Below, one piece after another: positions 1 through 64,000 of a DNA stretch of 64,000 bases. The DNA is taken from the NCBI GenBank assembly GCA_963969345.1, contig OZ017768.1, positions 8,580,718-8,644,717 of the forward strand, given 5' to 3'. The stretch comes from Turbatrix aceti. Taxonomy: Eukaryota; Nematoda; Chromadorea; Rhabditida; Panagrolaimidae. The first letter of the stretch is position 1. Each line of letters opens with the position of its first letter. The notes beneath the pieces are model-generated. The model made no database searches and was not told where the DNA came from. It saw nothing but the letters and a program-made list of their open reading frames with translations. The position numbers and the translations under genes are program-made.

Positions 1-1787
1 CCGGCTGGCGGCGTGCCGGAGCGGTGCGAAGGCGGCGGCTTAGCGATGGACGAGGCGCCGGCCTGCCAGGGAGCGATCAAGGACGACGCTGCCTCTACCG
101 CCGGTCGACGAACGAACAAACGAACGAATGACTTTTCCATACTTCTTGTCGGCTTCCGTTTCCGTCGGTTTCTCTTTTCGTGTACTAATGCTGATATTTG
201 TTGTCTATTTTTCTTGACTGTTCGAAACAATGTTCAAAACAATTGACAGACTCCCAGGAAAATGTGTAAAATGTGCATTGCAAAAAATTTTTCTGGAAAA
301 AGGTTCTTGTCTGCTTTCAGAAATTTTTTTCATTGTCAAAAGAACTTCCATAATTTACTCTTTTTTGGTCGTGAAAATTTTTTTGCTTGTTTGGAAGTTC
401 CACAATTTCAGAAACCCGATCCCCAATTCCATTAAGAATTTTGTTTGATGGTTGGTTTTTCCGTTGTACCAACAAATGTGCGTTCCAAGTTGAGTTAAGT
501 CATGCCGGAAAGCTATTAGTAGCCGTAACCGATGCCGACCGCCATGAGCTAATATTTTCAACCTTGTTTCCTTGTTTTTTACAAACAATTTCCTTTTTGA
601 ATATTTTTAACAGGAAAAGTAAATTTTTCCTTCTTCTTTGCTTGTATGTATAGTGATCAAATAACATTCATTCCTTTTGATCATTCATTTCATTCTGAGT
701 GAGTTTTAATTTTACAGACCTCAGAAGGTGTAGCTAATCCCGACGTGAAGCTTCTAATAAAGCATACGCATGCATGTGTCTGTGCGCATTCGTTTACGTT
801 CATTTTTGAGACAATTGCAGAAACAAGCATTTATGTATACTCACATTCAGTCAGTCGTCACCGTGCCTGTTTTCACTCACATGAGCTAACGTCGAAAAAT
901 TCACAAGTCCTTTTTTGTCTTGCGTAAACAGATCGTCTGCGTCGTGCAAGTTGATAAGAAGCGATTCAAGAAACCTAAAACAGTGAAAATTTTTTGTTGT
1001 TGAGCAAAAAATTAAAGATAATTATTTTCGTAAATGATAAAATTTATTTAGCAATTGAAAAAATTGGAAATTAAAAATCATTAGTTTTTTTTCACACAGT
1101 CGATATAAAGTTCAAAAGGTCAATTGTTGGCAAATGTGTCAGAGATTACATGTAAAGTCAAAAAGTGCAAGATAAGCGTTTTCTAAGTTTTCCAAACGCT
1201 TAGCTGGTTTTTAGAGATCGTTAAAATCGCACCAATACCCAAAAATTCATGTTTATTCAATCGATAACGGCGCCAGGTGTTAGAGCGATTATCGCTTTCC
1301 TCGATAGCGACATAACCCTGTACCTTGGTTCTACGGGGTCACCGGAAAAACCTGTCGACAAGAAAACAGAAAACTGACATACGGCATCACGGGTCAATTG
1401 TGGTGATAAAGCCCGAAACTGCATGCATGAAGGATAGCGAGCTTCTCGGTTTGTGTTGAGAACCAGGCTTTATTTTTCCCCGCTATCTCCGTCTTCTTTT
1501 TTTTGTTGATATGACGATTGTCGAACTCGCATGCAGCAGTCTCTGATGATCGTGGTGAGCAATCTCCTACACGGAGCCGTGTGTTTTGGCGGGCTGGCTG
1601 GGAATCGATGCTTACGCGACAAGTTGTCCGTGCAAATATCCAACAGTGCTTGTTTTTTTTCCATTTGCTCAATTTAACACTTAGCGTTTCGTTTTATACA
1701 GTTAGTTGAAGACGGTTACTGACTGCCGTGATTTTACTGTTTGGATGTTTTTTTGGGGCAGAGTCACAAATCCTTATTTTTAGAAAA
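1..1787. other. Upstream region, no gene assigned
   Basis: The first 110 bases are much more GC-rich than what follows and could be the 3' end of a neighbouring exon. One frame there reads about 13 Ala/Arg-rich codons before a stop, too short to identify. The remainder is AT-rich with short unconvincing open frames. It presumably holds the 5' flank and promoter of the receptor kinase gene. I see no RNA gene. Confidence 0.4.
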
Positions 1788-2243
1788 ATGACTCGACGGG
1801 TGGTATGGATATCAATTTGGACGGCCATTGGATTTTTGCTTCTTGGGATAATTGATCATGTATCAGCAGCACAAAAAATACCTTCTAATATCAAACAGTT
1901 TTCTCCAATGATGCAGCTTCCAAAGACCCGGAAGGTTATCACAGAAGAGATCGTCCGACCTGATGGGTCTAGAAAACTTTATAGATGTGAGTTTGGATTT
2001 TAAATATTTTTTAAAACATTTTTGGCTATTTTTTAACTTCAATTTTTGAAATTTAATTCGGAGCGTTTTAAAAATTATTTTTTACTATTTTTCAATGTTT
2101 CAACTGAAATTCAACACTCGTTATATCTTCTTATAAATTAACAAAATAGCATCTATTAACATTGTTTTTAGCCCGTCGACATCGTCACGATAACTCGGAT
2201 AATAACTTTACTGCTTCTTCTAACAATGACGATCCAAGCAATG
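1788..2243 (+). other. Alternative first exons (form a) of the receptor kinase
   Basis: Exon 1788-1986 opens with ATG and a hydrophobic signal peptide (ISIWTAIGFLLLGIIDHVSA). It ends in phase 1 at a GTGAG donor. Exon 2172-2243 follows a TTTTTAG acceptor, reads through to a second phase-1 donor and is rich in Asn and Ser. Joined to the exon at 2952 it keeps the frame. This gives a 91-residue N-terminus different from the one encoded at 2631. Confidence 0.7.
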
Positions 2244-5200
2244 GTTTCTTTTTTCTTCTGTACTAATTTTGCACTGCTTTTCTGTCGTGTGACGTCTGCT
2301 TTTGTGATGTCTATTATGTATACTTTTCCACCCAATTGACTAATTGCACCAACTCTTCCCCCTTTTTTTCCTATGTGCCAACCAGCCGGGCATATTACAT
2401 CACTTTTTGGCGGATGGCATGGCACTTTGCTTTCATTTTTTAATCGTTTTGATGTACATTTAACCTAATTTGGGGTTCTGCCAGAAAGTGCATCCAGGAA
2501 GGGTGGAGCGTGGGCCAGAATGTTTATTTTCTCCAAGGAGTGACTGCTTGAGCTTGGCTATTCATTTCACTCTTTGGCCTGGTTTGGTTTGTTTTTGACT
2601 GCTAAAAAAACCGAGCACACAACACTATCGATGCTGTCGATTTTGCTGGTGCGATGCGTAGCGGTATGGATCGTGCTGGGGGTTTTTCACGGAATTTCTG
2701 GTGACTGGAATGACTGGAACTCGTCTAAAATGATTAATCGTCGAGCTCCGGCTTGCAAGAATGGCACCAAGGGATGCGGTATGACTGATTTTGTAGCTAC
2801 ATCAATATTAATTATGAAATTTTATTTTTTTCCTTTGTTAAAAAATTTTCCCTTCTAATGAATATTTTTTATGTAGTTAATATTTATTTCCCTTTGTTGA
2901 AAAAAAATGTTTCTCAAAGTTGACCTTGGATCATGATTTTTAAAATTTTAGACTGTCAAGGCACGACCAACGGCCGCTCTGTTTCTGGAGTAAACGGAAG
3001 CCAATATCGTTTTTACAGCATGCTCTACCAGAATTGTACCGTAATCCAAGGAAACCTCGAAATCACGCACATTCTGCCCGAGGACATCCATGAGCTGGAT
3101 TTCTACAACGAGACCCTACCCAACGGAACTATTGTTCAACGCAATAAACAACCTTTTTGGTTTCTGAAAGACGTCGAGGAAATTACCGGATACCTATTGA
3201 TTTTCTATGTCAACACCAAGAAAATTGAATTACCCAAGCTAAAAGTTGTGCGAGGAAGAACTCTGTATGACGGCGCGGCAATCACAATCACGGGATCTTA
3301 CATACATCGACTTGTTATGCCAAACTTCAGGGCGGTGCTCAAAGGCAACATTTATTTGGATCGTAAAAACAATCAGCTTTGTTACTTTGCAAAAAATATT
3401 TTGCATTCGGAATATTTTGACAAAAACACGAATCAAATGATGTTAGATGAAGCACAAAATGTTACCTGTCCGAGTTTTTTGAAATGTCACTCATCTTGCC
3501 CTGGAGATCATTGTTATGGACCTGGACCAAATGAATGTCAACAAAGTACGTTTTTTTATATTAAAAAATGTTTTTCGATGTAAAACAGAAATTTTTTACC
3601 CAAAACAAAATTTTTGCAACACTACTAAATAAATATAGTCGCAAATTACATATCACATTCAAAATATATTTTTAAAATAATATTTTCAGTGTACCGACAG
3701 GAATGTCCCGGATGTGACACATGCTTTGAAAAAACCATGCCCGATAATAGCACGACCAAGCATTGCTGTGATTCGGAATGCGCCGGAGGCTGCACTGACG
3801 CCGGTCCGAGCTACTGCATCACCTGCAAAAATTATCGCCAGGACGACAAATGCGTCCGTGAATGCAACGGTATCAATGTCTATAACAAAGCAACTTCATC
3901 TCTCGTTCGGCGACCTCAAAATGAAATTCGGTATTTCCATGACGATTTTTGTGTCAAATCGTGCCCTCCAAAAACTCTAATTGAAGACAAATACTGCGTT
4001 GTCAACTGTCAAAAAGGCTACTACCGGAACATTGATGTCGATCCTCGAAAGTGTGTTCCCTGTGAAAACAGCGTCTGTCCCAAACGTTGGTTTTAGAAAC
4101 TTTGTTTGATCACACATAATCGTGAACTATTTTAGTTTGCACAGTAGAAGGATTTCTCACAATCAATATTTTGCGCAATCTTAAAGATTGTACCGAAATT
4201 AACGGCAGCATTGAAGTCCTAACCCACCTACTGGGCGAAAAAGACTTTTCACTTTCTATGCTAGACACCCTTCGAAGTGTCAAAATTGTGAATGGACACG
4301 TCCTAATTCAAGGCGGACACAATGTACATCCGGAGATGCTTCAAAGCCTGTCATTTTTAGAAAATCTCAGGATTATTGACGGTCGTAAACTGCATCAGAA
4401 CAGCGTGCTTTACATTCAAGGGTTTCCCGAGCTTACCGAACTTGGCCTCAAAAATCTCGAACGCATTGGCGCCGGCCGCGTGGTTATACTCCAAAATCCT
4501 AAACTATGTTTTGGAGATTCTATTCAGTGGACCAAGATGACCGAAGTTATGTCCGAAGGTCTTCCACCCATAATCAGAGACAATGCTTCTCCGGATTTCT
4601 GCTCGAAGTTCAACTTTGTATGTGACGACGCTTGCGACCCCAGTGCCGGTTGCTGGGGTAAGGGTCCAAAGCAATGCGTTCGTTGCCGCACTTTTAAATT
4701 TGGCGAGGAGTGTGTCAACAGCTGCGATACTGCCAACGGCTTTTTCCATCCGACGCCAAAAACCTGTGAACGATGCGACCGAGAGTGCGTGCGGTGCTCT
4801 GGTCCTGAGCCTACTCAGTGTTTGGAATGCGTCAATGTTGCTTACAAGTAAGTTTAAACTTTGTTAAAAATTATTTACGTCAAATGGATTTGAACCCGAG
4901 ACCTGTGCTCTCGCAATCAGATATTTTGCCAGTGTGCCACGGGTGCAAATTTGGTTACTGTCTTCCATATTTTTTTTCTGTTTTTTTCAAATTAATATTT
5001 TTAGGGAGTTCGGTCGAACGCAAACAACTTGCGTCCCCCAATGTCCGAACTCAACCTACGCCTACAACAAACAATGCTTACCCTGCCACGAAGCATGCTA
5101 CAACGACGGCTGCACCGGTCCTCAGCCAACTTTGCAAAACGGCTGTAACAAATGTCGCTTTGGCATAACTTTCGACAACGGCACGACACTCTGCCTCATA

Positions 5201-7654
5201 GGCTCAGACGTGAAAAATGCGTGTGTCGACTTTGATGGTTATTACTCTGTTCTCGCAAAGAACAAAGACATCACAACCGGTGAGTGTCGTCCATGCCCGT
5301 CCGAATGCCTCAGCTGTCGATCGGCCGATCAGTGTACAAAGTGCCGAAACGCTCGGGTGGTCAATGACACGACCAACGCTCTGCTTGGATGCGCAGCGTC
5401 CTGTGGCCAAGGAAATTACGACAGCGGCATTCCTGGAATCTGCTATCCTTGCCACAATTTCTGCAACCAGCACGACACCTGCAGTGGACCGGAACCTACT
5501 CAATGCGCCAGATGCGAGTTTATGTCGCTTCCAATTGCCGATGATGCTTGGGAATGCGTCGAAGCTTGCCCTGTTACTCATCCGTTTGAGTTTCGTGATC
5601 AGTGCTTCGAATATGACGTTGAGGCTTTGCACAGGAAACGGTATGTTGTTTTTAGGAGTGTTTGAGTTGTTAAAAAAATGCGATTTTCAGGTTCATTTTG
5701 ACTGCATTTGCTGTTGTTGCGTTTTTAATGCTTGTCAGCGGAGTTATTTTTGTAAGTTCTTTTTGGTAAAAAAATTTACACTTGAAAAGATTTGAACCTA
5801 GGACCTATTTGCTTTAAAAAAATATTTTTTTTGTCACATCGCCATAGATGCAAATTGAAACATTTGAATCACGTGATCTTAATTTTTATTTTTTGCAGTA
5901 CTTTGTCCATCGAATGCGCAAGTATCGAACCAAGCTGGAAAAAGAACAGGACCTGCATTTGCCCGAAATCCCAGAAACGGACCCGTCTGGACTCACCCGT
6001 CGTCCTAATCTCAACCGATTGCGTGTCATTACTCTGGATCAGCTGACGACAACCAAAAATATCCTTGGTGCCGGTGCTTTTGGTACCGTATACGCCGGTG
6101 TGTTCAAATTCGTACACCCAGAGTCGAAGAAAGTCCGTGGTCTGCCGGTGGCCATTAAGGAGATCAAAACATCCGCGTTTTCTGACGTCTGCGAATCGTC
6201 TTTGATCGAAGAAGCCCAAATTATGAGCGCTCTTGACCACAAACATCTGCTGCCTCTGGTCGGCATCTGTCTTGCCGAAGGCGTCAAGCTGATAACCATC
6301 CTGCGACCTCTGGGATCATTGGCTGCGTTTTTGGTCAAACACAAAAATCGATTGGGCGCAAAGGAACTGATTTTGTACTGCTACCAGATCTCTTCTGCCA
6401 TGGAATACCTCGCGAGGCACAAAATTATTCACTGTGATCTCGCGTGCCGAAACGTGCTCATGAGAAATGTCAATCACGTTGAGGTCACTGATTTTGGGCT
6501 GGCAAAGATGCTTGAAGGGTCCGGTGTCGACATTGCCGGCTGCCAGGTGCCTTTCCGCTGGGTGCCCCCCGAGTGCCTAATTCCAAATGGTCAATTCAGC
6601 GAAGCCAGTGATGTCTGGGCATTTGGAGTCACTTGCTGGGAGATTATAACTTATGGAGCTGTGCCGTACAAAGATTTGGGACTGCAGAAGGGCAACGACA
6701 TGCTCGGATTTTTGAAAAACGGCAATCGACTTCCTCAACCGCATAATTGCAGTGTGCAGCTTCATGGAACTCTGATTTTGTGTGAGTTTTGGGGAAAAAT
6801 GATAAATTTGACATCTTGGAACACATTTAGGAAATTTTGGAAAATTAGAATTTTTTTAGAACCTTGTTCGAATTTTTAGAACTATTTAAAAATGCATTAA
6901 ACAACTTTAGAACTTTTAGAAAACCTTACAAAGAAAAAAATTAGGAACACTTCCTAAAATTCAAAAATTTTTAGGTTGGTCCGAAAACGCCGATTCACGT
7001 CCCCGATTTACCGATTTAAAGGAAACGTTCATAAAGTACTGCAAAACGCCGACCGAATTTATCCTGGATCGCCACGTGACCCAACGCATGGATTCGTACA
7101 TTGGCAGTGCCGAAGAACAAAGCCAACAGATCCAAAAACTCCTAAACCGCACTTACGAAGATTTGGATTTGGATCAAGGTCAAACCGAATTTTCATTCTT
7201 CCAACGTGGTTTAGACAGTCCTCGGACTCCCATGAGTATCGGAACCGCTCCGAGACACTCATCGACGACTTCGACCCGTTACAAACCGGATCCTCTTCGT
7301 CGACAGTTCCCTGATACGGCGGAATCTGCGCTCACTGAAGTCGATGCCGACGACGACAACTACCTCGTGCCTAACAGCTCCGGTGAAACGAGCAGGGTCG
7401 ACGGAAATGGGTGCCGGTATACCAAGGTTAAGGCACCACCCGGTGGTTACGCCAACGAAGATCCTAATCATTGCTACGTCAATGACGATGTTGAGACTAT
7501 CAGCGCTAGCGAGTATTTGAATTTGGTCGATGAAGATGAGAAAATTGGTGTGGATGAAAAATCGGAAAAGGGCGAAGCTAAGTTTGTTTTTCCGCCGCCG
7601 CCAGGAGCTATTGAATCTACGGATTACGTCAATCAGGCAGAAAGTATGGTGTAA
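1788..7654 (+). CDS. let-23: EGF-receptor-family tyrosine kinase (LET-23-like)
   Basis: Receptor tyrosine kinase of the ErbB/LET-23 family, a plasma-membrane receptor for EGF-like ligands upstream of Ras signalling. Shared exons are 2952-3545, 3690-4085, 4136-4847, 5005-5640, 5691-5751, 5899-6781 and 6975-7654, joined to either of two first exons (1788-1986 plus 2172-2243, or 2631-2778). All phases agree, giving about 1,410 or 1,369 residues. Order in the shorter form: signal peptide, receptor L domain, furin-like Cys-rich region, second L domain, a long second Cys-rich region, one membrane helix (about 829-849), kinase, tail. Kinase landmarks: glycine loop GAGAFGTVYAG near 906, VAIK Lys936, a Glu in the C-helix (SLIEEAQIM), HCDLACRN at 1027 and DFG at 1047. 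HCD replaces the usual HRD. The tail carries YLNL (Tyr1324) and YVNQ (Tyr1361), which fit Grb2/SEM-5 SH2 sites, and ends in ESMV, a possible PDZ ligand. Two introns contain tRNA-like repeats. Confidence 0.93.
2631..2778 (+). other. Alternative first exon (form b) of the receptor kinase
   Basis: A second ATG with its own signal peptide (LLVRCVAVWIVLGVFHGISG) runs 148 bases to a phase-1 GTATGA donor and splices in frame to the exon at 2952, producing the join KGC-DCQGTTNG. In-frame ATG codons also occur upstream, the first at 2574, so the true start could be earlier. Having two signal-peptide exons with the same exit phase argues for two promoters. Confidence 0.7.
4881..4950 (-). repeat. tRNA-derived SINE-like element in receptor intron
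   Basis: Read on the minus strand, this intron carries an A-box-like TGGCACACTGG and a perfect B-box GGTTCAAATCC at roughly tRNA spacing. The acceptor and T stems do not pair well, so it is not a working tRNA. A sister element lies in the intron at 5778. The pair suggests a tRNA-derived SINE family. Confidence 0.55.
5778..5857 (-). repeat. Second tRNA-derived SINE-like element in receptor intron
   Basis: On the minus strand it has B-box GGTTCAAATCT and, at matching distance, the same AATTTGCA...GGCGATGTG-type start as the element at 4881. The middle is replaced by an A/T run. Both lie antisense in introns of the same gene. Confidence 0.5.
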
Positions 7655-9732
7655 TTATAATATTTGGAACTATTTATTTTTTGGTTTTTTGGTGAGTTCG
7701 AATTTTTTTGAAACAATTTTTTTTGAAAAAAATGCAGAATGCAATTTTCGAAATTTTTATAAAACTATAATAAAAAAATTTGGTCATTTTTTTCGAGTTA
7801 AAAAAATTTTTGATCTCTTGTCCAAATTTTTTTTTGTAAACGCTCATCAGACAAAAAAATAAGCAGTCAAAAAACGATAACGATCATCAACAACTTTCCT
7901 CGATGCATGTTGACCGTAATACATAACGCACGATCAATCACCATTTTTGCTTGCAGCATTCGATAGACCCTGACGGGATGCGATGCGATGACTGACCTCT
8001 GCGCCCGCCGTCATCACTCGTCCATCCGTCGATCGATTCAATGACACATCCACGCGCACCACACGCATACACTCAATAATCCAGGTCTCGACGTCTACCG
8101 CGCAGGTCTACCTGGCCACAAAACTAATCGAATGAACGCCCCACCCGCCCCCTCCTTCGATTTTGTGCAAACAAATATTTATCTTGGTCCCTTTCCCGTC
8201 TGTGTTCCTTCCCTTTTTCAAATTGTGTACAATATTTTTACGGGTTATACATATTCACGTTTTGTAAACTTCTTTGCTGTTTCCTTTTTTTAAACTAAGT
8301 TTTGTACATTTTACGATTTTTTTTTGTTTCGATTTTCACGTATTTGTATGAATCAATGCTTGCGGATGTTTGATTTTTGTGAGATTCTGGCATAAATTTG
8401 CACACATTATCAGTCGGGGTTTGTTGAATTGTTTTGATCACCTGTGACTGAGGTTCGCGTTGGTTGGTTGCCACGTCAATAACGGAAATGTGCAAAAAAA
8501 ACACCATCCTGGGCTGGGCTATTTATTTGCACACCACGTCCGGTGTGGTTGGTGTAAGCTGGAAGCGACAGAGAAGCGTGATAAGACAAGACAGCCGGGG
8601 TCGTTGTTAAAATTGCTGCGTTCATTTATGCGAAAGGATAAATTACGGGTTTACACGCGCATGCATGCATGTGACCATAATTAGGGTTTACGCCACTGAT
8701 GGGGACGTCCCTGTCTGTTTGATTGACTATTCGAATTATTGATACGGAAGTGGCGTAATTTGGGGTAAAAACGAATATAAAAATTAGGCTTTGAAATTTT
8801 TGAACCTTGTTTTTTGAAAAAAAATCTGTTTGAAAAAAAGTTTTTTACTAACTAAATATTCGTAAATCACAAAATTGTAAATCCATGCGTTTTACGATAG
8901 CCATTTTCGGCCGCAAGCAAAATATACTCTCGAGTGGAAACCATTCATTCACGTACATAATTTTCCGTGCCGTCATAAAATTAACACACTGGCTGGTGAT
9001 ATTTATTTATTATATTTTTTTTCTGTCAAAAATAACAAACTAAACACCCCAAAAAGTCATTTTTTTGCGTTCCAGGCAACCTTTATTAATAATTTCATAG
9101 ACATTAAATTTGCGAACGTCATTCGAAACTGTAGCACGAAATAAATAAATATTTGTATGATGTTGGTCGATTTTTTTTAGTCCCGTATGTACTTTGTTAG
9201 CATTTATGCAGCTAAATATTAGCTTGCAACTCACCGATAAGGAGGTCTCTCTGCCCGTCTACCTCCGTCGTTGGTTGCCAGGCTGCTGCTGTGTATGCAT
9301 GCATGCCCTGACTCACCTTGCTTGCTTCCTTGCTTGCTCGCCTTGCTCGTCGCCCTTGATGGGAGACGTCCGCGTCCGTGTCTTTATAATTCCTCTGGCA
9401 CCACAATGACAGCATTCGATTCGCTGTCGTCTTTTTTTTGCATTTTATAAAAATATTTCATAAACGGTTGTCATTTTTAATATTTATTCGAGGCGCGAGG
9501 TTTTGTTGATTGGCACCAAATTAATAATTTGAACTTTAAAATTTAAAAATTACGTTTATTTTGGAATAAAAAAGTCCAATTTATTGCGTTTTGCATTCGT
9601 TTACGTTAAAATTAATGTTTTTAGGTTTTTACAAAACTTTTGCACACTTCGAAAACAAAATCCTAACCTTGTATGCCTGTTCGAAGAAAGCGCCAATTCC
9701 CAACGCCTTGAAAGCTCTTCTCTTCTCCCAAA
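7655..9732. other. Intergenic region
   Basis: AT-rich spacer between the receptor kinase and the DBH-like gene. It holds GCATGCATG palindromes (near 8660 and 9294) and short unconvincing open frames. I see no exon set, RNA gene or transposon. Confidence 0.5.
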
Positions 9733-11818
9733 ATGATGACCGAAACCCGGTTCACTGCTGCCGACAGCGGAGACGTGCAGATTCTCTTCGACAAATCCGC
9801 GTTCCAAGCAAATCAGCGAAAGAAAGCCACGATCAACGCGTGTTGCACGAAGAGACTCTGCGTCGGGTCCATCATCGTCGGACTCGTGCTTCTCTTCATC
9901 GGAAACATCATCGTCGGCTGGGCGTCGTGGAACGGCACGTCAGCGAGCAGTCATAACTCCAGCGGCGGTGGCAGTGCCGCAACAACTCCGGCATTGCCCA
10001 GCGTGTTGGATGAAGGATCCAAGTTGGCGGTTTTTCTACCGGCTGAAAATGCTTGTAAGCGATGATTTCGTCATTTGAAAAAAAACCATTGTTTTTTTCC
10101 GGGCTTTTTGTCGATGATTCACATCTTGAGGGGGAAAAATGAGGGTTGCTTTGTTTTTTAAAAACAATAAAGTTTAAAAAACACATTTCAGCAAACAGCG
10201 CCGAGCTGACTCTCAAATGGGACGAGCAGCCGAATCTTATACGATTTACAGTTTCCTTGAAATCTGATTTGTCCCCTCAACGAGGTCTGCTGATCGGTTT
10301 TTCCTTCAGCCATGACACTCATGCACCCAGTGACGGTTGTTTTTTTCAAAATGGCACTTTGACCGTAAGTTCATTTTTTACTTCTGCTGAAATTTATAAT
10401 TATAACCTTAACAGGACGTGTACGCCACCCAAGTTGACAACAAAATACAACTCCACACAGACGTCAACCAAAACTGCAGATTGATCGAGAGCAAGGACTC
10501 TCGTTCGTTTGAATTCAGCCGAGAAAAAACGACTTGCGATCTCCGAGATATTTCATTTGACGGCAATTCATCGTTTTCCTTTGTTCTGGGATTTGTGGAA
10601 AATTTGGTATCTCCAGAAGTCGACGTCAAAAACGTGGTTAAACGACGGGTATTTCCGAACTCGGCATCCGCTCGATTTGCTCCGGCTGCTGGCGTTGAAT
10701 TTGAATCTTTCAATGCTACCACACCTGTCTCAACCATCAACGGAACAGGCCAACTGTGCCGCGTGTTTTCCGCCAAGGATCTCAACCTGCCTCCAAAAAT
10801 CCATATCGTCGGTTTCGAAGCTTTGGTGTCTCACAACGAAAGTTCGGACACTGATTTTGACAAGGTGAGCAACATCAGATTGTTTTCGTGCCGAGACCTG
10901 CCTTTGGTCGATGAAAAGAATCCTACAAAGTGTCCGACAATTTCGACATGCACTCGATTACTGATGACCTGGACACCTGGTGCAGATGGAGTTGTCCATT
11001 TCCCAGGTGATGCTGGTCTGTCGTTGGAAGAAGCTGGATTGTTGCTCAGCGTCAGATTCGAAGTTCCGAGCGAAGTTAAAATTAACCCCGTTGGATTTCA
11101 AGTTCTGTACACTTCTGAACTTCGACCCAACAACATTGGCATTATTCAAACAGGTGTTCTTCCTGGAAACTGGCTGAACGTGCCGCCGGGACAAATCGCT
11201 TTTCCCGTCACTGGATTTTGTATTTCCGAGTGCACAGACGCTCTCGGTTCTTTGACTTTGGTCGGCGGGTCTTTTTTGACTTCGACCCCCAACGTGGTCA
11301 ACAAGACGCGGCTCTCAGTTATCCGTCAACTAAAACAAATTGCCGTTCTCGCTGGGGATACCCACTACAGTACCTCCACCTCAGGCTACCGTACCTTTGC
11401 TGACTCTTTTGTCCTACAGCCTGGAGACATTCTCGCAACCACCTGTTCTTACGGCACGCTGCGTAATTTCAACGCAATTCCGTCCTTGTCTGCAGCGTGC
11501 AACGCTCTCGTCTACGCGTATCCCATGCCAAACGGCGACGTCACCTGCCAATCAGGTGCGGCTAAAGTTCCGTCGGGAATGGAAGACAGTAGCAGCCTTA
11601 CTTGGACGCCTACCTTGATCGGTGATGTCTTGGAGTCTTATTCTTCGGGTCCCATCAACGCTACGTGCCTAAAGACAGAGAATAGCGCCTCTTTGTTCCG
11701 TCCGTCTTTCGCCAACTCAACCAACCTTCCGCATCCAAGGATCGATCCATTATCGCTCCGGGCGTCGACTTTTGACAGCGATCTTTGTCCATCGGTCGAG
11801 AGCTTTTTTGTTGTCTAA
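9733..11818 (+). CDS. DOMON/DBH-like monooxygenase-fold protein, copper ligands lost
   Basis: Member of the copper type II ascorbate-dependent monooxygenase superfamily (dopamine beta-hydroxylase, tyramine beta-hydroxylase, MOXD1), probably catalytically dead. Exons 9733-10054, 10192-10364 and 10415-11818 sum to 632 residues. A short Lys/Cys-rich cytoplasmic segment precedes a membrane helix (SIIVGLVLLFIGNIIVGW, about 43-60), so it should be a type II membrane protein. A DOMON domain follows (about 110-215), then the two copper-hydroxylase lobes. Alignment by eye to vertebrate DBH matches landmarks such as PGADGV, PPGQIAFPVTGFC, DTHYS and PGDILATTCSY. The ligands do not survive: the His-His pair is Ser-Asn (317-318), the third CuH His is Phe380, the CuM HTH is Leu-Thr-Ser (453-455) and the CuM Met is Ala526. 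Many N-glycosylation sites fit extracellular exposure. A polyadenylation signal lies near 11899. Confidence 0.85.
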
Positions 11819-12507
11819 CACGCGGAAAAGTTTTACTACTAACTATTTATCAAACATCATCACTCGTTGTTTTTTTGGCTTATACAGGTGTTTTTTTGTA
11901 ATAAATTTGTTTTTTTTATGAATGTGGCAGGTTTTTGGGTTTTCAGGCGCTAGCCTGGTGATAATTTAATTTGATTCAATTTTACGTCGGATAACTTTTT
12001 TTTATTCAGCGCAGCGTGATACTTTTTGATAACATCCTTTTTTTTTATTTGACTTTTTTTCCAGCCAGCAAGCCGGTAGCGGATACAAACCAAAATGCCC
12101 TGAGGCGAGTTAACTCAGCCTGACTGAAAAAAAAGGAAGGTTTCCCTATTTTCCTGCCTCCTGGTGAGCGCGATAATGATACTCTGTCCTTCGCTCGTTT
12201 TTCGCCTTTCATTTTTCATTTTATGACACCGTTTCTGGGAGAGTGTAAAAAAAGAAGGCAACAAGGCAACTTGGCCGTCTGTCTAATATGTAACTGCCAA
12301 CAACAGCCCGACCGAAAACAAACCAACAAATGCTGCGATGACTTTTTACGGGTTGCGCAACAGCGATTCATTTGCTGCTCCGACGTCCATCGCGCGTAGT
12401 GAGCAAGCAAGTGGAACCGGTATCGCTCTGCCTTTACGTCCGCCTGGCGCGACTCTGACAAACGCAAGAAAGTTTGCCTGCCTCCTATTTACTTCCTTTG
12501 TCGTCGA
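11819..12507. other. Intergenic region
   Basis: 3' flank of the DBH-like gene and 5' flank of the collagen. T-rich runs; no gene or repeat recognised. Confidence 0.5.
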
Positions 12508-12514
12508 TATAAAA
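12508..12514 (+). promoter_or_regulatory. TATA box of cuticle collagen
   Basis: TATAAAA 45 bases before the collagen start codon, with no splice acceptor between. This fits a strongly and periodically expressed collagen promoter. Confidence 0.6.
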
Positions 12515-12552
12515 ACCTAAAAAACCGGGGTATCGTGTCAGATTGCTGAAAC

Positions 12553-13443
12553 ATGTCAACCAAGGTACTGGTCGGCTTCGCTTCGGCGGGCAGCGCCGTC
12601 GTCATCGTGGCTTCTCTCCTCGTCGTCGGTGTCCTCTTCAACGACATCAACAGCCTCTACGACGAAGTCATGGACGACATGGTCGAATTCAAGGGCATTG
12701 CCAACGACGCGTGGCGTGGAATGATTGAAATGGAATCTTCTGTTCCCCAGGGCAAAGATGTGCCAATCCTCTTTGGCCGCAACAAGCGTGAGGCTTCGTG
12801 CGGCTGCGGCGCTCAGCCCAACACCTGCCCCGAAGGCCCGCCCGGTCCTCCCGGCCAGCCCGGCAAGAATGGCGAAGACGGAGCCCCCGGCGAACCCGGC
12901 AAGCCCGGCGCTTCCGGCGTCAGCCTCGTCCTCGACACCGGCCATCCCGGCTGCATCCAGTGCCCCGCTGGTCCCCCTGGCCCCGCCGGTCCCGCAGGCC
13001 CTGCTGGTGAAGCCGGTCCCGACGGTCAACCCGGTGCCCCTGGAAACCCCGGTCGCGACGGAACCCCCGGACCCGCTGGTCCCGCAGGCGATCAAGGACC
13101 CGCAGGTGCCCCCGGTTCTCCTGGAGCCCCCGGCGCCCCCGGACAAGACGGTCAACGCTCGACTCCTCTCCCCGGACCCCCAGGCCCTGCCGGCCCCGCT
13201 GGTCCTGCTGGCCCCGCCGGCCCGAATGGTCAGGATGCCGCCCCCGGCCCCGCTGGCCCCGCCGGTCCCGCCGGTCCTGCTGGTCAAGATGGTGCTCCCG
13301 GTCTCGACGGTCAACCCGGATCTCCCGGTGGACCTGGCGTGCCCGGATCGGATGCCGCTTACTGCCCGTGCCCTCCCCGCACCGGAGAGGCAGCCGTCGT
13401 CGCTGCACCCGCTTCGCAGGGCTACCGTCGCGTCCGCGCCTAG
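12553..13443 (+). CDS. Nematode cuticle collagen
   Basis: Single-exon gene of 296 residues encoding a secreted structural collagen of the cuticle. The N-terminal non-collagenous part (about 1-80) contains a hydrophobic segment ([14 protein letters not shown]) and the cuticle-collagen signature region through WRGM. A furin-type homology box (RNKR, about 78-81) marks propeptide cleavage. Gly-X-Y blocks follow, interrupted by Cys-containing linkers (CGCG, CIQC) and closed by CPCPP. The Cys pattern serves disulphide cross-linking between trimers. The Gly-X-Y region is dominated by Gly-Pro-Ala triplets. Codon use is strongly GC-ended, unlike the AT-rich neighbours, as expected for very high expression. 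An AATAAA lies at 13579. The subfamily is uncertain, so no symbol is given. Confidence 0.97.
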
Positions 13444-13578
13444 ACGGGACGTCTCAGATCAGTCTCACAATGCTTCAGCGACGGATTCCATCTTTTTTGC
13501 AACACCAACACCTGTTGTTACTATTTTCGTTGTTGCTTTGTTCAGTTTTCTGTTCACCTCGAATGTCGAAGACTGAAT

Positions 13579-13584
13579 AATAAA
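13579..13584 (+). promoter_or_regulatory. Polyadenylation signal of the collagen gene
   Basis: AATAAA about 135 bases after the collagen stop codon. Confidence 0.6.
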
Positions 13585-13831
13585 CGTGACGTTTTCTGTA
13601 GTTTAAGAGGGTGTCTGCGACGGGATTTAAGATCGAAAACTTGGCTAAAAATCAATATTTTTTTGTTGGTAATAGCTTTTTTGAAAATTCAGGACATGCC
13701 GAATCGAACTGTCAACAAAACGTATTTTAAAATTTAAAATTGATTGTGGAATGACACCTCAAAGTCAAGACACTACGCGCGCGTGAATTTATTTCCATTG
13801 TCCAAAAATAAGGGGGAAGTATGTACATGCT

Positions 13832-13860
13832 GTGCCGTGCCCCTTTTGAGGGCACGGCAC
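13832..13860. repeat. Perfect hairpin at the edge of the chemoreceptor duplication
   Basis: GTGCCGTGCCC and its exact complement GGGCACGGCAC surround a 7-base loop. The same hairpin occurs at 55111-55139 at the same distance from the second receptor copy. In both places sequence identity between the copies begins here. Confidence 0.8.
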
Positions 13861-13951
13861 TTTCTAGTACTTACCTTGTTTTAATTAAATTTTAATTAAA
13901 AATTTGACTTCTTTATTCATTATTCATTCTTTTGTTTTTCACGCCCACGGA

Positions 13952-15017
13952 ATGACAACGTTTTTTGCAACAGATAAATGTTTATTTGGCAAAAATGGAA
14001 CGGTTGATACGTTTCAAACTCCCTCTTTGGCGCCTGTTTTGCCGTACTTTGTCGTACTTCTAACTATCACGGCTTCAAGTTTTGTTGGTAACTCATTTTT
14101 ACTTTACGTCATGATTAAGGTAGGTTGTCATTTTCATTGGTTTTAACATAAAAGAAAGAAACATCTTTCAGTGTCGCAAAAACACAAAAAAGTCACCTTT
14201 TTTAATGATCTCCACCTGTATGATTGTTTCAAATTTAATTTTGTCATTTTGCGCAACAACATTAAACTTTAGCATCATTTTTCTGCCACAACAAATTGTC
14301 CTTTACCGAATCAACCTTTTGGGATACAATGGTTCCATTTTTTTCGAGGTTCTGTTAACCATCAATCGACTGACAATTTTTTTTGCACCCAAGATGCTAA
14401 ATCAATGGCTGTTTTCGAATCAAAATACGGTGAAATGGATTCTTGTTTTTGGACTTTTGTCAGTTTACAAGTACGTTTGTGCGGTCATCAATGGGTGTAG
14501 TTCGTGTGCACGATTATCAAAAGTGAAGTTTGTTGGTGATTGTATTAGAAACGTCCCCTTTACAAATATTGTAAGAATCTTTTTTTTGAATGTACAGAAT
14601 TTCATTGGACCCGATTTTCAGTTGCAAAATTTCCGTCAGTTTAACAAGTACTTTCTGTCCGTCAGCTATTTGTGCATTTTTGTAGAAATTAAATTTCGTG
14701 TCGTTCAGTACATCAAAAATTGTGGGCAAATACAAGAAACGATGGTGGTTCGTCGTAAGCAAGATATCATGATTGCGATTCAGTGCTTTTTCATGGCCAC
14801 ACTCGACGTTGTCGAATCCACATTGCTTAGTGCTAACAACTTACCCGACACTAGGATTTTCAATTTTATTGGAATAACAGCATTTGTATCAAGACCATTT
14901 TTCCTATTCATATCCATGATTGCTTTCAACTCAACCATTCGAGCCATGGCTAGGGATTGTCTGCCTCAGTGGTGTCGAAGGAATAAAACTATTTTTGTCA
15001 GAACTGTGCACCCTTAA
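13952..15017 (+). CDS. Nematode seven-transmembrane chemoreceptor (copy 1)
   Basis: Predicted G-protein-coupled chemoreceptor of the nematode Srx/Srt-like kind, probably on sensory cilia. Exons 13952-14119 and 14172-15017 give 337 residues. A further 51-base intron at 14571-14621 has a perfect GTAAGA donor and TTTTCAG acceptor and is in frame either way; its removal gives 320 residues and is the likelier model. Hydrophobic helices include LAPVLPYFVVLLTITASSF, MIVSNLILSFCATTLNFSII and FFEVLLTINRLTIFF. The last ends in an NRL motif in place of DRY. The C-terminal PFFLFISMIAFNSTIRAMAR resembles helix 7 and the following basic tail. It is almost identical to the copy at 55248. The exact family (srx, srt or srw) is not settled. 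Confidence 0.8.
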
Positions 15018-15627
15018 AATTGTGCCCAGATTTTTGTTTTGCCGACATTATAAAAAAATTTTTACGGCATTGTGAAAGAGTATTGAGGAAGGGTACCTGC
15101 ACAAAATGCCGTCATTCAAAAAATTGAACAATTGAATTTTATAGTTCAGATTTTTTTCTGAATTACATTTTTGCAACACCAAATCAAACAAAAATTGTAG
15201 TTCTGTGAACTCTGAACATCGAACGCCAAAAAGATCATCTTGTTTATATTTTCGAAAAATCCAGTTTTTTCGAATTGTTTACTTGTCTTCGATCTTTGTA
15301 ACAACAAAAATAAAAACACAATTTTTTAGGAACGTGCATTATTAAAAAAGTGCTTTGGTTAGCTGTCACGCCTTTGGCGCCGTTGATCTGCTGACCTTTG
15401 TTCCGTCGTGAATAAAAAAGCATTCCACGCAGGTCGTATCAAAGTACTTTTTTTTAGTCGGAGATAGCTGATAATAATGACGTGTTACAACATTCAAAAT
15501 CTCAAATATAACCTTGAACGAAAGTGTTTGCATCCTTCAAAACTTGTTTGCGTCTTTGTTTTTGTGAGACGCAAACATGGTCACCGAATGAGATTTATTG
15601 GTCTTGGAAAGCACAGAATCAGGGCAG

Positions 15628-15634
15628 TATAAAT
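15628..15634 (+). promoter_or_regulatory. TATA box of secreted Cys-rich gene 1
   Basis: TATAAAT 57 bases before the start codon of the gene at 15685. Its minus-strand paralogue has a TATA box at about the same distance. Confidence 0.5.
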
Positions 15635-15684
15635 ATCAGACAGGTAGCCATAGTTCGAAGCACTTTGTTACCCCTCCCTTCGTA

Positions 15685-16362
15685 ATGACCCGAGTTCTGG
15701 TTCTTTTCGTCACCTTCGTTGCCTGCGCCTGCGCAGTCCAGGCGCAAAATATCCGCGTGTGCGGTTGTTCCGAGATTGAACCCTGCAAGAAGGCCTACAT
15801 CGACAACCTCCACCCCTGCAACGACCACTGCAAGCACCACGGCGAGAGCGTCGGCGCCAAGCACTCGCACATCAAGCAGTGCATCGACGCTCTCGAGCCC
15901 AAAATCAAGGTTGCCATCTCATGCTTCGAGACCAAGCATGCCAACAGCTGCGGTGCACCAAAGATGGTGCAGAAGCGCTACCCCGAAACTCTGAAACTCG
16001 CCATCATCGGTGAAGCCGAAAAAGCCCTCGAGCGATCTGGACTCACCAATGAAGCCCAAGAATTTGTGCACCTGGGCAAGGAGATCTTCGGGTGCATGCA
16101 CAAGTGTTTGGAAAAGAAGGCCGACAAATGCCACGAAAAACTCAACTGTGGTCTTGATCTTCCATCTGACAACGTGCTGGTCGAAGACATCAAACACTGT
16201 GCGCTCCAGGCCGGCATCAACAACGCCGTTATCCAAGAAACATGCCAGTGCGCGGTCAACGCCGGTGTTACGTAGGTTTTTTTTTTATCTTACCTAGACC
16301 GATATAAAAATCGACTTTTTAGAAAACTGGCCGGTATGTGCTCTCGAATCACCGTCTTCTAA
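15685..16362 (+). CDS. Secreted Cys-rich nematode protein (gene 1 of a pair)
   Basis: Secreted protein of 208 residues and unknown role. Exons are 15685-16271 and 16323-16362. It opens with a signal peptide (VLVLFVTFVACACAVQA) and has about 16 regularly spaced Cys in the mature part (CGCSEIEPCKKAY, CNDHCKHH, CFETKHANSC, CMHKC, CHEKLNC, CQCAVNAG), suggesting a helical disulphide-bonded domain. The pattern recalls nematode secreted families such as the chondroitin proteoglycan 4 domain, but I cannot confirm that assignment. The second exon adds only KLAGMCSRITVF. The minus-strand gene at 20720-21393 has the same intron position and an identical first-exon length (587 bases). Confidence 0.82.
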
Positions 16363-16614
16363 TAATCACCGAACTCATATTTTTAAAATGTGGAATAATA
16401 AAATGAACAATGAAAATGAAATAATAAACAAAAAAGTTCAGCACGAAAAAAATGATAATGAAGATAAAAATGTACTCCAAATAAGTAGAAAAAATGTATA
16501 CAACAGGCGTTTTTTAAAAATGCGTAAGACGCTTTGACTTCGATTTTCACACTTATGGTTTCCTCTCTGACATCATGGCGCTCGCCCACTGCTTGTCAAC
16601 ACTTTCTCGGAGAT

Positions 16615-17060
16615 TTTATACCCCCCTCCCCCCCTCTGTCATCGGTCGTCATTGCAAGGTGGGGCACCCCGAACCCCCCCCCCCCTAAATGACGTCATTT
16701 TGAAAAAAAATCGCCATTTTTTTTAGCGGTTTTTTGCAAGTTTGGGCTTATAAATTTTGCTAAAAACTACTTCCAGATTGAAATGCCAAAATCACTGTAT
16801 ATTTTTGTGTTTTTTTTTGAGAAGCCTGTTCGGAGTCGGTCATATTTAAAAATTAAATGGTGAAACATAAGAGCAAAAACAGTCAGTTTTCAGCGCATTG
16901 TGGCAAAAAAAATCGGCAACTTTGAAAATTCGTAAGCCAATTCTTGAAATTTCTAAATGACGTCATTTTGAGCAGTACCCCCCCCCCCCTCCCCCCTCCA
17001 TCATTTTCCGTCATTTTTGGACTGACCCCCCTCCCCCTCTCGCAATGACGTAATTTCTGG
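16615..17060. repeat. C-homopolymer-flanked repeat
   Basis: Blocks of C runs (16621-16690 and 16978-17040) with TGACGTCATTTTG-type motifs inside. The edges CGTCATTGCAAGG on the left and CGCAATGACG on the right are partly inverted, suggesting a small palindromic mobile element. Its limits are uncertain. Confidence 0.4.
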
Positions 17061-17094
17061 ACAAGCCTTAAAGGCTGAGGCGGGGAACGTTCCT

Positions 17095-17402
17095 AATCTG
17101 GTCAGCGCAGATCTTCCAACTTATTGGGAAGATAAGAGACTTGCTAAACTGCAAAAAATGCCACAGAATTTGAAAGTCGACATATCCCTGGTGGCTCCTG
17201 CAGCGTTCAACCATTATTGGTGTGGTGACGATGCTTTTGGTTCATTTGATCTGTTTTTCCCATCGGAAGACTTTACGGTAACACACAAGGTGATCAGGCG
17301 CGAACTGCCAACAATTGGAAAACAACGTTGACTGAAAACGTGGAATTTCGATGTAAGAATGTTTTCTACGCTATCGACGAAACCGACGACAGTTTATTCT
17401 GA
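17095..17402 (+). pseudogene. Relic of the MRPLS-family last exon
   Basis: Conceptual translation from 17095 (LPTYWEDKRL..., VDISLVAPAAFNHYWCGDDAFG, FFPSEDFTV) matches the last exon of the intact gene at 17803 (VDISLVANYTFDNSRCAGDAFG, FFPPENFTV). A frameshift near 17300-17330 then separates it from the LTENVEFRCKNVFYA part. No earlier exons are present, so this is a broken partial copy just upstream of its paralogue. Confidence 0.75.
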
Positions 17403-17802
17403 TCAGGTGTTGAATGGTTATATCCGATATTTTATATTTTTGTTATTTAATTGATAAAATTAATTTGTACCGACTTTCCGTTTTTAGCGTAAATAAACAA
17501 ATGTAAAATGATAAGAAACTCATTGTAAAATTGTAGAAAACACACCACAAACAAAAAACGCGCGCGCGCGTTCATGTCAGAATACAGACTGCTGCTAGTG
17601 TCTTGAAGCGAAAATAGGTCTAGCAATTTTTCTTTTCATTTTCCCTACTTTTCTGTTTACTACGTCTGTTTTCATCCCGTGTTTTGCATTTGTGTGCTTG
17701 TATGCTTGTACACCGTTTTCGTGTCTGTATTTGTTTTTTTACGTTATTGTGGCCTAAAGTTATGCTTTTGTTCAGCATTTTATCCGTTTCAGGCAAATCG
17801 AG

Positions 17803-19770
17803 ATGCGTCCTCTGTCTTCTGCGTACCTCAACGATCTCATGTTGTCTGCTATCAAGCGACAGAGAGAAGATGCCAACGACGACATCAAGAATCTGGTTTT
17901 GTCGTCCTCGGAACTCACTGAAACGTTCGGTTCTGTAATGCAGAACGTTTTTGTCGAATACGGTGCTGACTTTACAATGTTTTGGGTGAGTTTTTCTTTC
18001 AATTTCTTTCGCAAATTTATGTGTCATGTGTTTAGACCGAAAACGGCGACAACGCAAATCGCACCCTCAGCCAGTGCAACTGGATGGCGCCTTTTGTCAA
18101 GAAACTCGTGGTCGAACGTAACCCTGATGATGCAGCAATCAGCTTTTTGGAAAAAGTCTTCCGTTTGAACAGTGAGTTTTTTGTGTTGAAAAACTGCAAC
18201 TGCAGTTTTTAGACCTCGAAGAACTCAACTTGATGAACATGAAGAAGGAATTTCGTTCGCTGGAAGTTATTCAGAATCTGGTGACGATAACGCGAAAACT
18301 CAAAATCAAATGTGATGCGATGGACCAAATTCATTCATTTCTTGCTCGCTGCGACGTCATTGTTTTCAAAAGGGATCAAACAAAGAGAGTGGAACTCGTT
18401 GTAAGCAAGGTGTTGCATTTTGTGTAGCGCATAAATGTTAATTTGAACTCGTGTAAGATTTTGATGTCGTGTACCCGCATGAGAATCATAACGGAATTAT
18501 AAGGCTTTGCACGCTAATGTGTTTTATTGTGATTCATTCGCACGCATGTAATTCATTGTGATCCGCAGCTCTAATTTAGTAATTGTTTTTTGCTGAATTT
18601 TGAATGCGAATAAAGGGGAAAATAGCTTAGATTTTTTTGCACTTCATTGTGATTCTTCATTTTCATTGTGCGTCTCATTTGATTCTAGCCGCCTTATAAT
18701 TCCGTTATGATTCTCATGCGAGTGCGGGTAGGTTTGAAAGCTACACGACGACACGAGGCGAGCTACACGACACGATGTTTAGGAAGGTTTCAAGGCAAAA
18801 TTTCGATCAGAATGATAACACGTGGAACATTTTTCTATAGAATAAAAAAAAGAAGTAAAAAATTGTCAAATTTTACATAATTTGGCTGTCGAAAAGCGGC
18901 ATGCCGCGTCGTGTCGTGTAACAGCTACACGATCGCACGAGGCGACGTCGTGTAGCACACGACGATCGTGTCGTGTAGGCAAATTCAAAGCTACACGACA
19001 CGACGTCGCCTAATAGCTTCGTGTCGTGCGTGCGTGTAAAGTACACGATTTGCAACACCTTGGTTGTAAGTTGTTTTGAGGCTATTTCATTTTTTTTGAT
19101 TCACATTCTGCTTCAGAAGAACTGGGATTCGGATTCGCCGATTGTCCTGCAGTGCGATTATTTTTATTATGTCATTCATCTCCAGGATTTATTGATTTCG
19201 CTCAAAGACCAACTGCAGCACGTTCGGCGCTTCGACTTTGATTGGTACAGTTGTGTCTTCCTCTCTGACATCGTTATTATGGTGCGCTGCTTGGCAATGA
19301 TTTCTCCGAACATCGAGACCGTCAATCTCGTCGTTGGATGGGAGATGGAGGATGTTCCACGCCTGCGCGACGCAGACGTCAAAGATTATTGGAATGATCG
19401 AAGAAATGGTTTCGAAGAGATCAAAGCTACTGTGCAGGAACTCTCGCAGTATTTCAAAGTCGACATCTCCCTGGTGGCCAACTACACGTTCGACAATTCC
19501 CGGTGCGCCGGAGATGCTTTTGGTCCACTTGTCAAGTTTTTCCCACCGGAAAACTTTACGGTCATACAAGGTATGCGGATGCGAACTGTCAACAATCGGG
19601 AAACAAAGCTGACGGAAAACATGGAATTTCGATGTCAGAATATTTTTAACGCTCACAACCAATACTCTGAAGAAGAAACTGATGTCGACAGCGACGACGC
19701 TACCAGCGAAGAAGTATCTGAAGTCGAAGACAGCGACGACGATGTTGAAGAAGAATACGATCTTTATTGA
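17803..19770 (+). CDS. MRPLS-family protein of unknown function, member 1
   Basis: Member of a family with four intact copies in this window (also 51072, 53111 and 62076). I do not recognise it. Exons 17803-17985, 18036-18171, 18213-18400 and 19117-19770 give 386 residues, with intron phases 0, 1, 0 as in all members. Conserved blocks: MRPLS(S/A)xYxxDL at the start, W(M/I)xPFVxxL in exon 2, SLEVIxNLxxITRxL in exon 3, QLxHxRRF and PxxENF at the end. It ends in an acidic Asp/Glu/Ser tail (about 360-384), shared with member 3 but absent from 2 and 4. No signal peptide or membrane helix, so probably intracellular. The layout (short N-terminal motif, then leucine-rich helical region) recalls nematode F-box/FTH proteins, but this is only a resemblance. 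Intron 3 holds a 657-base hAT-like element. A splice acceptor lies 10 bases before the ATG. Confidence 0.8.
18406..19062. mobile_element. hAT-like non-autonomous element in intron 3 of member 1
   Basis: Perfect 12-base terminal inverted repeats CAAGGTGTTGCA / TGCAACACCTTG are flanked by an exact 8-base duplication GTTGTAAG (18398-18405 and 19063-19070), as for hAT transposons. No transposase is present. The right half is built of CGTGTCGTGTAG-type satellite repeats. A second element is nested inside. The duplicated target contains the splice donor of the host intron. Confidence 0.88.
18476..18720. mobile_element. Nested inverted-repeat element
   Basis: A 30-base perfect inverted repeat (18476-18505 and 18691-18720, starting CGCATGAGAATCATAACG) encloses about 185 bases with repeated ATTGTGATTC motifs. 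It lies wholly inside the hAT-like element and so inserted later. I could not define its target duplication. Confidence 0.75.
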
Positions 19771-19962
19771 GCAGGTGCTGAATGGTAAAATTTGATGTTT
19801 TATTCGTTAATTGTTTTTGTTTATCTAAAAGTTTTGGTGACTTCGAGGGACAAAAATTGTTGCTTTTTTACGACAAATGATTTTTTCTGTGATCGGCGAT
19901 AGTAAAAAATGTTGTGAAGTGTGATAAAAATACTGTTGCTGGATAGAAGGCAAAAATGTATC

Positions 19963-20034
19963 CTCTCCGGCCGGGAATCGAACCCGGGTCTCGCACGTGA
20001 CAGGCGCGGATACTTACCACTATACTACCGAAGA
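19963..20034 (-). tRNA. tRNA-Asp (GTC)
   Basis: A 72-base cloverleaf. Acceptor TCTTCGG pairs with CCGGAGA, discriminator G. Anticodon loop is CTGTCAC with anticodon GTC, and the T arm contains GGTTCGATTCC. It is identical to the copies at 59828 and 63478. Flanking sequence is also shared (TGCGAAATTTTTCCGCAGGGTCC before, ACATTTTTGCCTTCTATCC-like after), showing dispersal of a larger unit. Confidence 0.95.
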
Positions 20035-20166
20035 TGGTTTTCGGACCCTGCGGAAAAATTTCGCAGCCAATAAAATGCACGCACATTCATAAAAAAAGCT
20101 CAATTCAATTTTTTTCAAATCGAATTGGTAAAAAAAAATTTTTCCGACCTATGATCGGAAATTTAT

Positions 20167-20397
20167 TTGGAAGTCTTTCTAATGTATTTACTTCAAATGC
20201 TCATTGATTTTGGCGGAGATGCACACTACAACACCGATTATTGCGTACCCGATGGCATTTTGCCGAACACAGTTGCCGTAGTCTGTTTCCTAAAAATTGA
20301 AAACGAAGCCGTGCTCGAAAACCGACTGCTCAAAGATCTTTTCAGTCGCTTTACGCGGCCTCCGGACGAATTATTTTTTGTTGTTAACGACGATTAA
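20167..20397 (+). pseudogene. Relic of the divergent minus-strand gene at 49784-50743
   Basis: The translation (LIDFGGDAHYNTDYC, LLKDLFSRFTRPPDELFFVV) matches part of the first exon of the cluster B gene (LIVDDFGDVFYNPDYC, IGDLSDLFSRIVLPPENVYF). Neither the start region nor the later exons are present, so I read it as a fragment left by duplication. Confidence 0.65.
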
Positions 20398-20719
20398 AGA
20401 ATTGTTTGAAATGTGATAAGCAAGTTAAAAAAGCGTCTCTTTTACTTCTCTATGATTTGGTATCACCAATTACAAAAAAAATATGTTACTACTAGAGTGG
20501 CATCAAAAATGTAACCTAACCATTCAGTTATTAGTTATTGAAATATTTACATTTTTTAGTTGTAGCAAAATCGTATTTTTATTGTTAAAAAACTGGCATA
20601 TTTTCAAAGTTTATTTTCTCGACATCGAGAGCTTGACACGTAAGCAGTTTCATTATAATGGATGTGTTTCTTGCTTTTCAGCTAACCTGTACACAAACAT
20701 AAAAAAATATAGCAGGTAA

Positions 20720-21393
20720 TTAAAAAATGATGAGTCTCGAACAAATGTTGGCCAGTTTTCTGAAAACAATTCTTACAGGAGCGCAGAAAGCAAAAAAGTA
20801 TCAAACCTGATTCCAGCGTTGACAGCACATTCACAAGCCTGTTGAATGGCCTTGTTGTTGAGTCCCGCTTCAAGGGCACACTGTTCGATGTTCCGGATGA
20901 TAACGTTGTCTGACGGCAGCTTGAGTCCGCAGCGCAGAGTGGTGGCACACTGGTTAGAGCGCTTGTCCATGCATTTGTTCATGCACGAAAAAGTCTTCTT
21001 ACCCAGGGTTACAAAATCTCGAAGGTCGTTCGTGAGTCCGGATTGCTTGATGATTCGGTCAGCTTCGGCCATAACGGCGATTTTTAGGGTCTCAGGATAG
21101 CGTTTTTGGATCATCTGATCCGAATTAGCGCAGCTATTGACAGTCTTGATTTCGAAGCAAAGAATAGCAGCCCTCACCTGGGGCTCAATCTGGGCAAAAC
21201 ACTGTCGAAGTCGTTGATGGTTGGCGCCAGCGGATTCTGCGTGCCGCTTACAGCTGTCGCCACACGGAAGAATGGCATCCGTGTAAGCCCGCTTGCACGA
21301 TTCAACTTCCTGGCACCTGCACTGACGGATGAGTTCACAGGTGCAGCAAACAAACAACAGAATAAGAACAAATATAAACTTTAGACAAGTCAT
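20720..21393 (-). CDS. Secreted Cys-rich nematode protein (gene 2 of a pair)
   Basis: Paralogue of the gene at 15685, on the opposite strand. Exons 20807-21393 and 20720-20759 give 208 residues, exactly the length of gene 1, with an intron at the same codon and phase. The signal peptide (FIFVLILLFVCCTC) is followed by the same Cys framework (CRCQEVESCKRAY, CGDSCKRH, CFEIKTVNSC, CMNKCMDK, CECAVNAGI). The second exon encodes KLANICSRLIIF, matching KLAGMCSRITVF. It is clearly less similar to gene 1 than the two chemoreceptor copies are to each other, so this is an older duplication. Function unknown; probably secreted. Confidence 0.82.
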
Positions 21394-21436
21394 TTTGAAG
21401 TCATCAAAACAAAGTGTCTTCGTCGTCGGATGAATG

Positions 21437-21443
21437 TTTTATA
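21437..21443 (-). promoter_or_regulatory. TATA box of secreted Cys-rich gene 2
   Basis: Minus-strand TATAAAA about 44 bases before the start codon at 21393, mirroring the arrangement in gene 1. Confidence 0.5.
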
Positions 21444-21904
21444 GATACCTGACGTTTCCCGTCAAGGTTAATTTTGCTTCGTTCTCGGTGTCCGTTTTGA
21501 AAAAAAACACGTTTGCCCGTGATTTTACGCGTCATTCATGGTGTTTGATGTCATTTTGCGGAGAGAAAGTTTTGGGGGGTTTTCTTTGTCTTCAGAAGAC
21601 CGTCCTCACAGGAACAAAGGGATATCCTGTAAAAACAACGGTAAGGTTTTGTAAGCACCGGCATAAAAAGGTCGTAACAAGAAGAACAATGCAATTTGTA
21701 ATTTGGAGTTTACCAAACTACGGAATGTATATTTATTTCTGAGTCAGGTGTATCAACCGGTTCCGACCCTAATTCTCATACTTTTATACACCTTGCAATC
21801 AATCAATAACAAAAACAGGGGGTTTTAACCCTAAATATATCTATTTTTTACATTCGAAAATGGTCAAAATCGAGTTTTCGTGTCAGAACCATGGGTACAT
21901 CGTG

Positions 21905-22502
21905 CGAGATAGCAGCCTTCTAAACTACAGATTATCTGACCGTCGAAAACCCGGGTAACACCGCGCGCGCGTATTGTTCCCTGTTACACTATAACATTAT
22001 GCGAAGCCTCTCTCGCTTGTGGATAGTGATAGCTACTTTGTTTTTGTTTTTTTGGCATCAGGAGGTCAGATTTAGCGAAACAAAGCATAATTGGTGCAAA
22101 ATCATGACAAATAGTTGCACCCGTGAGGTAGTCAAAATAGTCGAAATTTCATTTGCCCTCTCCGTGAACGGCACTAAACGAAAAGTCACGGGTATTGGTT
22201 TAAATCCCATCATTGGGTAGGGAGAACACAAACAAATCGCCAAATTTTCAATTTTCCGCACAGGAATTGAAATAGGCCTACACAAAAAATCAATATTTTC
22301 TCTCTTTGGACGCTTGCAGCGAGGTTGGTTCACAAGCGATTGATACCGCGCAAAGTGCATTCAAAAGCTTGGACTTAGCTCAATATAATGGCAAAATGCC
22401 AAAAAAAAACAAACTATTTGAATGCCAGAAAATTGCCGCTGAACACATAACACTTCTACACATTCGCAAAAAATTTTCGCGTTGGGAACACGCTCTCACC
22501 GT
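21905..22502 (+). repeat. Dispersed repeat R1, fullest copy
   Basis: About 600 bases, starting near GAGATAGCAGCCTTCTAAAC and ending at GGGAACACGCTCTCACCGT. Parts recur at 23567-23832 (plus), 35275-35775 (minus) and 36713-36840 (plus). Open frames inside are short and not shared, so it is probably a non-autonomous element or transposon fragment. Confidence 0.75.
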
Positions 22503-22610
22503 GAAATCGTTTTACTTCGTTCTAAATCGTTTTAGTTCGTTTTCTTCGTTTTACTTCGTTCTAAATCGTTTTTCTTCGTTTTTTTCGTTCGTCTTTTCGT
22601 CTAAATCGTC
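22503..22610. repeat. TTCGTTTTA-type tandem repeat
   Basis: Imperfect short tandem units TTCGTTTTACTTCG / TTCTAAATCGTTTT directly after repeat R1. Confidence 0.7.
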
Positions 22611-22645
22611 AAGATCTCCGCAGCCCGAAGGGCTGCGAAGATCTT
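22611..22645. repeat. Strong 16-bp hairpin
   Basis: AAGATCTCCGCAGCCC pairs with GGGCTGCGAAGATCTT across a GAA loop with one mismatch. It sits between two tandem-repeat blocks. Its role is unknown. Confidence 0.75.
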
Positions 22646-22659
22646 GTTCCGGTTATATA

Positions 22660-23045
22660 ACGAAGCGGAACGGAATGACGAATAACCGGGTCGGTTATTC
22701 GGTTATTTTCATTTCCTGAAAATAACCGGGTTATGCGGCCCGGTTATTTTCCGCGATTTAAAATAACCGGGTTATACGGCGGTTATTTTCGACTTTTTTA
22801 ACCGTCCCCCTAAATCATGAACCGCATAAAAAACGTAAAATAAGCGTGCAAATTTGGACCAAAAAGGGGGACATTTGACTTTAAATGAAAAAAATGACCC
22901 GGTTATTTTCATATTTTTATGCAACCTGTCCAAAACTGAGACGGTTATTTTCTTTGACTTTATTCTAACTTCATAACCTACCCGGTTATTTTTTGGGATA
23001 TAAGCGGCCGGCGATATTCGACCGTATAACGTCGGTTATTTTGCA
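22660..23045. repeat. AATAACCGGGTTAT minisatellite-like block
   Basis: Repeated, degenerate AACCGGGTTAT and CGGTTATTTTC units, many self-complementary. Non-coding. Confidence 0.7.
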
Positions 23046-23566
23046 AATTTGCATTTAAACGGCATTTAAGCGACAAAAAATTTAACCGGAATGCAAAGCC
23101 TTGCAGCTCCCTTGTTTTGCGGAAATAATTTGTCGCAACATGCGGGCGCGCGCCAGGCATGCACGCACGACTCACTGTGCTGCCCCGCGGCAAAGGTGGA
23201 TTTTTTTCCATAGGCATCGGTAAATCCTGTCTTCTGTTTTGATTTGTTAAGGACATTTTTGTGAGCATTTTCGTGTCTCAAGTGAAACAAAATATTAATT
23301 TTGGGCTGAGTAATAAGCATCTGAAAATCGCTATTCTTGCAACATTGTCACGGCCAAAGCATTTGATCCAGGCACGGTGGAGATCTGAAATTTTCAGTGG
23401 AGCTTTATCATATCATGAAGAATGTATTGGAAAAAAGCCCATTAATTCACATTGCCTACGTTTTGCGAAATCAGCGGATTAATAATATCCCTTATAAAAA
23501 TACGCACGCGCACATTGCAACAGGCGATTTCAGTACTCTCACAGCGAAAAATTTTTGCTTTCCGTG

Positions 23567-23832
23567 CGCCAAATTTTCAATTTTCCGCACAGGAATTGAA
23601 ATAGGCCTACACAAGAAATCACATTTTCTCTCTTTGGACGCTTGCAGCGAGGTTGGTTCACAAGCGATTGATACCGCGCAAAGTGCATTCAAAAGCTTGG
23701 ACTTCGCTCAATATAATGGCAAAATGCCACAAAAAAAAACAAACTATTTGAATGCCAGAAAATTGCCGCTGAACACATTACACTTCTACGCATTCGCAAA
23801 AAATGTTCGTGCTGGGAACACGCTCTCACCGT
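23567..23832 (+). repeat. Dispersed repeat R1, partial copy
   Basis: Nearly identical to the second half of the copy at 21905-22502, from CCAAATTTTCAATTTTCCGC to CACGCTCTCACCGT. Confidence 0.85.
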
Positions 23833-23918
23833 ACGTTGCGGGCAACGTTGTCCAAAAATTATGGGGAGCGGAACATAGGGGGGGGGGGGGGGTGGTACAT
23901 TTCGTTGAATCTAAATAC

Positions 23919-25945
23919 ATATAAGACGATGACAACAAAAATTTTTTTTAACAGCCTGTTTTTTTAACGTTTTTCGAAAACTCAAAGTAGACATCACAGT
24001 AGCTCATTTTTTACGTTTTTACAACAAAAAGCATCCGGAGTTAGGCCTAGAAGCCAAAACTTGCTATTACTGCTTTTTCTGAAAACACCACAGGAAAATT
24101 CTGCAATGACTCTTTTAGTGTATTTTTCGTTCAAACTGCGATCAGCGTTTATAAATATAGTGATCAGGCGCAATATTTTTGATTTATAATAATTTTGTCA
24201 ATTCATTGTACTGTGAAACTATTTTTACAATTTTTTTTGCACATTGCGTCCTTGATTTTTTTATGATGCGTTTTATTCTCAATCAACATAAAAACAATAA
24301 CAAAAACAACAACAAAGTAACGGAAAAAAGACGGTAGAGGAATAGGGGGATCACCCTGACGCAGTAACAAAACTTGGCTACTGCGCCACCCCGACGCAGT
24401 AGCAAAGTTTGGCCATTGCGCCAGCCCGACGCAGTAGCAAAGTTTGGCCATTGCGTCAAAGAAGAAAGGGAAGCACAAGACGCAAAAGCACAGGCCCGCC
24501 GCAATAACGTAACTTGGCTATTGCGTCGAGATGGGGGTTGAAAAAATTTACACGACGAATACAATTACAAAAAGTGATACTGTATCCGTTGAAGAGCATT
24601 GTCCAAGAAAAATGATAAAAAATATCCAGAAACAAATCAAAAAAGGATGAGATTAGAGAAACAATTACGGCGACGATGTTAGCTATTCTGGAGACGCTTT
24701 TGATTAACTTGGGTCGATTTCCACGAGCAGCGAAGAAGGTAGCCATCCGAGTAAGCCGAATCCTGAAAGATAACACGAAATAAACGCCATAAGAAGAAAA
24801 CAGACAAAAAAACCGATCAGAAAAAACTCATGTAACGCTACGAAAAATCGGACAAACGAACAACGTTGTAGTGTGGACTGTTTGTTCGACTTTTCGTGGC
24901 AGGGCAATCAAAGATAACTGTTCTGACTTTCTTGATTACATGAGTTTTTTCTGATCGTTTTTTGAGTTTTTTTGTCTGTTTTCTTCTTATGGCGTTTATT
25001 TCGTGTTATCTTTCAGGATTCGGCTTACTCGGATGGCTACCTTCTTCGCTGCTCGTGGAAATCGACCCAAGTTAATCAAAAGCGTCTCCAGAATAGCTAA
25101 CATCGTCGCCGTAATTGTTTCTCTAATCTCATCCTTTTTTGTTTTGTTTCTGGATATTCTTTATCATTTTTCTTGGACAATGCTCTTCAACGGATACAGT
25201 ATCACTTTTTGTAATTGTATTCGTCGTGTAAATTTTTTCAACCCCCATCTCGACGCAATAGCCAAGTTACGTTATTGCGGCGGGCCTGTGCTTTTGCGTC
25301 TTGTGCTTCCCTTTCTTCTTTGACGCAATGGCCAAACTTTGCTACTGCGTCGGGCTGGCGCAATGGCCAAACTTTGCTACTGCGGGGCTGGCGCAATGGC
25401 CAAACTTTGCTACTACTGCGTCGGGGTGGCGCAGTAGCCAAGTTTTGTTACTGCGTCAGGGTGATCCCCCTATTCCTCTACCGTCTTTTTTCCGTTACTT
25501 TGTTGTTGTTTTTGTTATTGTTTTTATGTTGATTGAGAATAAAAAGCGTTTTCACGAAAAAAGTAATAAAAAAAGTAATAATGCGAAAAAACCGTTTATT
25601 TAAGTCAAACTGCCACCGTGTACCAGATTGAATAAAAACGCAACATTTACGTTCATGTTTGGACTAGATGTTCAAAATTATCGAATAAAAAGAGAAGAAG
25701 CGTCGACAGGTCGTTCGCGACTCAGGTTATCAGAAAAAAAGAGATTTTAGGCAATTAAGCGTCTCGAACATGTCTGAAAAGTAAATTTGCCAGAATTACG
25801 CATCATGGAAAATGTATCCGAGTTTCGGGGCAACTTCGATGGAATATGCTTTTTTGAGGTATTTTACGGTGTAATAACGTAAACGCTGAAAATAAGCGCA
25901 AAAAAAAGGCTCATAAAAAAAATTTTTGTTGTCATCGTCTTATAT
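23919..25945. mobile_element. Foldback element with terminal and long internal inverted repeats
   Basis: Terminal inverted repeats of about 32 bases (23919-23952 and 25912-25945) begin ATATAAGACGATGACAAC. Inside, arms 24268-24835 and 24936-25547 are reverse complements around a loop of about 100 bases. Each arm carries a tandem array of units near 33 bases (GACGCAGTAGCAAAGTTTGGCC...), with one or two more in the right arm. The identical hydrophobic open frames of the two arms follow from the symmetry and need not be genes. No transposase is recognised. Confidence 0.85.
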
Positions 25946-26210
25946 ACTCAAAAACGCGTCTTCCAAAAAAATTTTTTTCAACGATCAAAAAAATTAGAAC
26001 ATAAATACGCTATTAGAAAATAATGATTTAAATTTTACACAATACTATTGTGTTTTTGCCAAATTTTTACTATGTCCATCTCCGTCCGTCTTGAGAGTAT
26101 TTGGTTTTGGTATCACATTGTTCGGTTAAATATTTCTTTGCAAATTGCTCTTTGCTCTCATCAGCAGCTCTAAAACCCTTATTAGTATAGAATTATAAAA
26201 CATGTCATTC

Positions 26211-29200
26211 TTACTTTTTGCCTGTTATCTCCATAATAATGCTTTTTTTATGTTTTTTCCAATATTTTTTAAATTCGTGACCCATTTCCTCAAAAGCTGC
26301 TGCTCTTGGTCCTTCGGAAGAAGCAAGTTCAATAAACTTCGTAGGAACATCTTTCTCTTCTCTAAAAATAGGTTATTGATCAGTGTTGCTAGGCACTTGA
26401 CCCTAGGTTTGTTTAATTTAAAAAATAAGATCAAATTACTTTATAAGATCCTTTGGATCTGTTTTGTATAAGTATTCCAGGTAATCGGTTCTTTCTTTCA
26501 CATTGTTATAAAGTTCTTGTGCTATTTGACCTGTATATTAATGATTAGGATTAGTATGTTAAGCAAGTACACTTACGTTGTTCTTCAGGAGATAGCTTGG
26601 TTTGCTCTTTACTTTCATCAGAAGACTGCGTATTTGGTATCGTTTCATTCTGAAAAAAATAGAAATTATTCTTAAACATTTCTGTAATCTATGTTTTACC
26701 TGTTCTGCGCTTAATTTAGTGAAGCCATTGTTAAGCTCTTTAGGATACAGCTCATTCCGTTTTTTCTGCTGCTCCAGTTGCTGCACCAGCTTTTTCACTT
26801 GCCCCGACAACGCCCCCTGCAACGCCCCCGGCAGCACCTGTTTCTGGGGAAGATTGATTTCCTGCGTTAGTTTCTTTAGCTTGGTTTGCGCTTTACTTTC
26901 ATCAGAAGACTGCGTATTTGGTATTACTTCATTCTGAAAAAATGGAAATTATTCCTAAATATTTCCTAAATATATAAATATTTACCTGCTCTGCGCTTAA
27001 TTTAGCGAAGCCATCGTTAAGCTCTTCAAGATACAGCTTTTTCAATGTTTTGCTAATCTTCTTAAAAATTTTATGAGTAAGTTTCAAAATTATTACACAT
27101 ATTTATTACAACTATTTACATATATTAAAAACTTACTTTTTGTTTTGGATATGCCTTGTGTGCTAATACACGCGTTTGATATTGGATTGCTTCTATACAT
27201 CCCGCAATCTCGTGTGCGTTGTTGCAACCGAGTTTGAATGCAAGTTTGCTTGCCGCTTGCCATAATTCCGGTTCGGGATTATCTGATTTTACTTGAATCA
27301 GCCGATGGAAGTGCGAAATAGTAAACTTTTCAAAACCAGGCAAAGTGATGTTATTGTTTTGCAGAAAATCTTCAAATTTTTTAACATCAATTTCTAATGT
27401 AAATCGGTATTTCTTTATTGTAGACACTGTAATTAATAATTATGACGTTTTCGTTACAGTAAAAAAATCTTACGCTCTTTTTTGTCCATTGTATCGTAAC
27501 TTCTACTTTCCAATACTTGCGTCCGAGCGTAATCAGTTTCATCAAGAATTTTCTCTCTGTCTGAATGTACTGTAACCCATTCATCAATTTCATCAAGAAT
27601 TTTCTCTCTGTCTGAATGTACTGTAACCCATTCATCAATTTTAGCTAACAAGCGTTTGCCAATATCCGTGGATCCATGATTTGTGAATGCTGAAAAAGCT
27701 GCACCATCAATGTTCAGTTGCCCGTTGATGAGAAGAATGTCTCTATGCATTGAAATTGTGGTTTTTTTAAAAGCAAGTTCACTGAAACATTATAAATATT
27801 TACTTATTTGCGAGTAGGCAAAAGTCTAAAGGACGTGAAATACGTTCCATTTTTTTTAATAAAAGTCAATTTTTTCCGTCTCCGACAACTTTTACCCTCG
27901 ACGCTTCCCCATACATAAATACATATAATAGAAAATCTAACCAGAAAAGCTCCTTTGGGTCATCAGCTGCTTTGATTAATCTTATCAGTTGATCGTTCAC
28001 ATTGTAATCACTGGCATCTAATCCAACCAAAATTTTTGTTTTGTAGTATTTAAAACCACCTTTTGCCTCCTCGTCGTCTTTCTACAAAACCATGCTTTTT
28101 TATAAATAATTTAAAAATTGGACAAAGAAACTTATAGGAACTTACAAATTGCTCTTCAAGTTTTGCATCTAGTATTTCACGTTCAGCTTGTTTGTCTTTA
28201 ACTTCTTTCTCACTACGATTCTTTGTTTCACGTAGTCCAATCTCTTTTTCATATTTTGTGCGATTTTCTTGTTTTTCAGCTTTTTGACGGTCCCTAAAAT
28301 TGTACCGTTCTTTGCGGGAACGGTGCGAGAGAAAAAAAATTGCAAAATAAAGAGTGGGGACCGGAGCGCGTGCACAAGCCTTGAAGCAACGAGGACCGAA
28401 AGCAAACTTTATTCAAAAAACGCTAAAAAATTATGACAATTTGTCAGATTTTTTAACATTTTTGTTTACTTTCGAGCAGATTTGTTCCTAAAATTAGTTT
28501 AAACAACTCAAAAACCTTCGATTTTGGACTTTTGCCCCCAATTTGGCTAAAAAATTTTGAAGTTTTAATTGGAGCACTGGCGATTTTCGCTTCGCTCATG
28601 AGCGGGAGCAACGAGCGCAAAAATCCTCCCCCTAATAAAAAAAAAATATACAAAGCGAGCGCGGAAATTTAAAAAAAACGCGAGAGCGGAAGCGGAGCGG
28701 TTGGTATAAAGAGTCAAAATCGAAAACCCTGTTATTGCGGTATTGAAATAATTAGGATCGTTAGGATCATTGGGCGATGCATTACGGCTTTGTCCAACGC
28801 CGCTTGTTTCTGGAGACGATTGATTTCCTGTGTTAGTTTCTTCGGACCAAGTTTCATTACCGACGCTTTCTTGATCATACGTTTCAGAATCCGCTTTTTC
28901 TGCGTCTGCAGTTGCTGCCGCAGCTCCTTCACTTGCACCGGCAGCGCCACCAGCGGTACCTGTTTCTGGAGACGATTGATTTCCTGTGTTAGTTTCTTCG
29001 GACCAAGCTTCATTACCGACGCTTTCTTGATCATACGTTTCAGAATCCGCTTTTTCTGCGTCTGCAGTTGCTGCCGCAGTTTCTTCACCTGCACCGGCAA
29101 CGCCACCTTTTTCTGGAGACGATTGATTTCTTTTGTAAGAATTTATATTCTCGCTGGCTTTATTAGTGGCATTAGTATCTTCTGCTTTCTTTTGCGGCCT

Positions 29201-31236
29201 GTGTACAGAGTTTTCTTTGAACCCAGCTTTATTGCCGGCGCTTTCTTGATCATTCGTTTCAGAAGCCGCTTTTTTATTTATTTCAGAAATAACTTTTTTA
29301 CTTGTACCGGCAGCGGCAGTTGTATCCATGTTTGCAAGTATTTCTTGTTTGTACTCATGCTGCACTTGTTCAAAAACTTTCTTTGCAGTCAGCGGTGAAG
29401 TAACGGCTCCGTAGCACGTATATAAGGAATTTGATAAGCAAAAGTAGTCAAAAGCCGTAATTGGTTTATCATTCTTAAATTTTAGGATCATAGTGCCGAT
29501 GCAAGTAACTACGTTTATACAAGCTGCCGCACAGCGTGAAACGGATAATATGTTAAGAAGTGTCGCTGCAAGCGGCGTCAAATCCTTAAAATTGGCATCT
29601 TTCAGGTCTATTCCGCCAATTCCATATTCGATTATCTTCTTTTGAAAAACCGGAGTCAATACGTTTAGCAGATTTGTAATAATGAAAATAATTTCACCAA
29701 TAATTTCTTCGTCTCCATGGGTCAGCTTGTCTTCGATGCTCAAAAGTGAACTGAAATGAAATACATTAATCATGAATACAACAAAGGAAAATGAAGGTAC
29801 TAACAATACAATTGATGACGCTGTGGTAGCATACTGTAGATATTTATTTCCTATAATTTATAAATACATCATTAAAAAAACTGAGTTTTAAGAAAAATAC
29901 CTTTTTCAACAATGGCACTAAACTTAGTAATCCACTTTGTATTTCTGAACATACCGGCTCCATTAAACAATATAGAAGCACCCATCACAATGTAAGTTGT
30001 GTAAGTTAATGTCCTATATGCCCAACGCTGTGCAGTAGCTTTAATGCTGCAAGATGGTGATTCCGAGATCTCGAGTTCGAGTTGCAAGTTTTCGTCGAAA
30101 GTCGGTACTTTGTCTTTTTGGTTCTGTCCATAATGTCCATTGACAGGATAGCAGCAAAGCGATGGATCAATTACGTTTGTTGTTAAAAAATGATTCCAAT
30201 TTTCATAAAGACGAGCTTGTAGATCAATGTACATTGTCGATCCGCCGGCAGATTTAAAGTAGAAAACTTAAATTGGGTTATCGTCAAGGGTGTCAATCGG
30301 GCCGGGCCGGGCCTGATGGTGAGTCGGCCCGGCCCGGCGGCCCGGTTTTAAAAAAAAAGAAAATTTTAGAACAAAATTTATTCAAAACAGTCAAAAATGA
30401 ACCAAAATCTTGCTCATTTTGAGTAATCCTCTCCCATTATGAATAACAACGTGTATTTTTACCTTTTCAACTCATATTTTTGGACAAATTGAAAAAATTT
30501 AGTAAATTTTGCTTCAATTTTACCCATTGGTAAAAAGGCGGGCCGGCCCGGCCCGGGCCGGGCCGGGCCGGGCCTTACCTCGAGCGGGCCGGGCCGGGCC
30601 GGGCCGACAAAAATTCGGCCCGTTGACACCCTTGGTTATCGTCAGTGATAAGCTAACATATTGTGCATTGCATGAATTATTATTTACTTAAGTTTACTTC
30701 TGTGCAAAAACATTTTTTTTAACTTATTTAAAAGTGTGCAACAACGGGCTTACCTGGAACAGAGGTTTCAACGTTCTCCTGCAAGTATGACATGACGTAG
30801 ACGGTGTTCATAAATACTTCTTCCGTTTTTGATTTTGCCTAGTAATAAGTTTTTAATTCATTTAGCGTAATGTTAAACAAATTATCACCTGTATTTTTTT
30901 TCTCATTTTAATCGCAATTCTTCTCTCTGGTCTACTGTACCATTGGTTTGTGCTGCTAGTCAACGATCGAACTGTTTTTGGGTTCTAAAACATCTGGTAT
31001 TGTTTATTGTATTTCTGTAAACGATTATTTTTTTAAATAAAATTTCTGACGTTTTGGAAGGCTGTAACGAGAATGTGGTTTTCAATAAAAGAATAGTTCA
31101 ACATTTTGTTGAACATAATTCCAGCATTGTTTGTGTAATACGTATTTTGAGCATTAACTGCTCGCTTAACCCATTCCGTTGGATTCTTCCAAGTCAATGT
31201 TGTATTACTTGGAATAGAAGGCTCCTGAGTAGCCAT
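26211..31236 (-). CDS. Large multi-exon protein of unknown function
   Basis: Sixteen exons read along the minus strand: 31236-31051, 30984-30889, 30838-30754, 30266-29901, 29850-29805, 29750-28728, 28293-28146, 28081-27923, 27825-27804, 27781-27474, 27426-27137, 27060-26986, 26933-26700, 26649-26577, 26530-26440 and 26361-26211, about 1,112 residues. All junctions keep frame with GT-AG sites except exons 8 to 9 (27826-27936), where no canonical donor does so. Features: N-terminal KNPTEWVKRAVNAQ; CCYPVNGHYG then a hydrophobic segment (YIVMGASILFNGAGMF); a second hydrophobic region (LLNILSVSRCAAACINVVTC); an acidic Ser/Glu-rich part with a 52-residue tandem repeat; a charged coiled-coil-like stretch (DRQKAEKQENRTKYE); and ILVGLDASDYNVNDQLIRLI. 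It may belong to the eukaryotic DUF4781 group, an untested impression. No catalytic motif recognised. Intron 3 holds a hAT-like element; the intron after exon 6 contains GAGCG-rich repeats. Confidence 0.7.
28806..29128 (-). repeat. In-frame 156-base tandem repeat within exon 6
   Basis: A unit starting GTTTCTGGAGACGATTGATT recurs at 28806, 28962 and about 29109. The period of 156 then about 147 bases is a multiple of three, so the protein gains 52- and 49-residue copies containing SETYDQESVGNE and EETNTGNQSSPET. Confidence 0.85.
30285..30634. mobile_element. hAT-like MITE built of GGGCC repeats
   Basis: Perfect 12-base terminal inverted repeats CAAGGGTGTCAA / TTGACACCCTTG are flanked by the 8-base duplication GTTATCGT (30277-30284 and 30635-30642). 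The inner ends are arrays of GGGCCGGGCC. It lies in intron 3 of the minus-strand gene, just upstream of exon 4. Confidence 0.9.
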
Positions 31237-31674
31237 ATCTAAATTCTTTAAAATTAAAAATGCGAATACTATAAATTTCGTAGAAAAATACAGCGAGCTC
31301 GCAGACAACAAACGTAATCGATCAGTTGATTTGTGTTTTTTTGCACATTCGGTTTGCAAGCCGTTTTATCAATCAACGGACACCGTATTTTTGCATCTGC
31401 TGAATGTTTTAAGGAAATTCAGAAGAAATTTTTCCGACGAAAAAACGATTGGCGCTGGGATTTAAAAAAAACGACTGCATAAGCTGATGCGTCAGCGCGA
31501 CTACGTTTTTCAGTCGGCAGTTACAGGTATGAGGGACTTCCCTCCGTTTCACAGTGGAACGGGCCACGCGAGAGAAGCTTCACAGAGAAATCGAGAGTTA
31601 GTAGGAAGAATTTATGGTCAGAATGTACAAGAACGTAAAGGTAAGTCACGAACGAAAGGAAAACAACGTTTATA

Positions 31675-31985
31675 TCAGAGATGGCAGATCAGATCATTTG
31701 CTCATGATCTGATCTGGATTATCTGCAATCTGATCTGATATACCAGTGATCTGATCTGGATTATCTGCGATCTGCTCTGATCTGATCAGACTCGGCACAG
31801 CCCAAAATCTCGGAATTTAGGGTTCAGGTTCACTGGTTTCGACGCGAAAAGTGAAAAATAAATTGTTTTTTTGTTAAGAACTATCGTATTCTTCAAAAAA
31901 CCAGCATAAAGGACGTGTTTCAAGTTGTAAAATTTAAAATTTCTAGTGATCTGATCAGAATTATCCACAGCATGGTGCGCGCGCG
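31675..31985. repeat. GATCTGATCTGGATTATCTGC repeat block
   Basis: Dense GATCTGATC-type units at 31680-31795 and again near 31945-31970, enclosing unrelated sequence. The left edge CAGAGATGGCAGATC is hAT-like, but I could not find matching target duplications. Confidence 0.6.
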
Positions 31986-32867
31986 TGTTTTTTTTTGACT
32001 GAGTCATGTTCAAAAAAAGATCCTGAAGCCAACTATAGATACTTTTGATTATGGTCACTTGGGTAAGATCAGGCACGTCCCAAAGATTGTATTCAGCCAT
32101 TCCGGCTTTTTGTCAGATAATTTTGCGCAATGCTGCAGGCATTTTAAAAGTTAAAACTTTCAAGCGCTGTAGCTCAGCTGAATATTCTAAAATTTTTAAA
32201 TAAGATCTGTTTTTTTCTTCCTTAGGTCAGTAAGAATCAATAAGCACAGCGGATTGCATAACCTTTAGATCAAACTCCTGAAATGATAAAAAATAGGTAA
32301 AATGCGCACGCGTTGTGAAAAACCAAGAGAAAATTTCGCAGAAAGAAAGAAAGACGTCCCTTTCAGTGCTCCCGCAGCGAATAAATTTTAATCCCAGGTC
32401 AGCTTCCGAAAAGAATCCTTTCCAAGTTTTCTTTCCTTTATATTAGTTTTTTTGGTTGTTTTTGGTATTGCGTTCGCAAAGAATTCGCGACAACATGGGT
32501 GTCAAAAATGGCATTTTTCAATTTTTTCGAGCGTTTTTGCTCTAAAAACGGGGCGTTTTTTACCCAAAAATAGTCTCACTAGGGTTAGTGATTGATAAAT
32601 TATCGATTGCTTTAAAAAATAAGGAATTTCTAAGGCAAACACAACCGAAAACCGAATTTGAAAAACATCAATTATGTCAAAAAAAGAAACGTTGATTTCT
32701 GCATTTTTTGAGAGGCCGATGAAGTCACAAGATCAGCAATTCTTATGCTTTTTGCCACGTTATCTATTTTTCTTACATTAATGTTCTTAACGCGGACATA
32801 AGACTTCTTATCTCTGCGTCTTTAAAAAAAACGATCTCTTACCAGAGTTCTTCGATGCTCACCAAAT

Positions 32868-33000
32868 TGCTCCTGCTCAGCTCACGAGCGCGAGCGGAGC
32901 GAGCGCGAAAAATCGGAAAACTCAATGAGCGTGTGTAGAGCGAGCACGGAAAATTGAATTGCTCAAAGAGCGCGAGCAGAGCGAGCAAGAGAAATTTTTA
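32868..33000. repeat. GAGCG-rich repeat
   Basis: Repeated GAGCGCGAGCGGAGCGAGC units left of the large palindrome. A short related piece lies at about 34560-34600 and similar GAGCG-rich sequence at 28590-28710. Confidence 0.6.
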
Positions 33001-33112
33001 AAATGAGCACTGCTCACTATAAATTTAGTGCTACAAATATTAAAATACGAGGGAATGAATTTGTGTCTCAAACTTCACTTTTTTTGTGTGATCCATGTTT
33101 GCCAGCTAAATT

Positions 33113-34541
33113 CAGCGCCACGGAATGCCCGCAACATGCAAGCGCGCGCCAACGCGCTTGCCTCTCTGCCCTGCGGGTACGTTGCATTTTTTTTCTTGGG
33201 CATTTTTTTGATTTCTGTGCTATTCCTGGTTATTCCCCGCATTTTTGCGAGCAGATTGATGCCATTGCCGAAAACAAATATTCATTTTGGGCTGAGTTGC
33301 AAGCGTCCAAAAATCGCTGCTTTTGCAGAAACGGTCATGGTTATAACATCTGATATACTCATGAAGTTTACTTCAAATTTTTTTTGTAGATGCAGCATGG
33401 TATCAAGAATGTATAGCAAAACAAAAATCAAAAGAAAAGTTCATATGTTGGATAAAAATCGAGGATAACTGATATCCCTTATAAAAATGTGCGCGCGGAT
33501 TCTCTTCAATCAGCAATATGAGTGCTCTCACAACGACAATTTCTAGCTTTCCGTGTCGGCGCAGGGTGCGTGCGCACATTTTATAAGGGATATCAGTTAT
33601 CCTCGATTTTTATCCAACATATGAACTTTTCTTTTGATTTTTGTTTTGCTATACATTCTTGATACCATGTTGCATCTACAAAAAAAATTTGAAGTCAATT
33701 TCATGAGTATCTTAAATGTTATGACCATGACCGTTTTGCAAAAGTAGCGATTTTTGGACGCTTGCAACTCACAAGGAAAGTGTCAGGGTTCATTTTGGAA
33801 TTTCTTCACGAAACTTTGCCAAAAGTTTGATTTTACTACGAGAAGTTTATACTGAAAAATTCAGTTGCACCGCTCATGATCTGACAGAGTTACGGTAGTC
33901 GAAAATCACGTTTTTGCCATTTTTGACGATTTTTGGCACGTTCTAGCTAACAAACAACGTTATTTTCAAAATCAGGGTGTGCATCATTCGACGTAGTTTT
34001 GCATGGAGAATCAGATAAAAATATAATAACGTAGGGTTGTGACCTTGAAAAATGCCGAAACCAATGTTGGCATTGTGACCTCTTTTCAAATGCAAATTTC
34101 GGCATTTTTTAAGGTGGCAAACCTAAATTTTTATATTTTTATCTGATTCTCCATGCAAAACTACGTCGATTGATGCACACCCTGATTTTGAAAATAACGT
34201 TGTTTGTTAGCTAGAACGTGCCAAAAATCGTCAAAAATGGCAAAAACGTGATTTTCGACTACCGTAACTCTGTCAGATCATGAGCGGTGGAACTGAATTT
34301 TTCAGTATAAACTTCTCGTAGTAAAATCAAACTTTTGGCAAAGTTTCGTGAAGAAATTCCAAAATGAACCCTGACACTTTCCTTGTCAGCCCAAAATGAA
34401 TATTTTATTTCGGCAAAGGCATCAATCTGCTCGCAAAAATGCGGTGAATCACCAGGAATAACACAGAAACCATGAAAATGCCTAAGAAAAAGGCAAGCGC
34501 GTTGGCGCGCGCTCGCATGTTGCAGGCATTCCGTGGCGCTG
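33113..34541. mobile_element. Large palindromic (foldback) element R2
   Basis: Sequence 33113-33495 is repeated in reverse complement from 33560 to 34541, apart from an insertion at 33772-34385 in the right arm. Matching points include CAGCGCCACGGAATGC with GCATTCCGTGGCGCTG at the outer edges and the ATCGAGGATAACTGATATCC region next to the centre. No protein recognised. Confidence 0.85.
33772..34385. mobile_element. Palindromic element inserted in the right arm of R2
   Basis: Itself almost wholly an inverted repeat centred near 34075, with ends CAAGGAAAGTGTCAGGG and their complement. It is flanked by TCA on both sides (33769-33771 and 34386-34388). The intact left arm of R2 shows a single TGA at the equivalent place, so the empty site is known and the target duplication is 3 bases. 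Confidence 0.88.
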
Positions 34542-34912
34542 ATTGTGAACATTGTGCCGCTCCTGCTCAACTCACGAGCGCGAGCATAGCAAGAGCAGAG
34601 AATCTGAGGAAAATTGTCGATTCTTATAATATATATTTTTGTTGACGATGCGCCGATATTTACAACTAGTAGAACAAATGCGGCGCCTGATGTCCTCTGT
34701 CTCTTAAAAAAAGACAAATTATTCTTTGATTGCGTCATATGAACATGTTTGTTAGATGCATGTTATCAGGAAATATACTAAGCTGCCTATCATAGTATTG
34801 TAGATTATTGCAACGTAAGACATGTGTCTACTATCGCGAGAAATCACGCGATCTTTTGAATCTGTTTTTTAAAATGGTTAAAAAAAATCATATGTTTACT
34901 GTATTTAGGAAT

Positions 34913-35035
34913 TAAACCCTCCCCAGTTCCCCGTGGAATTCCCCGGGGGTGTCCCCGAGGAGAACTCCCCGACCCCCGTCTCCGACAGATCCTGTCCCCG
35001 ACGGGGACAAAATTCCCTGTCCCCGACAGATTCTA
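34913..35035. repeat. CCCCGACGGGGAC-type repeat
   Basis: Short self-complementary units GTCCCCGAC / GGGGACA. A related block occurs at about 54980-55040. Confidence 0.6.
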
Positions 35036-35274
35036 TTTATCACCGACATTGAACAAAATGCAGCAAACAAATAAAACAGCCCAAAATTGTATAGTATATT
35101 ATGAAAATTACATATTTTAAACTAAAACTACGTGATTTGTATAATGTATTATTTTATCCTTATGTTTTATTTTACTTTTATTTTACTCAAGCCGTACTGA
35201 AAAAAATAGTAAGATTTTCTTACTGGACAGAACGTAAGAAAATCTTACCTTTTTTGCGTCAAAAAAGTTAGATT

Positions 35275-35775
35275 TACGGTGAGAGCGTGTTCCCAGCACG
35301 AAAAATTTTTGCGAATGTGTAGAAGTTTCATCTATTCAGCGGCAGTTTTCTAGCATTCAAAATAGTTTGTTGTTTTTGGCATTTTGCCATTATAATGAGC
35401 TAAATCCAAGCTTTTGAATGCACTTTGCGCGGTATCAATCGCTTGTAAACCAACTTTGCTGCAGAAGTCCAAAGAGAGGAAGTATTGATTTTTTTTGTAG
35501 GCCTATTTCAATTCCTGTGCGGAAAGATGAAAATTTGGCGATTTGTTTATGTTCTCGTGAATTTTGGTTAAGTGCCGTTCACGGAGAGGGCAAATGAAAT
35601 TTCGACTATTTTGACTACTTCGCGAATGACACTATTTGTCATGATTTTGCACCGATTATGATTTGTTTTGCTAAATCTGACCCCCTAAAGCCAAAAAAAC
35701 AAAAAAAAAGATTATTAACCAAAGTTCCGGCCGAGATAGCAGCCTTCTAAACTACAGATTATCTGACCGTCGAAA
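35275..35775 (-). repeat. Dispersed repeat R1, inverted copy
   Basis: Reverse complement of most of 21990-22502. The distal piece GAGATAGCAGCCTTC...GTCGAAAAC is in the same orientation in both places, so the copies differ by a rearrangement. Confidence 0.75.
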
Positions 35776-35784
35776 ACAGTGTTG

Positions 35785-36285
35785 TCGGGTACCCGAAAAA
35801 TTTATTTTTGGTTCCGGTTCCGGTTCCGAGTACCCGAAAAAATCATTTTTGGTTCCGGTTCCGGTTCCGGGTACCCAAAATGCCGGTTCCGGGTACCCAA
35901 AATGCCGGTTCCGGGTACCCAAAATGCCGGTTCCGGGTACCCGGATTTTAAAAATGAGTTCAAACGACGGAAAAAACGAGCTCTTAGAGTGAAAAAAAGC
36001 GCTTAGAAATCTGTTACTATAAGTTCATATTCAAAGCAATTTTTTTAATTTTGAACACTTTTGTAACGAAAATCCTTCAAATTTTGTTTCGAACGCGGTT
36101 TGAAAAGTTGCCGTTTCGGTTCGGTTCTTCGGTTCCGGTTCGGTTCCGGTTCGGGTACCCGAATTTTCTACTTTTGGTTCCGGTTCCGGTTCCGAGTACC
36201 CGAAAAATTTATTTTCGGTTCCAGTTCCGGTTCCGAGTACCCGAAAAATCAGGATTTCGGTTCCGGTTCCGGTTCCGGTACCCGA
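35785..36285. repeat. GGTTCCGGTACCCGAAAA minisatellite
   Basis: Tandem units of GGTTCCGGTTCCGGTACCCGAAAA and the shorter CCGGTTCCGGGTACCCAAAATG. Open frames across it are repetitive Phe/Arg/Val strings and not credible genes. Confidence 0.85.
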
Positions 36286-36289
36286 CCCA

Positions 36290-36705
36290 GGTGTTCACGA
36301 TTGAAAGTGGGTAACAAACGTGAACACTTTCAATCGTGTTCACGAACAAACGTGAACAAACACAATGAACAAATTATAAAGGCGGATCTTCATTTTTATC
36401 CTTTATTTTTGACAGTGCAATCAAAAATGAAATCAAAAATTACTATTATTTAGAACTTGGCAAAAACAAACATTAATCCGTTTAGTTTCTCATAACAGAG
36501 ACGGTTGCGCAAAGCAGTAATGTTGGCAGCCTCCGAGAAAAAGTGGATCATTTTGTTCGTTTTTTCTGTTCGAAAAATTTAGCCGTGTTCATGAACAAAC
36601 ATGAACATAGCCGTTCATTTAATTTTTGTTCATGAACGAACATGAACAGCAAATTTTGGATTTGTTCATGAACAAACACGAACAAACATGAACGTTCACC
36701 CATCC
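36290..36705. repeat. GTTCATGAACAAAC repeat block
   Basis: Clusters of palindromic GTTCATGAAC and GAACAAACGTGAAC units at both ends of about 400 bases. The right end reads as CAGGGATGGGTGAACG on the minus strand, hAT-like in form, but no target duplication was found. Confidence 0.65.
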
Positions 36706-36712
36706 CTGGTTG

Positions 36713-36840
36713 CGAAGCCTCTCTCGCTTGTGAATAGTGATAGCTACTTTTTTTTCTTTTTTTGGCATCAGAAGGTCAGATTTCGCAAAACAAAGCATAA
36801 TTGGTGCAAAATCATGACAAATAGTTGCACCCGCGAAGGG
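36713..36840 (+). repeat. Dispersed repeat R1, short copy
   Basis: Matches 22001-22130 (GCGAAGCCTCTCTCGCTTGTG... to AATAGTTGCACCCG). Confidence 0.8.
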
Positions 36841-37249
36841 GTTTTCATTTCCCTTTGTTTCATTCTCGTCAAAAAAAGAAAGTAAAAGATGGTTAACGTT
36901 GCGCGGTGCGTTTCACTGTGCTCCTTCATTTTCGTTCCGATAGCTCCTTTAGTGCTCCTTATGCGAGTGCGAGTTTTTTCATGGACAGAAAGTAAGATTT
37001 TCCTACGAAAAAAAATTCAGATTCGAATTCTTACTTTTTTTTCAGTGCGGGGAAAAGAGGCGTGGCTATGTAACTATACTCACGACAGTGAACATGGTTC
37101 TTCGTATGCATACGCGCATGCACTACTCGAGCCTTTTGCTGCGGTTTTACGCATTTTCTCATATTTTTATATTTCTAAAAAATTAGATTTTTCAGTTTTT
37201 AAAAAAATGATTTTTAAATAATTGGAAAAAAATATGCACTCCGGTTCAT

Positions 37250-37975
37250 TACTTTACTTTACTTTACTTTATTACTCTTACTCGTGCATAATTACTCATT
37301 ACAAAATTAAAGAGACAGTGATGAGTATCGAGATTGCACGAAGAGGGCGCCGTCAATCGTAGCTACCTGCGTCACGTCGTAGTCCTTAGCAGGAGCGTTC
37401 TGGAAGGCCGCAAAGTCGTCGGTCCATCGCCTCGGAGGGTGGCCTGGCGGACGCTTGTTCTTTGGCGAGGTCGGAGGCACTGGCTGGTCTTGCGGCTTCC
37501 AGTGGCTTAGGCGGGTTGCCCAGTTGTCCGTTGCTGTCTTCTTGGCGAACCTGACTTTGCGCAGCAGGGCCGTTGCGTACCAGTCCTTGAGCTTCGTGCG
37601 TTGATGGATGGAGTCTGACGGCAGCTTGTCGACCAAACGTGCGCTGAGAATAGCACGTTCGAGACGTCGCCTGCCGCGGATGAGCGTCTGAGCTCCGTCT
37701 TTCGTGAGCGCCCACGTCTCACAGCCGTAGAGGACGGCAGGGGTGATACACTGGTGGATGAGGCGGCGTTTCAGGCTCATCTTGACTCGTGGCGCGCGAA
37801 GGAAGTTTCGGTACTTGAAGTAGATCTTTCGGCCGGCTGCAAGACGTCGTGAGATCTCTCTTTTATGGTTTCTCGGCCAGGAAACGAGTTGCCCGAGATA
37901 TACGAACTCAGACACTCTTTCGACCGGTCTGCCGTTGAGGAGAATCTCTGCATCGTCGCCGATGACGTTGGACAT
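37250..37975 (-). mobile_element. 5'-truncated RTE-type non-LTR retrotransposon
   Basis: The minus-strand reading frame (37975 to 37307, 222 residues) is the C-terminal part of a retrotransposon endonuclease-reverse transcriptase. Landmarks are FVYLGQ, RRLIHQC, PAVLYGCETWALT, an Arg-rich R.RRLERAIL stretch, NWATRLSHW and RPPGHPPRRWTDDF. The stop is followed by a (TAAAG)n tail at 37250-37273, typical of RTE elements. The catalytic reverse transcriptase core is absent. It lies immediately upstream of the SecA-like gene. Confidence 0.85.
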
Positions 37976-38239
37976 CCACCTAAAAAACCGAAAACGAAGT
38001 TTTAAAAAAATATTTTAACATTCATATATGTATGTTGATTTTGTAGGATTACCGACTCCGCGTTTTTTTACTACATTTTCAAATGTTTTGACTCGCGTTG
38101 ATAAAAACACGTTGTTCGAGTTTTTTGGCGGATTCTACAATTCTATAAATATCTTATTTTAATAAATTTGTAGTAAAAAACATAACCGTTTTTTTTGTTT
38201 CAGAAAACAAAGCACTGTCAACTAAATACTGCTGTGAAC

Positions 38240-41200
38240 ATGCCTCCTGATCAAGGCAGTGACGATTCGCAGGGTTACGGTATAAATATAAATAGCAAAA
38301 TGTCATCAGTTTTTAAAATTGCATATTTTAGAAAATGCATATTCTCCAGAAGAATTGCGTTTGTTGGTCGCAAAGTCAATTAGTGATGATGTCAAACTAC
38401 GCGACTTGCTTCAGAAAATAGGTAACATTGGTGATGGTCCTATACAGTTTGTAAAGAACACTTTTGAATCTGAGCTTATTAGCGCCGTCAAGGCTGCCAT
38501 CAAAAGCAGGATGACTAAAAATGTTATCAATGGAATCAAATTTGCAAGAAGCGGTATTAAATTAAATTCCGAGTACTTTTCCGACCTGACGCAAAAACTG
38601 ATTAAAAATGAAATTCAACTCACGGACGAAAGACTTGGCAACTGGGAAGCTGACTTTGCACGATTTTACAACTTACTTGAAAGCCGATATGTATCAATTG
38701 ATCTAGAGGAAAAACTTAAGAATCTCATTATTGAATGGTTTGAAGCAGGTGAAATGTCACTTGACATTTGGAAGCAATGGGTTAACTGGTTTACCGAGTA
38801 TGTTGTTTGAAATACTAACAGTAAATTGCAAAATATTCATTTTTTTAAGATGCACGAAAAATGACAAGGAAATTTGTCTTTCATCACTTCGATTGATAAA
38901 GTGGTCGGCGTCGTCACCGAGAGACACCGTCAAGCCAAAATTTATGCGTGCGTTGAATGCTACTATAAGTCTGGATGACTTTGTGGAAAAAACCGGATTG
39001 CAACAATTTCTGAAACTACACCTCGAAGTACCAACGCTTGAAGTCGAAAATATACAACTTGTTGACATAGACGGAAACATTTCCTACCGTACAACGTCTA
39101 CACTCAACGTTATAGGCAACACTATGTTTCTGAGTCTCATTAAGGATCGTCTTGAAGAGCGGATGAAAAGCATAAAGCAAGTCGATTTCGTTGTCAGAAA
39201 TGTGTTCTATATTGACTGTGATCTTACGGCTTCTGTTTGGAAAGGAAAAAACATATCAGTGGCAGCAGACAAAGTCAACGTCTTAGGACAACGCACATTT
39301 GATGTATCCGGTAATGGGTTTCCAAAAATCAACAAACTTAAGCGCGCTAAGGATGGAATCCATGGCACAAAGGGCAAATCTGGTGAAAATGGAAGCAATG
39401 GACGTGACGGAAAAGCCGGAGAATCTAGCGGTAACATAACAATTGTAACGCATGCTATGTCAAATCCCGAAAAACTGACGTTGACGCTAAACGGAGGAAA
39501 TGGTGAAAATGGTGAAAGTGGCGGTGCAGGAGGTGATGGTCAGGATGGCAAAGGAACTGATCAAAAAGAACTGGACGACCTTTGTGTTAAATATAAAAGT
39601 CTTTATCGTGACAATTGGCAGGAAGTATTTGAAAGTTATCTTCCGAATGGTTGGACAAAAACAGAAAATGAAGAGAGTTACTTTAGCACATACATTCATT
39701 ATAAGTTTAATGATGATTTCGGTAGAACATTGCACTACGACTACGGAGCAGATAAAGGATGGACTTATAATTGGTACGAACTAATGATCTGGATTGAAGG
39801 CACTCATGGAACAGATGGGGGAATCGGTGGTCTGAATGGAAAAGGTATGATAGAAAATTCCAAAATCAAAAGCATTTATGTATTATTGCTATTTCAGGCG
39901 GTGAAGGGGGAAATCAAGGCGAATGCTACGTCATAAATCCTGACAATGGCACTGAGTATCCTGTTGTAAAAAATCAGCGCAATGGGGATAACGGTATTGA
40001 TGGCAAAGTTGGTGCGTGTGGAAAATCCGGAATGAACGGCAACGATATTGCTATGATTGATCGTTCAGCTAAGGGTTCAAACAAATTTTATTATGGGGAA
40101 GATGAAAAACACAAATTATCACAAAACTATCATCGTGAGAATGGACAAAACCGAAGAATTAATCGTTACAAGTAAGTTTCTGTTTGTTTGATTACCTAAT
40201 TCACTACATACAATATTAAAAGGTTAATTGTCGAAAAGGATTCTGCATGTTACGCTGAATTTGTAAGACAAAGTCTTCCCCCTGGCGGCTTGAGACAGGC
40301 ACAAAAACAAAAAAAGGAAAAACGTTCATCAGAGGCTCAAATGACTATGAAGCAGTCCATAGTGTTGAACAAAGTGATGCACAAAGCTCAGGAGCACAAA
40401 AACAGAATGGACAGCTCCCTGGGTGCCGCAACTGTATCAATGAAATCAAGTACAACTCAAGCATTCGAAGTCGATGAAGAAGTGGAGGAAGATGAGTCTA
40501 CGGAACAAAAGCAAGAAGTCATTATCGTGAAAGAAGTCAACGAAGATCAACTTGAAAGCCTGAATAACAGAGCACGCAAATGCAAGCTATCACAAGAACA
40601 ATACGTCAAAAAGCTGCTGAGCAAAACGTATAACAGTCAATTTTTGTTGACTCAAGAAATAATTGACTTCTTCTTCATCGAATTTACCCTCGATGTTCTT
40701 GTCAACACCAAAATGTCATTGCTCATGCTGAAAAAATGCTTTCAGTTTAGGGGTGCAATGAGCGATCCTTTAAAAAAAAATTTAATTGCGGCATACCAAG
40801 CAAAAAAAGGAGGTCTAAGCATCGACGAACTTGAGAGCTTGGCAAAATGCGCTTCCACAAAACGAACAAAGAAAAAGGACCTTACTTTGTTTCGTGGCAA
40901 AGTTTCTGGCTACCCGACACAGTGCCACACGGCTCAATTTACTGCAAATACGAATGTAGAAATGGTGGATAAAAAATTTTTTCACAATGTGAAATTTGTC
41001 AATCCAGGTTCAGACAAACTGTGGCATTTCAATGTTTCTGCCGATAAAATCAAAGAAATCATCAACTCATTTTTCACGGATTACAAGTTAAATGCAGTAA
41101 ACTATTATGTGTTAGAAACCATTAGCAACGCTTATGAGAAACTGGAGCCTAAGTATTCAAATGCTTTGTTGCCGTTCAATAGAACAACTGTCACATGGGG

Positions 41201-44200
41201 CGATCCCGAAAGTTGGGACAGATTTAAAGCATCTTTAGATGTTACGAATTCTGTTGTTGTCAACTTGATAAAAACCATTGACAGCGATAAAGAATGGTTG
41301 GCTGAAACCTTTAAACCTGTAAATGAAATGATTGAGGGCGCAAGTTACATGGATAAGTTTAAAAACTTGCAAGTCAATGAACTAAAAGAAAGGTTTGGAA
41401 TTGTTCCTAATTTTCATGACGGTACCAAAGAATTTGAAGCAGTTCAGTACATCATCAGATTTTACTGGCAAATGAAAACACTGCTTGTATTCAATCGAAG
41501 ACTTTTGGTTATTTCGCTTCTTTACGATGGTGAAACAACCGAAAAACCATTTGTTGTATTGAAAAGCTACGCCACATTAAAAATGGAAGACATGATCAAA
41601 AGGGCTAAAAGCAACCAAATTGATCTTGGATCTAATAATAGTGAGCAGTACATGTTAGCCAAAGGTTTCCAAAGCATGACATTCCGATACTTGGTTTCCG
41701 AAATAAAGAGTCTACGCATTGAGCTTTTTGGAAACGAAAACTATGGAACAGTTGAGTTGCTGGAAACGACTGGTGAATCCTTTGAGAACGTTGTTCAATT
41801 ATATTACAATGGAAATCGATTCTACCACATCGAAAGCGATGATAATCTGAGAAAATTGTTGAAAGCGCGAGAAGCGACAAAATGGCAAGCCGATTTCGAT
41901 GAAAATTACAAACGAATCGATGAATTGCCTTGGGATTATGCATTTTCATCGGACAGAAACCAATTTTTAAACTTCTTTCCTTCAGTTTTCGCTTCGGCTG
42001 TCCTTGAATGGATTGAATGCTACGTGAAAGCAACCAACGATGTTACATTCCTGAAAATGCTTCACGAGCGTTTTGAACTTGACGGCAATCATTTTGAAAT
42101 TGCTGATTTCCAGTACATTATTTCGACTGCCATTCTTCTTCAAAATGAGTTCAAAGTAAGCTCTCGTTTTATTCTGAACTACGCATCTTCCGTTCCACAA
42201 GCTCAACTTGTGAATGCTTTTGTTATGATACGACTCGAAAGTCAATGGAAAACCCAGCTCAAACAAGCCACTGAAATCAGACCCCTGTTAAACTCTATTC
42301 TAAACAATCGTTTCAAAATTTTGCTCGTCATCAAATTGCAATTGACCAAATTGCAATTTGATGACGAACAAAATTCAGATGCTTCGAAAGTCAGCGAAAA
42401 TTTGCTGCGTAAGATGCTACTTATGATTCGGCACACATCCGCCAGGAACGAGCAACTCGAAAAAATGAGTTTGAATTATTGGATCGCAGCGTCAGAAAAG
42501 CAAGAGTTAACGGAACTCAGTGATGCATTTAAGAATCTCGGGACTATTGGTTATTACATCATTGTTTTGCGGCAGGGAAAAAAAATGGATGAAGCCAATT
42601 ATTTGGAAGAGCTACTTACAAATCCAAATGCTGAATACCACATTCCTGAAAAATTGATTGCACAAGTATGTACGTTGATCACGGCTGGAGAAGTCAACTT
42701 TGACACAAACTACAGAAACAATTTGGAAAAAATTCTGAAGACGCTAACAATGGAGAGTGGATTGAACAAAACCGGACAACACCGCTTAGTAACTGATGAA
42801 ATATTGCAAGCCAAAATGATTTCAAAAGTGGCCAAAACCGATGCTTACGACAGTGTGATCTCTGAGAAGCAACGTAATTTGAAAGTGATTAGTGACTTGA
42901 TCAGTGGAATGCGTGAAACCCAAGATGAAATGAAGAGCTTTTCTTTGCAAATGAAAAAAATGATTGATGATGGTTCTCACGAGACTGTAAAGCTGCTAAA
43001 CGAGATCGATGATTGCATTGCTCAGCTTCGAAAGGGTATCCGACTTCGCGACACTCAGAAAATGGCCGTAATTTATTCAGTGCAGAGTGAGAGTAACCTT
43101 TTGGCCCAGGTGAACACCGGAGAAGGCAAATCCTACATTGTCACTGCTACGGCTATCATTCGCGCTAAAAAGTCTAATTCATTTGTGGACATTATCACGT
43201 CTTCACCAGTGTTGGCACAACGAGACTCCCATGACATGTCTGACATTTATTCAGCAATGAATGTAAGCGTGGATCACAACTGTCACGATGAAATGGAAAA
43301 ACGAAAGCAAGCATATCAGGCGAATGTTGTCTACGGTGAGATTAGCAGATTCCAAAGAGACTATCTCCTGCATAACTTTTATCGAAAGAACATTCTTGGT
43401 GAACGCGAACGCAGCAAGGGATGCGTGATTGTCGATGAAGTGGACAATATGCTCTTGGACAACGGTAATAACATGTTGTATTTGAGTCACAGTGTTCCTG
43501 GAATGGATTTATTGGAGCCACTATTTGTACACATTGAACGCGCCGTGTGTTCACCGAGCGTCAGAGAAAATCCGGACCAAGTATTTGCGACAGAGTACAT
43601 TAAAGCAACAATTCTGTCAGATTTACTTGGACGACTTCCAAAAGAAGATATTCCAAAACTCGCAATTAGTTTAAAAACTAAAGGCAACACCTTTTCAATT
43701 TGGTCAAAACTGATCACCGCTCAAGTTATCGATTCCGAAGGCTATCTCATGATTCAAACAGATTTCGATTTCGAAAACAGAAAATCTGATATTTCAACAA
43801 CTCTTCTTGAAACGACAACGGAAGATCATGCAATGAAAATTCTTGTTTGCCTTAAAGCCATCATAAACAGGCCTAGGGAAATTGAGATTCCTAGATATTT
43901 GGTACCTTTTTGCCGACGGCATCTGACTGAGTACATAGAAAATGCTAAGCGAGCCTTGTTCATGAAACCCAATGAAGCTTACGTCGTGGACACTGATCGG
44001 ACGGGCGTAGACAGCGATCTTGCACCCAAAGTGACCATCATTGATCAAAATACAGGTGTTGACTTGGCTACGTCTCAGTGGAGTGAAGGCTTACAACAGT
44101 GCGTTCAAATGAAACACGGATGTCGCGTAAATCCGATTTCAATGAAGGCTGTCTTTGTCTCTAACGTAAACTATCTCAAAGGGTATTCCAAGATCAATGG

Positions 44201-47200
44201 TCTCAGTGGTACTCTTGGATCGTACGAAGAAAGCAAAACATTAGTGGATCTGTACAATGCCGATCTAATTAAGATACCTACGTTTAAAGCGAAACGGCTT
44301 TACGAACATGTTCCCGTCATTGCGGATGATGAGGACAAGTGGCTCGACGCCCTGTTTGATGAAATTGAGGATCAAGTTAAAGCTGAAAGGTTGGTGTCTA
44401 AATTTTGTTAGTACAGAAATAGTAATTGCGCGCTAACAAGGATGTTTCAGATCTGTGCTCGTCATTTGTCATTCTATTTCAAAAGTCATGTTTATTAAAG
44501 ACGGATTGCTGGAGCGTTACACAAAATTAACGGGTGTTAAAAAGAAATTACTCAACTGTTTTGAAGAGGAAAGCATGGTCGTCTACAAAAGAGAATACGA
44601 TGAGTTTGAATTTGGTGACAAAAACGAACTTCGATCAGGTAAAAAGTGAGTAAAAATGATAAAAATAATACTTCTAACTTTGCAGGAAGAGTAATTTTGG
44701 CCACAAACCTAGCCGGCAGAGGCACGGATATAAAATTAAGTGATGAACTGAAGAAAGCTGGCGGTCTGCACGTTATCGTTTCATTTCTACCCGAAAATTC
44801 GCGCATTGAAGATCAAGCTTACGGTAGAGCAGCAAGATGTGGCGACCTGGGCTCAGGTCAAATAATCGCCATAACGGATCAAACCGATGCCTCCGGTAAA
44901 CTTTTATCGGTATTCGACCTGAAGCTGTTTCGTGACAATGCTGAAGTTCAGAGACTAGAATCCTTGATTTCGTACTATAATTATCACACAAAAATTGAAG
45001 AAGACTGTCTCACGGCTTTCAAAGATCATTGTTTAACAGCTCTAACGCAGATGAATAACAGCAAAAAGATGGGCGACGAAATTCCTACAGAATCAGAAAT
45101 TATTTATTTGGCTTTGTTAGACGAATGGGCACTCTGGTTGGATTCTCAAGCTTCGGTTGTCAAACAGTGCGCGCAAGACATGAGCGATAGTCAACGATCC
45201 GACATCATTGCTTCAGTTAAAAGTTTCTTGGATGCGCACCCGATTGACGGCATCAACAATGCTTTGAAGTGGATTTCCAGTCCTCAACCAATGCTTGCTC
45301 TCGGAATTTGCAAACTTCATGCAAATGAAATTGATAACGCCAGTGAAATTTTCACAAACATTACCCAAAAGTTCCCAGAATTTGCGGGAGACGCTTGTTA
45401 TTACCTCGGAGTTATTTCTCAAAAAAATGTCAGAAAGGTATCAAAGGTTCCAAAAATTAACGCAGAAAACGCTGGTTGGTTCAAAACAACGCTAGGCAGT
45501 ATCGTTAACAACATCAACGATTTAACTCTCTCAGTCTTGAATTCAAAGAAGGATCTCTTGCCTGAATGCTTGTGCGAAATTGATGACGACAAGCGAATTG
45601 AGACGGAAGATCACCTGATCCAGGCGATCCAAGGATTTAATCGTCGAGTGGAACGAAAGAAGGAGCAAGGCATCATTATTTCACGCCTGCAGCAAGCGGT
45701 TGGTGGTCCTCAACTCATCAAATCAAATGGATTTCAGTGTCAATGTGATGACATGACAAATGTATACGAGTCTCTTTGTACCAGTGCTTACAACATGATG
45801 GGGCATCCGATATCGTTTGCTTCTTTCGGTGGTCGCCAAAACACAATTGAAGAAAAATTCAAGGCGCAGAAAAATTTTCTGAAATGCTTGCGAGAAGGAT
45901 ACGTCACCGAGAAAGCTGTTAATCATAACATCATGGATTATCAGTGCGAAGTTTTGAAAAAGAAGTATCTACTGTCAAAAAAGAAGCTTCGAAAAGTTTT
46001 TGAAAGCATGGTTGAAGCCGAAGGCGGAGACAAGATTGAATCCTACAATCGAACGTACTTGCAAGAACGCATTATTCAACAAAAGTTCCGTATTCCAAGA
46101 CGAGAAGAATTTTGGGGATTCTTAGATGCTTACTCTTGTTTTTCGGAAAAGATTGAAATTTACATTTTGAATACTTTTCCCACTGATGGAGAAATTCAAG
46201 AGCTCAAAAACTTGCAAAAATGCAGTGCGCCAAAGCTTTCATCTTTGAGAATTCAACTCAGCGATTACGATTTGTCGACAAAAGTACTGTATGCCGTTGA
46301 AGATGTCGAAAAAGCTTTTGAAAACAACAAAGACAAGCTGGAGTGGCTGGTGTCAATGGAATACTTAATCAAGGATGCTACGGCCATCATAAACCGAGAA
46401 ATTTTTGACAAAATCCCTTTCATGCCAAACTATGATTACTTTACTGATACCGATGTCGCCGATTGGCTTGAGATTTCTAACAAAGAAGCCAAATGGATTG
46501 TCGATAAACTGCTCATATCAGGAACTCTCCGTGAGGAAGTCACAATTCTGACCATTATCAACCCGGAGAAACCAGAGTTGTCAGAAGAACTGTCTAATAT
46601 GTACGACGTGCTCAATTCCAACGACTTGAAAAAGGTTGACGATTTGAACTTTGATGTCATTCAAGAACTGTTCAAAAAAAGTGAAAAAGAAACCGACGAT
46701 ATTATGAAAAAACTGACGAACAACAAGATTCTTATTCCAAAACACACAAGATTCATCTTTCAAAACATTGACGACTTCGATTGTTCTGCGCTGCCTGAAT
46801 GTCTGAAGTCATTAATGGAAACGTTTCTCTATCACAAATTCTCATACACCTTTGCGTATAACACTTTACAAAAGAGTCTGGATGCTGCAATAAAACATTC
46901 TGCTGCAAAGAAACCTATTATGTTGGCCTGGAAACCGCATGACGAATTAAAGAAAGATCTAATCAAGTATGGATTTCTTCACGATCATAAGTTAGAACTT
47001 CGTGATAAAGATTACCTAGATGAAGAAATGCAGAAAAGTCTTGAAGAGGTGGAAAAAAAAACAAAGCCGCGGTTGTTCATAAAATCTGGAAATCTTATGT
47101 CAACAAAAAAGTTTTTCAAAGAAGAAAATGTGGCTGCGAGTATGGATATTCAAAATCAGGCAATCAACCACATTCGACAGGTCGGAAAAATTGGTGAAAA

Positions 47201-49151
47201 CAATACATGGATAATTTGGCTCGTCTTGAAAATCGCTTTTGCAGTTTTTATGGCTTGGAGTATTCCAGGGCTGATAATGATGGCCTTCGACATTGCCATT
47301 AACATGAAAACGTATTTCCAAGCAGCGTTAGTAGTGATTGCCGCTGTGGGTACTATGCTATACTTCATCCAGTCTGTGAAAGCCAAATACGTAACGCAGA
47401 CTGGTCGAGAGAATCCACAAGAAAAACACGCAATGCTCATTGACTTCCACGCCAAGAACGTGGAAATGAAATCGAAATATAAACAAGAATGCAAATTGGC
47501 CGAAGTTGGTTATTTTCTGATTTTTAAAAACAATTTTTCATATCTCGTTTTAGGTCATCACATCATCCATTGTTTCTAAATTAGACCACGTTTTCCATAA
47601 TCCTAATACTTTTGCTGCCGAAGTGAACGATGCAAAAACGAATTTAATCAGTACGCTTCAGACATCAAAAGTTGGCCCGAGGCGATTTACAAAAAATGTT
47701 CAGTTGTTCTTGGATCAGCCTCACAATTGGCGTCTTTTCCGTGAAAATGTACGAAATATCTTAACACATATCAAATTGCCTTTGTGTAAGAGATATTACG
47801 CAACTTTGGAGAACAGAAGAACGCCTCGCGGATTTGACATCGATGGAGCATTGCGCGACACTCAAAAGCTCAATGCCGATCTGAAAATTAATTTCCCAGG
47901 CACCGAGAAACGTTTAGTGGGATCATTGTTAAGCAAGATTATTGAAGATGCCGGGGTTATCCTGCAAGAAGCCACTGAACAAACATCTGATAATAACGGC
48001 AAGTCTTCTGCATCTTTGATTGCACCCGGTGAAGATCCTGATCCAGGGAAAATGCCTGCTGAATTTGTGGTGCCCGGATCTGAAATTAATATTGATTCTG
48101 ACTCTGATTCCGACAACAATGTTGATTCTGACTCTGATTCTGATTCTGATGTTGATTCTGACTCTGATTCTGATTCTGATTCTGATGTTGATTCTGACTC
48201 TGATTCTGATTCTGATGTGGATGTTGACTCTAATTTGGACAACGACAGTCCGGCCAATTTCACGAAAGCTGTTGACGCATTCATAACTGCACTCTTCTCA
48301 AAGACCAAAGACGTCTACGAGATAGAATTAACCAACAACATTAGTAAGTCATTGTTGAATGCTTTCCAGAGATACATAAAAGCTGCAAATGACGTATCCG
48401 AAGCGCCTAAAGGATTCGCAGATTTTTTTAACCAAGCTGTGGATGAAAAAAACGACATTGAGAGCCGGAAGAAGCAGGTGACAAGTCATCAATCGATGGC
48501 ATATATTATAAACGACCTCCAAGAAGTTGTTCGTCTGAAGTACGCTAATCATCCGACTGAAGAATTGCTGAAAGTCATGATTCAATATGGCCATGCAATG
48601 GAGCCTAAAACCATGGAAAAATTAGTATACGCATTGCATCGAGTATTGAAACAATACATTGCCCCCCTAGACGTTCTGAGTGTTGTTCTCCACCTAAAAA
48701 ATGGTAATGTGGTTTTCAATACCAAGCCTATATCGTAAGTGTGTTTTTGGCATTTGAGTTTCATTCTATAAATTGTTTTTAACGTTAAAGAGACCGAACA
48801 AAACCATTCATTATCTCCCTCGACATTACCACCGAATATTTTTACATTTGCCAAGACGATTCTCGAAAAATTTTCAAAAACAAAAATGACGCAGATTATG
48901 TTGGCAGCTGTCTCTTTGAATCGATAGCTCAAAACAATCCTCAAGCTTCAGAGCTTGTCAAACAAGGAGCGGATGTGTTTCGAGAATTGTTGCTGCAGCA
49001 AATTTACGCAGAAGTTGTCCATGCTCCCGAATTTTACCAGAATAAATCCACTGCACTGTCACCATCCAATGCCAAAACAAAGTATTTAGATATTAGCCCT
49101 CAGCAAGTTTTTACAGCAGCAAAAAACAAGTTTACTTCGATGTTTTTTTAA
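38240..49151 (+). CDS. Giant protein with a complete SecA-type translocase motor
   Basis: Nine exons (38240-38279, 38332-38797, 38850-39844, 39898-40171, 40223-44389, 44451-44638, 44686-47504, 47554-48734, 48791-49151) sum to 10,491 bases, 3,496 residues, all with GT-AG introns of 47-62 bases. The N-terminal 330 residues are helical. Gly-rich collagen-like tracts follow (about 338-364, 384-404 and later), then about 1,100 unidentified residues. From about 1530 the protein follows bacterial SecA: Walker A NTGEGKS near 1556, LAQRD, Walker B VIVDEVDNML (DEVD 1663-1666), WSEGLQQCVQMKHG near 1878, LSGTLGS near 1917, ATNLAGRGTD at 2049-2058 and QAYGRAARCGD near 2087. SecA is the ATPase that pushes preproteins through the bacterial SecYEG channel; animals normally lack it. 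Hydrophobic segments lie at about 2882-2944. A Ser-Asp repeat runs about 3161-3212. The SecA zinc tail is missing. No signal peptide. A TTTGTTTCAG acceptor lies 36 bases before the ATG. Cellular role unknown. Confidence 0.88.
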
Positions 49152-49783
49152 ATATAATTTGTTTCTGACTTTCGATCGTGTTGCTGGAGTATTGTGGAAC
49201 CCAGGAAGGTGACATTGCGTTACACCTGTTTCAACAAAAGAACAACTGTAGATTAAGAGCTTTTTTTGATCAATTTTTACGATTTTTTAATTTTTTCTTT
49301 AAAAACAGTTTTCCAATAAGCAAATGTGCAAATTTGCATTATCCCGATCAAAAAATAAACTTTTTTATTGCTTTTCTGATGTTGATTACCGAATGCATAA
49401 AAAAAGAGAATTTGAAAACTGGCTAACCTTTATAAGCTTTTCGCATGCTCCAAAAAAACACCGTTGTCCGCTTTCACAAACTTTTGGGAGGAGGAGATCA
49501 TCTTTGTGGCTTGTCCATTCGAATGTCGGCAAAGAGAGAACGTGCACTGCAGTGTTGCTCCCAAAAAGTTCGGTACGTGCCGATGGCAGTAGAGCGATAC
49601 GCTCATCCTCGACGTAACCACCCGTATGGACCAAAGCGGCGCTGGTGTTTCCGAGAATCCGAGATGGAGCTTACCCTTTGTTTGGATTCAAAATCGTAAC
49701 CGTTGTCTGTGAGCAAGTTATCTTGACCACCATGTAACTTTTTCTACTTTTATTATTTTTTCAGCTTGTTAATAACAAAAACG
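49152..49783. other. Spacer with a weak dispersed repeat
   Basis: No gene. Sequence at about 49410-49740 shares spaced short matches in the same order with 58159-58470 (GAAAAC.GCTAAC.TTATAAGC, GGCTTGTCCATTCG, TTGGATTC.AAATCG.AACCG). This may be an old repeat or a non-coding RNA family, but the evidence is thin. Confidence 0.35.
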
Positions 49784-50743
49784 TCAAATAGACACAAATT
49801 TGTCCAAACACATGACGCCTAATTCAACGTCACATTGAGGATCCATGTTTTGTTTCTTCAACTGCCGTAACGCATGTAAACGGTCGTGGTACTTTTCTTT
49901 GTCCATTGGTTGGAAAACAAAGCGAAATGAACTTCTGGGGCCAAATCCGTGCTTAAAAACAGCATTCAGTAAAACATGTCCAAAAACGATAAAAACAAAT
50001 TAGTACCTTGTACAAATCCATCATAACGTTCAAATCCGCGTCAGGATCAACGCCGTAGAGCATCAGGTAATCCGAGATCGATAAGATCTGCACATATTTT
50101 TTCATTTCACTGAGTTGCATGATGATGCTAGTTGTGATGTCAAAATCGGTAATGAGCAGTCTGAAAAAACAATTGTTAGTTGCCATCAACTATAGAAAAC
50201 TTACATCATGGATTTGGCATCTTTGAAGACGTAGGAAAACTCTTCAAACGATGGACACGGTGTTACGGTGCAATTAAGTATTGAAAAAATAGAGCAATCG
50301 GGGAAGCAAAATTTCAGAAATTGTTCCTTTGACAGCGACACGGTGTGAAAGTAGACGTTTTCAGGGGGCAGCACAATGCGACTGAAAAGATCGGACAAGT
50401 CCCCGATCATGATGTTTTCGTCGTCGACATCCTCTTCGTAGGCAGCTCGGATTACGATAGCGAAAGGCGAGATGCGTTCAGTTGCACAGTAATCTGGATT
50501 GTAGAATACATCACCGAAGTCATCAACAATTAATTCCAGAACTTCAAAAAGCCGTCCGAACACGTTGTTGATCGTCGTCGATCCAGCACCGACTTCGTGC
50601 AGTTTTTGGAGAGCTTCAAAAGGAGCACAACTCAGTAGCAGGCGTTGAAGGGCGTAATCGAGAGCAGAATAGTCAATGTTGAAATCGGTTTCTGGAATTT
50701 TTGTGGTCGGAAGTTGTAGATATTCATCTAGATAACGTAGCAT
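49784..50743 (-). CDS. Unknown protein, cluster B
   Basis: Unrecognised gene of 286 residues. Exons 50743-50205, 50160-50007 and 49951-49784 join in frame. The start was chosen at MLRYLDEYLQ because an ACAG acceptor lies ten bases upstream, the same spacing as in the neighbouring MRPLS-family genes. The protein is Leu/Asp-rich with no signal peptide or membrane helix. Its PDYCATE and SDLFSRIVLPPENVYF segments recall the PPENF region of the MRPLS family, so it may be a distant cousin. A relic of the same gene lies at 20167 in cluster A. It is divergent from the MRPLS-family gene starting at 51072, about 330 bases away. Confidence 0.68.
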
Positions 50744-51071
50744 TCTACTTGCCTGTAACTCACGACAACGACAGGTTTCGAATAAGAAAATCGGAAAAAA
50801 TGAGCCACACAACTCTAATGCAAATCGCTAACATTTGATGACATTTTGAAAAACAAAACTCAGTTGTACTCGCACTAGCATAAGGAGCACTAAAGGAGCA
50901 CAACAGGGGGGAAGACTTTTTTCAGCTTGAATTTGAATAAAAATAAGGGGAGCATGAAAAATAATCAGAATATGCAAATTTGATCGAAATATGTTTTTTT
51001 GTTAAAAATGCATTATACGTTTTCGTGTTTCTTTCAATAAAATTTTTTTTTTGAATTTTAGTTGTACCGAG

Positions 51072-52286
51072 ATGCGTCCTTTGTCTTCTGCGTATCTCAA
51101 AGACGTGATCTGGGGTGTTATCAAAAAACATACCACGATTCCGGACGATGAATATGTAGATGACATAAAAAACCTGGTTTTGTGTTCTCCCGAGACTTCT
51201 TTCACATTTGACATTATTATGCGGAATATGAATGTCCACTGTGGTGACAACCTAACATCACTTGGCGTAAGTTTTATAGATTTGTTTTATTTTCACTACT
51301 TTTTGTTGTGATTTTTTAGGACGATAATAAGGACGTAGTATATTTCATCCGCTCCAATTGCTACTGGATCGCGCCTTTTATTAGAAATCTCGGAATTGCC
51401 AAAGAGTTTGACGACGCCACAATCCGGTTCTTTGAAAAAGTTTTTCGCTTCAAGAGTAAGTATTTTTGTTTTTTTTAAACAGTAAAATGATGATTTTTAG
51501 TTGTCGAGAAACTGTACCTGCGTTCCTTGAAGAAAGAATACTTTTCTCTGGAAGTGATTCAAAATTTGATTTCGATAACACGGAAACTCGATATCGACGA
51601 AGAATCGCTGGATCAAATTCCGAAATTTCTCCAACGCTGCGACACAATTTTTTTGTACTGTGATGTTTTCAATATGGAAAAGTTTTTTGGAGTAAGTTGT
51701 TATTTTCAAAAAAATTGACGCTTTATCAACACGTTTTTAGAATAACGTAAATTCGGATTCATCGGTTGCTCTGAACTGTTATTTTCGCAGTAGTATTGTA
51801 CACGCGGAGAATTGCATTGCAGCGTTGAACTCGTTCAAAGCTCAACTCCAACATATTCGGCATTTTTACATTTCAATGCTCCTCGATACGTCTCGCATCC
51901 GGAAAGTCATCGAGTGCTTGACTACGATTTTTCCAAATGTCGAGAACGTCTATATCGGCGTCGAATCATTGCACTGGTTTCCGGACCAATTTGGTGAAAA
52001 AATCTTTCAGGTCTTGAAACACGAATCTGACTGTGTTACGGATGTTCTGCTCAAAACCCCGCAGACAACCAAAGCCAACTTGGTTTTCGTAATGACAAAC
52101 ACTGCATTTGACAAATACCGGTATCACTTCAATTCATTTTGGCCGCTGGAGGATTTTATTCCGTCAGAAGATTTTATCATCACGGCAAGTGCCGGGCTGC
52201 GAACGATCACCAATCGTAAAACGAAGATCAAGGAAAACGTGGAATTTCGGTATCGATTCCATGTCGTCGTGGGCGAGGACGGTTGA
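51072..52286 (+). CDS. MRPLS-family protein of unknown function, member 2
   Basis: Exons 51072-51266, 51320-51455, 51501-51691 and 51741-52286 give 355 residues, with intron phases 0, 1, 0. It shares MRPLSSAYLKD, WIAPFIRNL, SLEVIQNLISITRKL, LNSFKAQLQHIRHFY and PSEDFIIT with the other members. It stops after VEFRYRFHVVV with no acidic tail. A splice acceptor (AATTTTAG) lies about ten bases before the ATG. No known domain recognised. Its neighbours are the divergent gene at 49784 and member 3 at 53111. Confidence 0.8.
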
Positions 52287-52407
52287 TGCATCTGACTCCG
52301 ATGATTACGATATCTGATGATTTCAATTGAGTATTCATGTTTTTTATTGAATGTGGCAATAAAAGCGTTGTGGAATTTTTGTACGATTTTTGAAAGTCTG
52401 TCGAGAC

Positions 52408-52602
52408 CATGGCATAAAATTCGGCCGCGCGGCCGGCCTGAGTTTTTTTAGGCCGGCCGGTAAAGGAGGAAAAATAAATTTCAGGTCATTTTTTTCGACC
52501 AAAAGCATGATTTTCGAACATTTTTGTATTGCATTCATCAATGTTCGGCCTGAAAATTTAGGCCAGCCGGCGGCCTGATTTTGAGGCCGGTTTTATGCCT
52601 TG
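52408..52602. mobile_element. hAT-like MITE inserted next to a tRNA-Asp relic
   Basis: Terminal inverted repeats CATGGCATAAAA / TTTTATGCCTTG (one mismatch) and flanking 8-base duplications GTCGAGAC (52400-52407 and 52603-52610). The 195-base interior is rich in GGCCGGCC palindromes. No coding capacity. Confidence 0.88.
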
Positions 52603-52640
52603 GTCGAGACCCGGTTTGATTTCCGGTTGGAGAGGTTACG
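52603..52640 (+). pseudogene. tRNA-Asp 3'-half relic
   Basis: GAGACCCGGTTTGATTTCCG followed by GTTGGAGAGGTTACGTTTTTG matches the T arm, acceptor 3' strand and downstream flank of the three intact tRNA-Asp genes (GAGACCCGGGTTCGATTCCC, then GGCCGGAGAGG and TTACATTTTTG), with several mismatches. The 5' half is not recognisable. Confidence 0.7.
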
Positions 52641-53110
52641 TTTTTGTCAAAAGCAGGGTTCGCAACGGGCTGACCGGGGTCTTTCATAGACCGGGCCACG
52701 TCGATTGGTTTTTCTGAACCGGGTAGTAAAATAAAACAAAACTAAATACTTTACACAAAAGCTATGAAAAAATTTGTAAAAAAACCCGCATGTAATCAAT
52801 TATCAACGGCTTTCGCTGAACGTAATACTTTTTTGTTTTCTTTGGCGCTTCCCAAAGCGAAAATTGGACTTGATTTTGTGTTCCTATTCTTTCCTCTCGT
52901 TTTCCTTGTTTTTTGTTGACTTGCAATGTCAATTTTTTCTTGAATCACATTTCTATGCCTAAATTTTATCTTTTTAGAAAGTGCTTCACATCAGTCCTGC
53001 TTTGTTTTCATTTTTACGAGACCGGGATTCTTTTTTTCTGTGCCAGTGCCCAAAAATTCGTTTTTTGTCTGTTTCACGTTGTTGTTTTTTTTTATTCCAG
53101 GCAAATCAAA

Positions 53111-54530
53111 ATGCGTCCTTTGTCTGCTACGTATGCCAAAGATCTGATTTTCAATATGATCGTCTACGATTGTGCCAGCATTTCTACCAAAAATCTGATT
53201 CTGTCGTCACAGGAAATGACCCACACGTTTGGCATTTTTATGGAGGGCATTTTTCTCAGCTACGGTGATGTTTATGTCTGTCTCATGGTAAATTCTTTTC
53301 ATACTTTTTTTTTGAATGTGCTTATGTATTTATTTTTAGATAAAAAAGGGTGAGGAGATCAGCATGCATTATACCTCCAGTCAGAGCACCTGGATGATCC
53401 CTTTTGTCAGAAGACTTTTGATTGAATGCGATCCTGATGCCGCTGCCATCAGCTTTTTTGAAAAAGTGTACCACGCCAACAGTATGTTTTTTTCGTTGTA
53501 AAATTTTTTTGAATGATAGTTTTTTTAGAACTCGTAACTCTGGACTTGTTTTTTTTGAAAGAGAAGTACAATTCGTTGGAAGTGATTAAAAATCTGATGT
53601 CGATCACCCGTAGGCTGGCAGTCAATGCTAGCTCCCTGTACCAAATCAAAGCCGTTCTTCCGCGCTTCGAAACAATTTTTTTCGGTGGAAAAGATTACCA
53701 TCATTTTGAATTTGAACCTTTCGCAGTGAGTTTTGTTTATTTTGTTCTGAGATGTTTTTAAATCTGTAACAAAATTGTTCGATGTTTTTCAGCATATCTG
53801 GAATGCGGATTCATCGACTGCACTGGAGTTCTACTGCAAGGACCCGTCATCGGCGAATCCCTTTATCAATGCGTTGGTTGCGTACAGAAATGAACTCCGA
53901 CAAGTGCGTCGCGTCTACTTCGTGTGGAAACATCGTAACGCGTCATATAACGATCAACGGAATTTCGAGCGGCTACTCAGTTGTCTGACAACGTGCTACC
54001 CGACTGTCGAGGACGTCTATATTGGAGTTGAGGCTTCGGCGGCGGGTCCAATCAGACACAGCGCTGAAAATGACTGGTATTCGCAAAAATCAGATTTTGA
54101 TTGGATGGCCGAAACTCTGGGCACACTCCCACCGCAAATCAAAGCCAAAGCGTTTTTCGTTGTAAAATCAAAGTGTCACGCCGACCCCGTTACTTCGCTT
54201 GAACGTCGTTTTCCACCGGAAAACTTTGCTATCACGACAGGTGACCAGTTGTGGACAGTTGTCAATCGTCAAAAAAAGCTGACGGAAAACGTGGAATATT
54301 TTTACCAACATGATGTCAAACGGTTGGACGTTGATATCGGCGATTATGATTATCCAAACTTTTCCCTCTCGACCGATGACAGCTCGGATGACGACGAGGA
54401 CATGGAAGATGACGATGAGGACTCTGATATGGAAATTGGCTATTTTGAAAATGACGACGATGACGACTCTGATATGGAAATGGACGATTTTGAAAATGAC
54501 GACGATGACTCGGATATTGCGGATGAATGA
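53111..54530 (+). CDS. MRPLS-family protein of unknown function, member 3
   Basis: Exons 53111-53287, 53340-53481, 53529-53725 and 53793-54530 give 417 residues, the longest member, with the same intron phases 0, 1, 0. Family blocks: MRPLSATYAKDL, WMIPFVRRL, SLEVIKNLMSITRRL, RNELRQVRRVYF, YPTVEDVYIGVE, FPPENFAIT. The last 50 residues are an Asp/Glu tail with duplicated DSDME units, resembling the tail of member 1. A TTATTCCAG acceptor precedes the ATG by ten bases. Intracellular by absence of signal peptide; function unknown. Confidence 0.8.
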
Positions 54531-55110
54531 TAAAAATGATTGGTGTAGGTTTTCTGATTGAAATTATGTATAAAAATAATTTGAATTGAGTATCCATGTT
54601 TTTTTATTGAATGTAACAGTACTTTTTGAATTGAATGTAACTTTGTGATGAATTTTTTTTGTAAAAGCGTTTTCCCGCCATTTGACGAATATTACGGATT
54701 TCGAATACATGTATTTGTAAAAATATCCTGAATTGTGTGTCTAATTAAATTGTGAATCAATAGACTGGACTGTCAGCGGCTTTCTTCACGATTACGGGCG
54801 TTGTTCGTCAAGCCTACGACGGAACGCAAACAGCTCCGTCCTTGCACTTTATCGCAAAGGAGTTCAGTGGTGCAGTTCTTCTTTCAACCGTTCGAGAACA
54901 CCCTTTTTTGTTATCGGTCGGTTAATAAAGCGAAACTTAGGAACTTAGGGAGGAACGGAAAGGATTATCCAATTATCCATTGTCCCCGACTGAATCTGTC
55001 CCCTCCCCCGACAACCTCTGCCCCCGACTGCCCCCGTCCCCGACCCGATACGTGGGAGGTTGCATCCCTAATATAGACTGCTCATCCACCTTGAGTGTAC
55101 ATAATTAGAA

Positions 55111-55139
55111 GTGCCGTGCCCCTTTTGAGGGCACGGCAC
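55111..55139. repeat. Hairpin at the edge of the second chemoreceptor copy
   Basis: Same stem-loop as at 13832-13860. Here two further A-T pairs extend the stem to 13. Confidence 0.8.
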
Positions 55140-55247
55140 TTTCTAGTACTTACCTTGTTTTAATTAAATTTTAATTAAAAAAAGAGTACTAAAATTCACA
55201 ATTTGACTCATTTATTCAGTCATTCTTTTGTTTTTCACGCCCACGGA

Positions 55248-56312
55248 ATGACAACGTTTTTTGCAACAGATAAATGTTTATTTGGCAAAAATGGAACGGT
55301 TGATACGTTTCAAACTCCCTCTTTGGCGCCTGTTCTGCCGTACTTTGTCGTACTTTTAACTATCACGGCTTCAAGTTTTGTTGGTAACTCATTTTTACTT
55401 TACGTCATGATTAAGGTAGGTTTGCCATTTTCATTGGTTTCAACCTAAAAAAGTAATACCTTTCAGTGTCGCAAAAACACAAAAAAGTCACCTTTTTTAA
55501 TGATCTCCACCAGCATGATTGTTTCAAATTTAATTTTGTCATTTTGCGCAACAACATTAAACTTTAGCATCATTTTTCTGCCACAACAAATTGTCCTTTA
55601 CCGAATCAACCTTTTGGGATACAATGGTTCCATTTTTTTCGAGGTTCTGTTAACCATCAATCGACTGACAATTTTTTTTGCACCCAAGATGCTAAATCAA
55701 TGGTTGTTTTCGAATCAAAATACGGTGAAATGGATTCTTGTTTTTGGACTTTGTTCAGTTTACAAGTACGTTAGTGCGGTCATCAATGGGTGTAGTTCGT
55801 GTGCACGATTATCAAAAGTGAAGTTTGTTGGTGATTGTATTAGAAACGTCCCCTTTACAAATATTGTAAGAATCTTTTTTTTGAATGTACAGAATTTCAT
55901 TGGACCCGATTTTCAGTTGCAAAATTTCCGTCAGTTTAACAAGTACTTTCTGTCCGTCAGCTACTTGTGCATTTTTGTAGAAATTAAATTTCGTGTCGTT
56001 CAGTACATCAAAAATTGTGGGCAAATACAAGAAACGATGGTGGTTCGTCGTAAGCAAGATATCATGATTGCGATTCAGTGCTTTTTCATGGCCACACTCG
56101 ACGTTGTCGAATCCACATTGCTTAGTGCTAACAACTTACCCGACACTAGGATTTTCAATTTTATTGGAATAACAGCATTTGTATCAAGACCATTTTTCCT
56201 ATTCATATCCATGATTGCTTTCAACTCAACCATTCGAGCCATGGCTAGGGATTGTCTGCCTCAGTGGTGTCGAAGGAATAAAACTATTTTTGTCAGAACT
56301 GTGCACCCTTAA
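55248..56312 (+). CDS. Nematode seven-transmembrane chemoreceptor (copy 2)
   Basis: Almost identical to the gene at 13952. Exons 55248-55415 and 55467-56312 give 337 residues, or 320 if the in-frame 51-base intron at 55866-55916 is removed. Differences are few: at the second-exon start MISTSMIV against MISTCMIV, and FGLCSVYKYVSAV against FGLLSVYKYVCAV. Both copies are intact and share the hairpin about 110 bases upstream. This is a recent duplication or a gene-conversion pair. Likely a membrane chemoreceptor, ligand unknown. Confidence 0.82.
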
Positions 56313-56581
56313 AATTGTGCTCAGATTTTTGTTTTGCTAACATAAATAAACATACATAATTAAATATCTGAATCAGTCGGGTCGCTTCTGATGTGAGTAT
56401 TCAAAGCATCAGGGGAAAAGATAATTTGAATATGTACCTAGAAGCGGCAGTGTGATCGATTGAGACACGCTTTTAGTCACGCATAGCATTTCTCCGGGAC
56501 AACGTTCATTCGCGCACACGCACTGCCGTGCATTTCTGATTGGAGAAAGTCTATTCGTCGAATACGCCGCTGCCATCCATT

Positions 56582-57406
56582 ATGGGCAACACGTGAGTTT
56601 GACGGCACGACAAGCTATAGGTTAAGTCAGAAAGTTATTTTTAGCAACCAACCTGTGCGTAAGAAATCCGAAAAGGGAAACAGAGGAAGTAACACCAAGA
56701 TCACAAATCATGCAGCCTTCAACCACTTTGAAGCACCCAATTTGCCGTCGCCGGTCGGCGACGGACACAGTCCATCGCTCGAAAACAAACGACGTCACAG
56801 GAGAAAGCGATCTGTAAGTATTTTGCAAAAAATATTTTATACCATCAAATTTTTGAATTTTCGGTTGACAAGACGCAAGCTGCGGAAGAAGACGACAAAA
56901 TCGTCGATACCGCCACCCCCAGAAGCAACGAGCAACACACGCCGAAAGCAGTTGGGAAATCCAACGAGGTTCTCGGAAAAAGCACGGAAGTCAAAAAGAA
57001 AGGCGACGATGAAACAATGTTCGAGCGCGTCAACGCCAAAAAACGTCCCGCACGCTCCAGGAAGGGCACTGGCTCGAGTAGCAAAAATCGCACGCGCAAG
57101 ACCGAGACCGAAGAGGGTTCGACTCCACTTGCATCCTGCTCGGAAGACGAGGCTGAAGGTACAGGCACCGGTACAAACACCGGTAATCGCAGCGAAGGCG
57201 CTTCTGAAGCCGACAAAAGCCGACAAGACCGATACGAGAATCCGATGGCGGTCCGACGCGCCGGCTCTACAGAAAAAGTGAATGTGGATACTATCCCCAC
57301 GGCCATACGTGGCTTTCCCAAGATGCCCGCCAAGCGGTCACCTGGCATCATGCCGGATGACAATGTCCCGACCGCCATCCAGCCTCCCCGACCTCAAACC
57401 AAATGA
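56582..57406 (+). CDS. Small disordered protein with possible N-myristoylation site
   Basis: Exons 56582-56592, 56645-56813 and 56873-57406 join in frame to 237 residues. The first exon encodes only MGNT. After Met removal Gly2 with Asn3 and Thr4 is a plausible N-myristoylation signal, and the nearby basic clusters (RKKSEKGNR, KRRHRRKRS) would support membrane binding. The rest is low-complexity, rich in Lys, Arg, Glu, Ser and Thr, with RPARSRKGTGSSS and GTGTGTNTG. The C-terminus repeats an N-P-T-A-I motif (DTIPTAIRGFP, DNVPTAIQPP). No folded domain recognised. GC-richer codon use than its flanks supports a real gene. Confidence 0.68.
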
Positions 57407-58566
57407 TCCGGCTATATTTTTGGCTAAGAATACATAAAAATATACGATTTTTAAATATAATATTTGAAGCATAGTGTTAGCGCGGTGACTTTGGTGGATC
57501 GAGATTTAACAGCAGACTGCAAAGTTTGAATCCTTTGTTTCTGCTGCTGACTATAGAAAATTTGTTGTTGATCTTGTTATCAGACTCTGTTGATACGTAC
57601 AGATAAAAAAATTTAACTTACTTAGGCGATTGATGTATTCTGCAAAGTATCCGTATACGGAGAGACAATTTCAAGTGAATTGAGTTTAACCCACATATTT
57701 GTACCATATCAAGATATGGTATAAAAACTCACATATTTATACCATATGTGTATAAAAACTCACATATTTATACCATATGTGTATAAAAATATGGACTTTA
57801 TTGACTTTATGTATAGAAATTAACGTGCAAAATTACAAATGCAAAAGATAACAAATTCAAAAATGATTTTAAAAACGCGTTTGCAGTTTTGAATAAAGAA
57901 ATTAATATGCAAAATTGCAATCTTTATCACTCCAACTCCATTTACAGTTATCCAACGTACAGGAAAAACATTTCATAAATGAAATGAAATGAAATGTTTT
58001 TCGTGTTCGTCTATAATTCAAACATCTGTCTACGTTTGTCTACGCCTTGCTTGCGTCACATTTTTGGCGCCATTTTTCCAATATTTTCGTACAATAAAAA
58101 TAGACGTTTTCTCTGACTCTCTGCCATTGTACACCGGACGCCTGCAGAACCCGAATTTGAAAACACGCTAACACTTATAAGCCCGACAACCGCAGTGTAA
58201 CGCACCGTGGTCCGATCGCAGACTTTGGAAGATGTAATGGCTTGTCCATCCGTTCCGAGTTCGAAGAAGTATAAAAACAGTGTAACCTAAACGTAAACCG
58301 CTGGGTTAAAACAGAGACTTGGGAAAGCACAGCAGGAAATGAAACTGCTGGTGAAAAAACCAAGAGATAAAAGTCATCAGTGCATTGATGCATCGCAATA
58401 AGAGAGACAACATCTTGCTTGGATTCGGAATCGCAACCGGAGTATGCAATTAACTTTGACCACGAATTCTTTTATTTGTCAAAAAAATGGACAATGAAAA
58501 TATCAACAGAAAAATTTGGTTCGGTAGATATGTAAAAAATAGACATTCATAGAGTTTTCAAGAGGT
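57407..58566. other. Intergenic region with a short tandem repeat
   Basis: No gene found. 57690-57792 contains about three units of ACCATATGTGTATAAAAACT / CACATATTTAT, a short palindromic tandem repeat. 58159-58470 is weakly similar to 49410-49740. Confidence 0.5.
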
Positions 58567-59624
58567 ACTCTGCGAGCCGATTTATTTATAAGGTGGAGGG
58601 CGCTACACAGGCATTTTACACTTTCCGATGTTTTGTGCCAAAGTTGTAGGCACCTATAGGGAGGTTCCAAATTTCCATACCAAAATTTTTTTAGATGCCG
58701 GATTCTGGAGTTTCGGCTTCTGCAATTTTTGACGTCAAATTTTCAAACTGTTTCAAAAATTCTGATTTTTGGTATACAGGGGTATCTTGGCACGAGAAAT
58801 CGACTGGTGTATTTAGTTTTCTCAAAAAACATCTGACTTTTTTGAAAAAATGTGATTTCTGGTTTTTCCGCCCGTTTTTGTCCGTTGCTTGGCTCCAGCA
58901 TCCGTATATTACCCGGCGAAGTGGTTTTCGCAGGCTAATCTTGTAGCTTGGTTTCTGCTCTATCGGGAAAAGTGAAAGAAAAAATATGTTAGCTCCATCA
59001 ATTTTTGTTTTGAATTTTTTTATAGCGCCAACTCGATCAAAAACAAGCGAAAAAAGAGAGATTACGCGTGCGAAACGCATGCGCTGCAGCACGGCGCGCG
59101 CTCGCACGTTGCGCGCACACAAAGCGGGGAAGATCTGTGCGCTTTTTCAACCATTTTAGATCGAGTTGGCGTCATAAAAAAATTCGAAACGAAAATTGAT
59201 GGAGCTAATATATTTTTTCTTTCACTTTTCCCGATAGAGCAGAAACCAAGCTACAAGATTAGCCTGCGAAAACCACTTCGCCGGGTAATATACGGATGCT
59301 GGAGCCAAGCAACGGACAAAAACGGGCGGAAAAACCAGAAATCACATTTTTTCAAAAAAGTCAGATGTTTTTTGAGAAAACTAAATACACCAGTCGATTT
59401 CTCGTGCCAAGATACCCCTGTATACCAAAAATCAGAATTTTTGAAACAGTTTGAAAATTTGACGTCAAAAATTGCAGAAGCCGAAACTCCAGAATCCGGC
59501 ATCTAAAAAAATTTTGGTATGGAAATTTGGAACCTCCCTATAGGTGCCTACAACTTTGGCACAAAACATCGGAAAGTGTAAAATGGCTGTGTAGTCGGAA
59601 ATAAATCTGCTCGCAGAGTGGCTC
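58567..59624. mobile_element. Foldback element with about 450-base arms
   Basis: Left arm about 58567-59015 and right arm about 59190-59624 are near-perfect reverse complements around a GC-rich loop of about 170 bases. Outer ends read ACTCTGCGAGC on both strands. TCAAGAGGT occurs just outside the left end (58558-58566) and at 59625-59633 on the right, consistent with a 9-base target duplication as in Mutator-like elements, although a shorter TCAA duplication cannot be excluded. The 83-codon frames in each arm are mirror images and have no known domain. Confidence 0.82.
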
Positions 59625-59827
59625 TCAAGAGGTTTGGAAGACGCTACGCTAATGCTGTGAACGAGTATCCGCAGTTTACTTTTTTAGGGAGCAGGGGTTC
59701 GGTTTTATTGAAAAAAAACCAAAATAATCATAAATTGAATTAAATTTATTAATTTCAAAACTAAAAATTCTCAGTTTGTGGTGCAATTTTGTCAGCTGCG
59801 AAATTTTTCCGCAGGGTCCAAAAAGCA

Positions 59828-59899
59828 TCTTCGGTAGTATAGTGGTAAGTATCCGCGCCTGTCACGTGCGAGACCCGGGTTCGATTCCCGGCCGGAGAG
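59828..59899 (+). tRNA. tRNA-Asp (GTC)
   Basis: Identical over all 72 bases to the copies at 19963 and 63478. Complete cloverleaf, anticodon GTC. It lies about 360 bases upstream of the PRMT1-like gene and is duplicated with it. Confidence 0.95.
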
Positions 59900-60262
59900 G
59901 TTACATTTTTGCCTTCTATCCTGAAAGTTGTCGTTTTTGGAACTATACTTTGGTTATTTTTTATACTTTGGTTATTTTTTTCTGTTTCAGGCGTGAAAAT
60001 AAATTTCTTGTACAATTTTGTAAGAAATTGATCTGAAAGAGCTAAAAAGTTAAAAAAGTTAGAACATCTAACAAAGAGCGTTTGCATATTTGAATATAGA
60101 AAGTGCAAAAAATGAGTCTACGACATGTCGTCGCGACATTTCTTGTTGTTTATCTCATTTTGTTGAATTACGATCTGTTTTTTGTGTTCGTCTATACGAT
60201 AATTCAAACATCTGTACGTTTGTGTACAACTCGATTTTCAATAAATCGCAAAGGTCTGCACA

Positions 60263-61475
60263 ATGACTACTGCTTCTTGTTCGGCTTCACCAGTAGAAAA
60301 CGAGTCTGACGACTTTGTCGACGACGTGAATTACTTTGATTCGTACGCCCGATACCGTATTCACGAGGTTTGTTTAGTCTTGTTGCTGTAATTGAGGATG
60401 AGGGCGATAATTCACAATATATAAGATGATACTTTGAGTGATCGATGAAATATTGTTTTGGAAAAAATGCATTCAACATTAACTTTTGTTTTGTAAGCTT
60501 TCAGAAAATGCTGCGCGACAGTGTTCGCACCAACGCTTACCATGCCGCGATCTGCGGCAACCCGCACCTTTTCAAAGACAAAACCGTTCTCGACGTCGGA
60601 GCTGGTACTGGAATTCTTTCCCTGTTTGCTGCCAAGGCCGGTGCTAAGCGAGTTTTTGCCGTCGAATACTCGGATATGGCGCTGAACGTCGAGAAGATCG
60701 TCAAGGACAACCATTTCGATAAAATTATCACTGTGATGCACAAAAAGATGGAAGATATTTATGAACTGCCGGACGGAGTTGACAAGGTTGACGTCATCGT
60801 TTCCGAGTGGATGGGTGCCTGTCTGCTGTTTGAATCGATGCTCAACACGGTTATCTACGCTCGCGACAGGTTTCTCAAAACCAATGGCATCCTGATGCCG
60901 GATCGTGCGCGCTTGTACATCAGTGCCATCGAGGACGGCAAATTCAAAAAGGATTATTTTGGTTGGTTTGACAATGTCTACGGATTCAACTTCCGCAGCT
61001 TTGCTGAAGGCATCCTTGCTGACTCGTACGTAAAATTCGTGGAGCCCGATAAGGTGGTCACTAACGATTCTGTGATTCTTGTAAATATTTTTTACTCAGT
61101 TTCGTTTTTTATTATGCAATTTTTCAGAATCTCGATCTGTACAGGACGAAAGTCAAAGATCTCGCTTTTACGACCCGTTTCGTGCTCGTGGGACAGCGCA
61201 CCGACCGCATCGACGCTCTCATGTGCCACTTTGCCGTAGATTTTACAAAAGGCCGAGTTCCGATATCGATATCGACGTCGCCGATGAGTGAGCAGACTCA
61301 CTGGGCTCAGTTTTTATTTTACCTTGAAAATCCGATAAAAATCTTGCGTCACGATATCCTGATTGGCCACTTTTCGCTTTATCCTGACCACCGCGATGTT
61401 CGCAATCTTCACTTCTCAGTTGGCATCACCGTCGACGATGACTCCACAGACTCCGAAGCAATGCTGATCGACTGA
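60263..61475 (+). CDS. PRMT1-like protein arginine methyltransferase
   Basis: Type I protein arginine N-methyltransferase of the PRMT1 class, transferring methyl groups from S-adenosylmethionine to arginine in histones and RNA-binding proteins. Exons 60263-60367, 60505-61080 and 61128-61475 give 342 residues, the normal PRMT1 length. Landmarks: YFDSYARYRIHEKMLRD (about 24-40), SAM-binding motif VLDVGAGTGILSLFAAKAGA, the double-E loop SEWMGACLLFESML, MPDRARLYISAIED and the THW loop (SEQTHWAQ). All active-site landmarks are present, so it should be active. The sequence is divergent, and the C-terminus ends in an acidic STDSEAMLID in place of the usual CELSCSTDYRMR-type end. It is probably a lineage-specific paralogue, not the orthologue. 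Confidence 0.92.
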
Positions 61476-62075
61476 GTTATTTCTGACATAAATTATTACC
61501 TGTTCATCTTTTTTTTGTAGACAAAAGAGTGATATGTGCAGAGAAAACAATGACGGTAATAATTTTAACAGTAAATCTTACTGCACCGCATACAAAAATG
61601 CCAAGCAACATCATCGGTAAACATAACGATGCGCTGAGGTATGTTCACACATCGGTAACGCAACGTGTGAACATGCATTTTTTTGTTAGGCTCTATTTTC
61701 TTTTCAACGCCAAGTTGGAATAGCATTTTGACAAATCCTGATAGCCCGAAGAACTACAATTAGGCATCCAAGCGCAAGCATTTATCCTCCTTTTTTTGCA
61801 GCTTTGCTAATTGTTCGGAATTCACCATTTTTACGTCGCTGTTTTTTGTCAAAACAGATACACCAAGTTCAGCTTGTTTGGGGCTGCTTTCCTGGCGATC
61901 GCCTTCATAATGAGCATATTCAGGTGTGCCGCAGTTTGCGCGCACGGATCGGAAAAGCATTCGCGCTTTCTGCTCAAACACAAAAGCATTGCGATGCTTT
62001 ATACATTTTTTACTCTGTTGCAAAAAATCGGCGCTTTGTTTATTAATTAATTTCTACTGTTTTAGTAATTTTAAG
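61476..62075. other. Intergenic region
   Basis: Spacer between the methyltransferase and the fourth MRPLS-family gene. Short open frames only; nothing recognised. Confidence 0.5.
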
Positions 62076-63284
62076 ATGCAGCGCTTGTCACCGTACGTTT
62101 TGGACGAATTGATCTGGGACGGTATCAGAAACCAGAAAGATGGTGCCAGCGATCTCATCAAAAACATAGTTTGCTCTTGTCCTCAATTGTCCTATACATT
62201 TGACATTGTTATGCAGAACATTTGGGTCGAATACAGCGGAGACTGTTATATATTCCGAGTAAGTTTTCTCTCGATTTTATTTTATTTGATCTATTTATGT
62301 AGGTCGAAAAAGGTGCAAATGTTGGCATATATCGCATCCGCAGTCGAGGCCACTGGATGGCGCCTTTTATTCGCAAACTTTCTATTAAGCGTCATCCAGA
62401 AGAAGATGACATGAGATTTTTTATAAAAATATTTCATTGCAACAGTAAGTTTATTCAAGTATTTTATTTTATAAAAAATAAACACGTTTTTAGACCTCAA
62501 AGAACTGAACGTACTTCACCTGAGAAAGGAAATTATTTTGTTAAAAGAATTTCAGAATTTGATTTCAATAACCCGAAAACTCAAAATCTGTGCTATTGAT
62601 GTGGAACAGTCTTTTGATTATATTCAGAAGTTTGTCTCTCGCTGTGAAACAATATTTTTTTCAGATTCGAAATACAATCCAAATAAATTAAAGCAATTTG
62701 AAGTAAATTAAAAAACATTTTGACAAAATATACATATTGATTTTCAGAAAACATTGAATTTGGATCCCTCAGTTTTATTGGAATTGAACTACGGTCGGAT
62801 TTGCACGGCGGAAGAATGCATTTATACAAGAAAGGCATTAACTTCTGATTTTCAACATATACGGCGCATTTACTTCGCTTGTTGTGTTTCTGATTTCTTT
62901 GATATCAAGAAATTGATCGACGACCTAAAAATCGTTTTTCCAAATACCGAAAAGATTAGCTTAGCCGTTCAACTGATTTTGAATGGCAAACGATGGAATT
63001 CTCTCACAAATTGTTTGGAACACGTAAAACTTGACTTTAATAATGTTGCTGCTATTTTACGTGAAATTCCATCGCATATCAAATCTAGCGTATTTTACGT
63101 GTTGAGTTCCAACTTTTATTATCGTGATAGTATTCTGTCCATTTTGATTGATCGTATTTTTTCATCACAGAATTTTGTCGTCACATCAAATGATTCATCT
63201 CGTGCGATTACCATTCGTCCACAAAAGCTCCAAGAAAACGTTGAATTCATATATCGTTTGGAGTTTGACGGCAGAATGTCTTGA
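62076..63284 (+). CDS. MRPLS-family protein of unknown function, member 4
   Basis: The most diverged member. Exons 62076-62258, 62303-62444, 62494-62702 and 62748-63284 give 356 residues, with the family's intron phases 0, 1, 0. The start is MQRLSPYVLDEL in place of MRPLS. Other shared blocks are HWMAPFIRKL, EFQNLISITRKLKI, DFQHIRRIYF, FPNTEKISLAV and QENVEFIYRLEF. There is no acidic tail. A TTTTAG acceptor lies about ten bases before the ATG. It sits between the PRMT1-like gene and the partial copy of that gene, so local duplications happened around it. Confidence 0.78.
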
Positions 63285-63477
63285 AAAATCGATTTTTTAT
63301 AGTCTTTTTTGTAGCAAATACATCAGTTTTTTATATGTGTACTGTAAATATTTATAAATAAGAAACTGCAGCACCGTGACAAAAACGGAATATTTTAATT
63401 TCAGTTTGGTTTTGAAAAAAGGGGTTTTTGTAAAAAATTAGTGAGCTGCGAAATTTCCCCTTAGGCGCTTAAAAGCA

Positions 63478-63549
63478 TCTTCGGTAGTATAGTGGTAAGT
63501 ATCCGCGCCTGTCACGTGCGAGACCCGGGTTCGATTCCCGGCCGGAGAG
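63478..63549 (+). tRNA. tRNA-Asp (GTC)
   Basis: Third identical 72-base copy, with the same flanks as the copy at 59828. It belongs to the duplicated tRNA plus methyltransferase segment. Confidence 0.95.
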
Positions 63550-63599
63550 GATACATTTTTGACATCTATCCAGAAAGTTGTCGTTTTTGGAACTAGTTT

Positions 63600-64000
63600 T
63601 GTACTTTGGTTATTTTTTTCTGTTTCAGGCCTATCAACATGAATTTTGAATGTAGAAAATGCAAAAATGCAGTCTACGACATTTTGTCTATAATATCTCA
63701 TTTTTTTGAATTACGATCTGTTTTGTGTGTTCGTCTTTATCGTTTTTTGAGGATCTTGCATTTACGACCCGTATCGTGCTCGTTGGACAGCGCGCCGACC
63801 GCATCGACGCTCTCATGTGCCACTTGGCCGTAGATTTTACAAAAGACCGAGTTCCGATATCGATATCGACATCTCCGATGAGTGAGCAGACTCACTGGGC
63901 TCAGTTTTTATTTTATCTTGAAAATCCGATAAACATCTTGCGTCACGATATTCTAATTGGCCACTTTTCGGTTTATCCTGACCACCGCGATGTTCGCAAT
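63600..64000 (+). pseudogene. Partial duplicate of the PRMT1-like gene, exon 3 only
   Basis: 63600-63740 matches the upstream flank of the intact gene (about 59945-60200). At about 63745 the sequence jumps directly to third-exon sequence (EDLAFTTRIVLVGQRADRIDALMCHLAVDF..., THWAQFLFYLENP) and runs off the window. Exons 1 and 2, with the SAM site and double-E loop, are missing. The exon 3 reading frame is still open with few changes, so the deletion is recent. The copy cannot encode an active enzyme unless other exons lie elsewhere. Confidence 0.85.

Follow-up and report, generated by a model that had tools for sequence, protein, structure and literature searches.

The nematode Turbatrix aceti carries, within the 64,000-nucleotide stretch of DNA analyzed here (the window), a spliced gene model of 3,496 residues that contains an intact SecA-class motor. 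To our knowledge, SecA is usually regarded as missing from animals. Judging from sequence comparison, the protein would be a nematode member of a family that we call giant SecA-motor proteins, a label coined in this analysis, and we put at roughly 60% the probability that it is an ATP-driven mover of polypeptides set in a giant scaffold.

The gene model has nine exons:

38240..49151 (+), whole gene, 3,496 residues, collinear with relatives P0138 and P0139
38240-38279, 38332-38797, 38850-39844, 39898-40171, 40223-44389 (+), exons 1-5
44451-44638, 44686-47504, 47554-48734, 48791-49151 (+), exons 6-9
38189..38203 (+), T-rich 3' splice-acceptor-like site in the sequence, 36 nt upstream of the ATG

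All eight introns are GT-AG, with lengths of 47-61 nt and a GC content of 19-36%. Near their sites, 24 splice combinations are open, with alternatives at introns 1, 3, 5, and 6; the 10 that were inspected give 3,490-3,498 codons including the stop, and the 3,496-residue model was picked by splice-site consensus. Coordinates, strand, start, stop, introns, and length are all as the initial annotation had given them. The upstream acceptor-like site may reflect either spliced-leader trans-splicing or an intron in the 5' untranslated region. Exact matches to the nematode SL1 sequence number 145 across the genome, versus 0 for the reversed control. A neighbouring open reading frame with DUF4781 was inspected for a tie to the gene, and none was seen.

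Several relatives are labelled bacterial or chloroplast SecA in databases, as might be expected if bacterial contamination or a chimeric assembly were at work, but that explanation is exceedingly improbable and was rejected. The contig is 11.6 Mb long and its neighbouring genes are those of a nematode, the gene model is interrupted by eight introns, relatives in Diploscapter and Rotaria are collinear with it, and four diverged paralogues bring the number of loci in this SL1-bearing genome to five, dispersed over long contigs. On these grounds, the earlier view that this is a nematode gene rather than contamination is upheld.

The motor occupies the middle of the protein, and its short motifs were located by sequence:

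42972..44885 (+), SecA-type motor from aa 1509 to around aa 2110, containing two introns (motifs, Pfam, phmmer, tree)
43107..43133 (+), Walker A QVNTGEGKS, aa 1554-1562, with the Walker A Lys at 1561
43434..43445 (+), DEVD box, aa 1663-1666
43476..44075 (+), preprotein cross-linking (PPXD) region, approximate limits (Pfam SecA_PP_bind score, family profile alignment to E. coli SecA)
44712..44729 (+), AGRGTD motif, aa 2053-2058
44823..44837 (+), GRAAR arginine-finger motif, aa 2090-2094

Together with LAQRD (1589-1593), QWSEG (1877-1881), and GLSGTLG (1918-1924), these landmarks follow one another in SecA order over 541 residues from Walker A to GRAAR, as had been reported. On a 700-residue segment that contains the motor, Pfam SecA_DEAD scored 104.4 bits (cut-off, 24.6) versus 31.7 for generic DEAD, and P-loop_SecA scored 52.1 bits (cut-off, 27); phmmer matched the motor to a solved SecA at E 5.5e-35, so the SecA profile does lie above generic DEAD-box helicases. 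SecA_PP_bind reached 22.9 bits, just short of its cut-off of 23.5. The description of the motor as complete has support for NBD1, PPXD, and NBD2, which align in a comparison of the family profile with E. coli SecA that is significant only as far as the NBD2 end. For the scaffold and wing domains, the support comes only from a relative's predicted structure, which also aligns through PPXD. That relative, P0015, is 34% identical to the window protein and its model stands in for it, aligning to 6itc 14-778 over 625 residues. The predicted fold of this relative matches nearly full-length SecA, which is new here, and on this model scaffold and wing domains are expected at the start of the post-motor region. 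The C-terminal zinc motif C-x-C-x7-9-C-C/H had no match in the window protein; it is also missing from some true SecAs.

Long regions flank the motor on both sides:

39355..40046 (+), G-x-y stretches rich in glycine, aa 338-550, containing one intron (shuffle test)
40545..42887 (+), pre-motor region, mostly helical, aa 700-1480 (AlphaFold2 model of aa 593-1488, pLDDT 77.7)
44886..46175 (+), helical region after the motor, TPR-like in part, aa 2111-2540 (similarity to relatives, relative's model)
47208..47378 (+), hydrophobic pair, aa 2885-2903 and 2923-2941, where the family's hairpin domain sits (Kyte-Doolittle)
48094..48231 (+), Asp-Ser repeat, aa 3164-3209 (sequence)
48652..49025 (+), tail, probably a degenerate form of the permuted OTU-like module, aa 3350-3455, with Cys3417 (48909-48911) kept and His absent (profile-profile comparison)

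The N-terminal region includes four G-x-y runs of 5 or more, and a run of 7 arose in none of 2,000 shuffles of aa 331-600; the surrounding sequence is similar to that of Anopheles, Daphnia, Rotaria, and Teleopsis relatives. Foldseek returned no match at E 0.001 or better for the pre-motor model, which at 896 residues is a poor single-domain test. An OTU domain in this region was considered and rejected: OTU chains were many in Foldseek, yet all at E 0.94 or worse, none was among the 50 rows of a second aligner, and four relatives had no Pfam OTU match at E 1. Similarity in the post-motor region extends among animals and to three Rickettsiales proteins, with weak TPR matches in relatives.

Near the C terminus, many family members have in common a hydrophobic-hairpin domain and a circularly permuted OTU-like peptidase, both new here; an earlier working idea that bacterial loci share the motor alone was dropped when profiles showed the two in common. 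The hairpin HMM finds 75 sequences at E 0.01 (38 seeds included, some near-duplicates), and we found no Pfam match for the domain. A hairpin pattern occurs in 46 of 117 members versus 3.15 expected from shuffled tails, but it was devised after examples had been seen, and the HMM therefore bears the weight. The window protein itself gave no match to this HMM at E 1 (unfiltered score at that place, -1.0), and the HMM does match relative P0003, which aligns to the window's hydrophobic pair. At the corresponding place, hydropathy never rises above 1.43 in P0010, P0011, P0138, and P0139, and in the frames scanned for the paralogues, segments above 1.5 numbered two in c1a, one in c1c, and none in c5 and c1b.

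The permuted-tail HMM finds 36 sequences at E 0.001 (13 seeds included, some near-duplicates). It had no direct match to the window protein at E 10, nor did the last exon (119 aa) match Pfam OTU at E 10. Profile-profile comparison of nine hand-cut tails gave E 1.3e-4 for one comparison, with a probability of 53% over 42 columns and a score of 33.8 versus a best of 12.4 among 30 shuffles; a five-row version gave E 0.045 and a probability under 1%. Aligned by eye, the tails of the window protein and eight relatives have no His at the aligned place (0/9) and keep the Cys in 2/9. The window tail thus probably derives from the family's circularly permuted OTU-like peptidase minus the catalytic His, and this copy has probably ceased to be catalytic and is now a binding module.

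Relatives were found in other nematodes, rotifers, arthropods, an acoel, fish, and a newt, and bacterial ones mostly in Rickettsiales, Parachlamydiales, Amoebophilaceae, and Legionellales. The window protein is collinear with Rotaria P0139 (3,508 aa; 32% over aa 17-2950) and Diploscapter P0138 (3,366 aa; 32% over 122-2283), and bacterial members are likewise giant, the longest measuring 4,507 aa between stops. Given this collinearity, the great length did not arise in nematodes, and the proposal that a transferred gene was later extended at both ends finds no support. The premise that animals normally have no SecA is wrong, given relatives in so many animals and eukaryotic-type secA genes published in 2013 (Duplouy et al. 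2013, PMC3639933).

Matches to the motor numbered 175; 23 of these were excluded for being partial or overlong, and the remaining 152 plus 5 from this genome made 157, from which 106 and then 62 rows were hand-picked for spread, with E. coli added to the trees and five later proteins to the second. P0001 and P0002, the nearest relatives, were among the 23 because their frames end before motif VI. In the 62-row tree, which includes 3 canonical SecAs, a 100/100 branch parts the window motor from canonical SecA, and the motor lies in the animal clade of giant members (29 rows, 100/98), with an inner 14-row clade at 99/93. Nematode copies form a supported clade; animal members overall do not form one clade, with at least 7 animal-bacterium changes, and the trees therefore indicate that the gene is one exchanged repeatedly between animals and bacteria. 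Eight phage records had weak matches, none of them from Wolbachia; plasmid records numbered 44, the best two being from endosymbionts with Euplotes as their source.

Repeated exchange and a patchy distribution, along with the large Daphnia and Harpegnathos clades described in the 2013 report (PMC3639933) and the interruption of paralogue c1c, one of five copies, by about 6.8 kb, are what one would expect if the gene were selfish or a chance passenger that is copied from symbiont to host and back, expanding and decaying with no steady host function. This we consider improbable, since purifying selection acts on a pair of paralogues to which the window copy does not belong (dN/dS 0.12), long collinear frames are kept in another nematode and a rotifer, and the nematode copies form a supported clade. 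Less probable again is that the protein is purely a structural scaffold with a motor that has ceased to function. The missing His and mostly missing Cys of the C-terminal module do mean that catalytic parts decay in this lineage, but the Walker A Lys, DEVD, SGT, AGRGTD, and both GRAAR arginines are kept in the window protein and six aligned relatives (one with GRASR).

Somewhat better placed than the passenger explanation, though still unlikely, is a SecA fold turned to nucleic acid, as an RNA or DNA helicase or a sensor like RIG-I or DinG in an immune-type scaffold. In the fold search with the relative's model, however, SecA fills ranks 1-28 and aligns over as many as 625 residues, versus 337-362 for the helicases listed, and SecA-only domains are not expected in a helicase. 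A larger speculation, itself doubtful, is that a translocation machine made of one protein is common to animals and intracellular bacteria and has passed between host and symbiont. It would combine a SecA motor with a built-in membrane hairpin and a peptidase tail of OTU-like type, and without SecY it might pull or expel proteins across a membrane, or trim them; the nematode protein would then be a host-kept copy with its peptidase disarmed.

As a polypeptide mover, our preferred reading, the motor would hydrolyze ATP, and its NBD-PPXD clamp would pull or thread unfolded polypeptide in the cytosol without SecY; SecYEG, as far as we know, is not expected in an animal. The long N- and C-terminal regions would choose and hold substrates and perhaps attach the protein to a membrane. 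Its task might conceivably be the handling of foreign or damaged proteins where the host meets intracellular bacteria, and an anti-symbiont role for the animal copies is a reasonable idea for which distribution is the sole tie. If a nematode keeps a SecA motor under selection, and rotifers, arthropods, fish, and a newt have relatives of it, then animal cells would contain a class of protein movers that has escaped notice, partly because databases call its members bacterial or "chloroplast" SecA. Since the family moves between animals and intracellular bacteria, a role in host-symbiont relations can be put to a direct test in laboratory nematodes.

Among the matches listed from open-licence papers, none dealt with a giant SecA from nematodes, rotifers, or vertebrates or with a hairpin or OTU-like module in giant SecA. 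Canonical bacterial and chloroplast SecA shares NBD1, PPXD, and NBD2 with the window protein, as well as scaffold and wing in a relative's model, whereas the window protein lies on a separate branch, has giant flanks, and lacks the C-terminal zinc motif. Tails of several family members resemble OTU cysteine peptidases (PF02338) in having both OTU halves but carry them in swapped order, and the window copy has neither the catalytic His nor a Pfam OTU match. Giant "eukaryotic-type" secA genes have been known since 2013 from insects, Daphnia, and Wolbachia, including wBol1_1092 (11,829 nt) and wBol1_1091 of Wolbachia wBol1-b, with homologues in Harpegnathos, Daphnia, and mosquito; section 9 of that report names no nematode, hairpin, or OTU-like module (PMC3639933). 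By description, those genes resemble ours in a SecA domain within unusually long genes, a eukaryotic clade apart from bacterial SecA, and exchange with intracellular bacteria, while the gene described here is from a nematode and has eight introns in its model (PMC3639933). Likewise by description, the SecA of the phage WO eukaryotic association module is a eukaryote-like SecA carried in a symbiont's phage (PMC5062602).

The initial annotation's reading of the locus as one spliced gene (38240-49151) was borne out: a single sound frame runs through nine predicted exons and eight GT-AG introns and encodes 3,496 residues. Introns are 47 to 61 nt long with a GC content of 19 to 36%, against 36 to 41% in exons longer than 100 nt. 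Since 24 splice combinations keep the frame open, the boundaries adopted for introns 1, 3, 5, and 6 are those favored by splice-site consensus. Some introns look young, because alignments with the nearest relatives of the protein, P0001 and P0002, run uninterrupted across introns 3 to 5, with matches that begin near intron 2 and stop near intron 6. Assignment of the gene to a nematode rather than a bacterium also held, as matches among 20 neighboring open reading frames include nematode cuticle collagen, along with a receptor tyrosine kinase with receptor L domains, copper monooxygenase, and arginine methyltransferase, and the genome (59.9 Mb, 28 contigs) contains 145 exact SL1 copies versus none of a reversed control. 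The window occupies 8.58 to 8.64 Mb of an 11.6-Mb contig, and features in and around the gene are as follows.

19963-20034: tRNA gene, 56 bits
28565-29806, minus strand: open frame with near-repeated segments and a DUF4781 match barely over the cut-off
37307-37975, minus strand: 222-residue open frame with no Pfam match, in a higher-GC stretch directly upstream of the gene, possibly part of a mobile element
38189-38203: T-rich putative splice acceptor TTTTTTTTGTTTCAG, 36 nt upstream of the ATG
42317-42375: inverted repeat of 27 nt (96% complementarity, 5-nt gap) within a coding exon
59828-59899: tRNA gene, 56 bits
63478-63549: tRNA gene, 56 bits

The window copy carries an intact SecA-type motor, and a SecA-type fold is predicted for a relative. 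Searching with the motor returned 3,777 proteins at an E value of 0.001 or better (7,990 candidates scored). The 120 matches listed include nematodes and arthropods (among them Panagrolaimus, Pristionchus, Globodera, Culex, Anopheles, Daphnia, Harpegnathos, a spider, and a mayfly) as well as bdelloid rotifers, an acoel, and several fish; additional searches added Papilio, the newt Pleurodeles, and Diploscapter. When a prokaryote collection spanning 84,980 species was scanned with two peptide patterns, 64 loci were found, some in the same genome. By record title these comprise 13 Rickettsiales, 5 Parachlamydiales, 6 Amoebophilaceae or Cardinium, 16 Legionellales (many of them weak matches), 6 unspecified Alphaproteobacteria, 5 other Bacteroidota, 5 others, and 8 of Firmicutes type (1 untitled), 7 of which have frames of 800 to 855 residues, like ordinary SecA. 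Bacterial frames reach 4,507 residues from stop to stop.

Animals and symbionts have exchanged this family repeatedly. A careful tree built from 62 motors separates canonical SecA (3 rows) by a 100/100 branch and places the window copy in a clade of 14 rows (99/93), together with four Panagrolaimus, two Pristionchus, four paralogues from its own genome, and three further rows. This clade adjoins three rotifer rows within a 29-row clade (100/98), whose other rows are arthropods, an acoel, and two from Rickettsiales that nest among the arthropods. On the opposite side, amid bacteria, lie fish, newt, Papilio, bee, Rotaria socialis, and Globodera. A single group of all 32 animal rows against the 25 bacterial rows was rejected (p-AU 4e-42), and the tree requires at least seven changes between animal and bacterium. 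Five proteins labeled or grouping as bdelloid rotifer (P0003 to P0006 and P0139) are placed with nematode copies. Because the Rotaria Silwood2 protein P0006 groups with P0003 to P0005 inside the nematode-holding group of a quick 106-row tree, some rotifer copies may be nematode derived, or the reverse, or mislabeled, and their position suggests either transfer between two phyla or mislabeled sequence.

At least five SecA_DEAD loci are present in the genome: the window copy, three on contig C1 (c1a, c1b, and c1c), and one on C5 (c5). All four paralogues match the window protein in its N-terminal, pre-motor, and motor parts, three of them also further downstream, and in the 62-motor tree they form their own group, separate from the window copy. 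Their pieces match P0138 of Diploscapter pachys, the sole sequence compared that way, at 39 to 71%. For c5 and c1c, dN was 0.144 and dS 1.18 (ratio 0.12 over 1,519 codons); ratios were 0.22 for c1a-c1b and 0.10 for c5-c1b, both with dS above 1.7, and c5-c1a gave no usable dS. These low ratios, all from paralogue pairs, show that the paralogues evolved under purifying selection. The c1c motor (L079:8760-9901 plus L080:1-5708, on C1) is broken inside the preprotein cross-linking region by about 6.8 kb, with tRNA-like stretches near both edges and one more inside.

In many members the motor is followed by a domain of some 250 residues (W..VA.lGiaQIa.Gv...G..LI.EGisDii.AI...G.FSW..Y...KaISlA), which we take for a putative membrane hairpin because its core is hydrophobic; four sequences scanned gave no convincing Pfam match to it. 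An HMM from 38 members found 75 sequences at an E value of 0.01, seeds counted, in both animals and bacteria, and a search with a single domain found 16 proteins, 15 with SecA_DEAD and 1 with P-loop_SecA only. Within the order of a Rickettsia, 15 of 174 genomes have the domain, versus 3 of 289 in the class, with the center genome included in both; without it the counts are 14/173 and 2/288 (p 4e-5, with a class sample that may overlap the order). Two contigs from a viral collection (L070 and L071) have SecA frames of giant size (3,555 and 3,557 residues), both with the hairpin domain. The HMM had no match in the window copy, where a hydrophobic pair (residues 2885 to 2941) aligns to the hairpin position of P0003, a member by HMM (E 1e-9 to 1e-6, depending on search size). 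At that position hydropathy exceeds 1.43 nowhere in P0010, P0011, P0138, or P0139, and c5 and c1b show nothing above 1.5, so the pair is not a general feature of nematodes.

Several members end in H-[FYW] followed by N-N-C-L-F-D-A-[IL]-A, a C-terminus that, judged by sequence, is an OTU-like peptidase whose two halves have changed places. The strand half of Pfam OTU comes first, at residues 38-66 of bacterial locus L019 (profile 68-96, E 0.0019), and the cysteine half second, at residues 115-157 of L027 (profile 5-46, E 0.027), both below the curated cut-off; a second OTU copy upstream in L027 lies over it (2.5e-9). An HMM from 13 tails matched 36 sequences at an E value of 0.001, seeds counted, including Culex, Condylostylus, Harpegnathos, bee, Papilio, Rotaria, and newt, in which Cys is replaced by Ser. 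Scans of other bacterial members revealed ankyrin repeats in L035, a sub-threshold RickCE-like match in L029 (E 0.0042), and SecA and helicase domains only in L012. The final domain of the window copy reads ...FIISLDITTEYFYIC...VGSCLFESIAQ...FRELLLQQI. When nine tails of nematode or rotifer type, cut by hand, were made into a profile, it matched the permuted peptidase with an E value of 1.3e-4 and a probability of 53%. The score was 33.8 across the 42 columns surrounding the Cys helix, versus at most 12.4 in 30 column shuffles; a previous five-row profile had given only an E value of 0.045. On visual reading of the alignment, His is absent from the aligned place in all nine tails (some have one elsewhere on the strand), and two (window and c1b) keep Cys. 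Given this match and these residues, the module is probably present and noncatalytic in the window copy.

We propose, with a probability of about 0.6, that the window protein moves polypeptides. Its motor would thread unfolded chains at the expense of ATP, the flanks of the giant protein would select substrates, and the whole might attach to a membrane and act at the host-symbiont interface. A part in conflict with symbionts is a more doubtful proposition. Bacterial members look effector-like, given their peptidase and ankyrin modules and their hosts.

Among the matches listed from a search of open-licence papers, none dealt with a nematode giant SecA, the hairpin domain, or the permuted OTU-like tail. 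Duplouy et al. (2013, PMC3639933) described in Wolbachia a pair of very long secA genes of eukaryotic type, matched over their full length in ants or mosquitoes and, by one gene, over nearly all of it in Daphnia, and proposed that they had passed from eukaryotes to Wolbachia. Such genes are carried by phage WO (PMC5062602; PMC9203015). SecA-like domains also appear in a list of Amoebophilus effectors (PMC3482391) and in giant actinobacterial toxins, where they were suggested to help secretion (PMC8195603).
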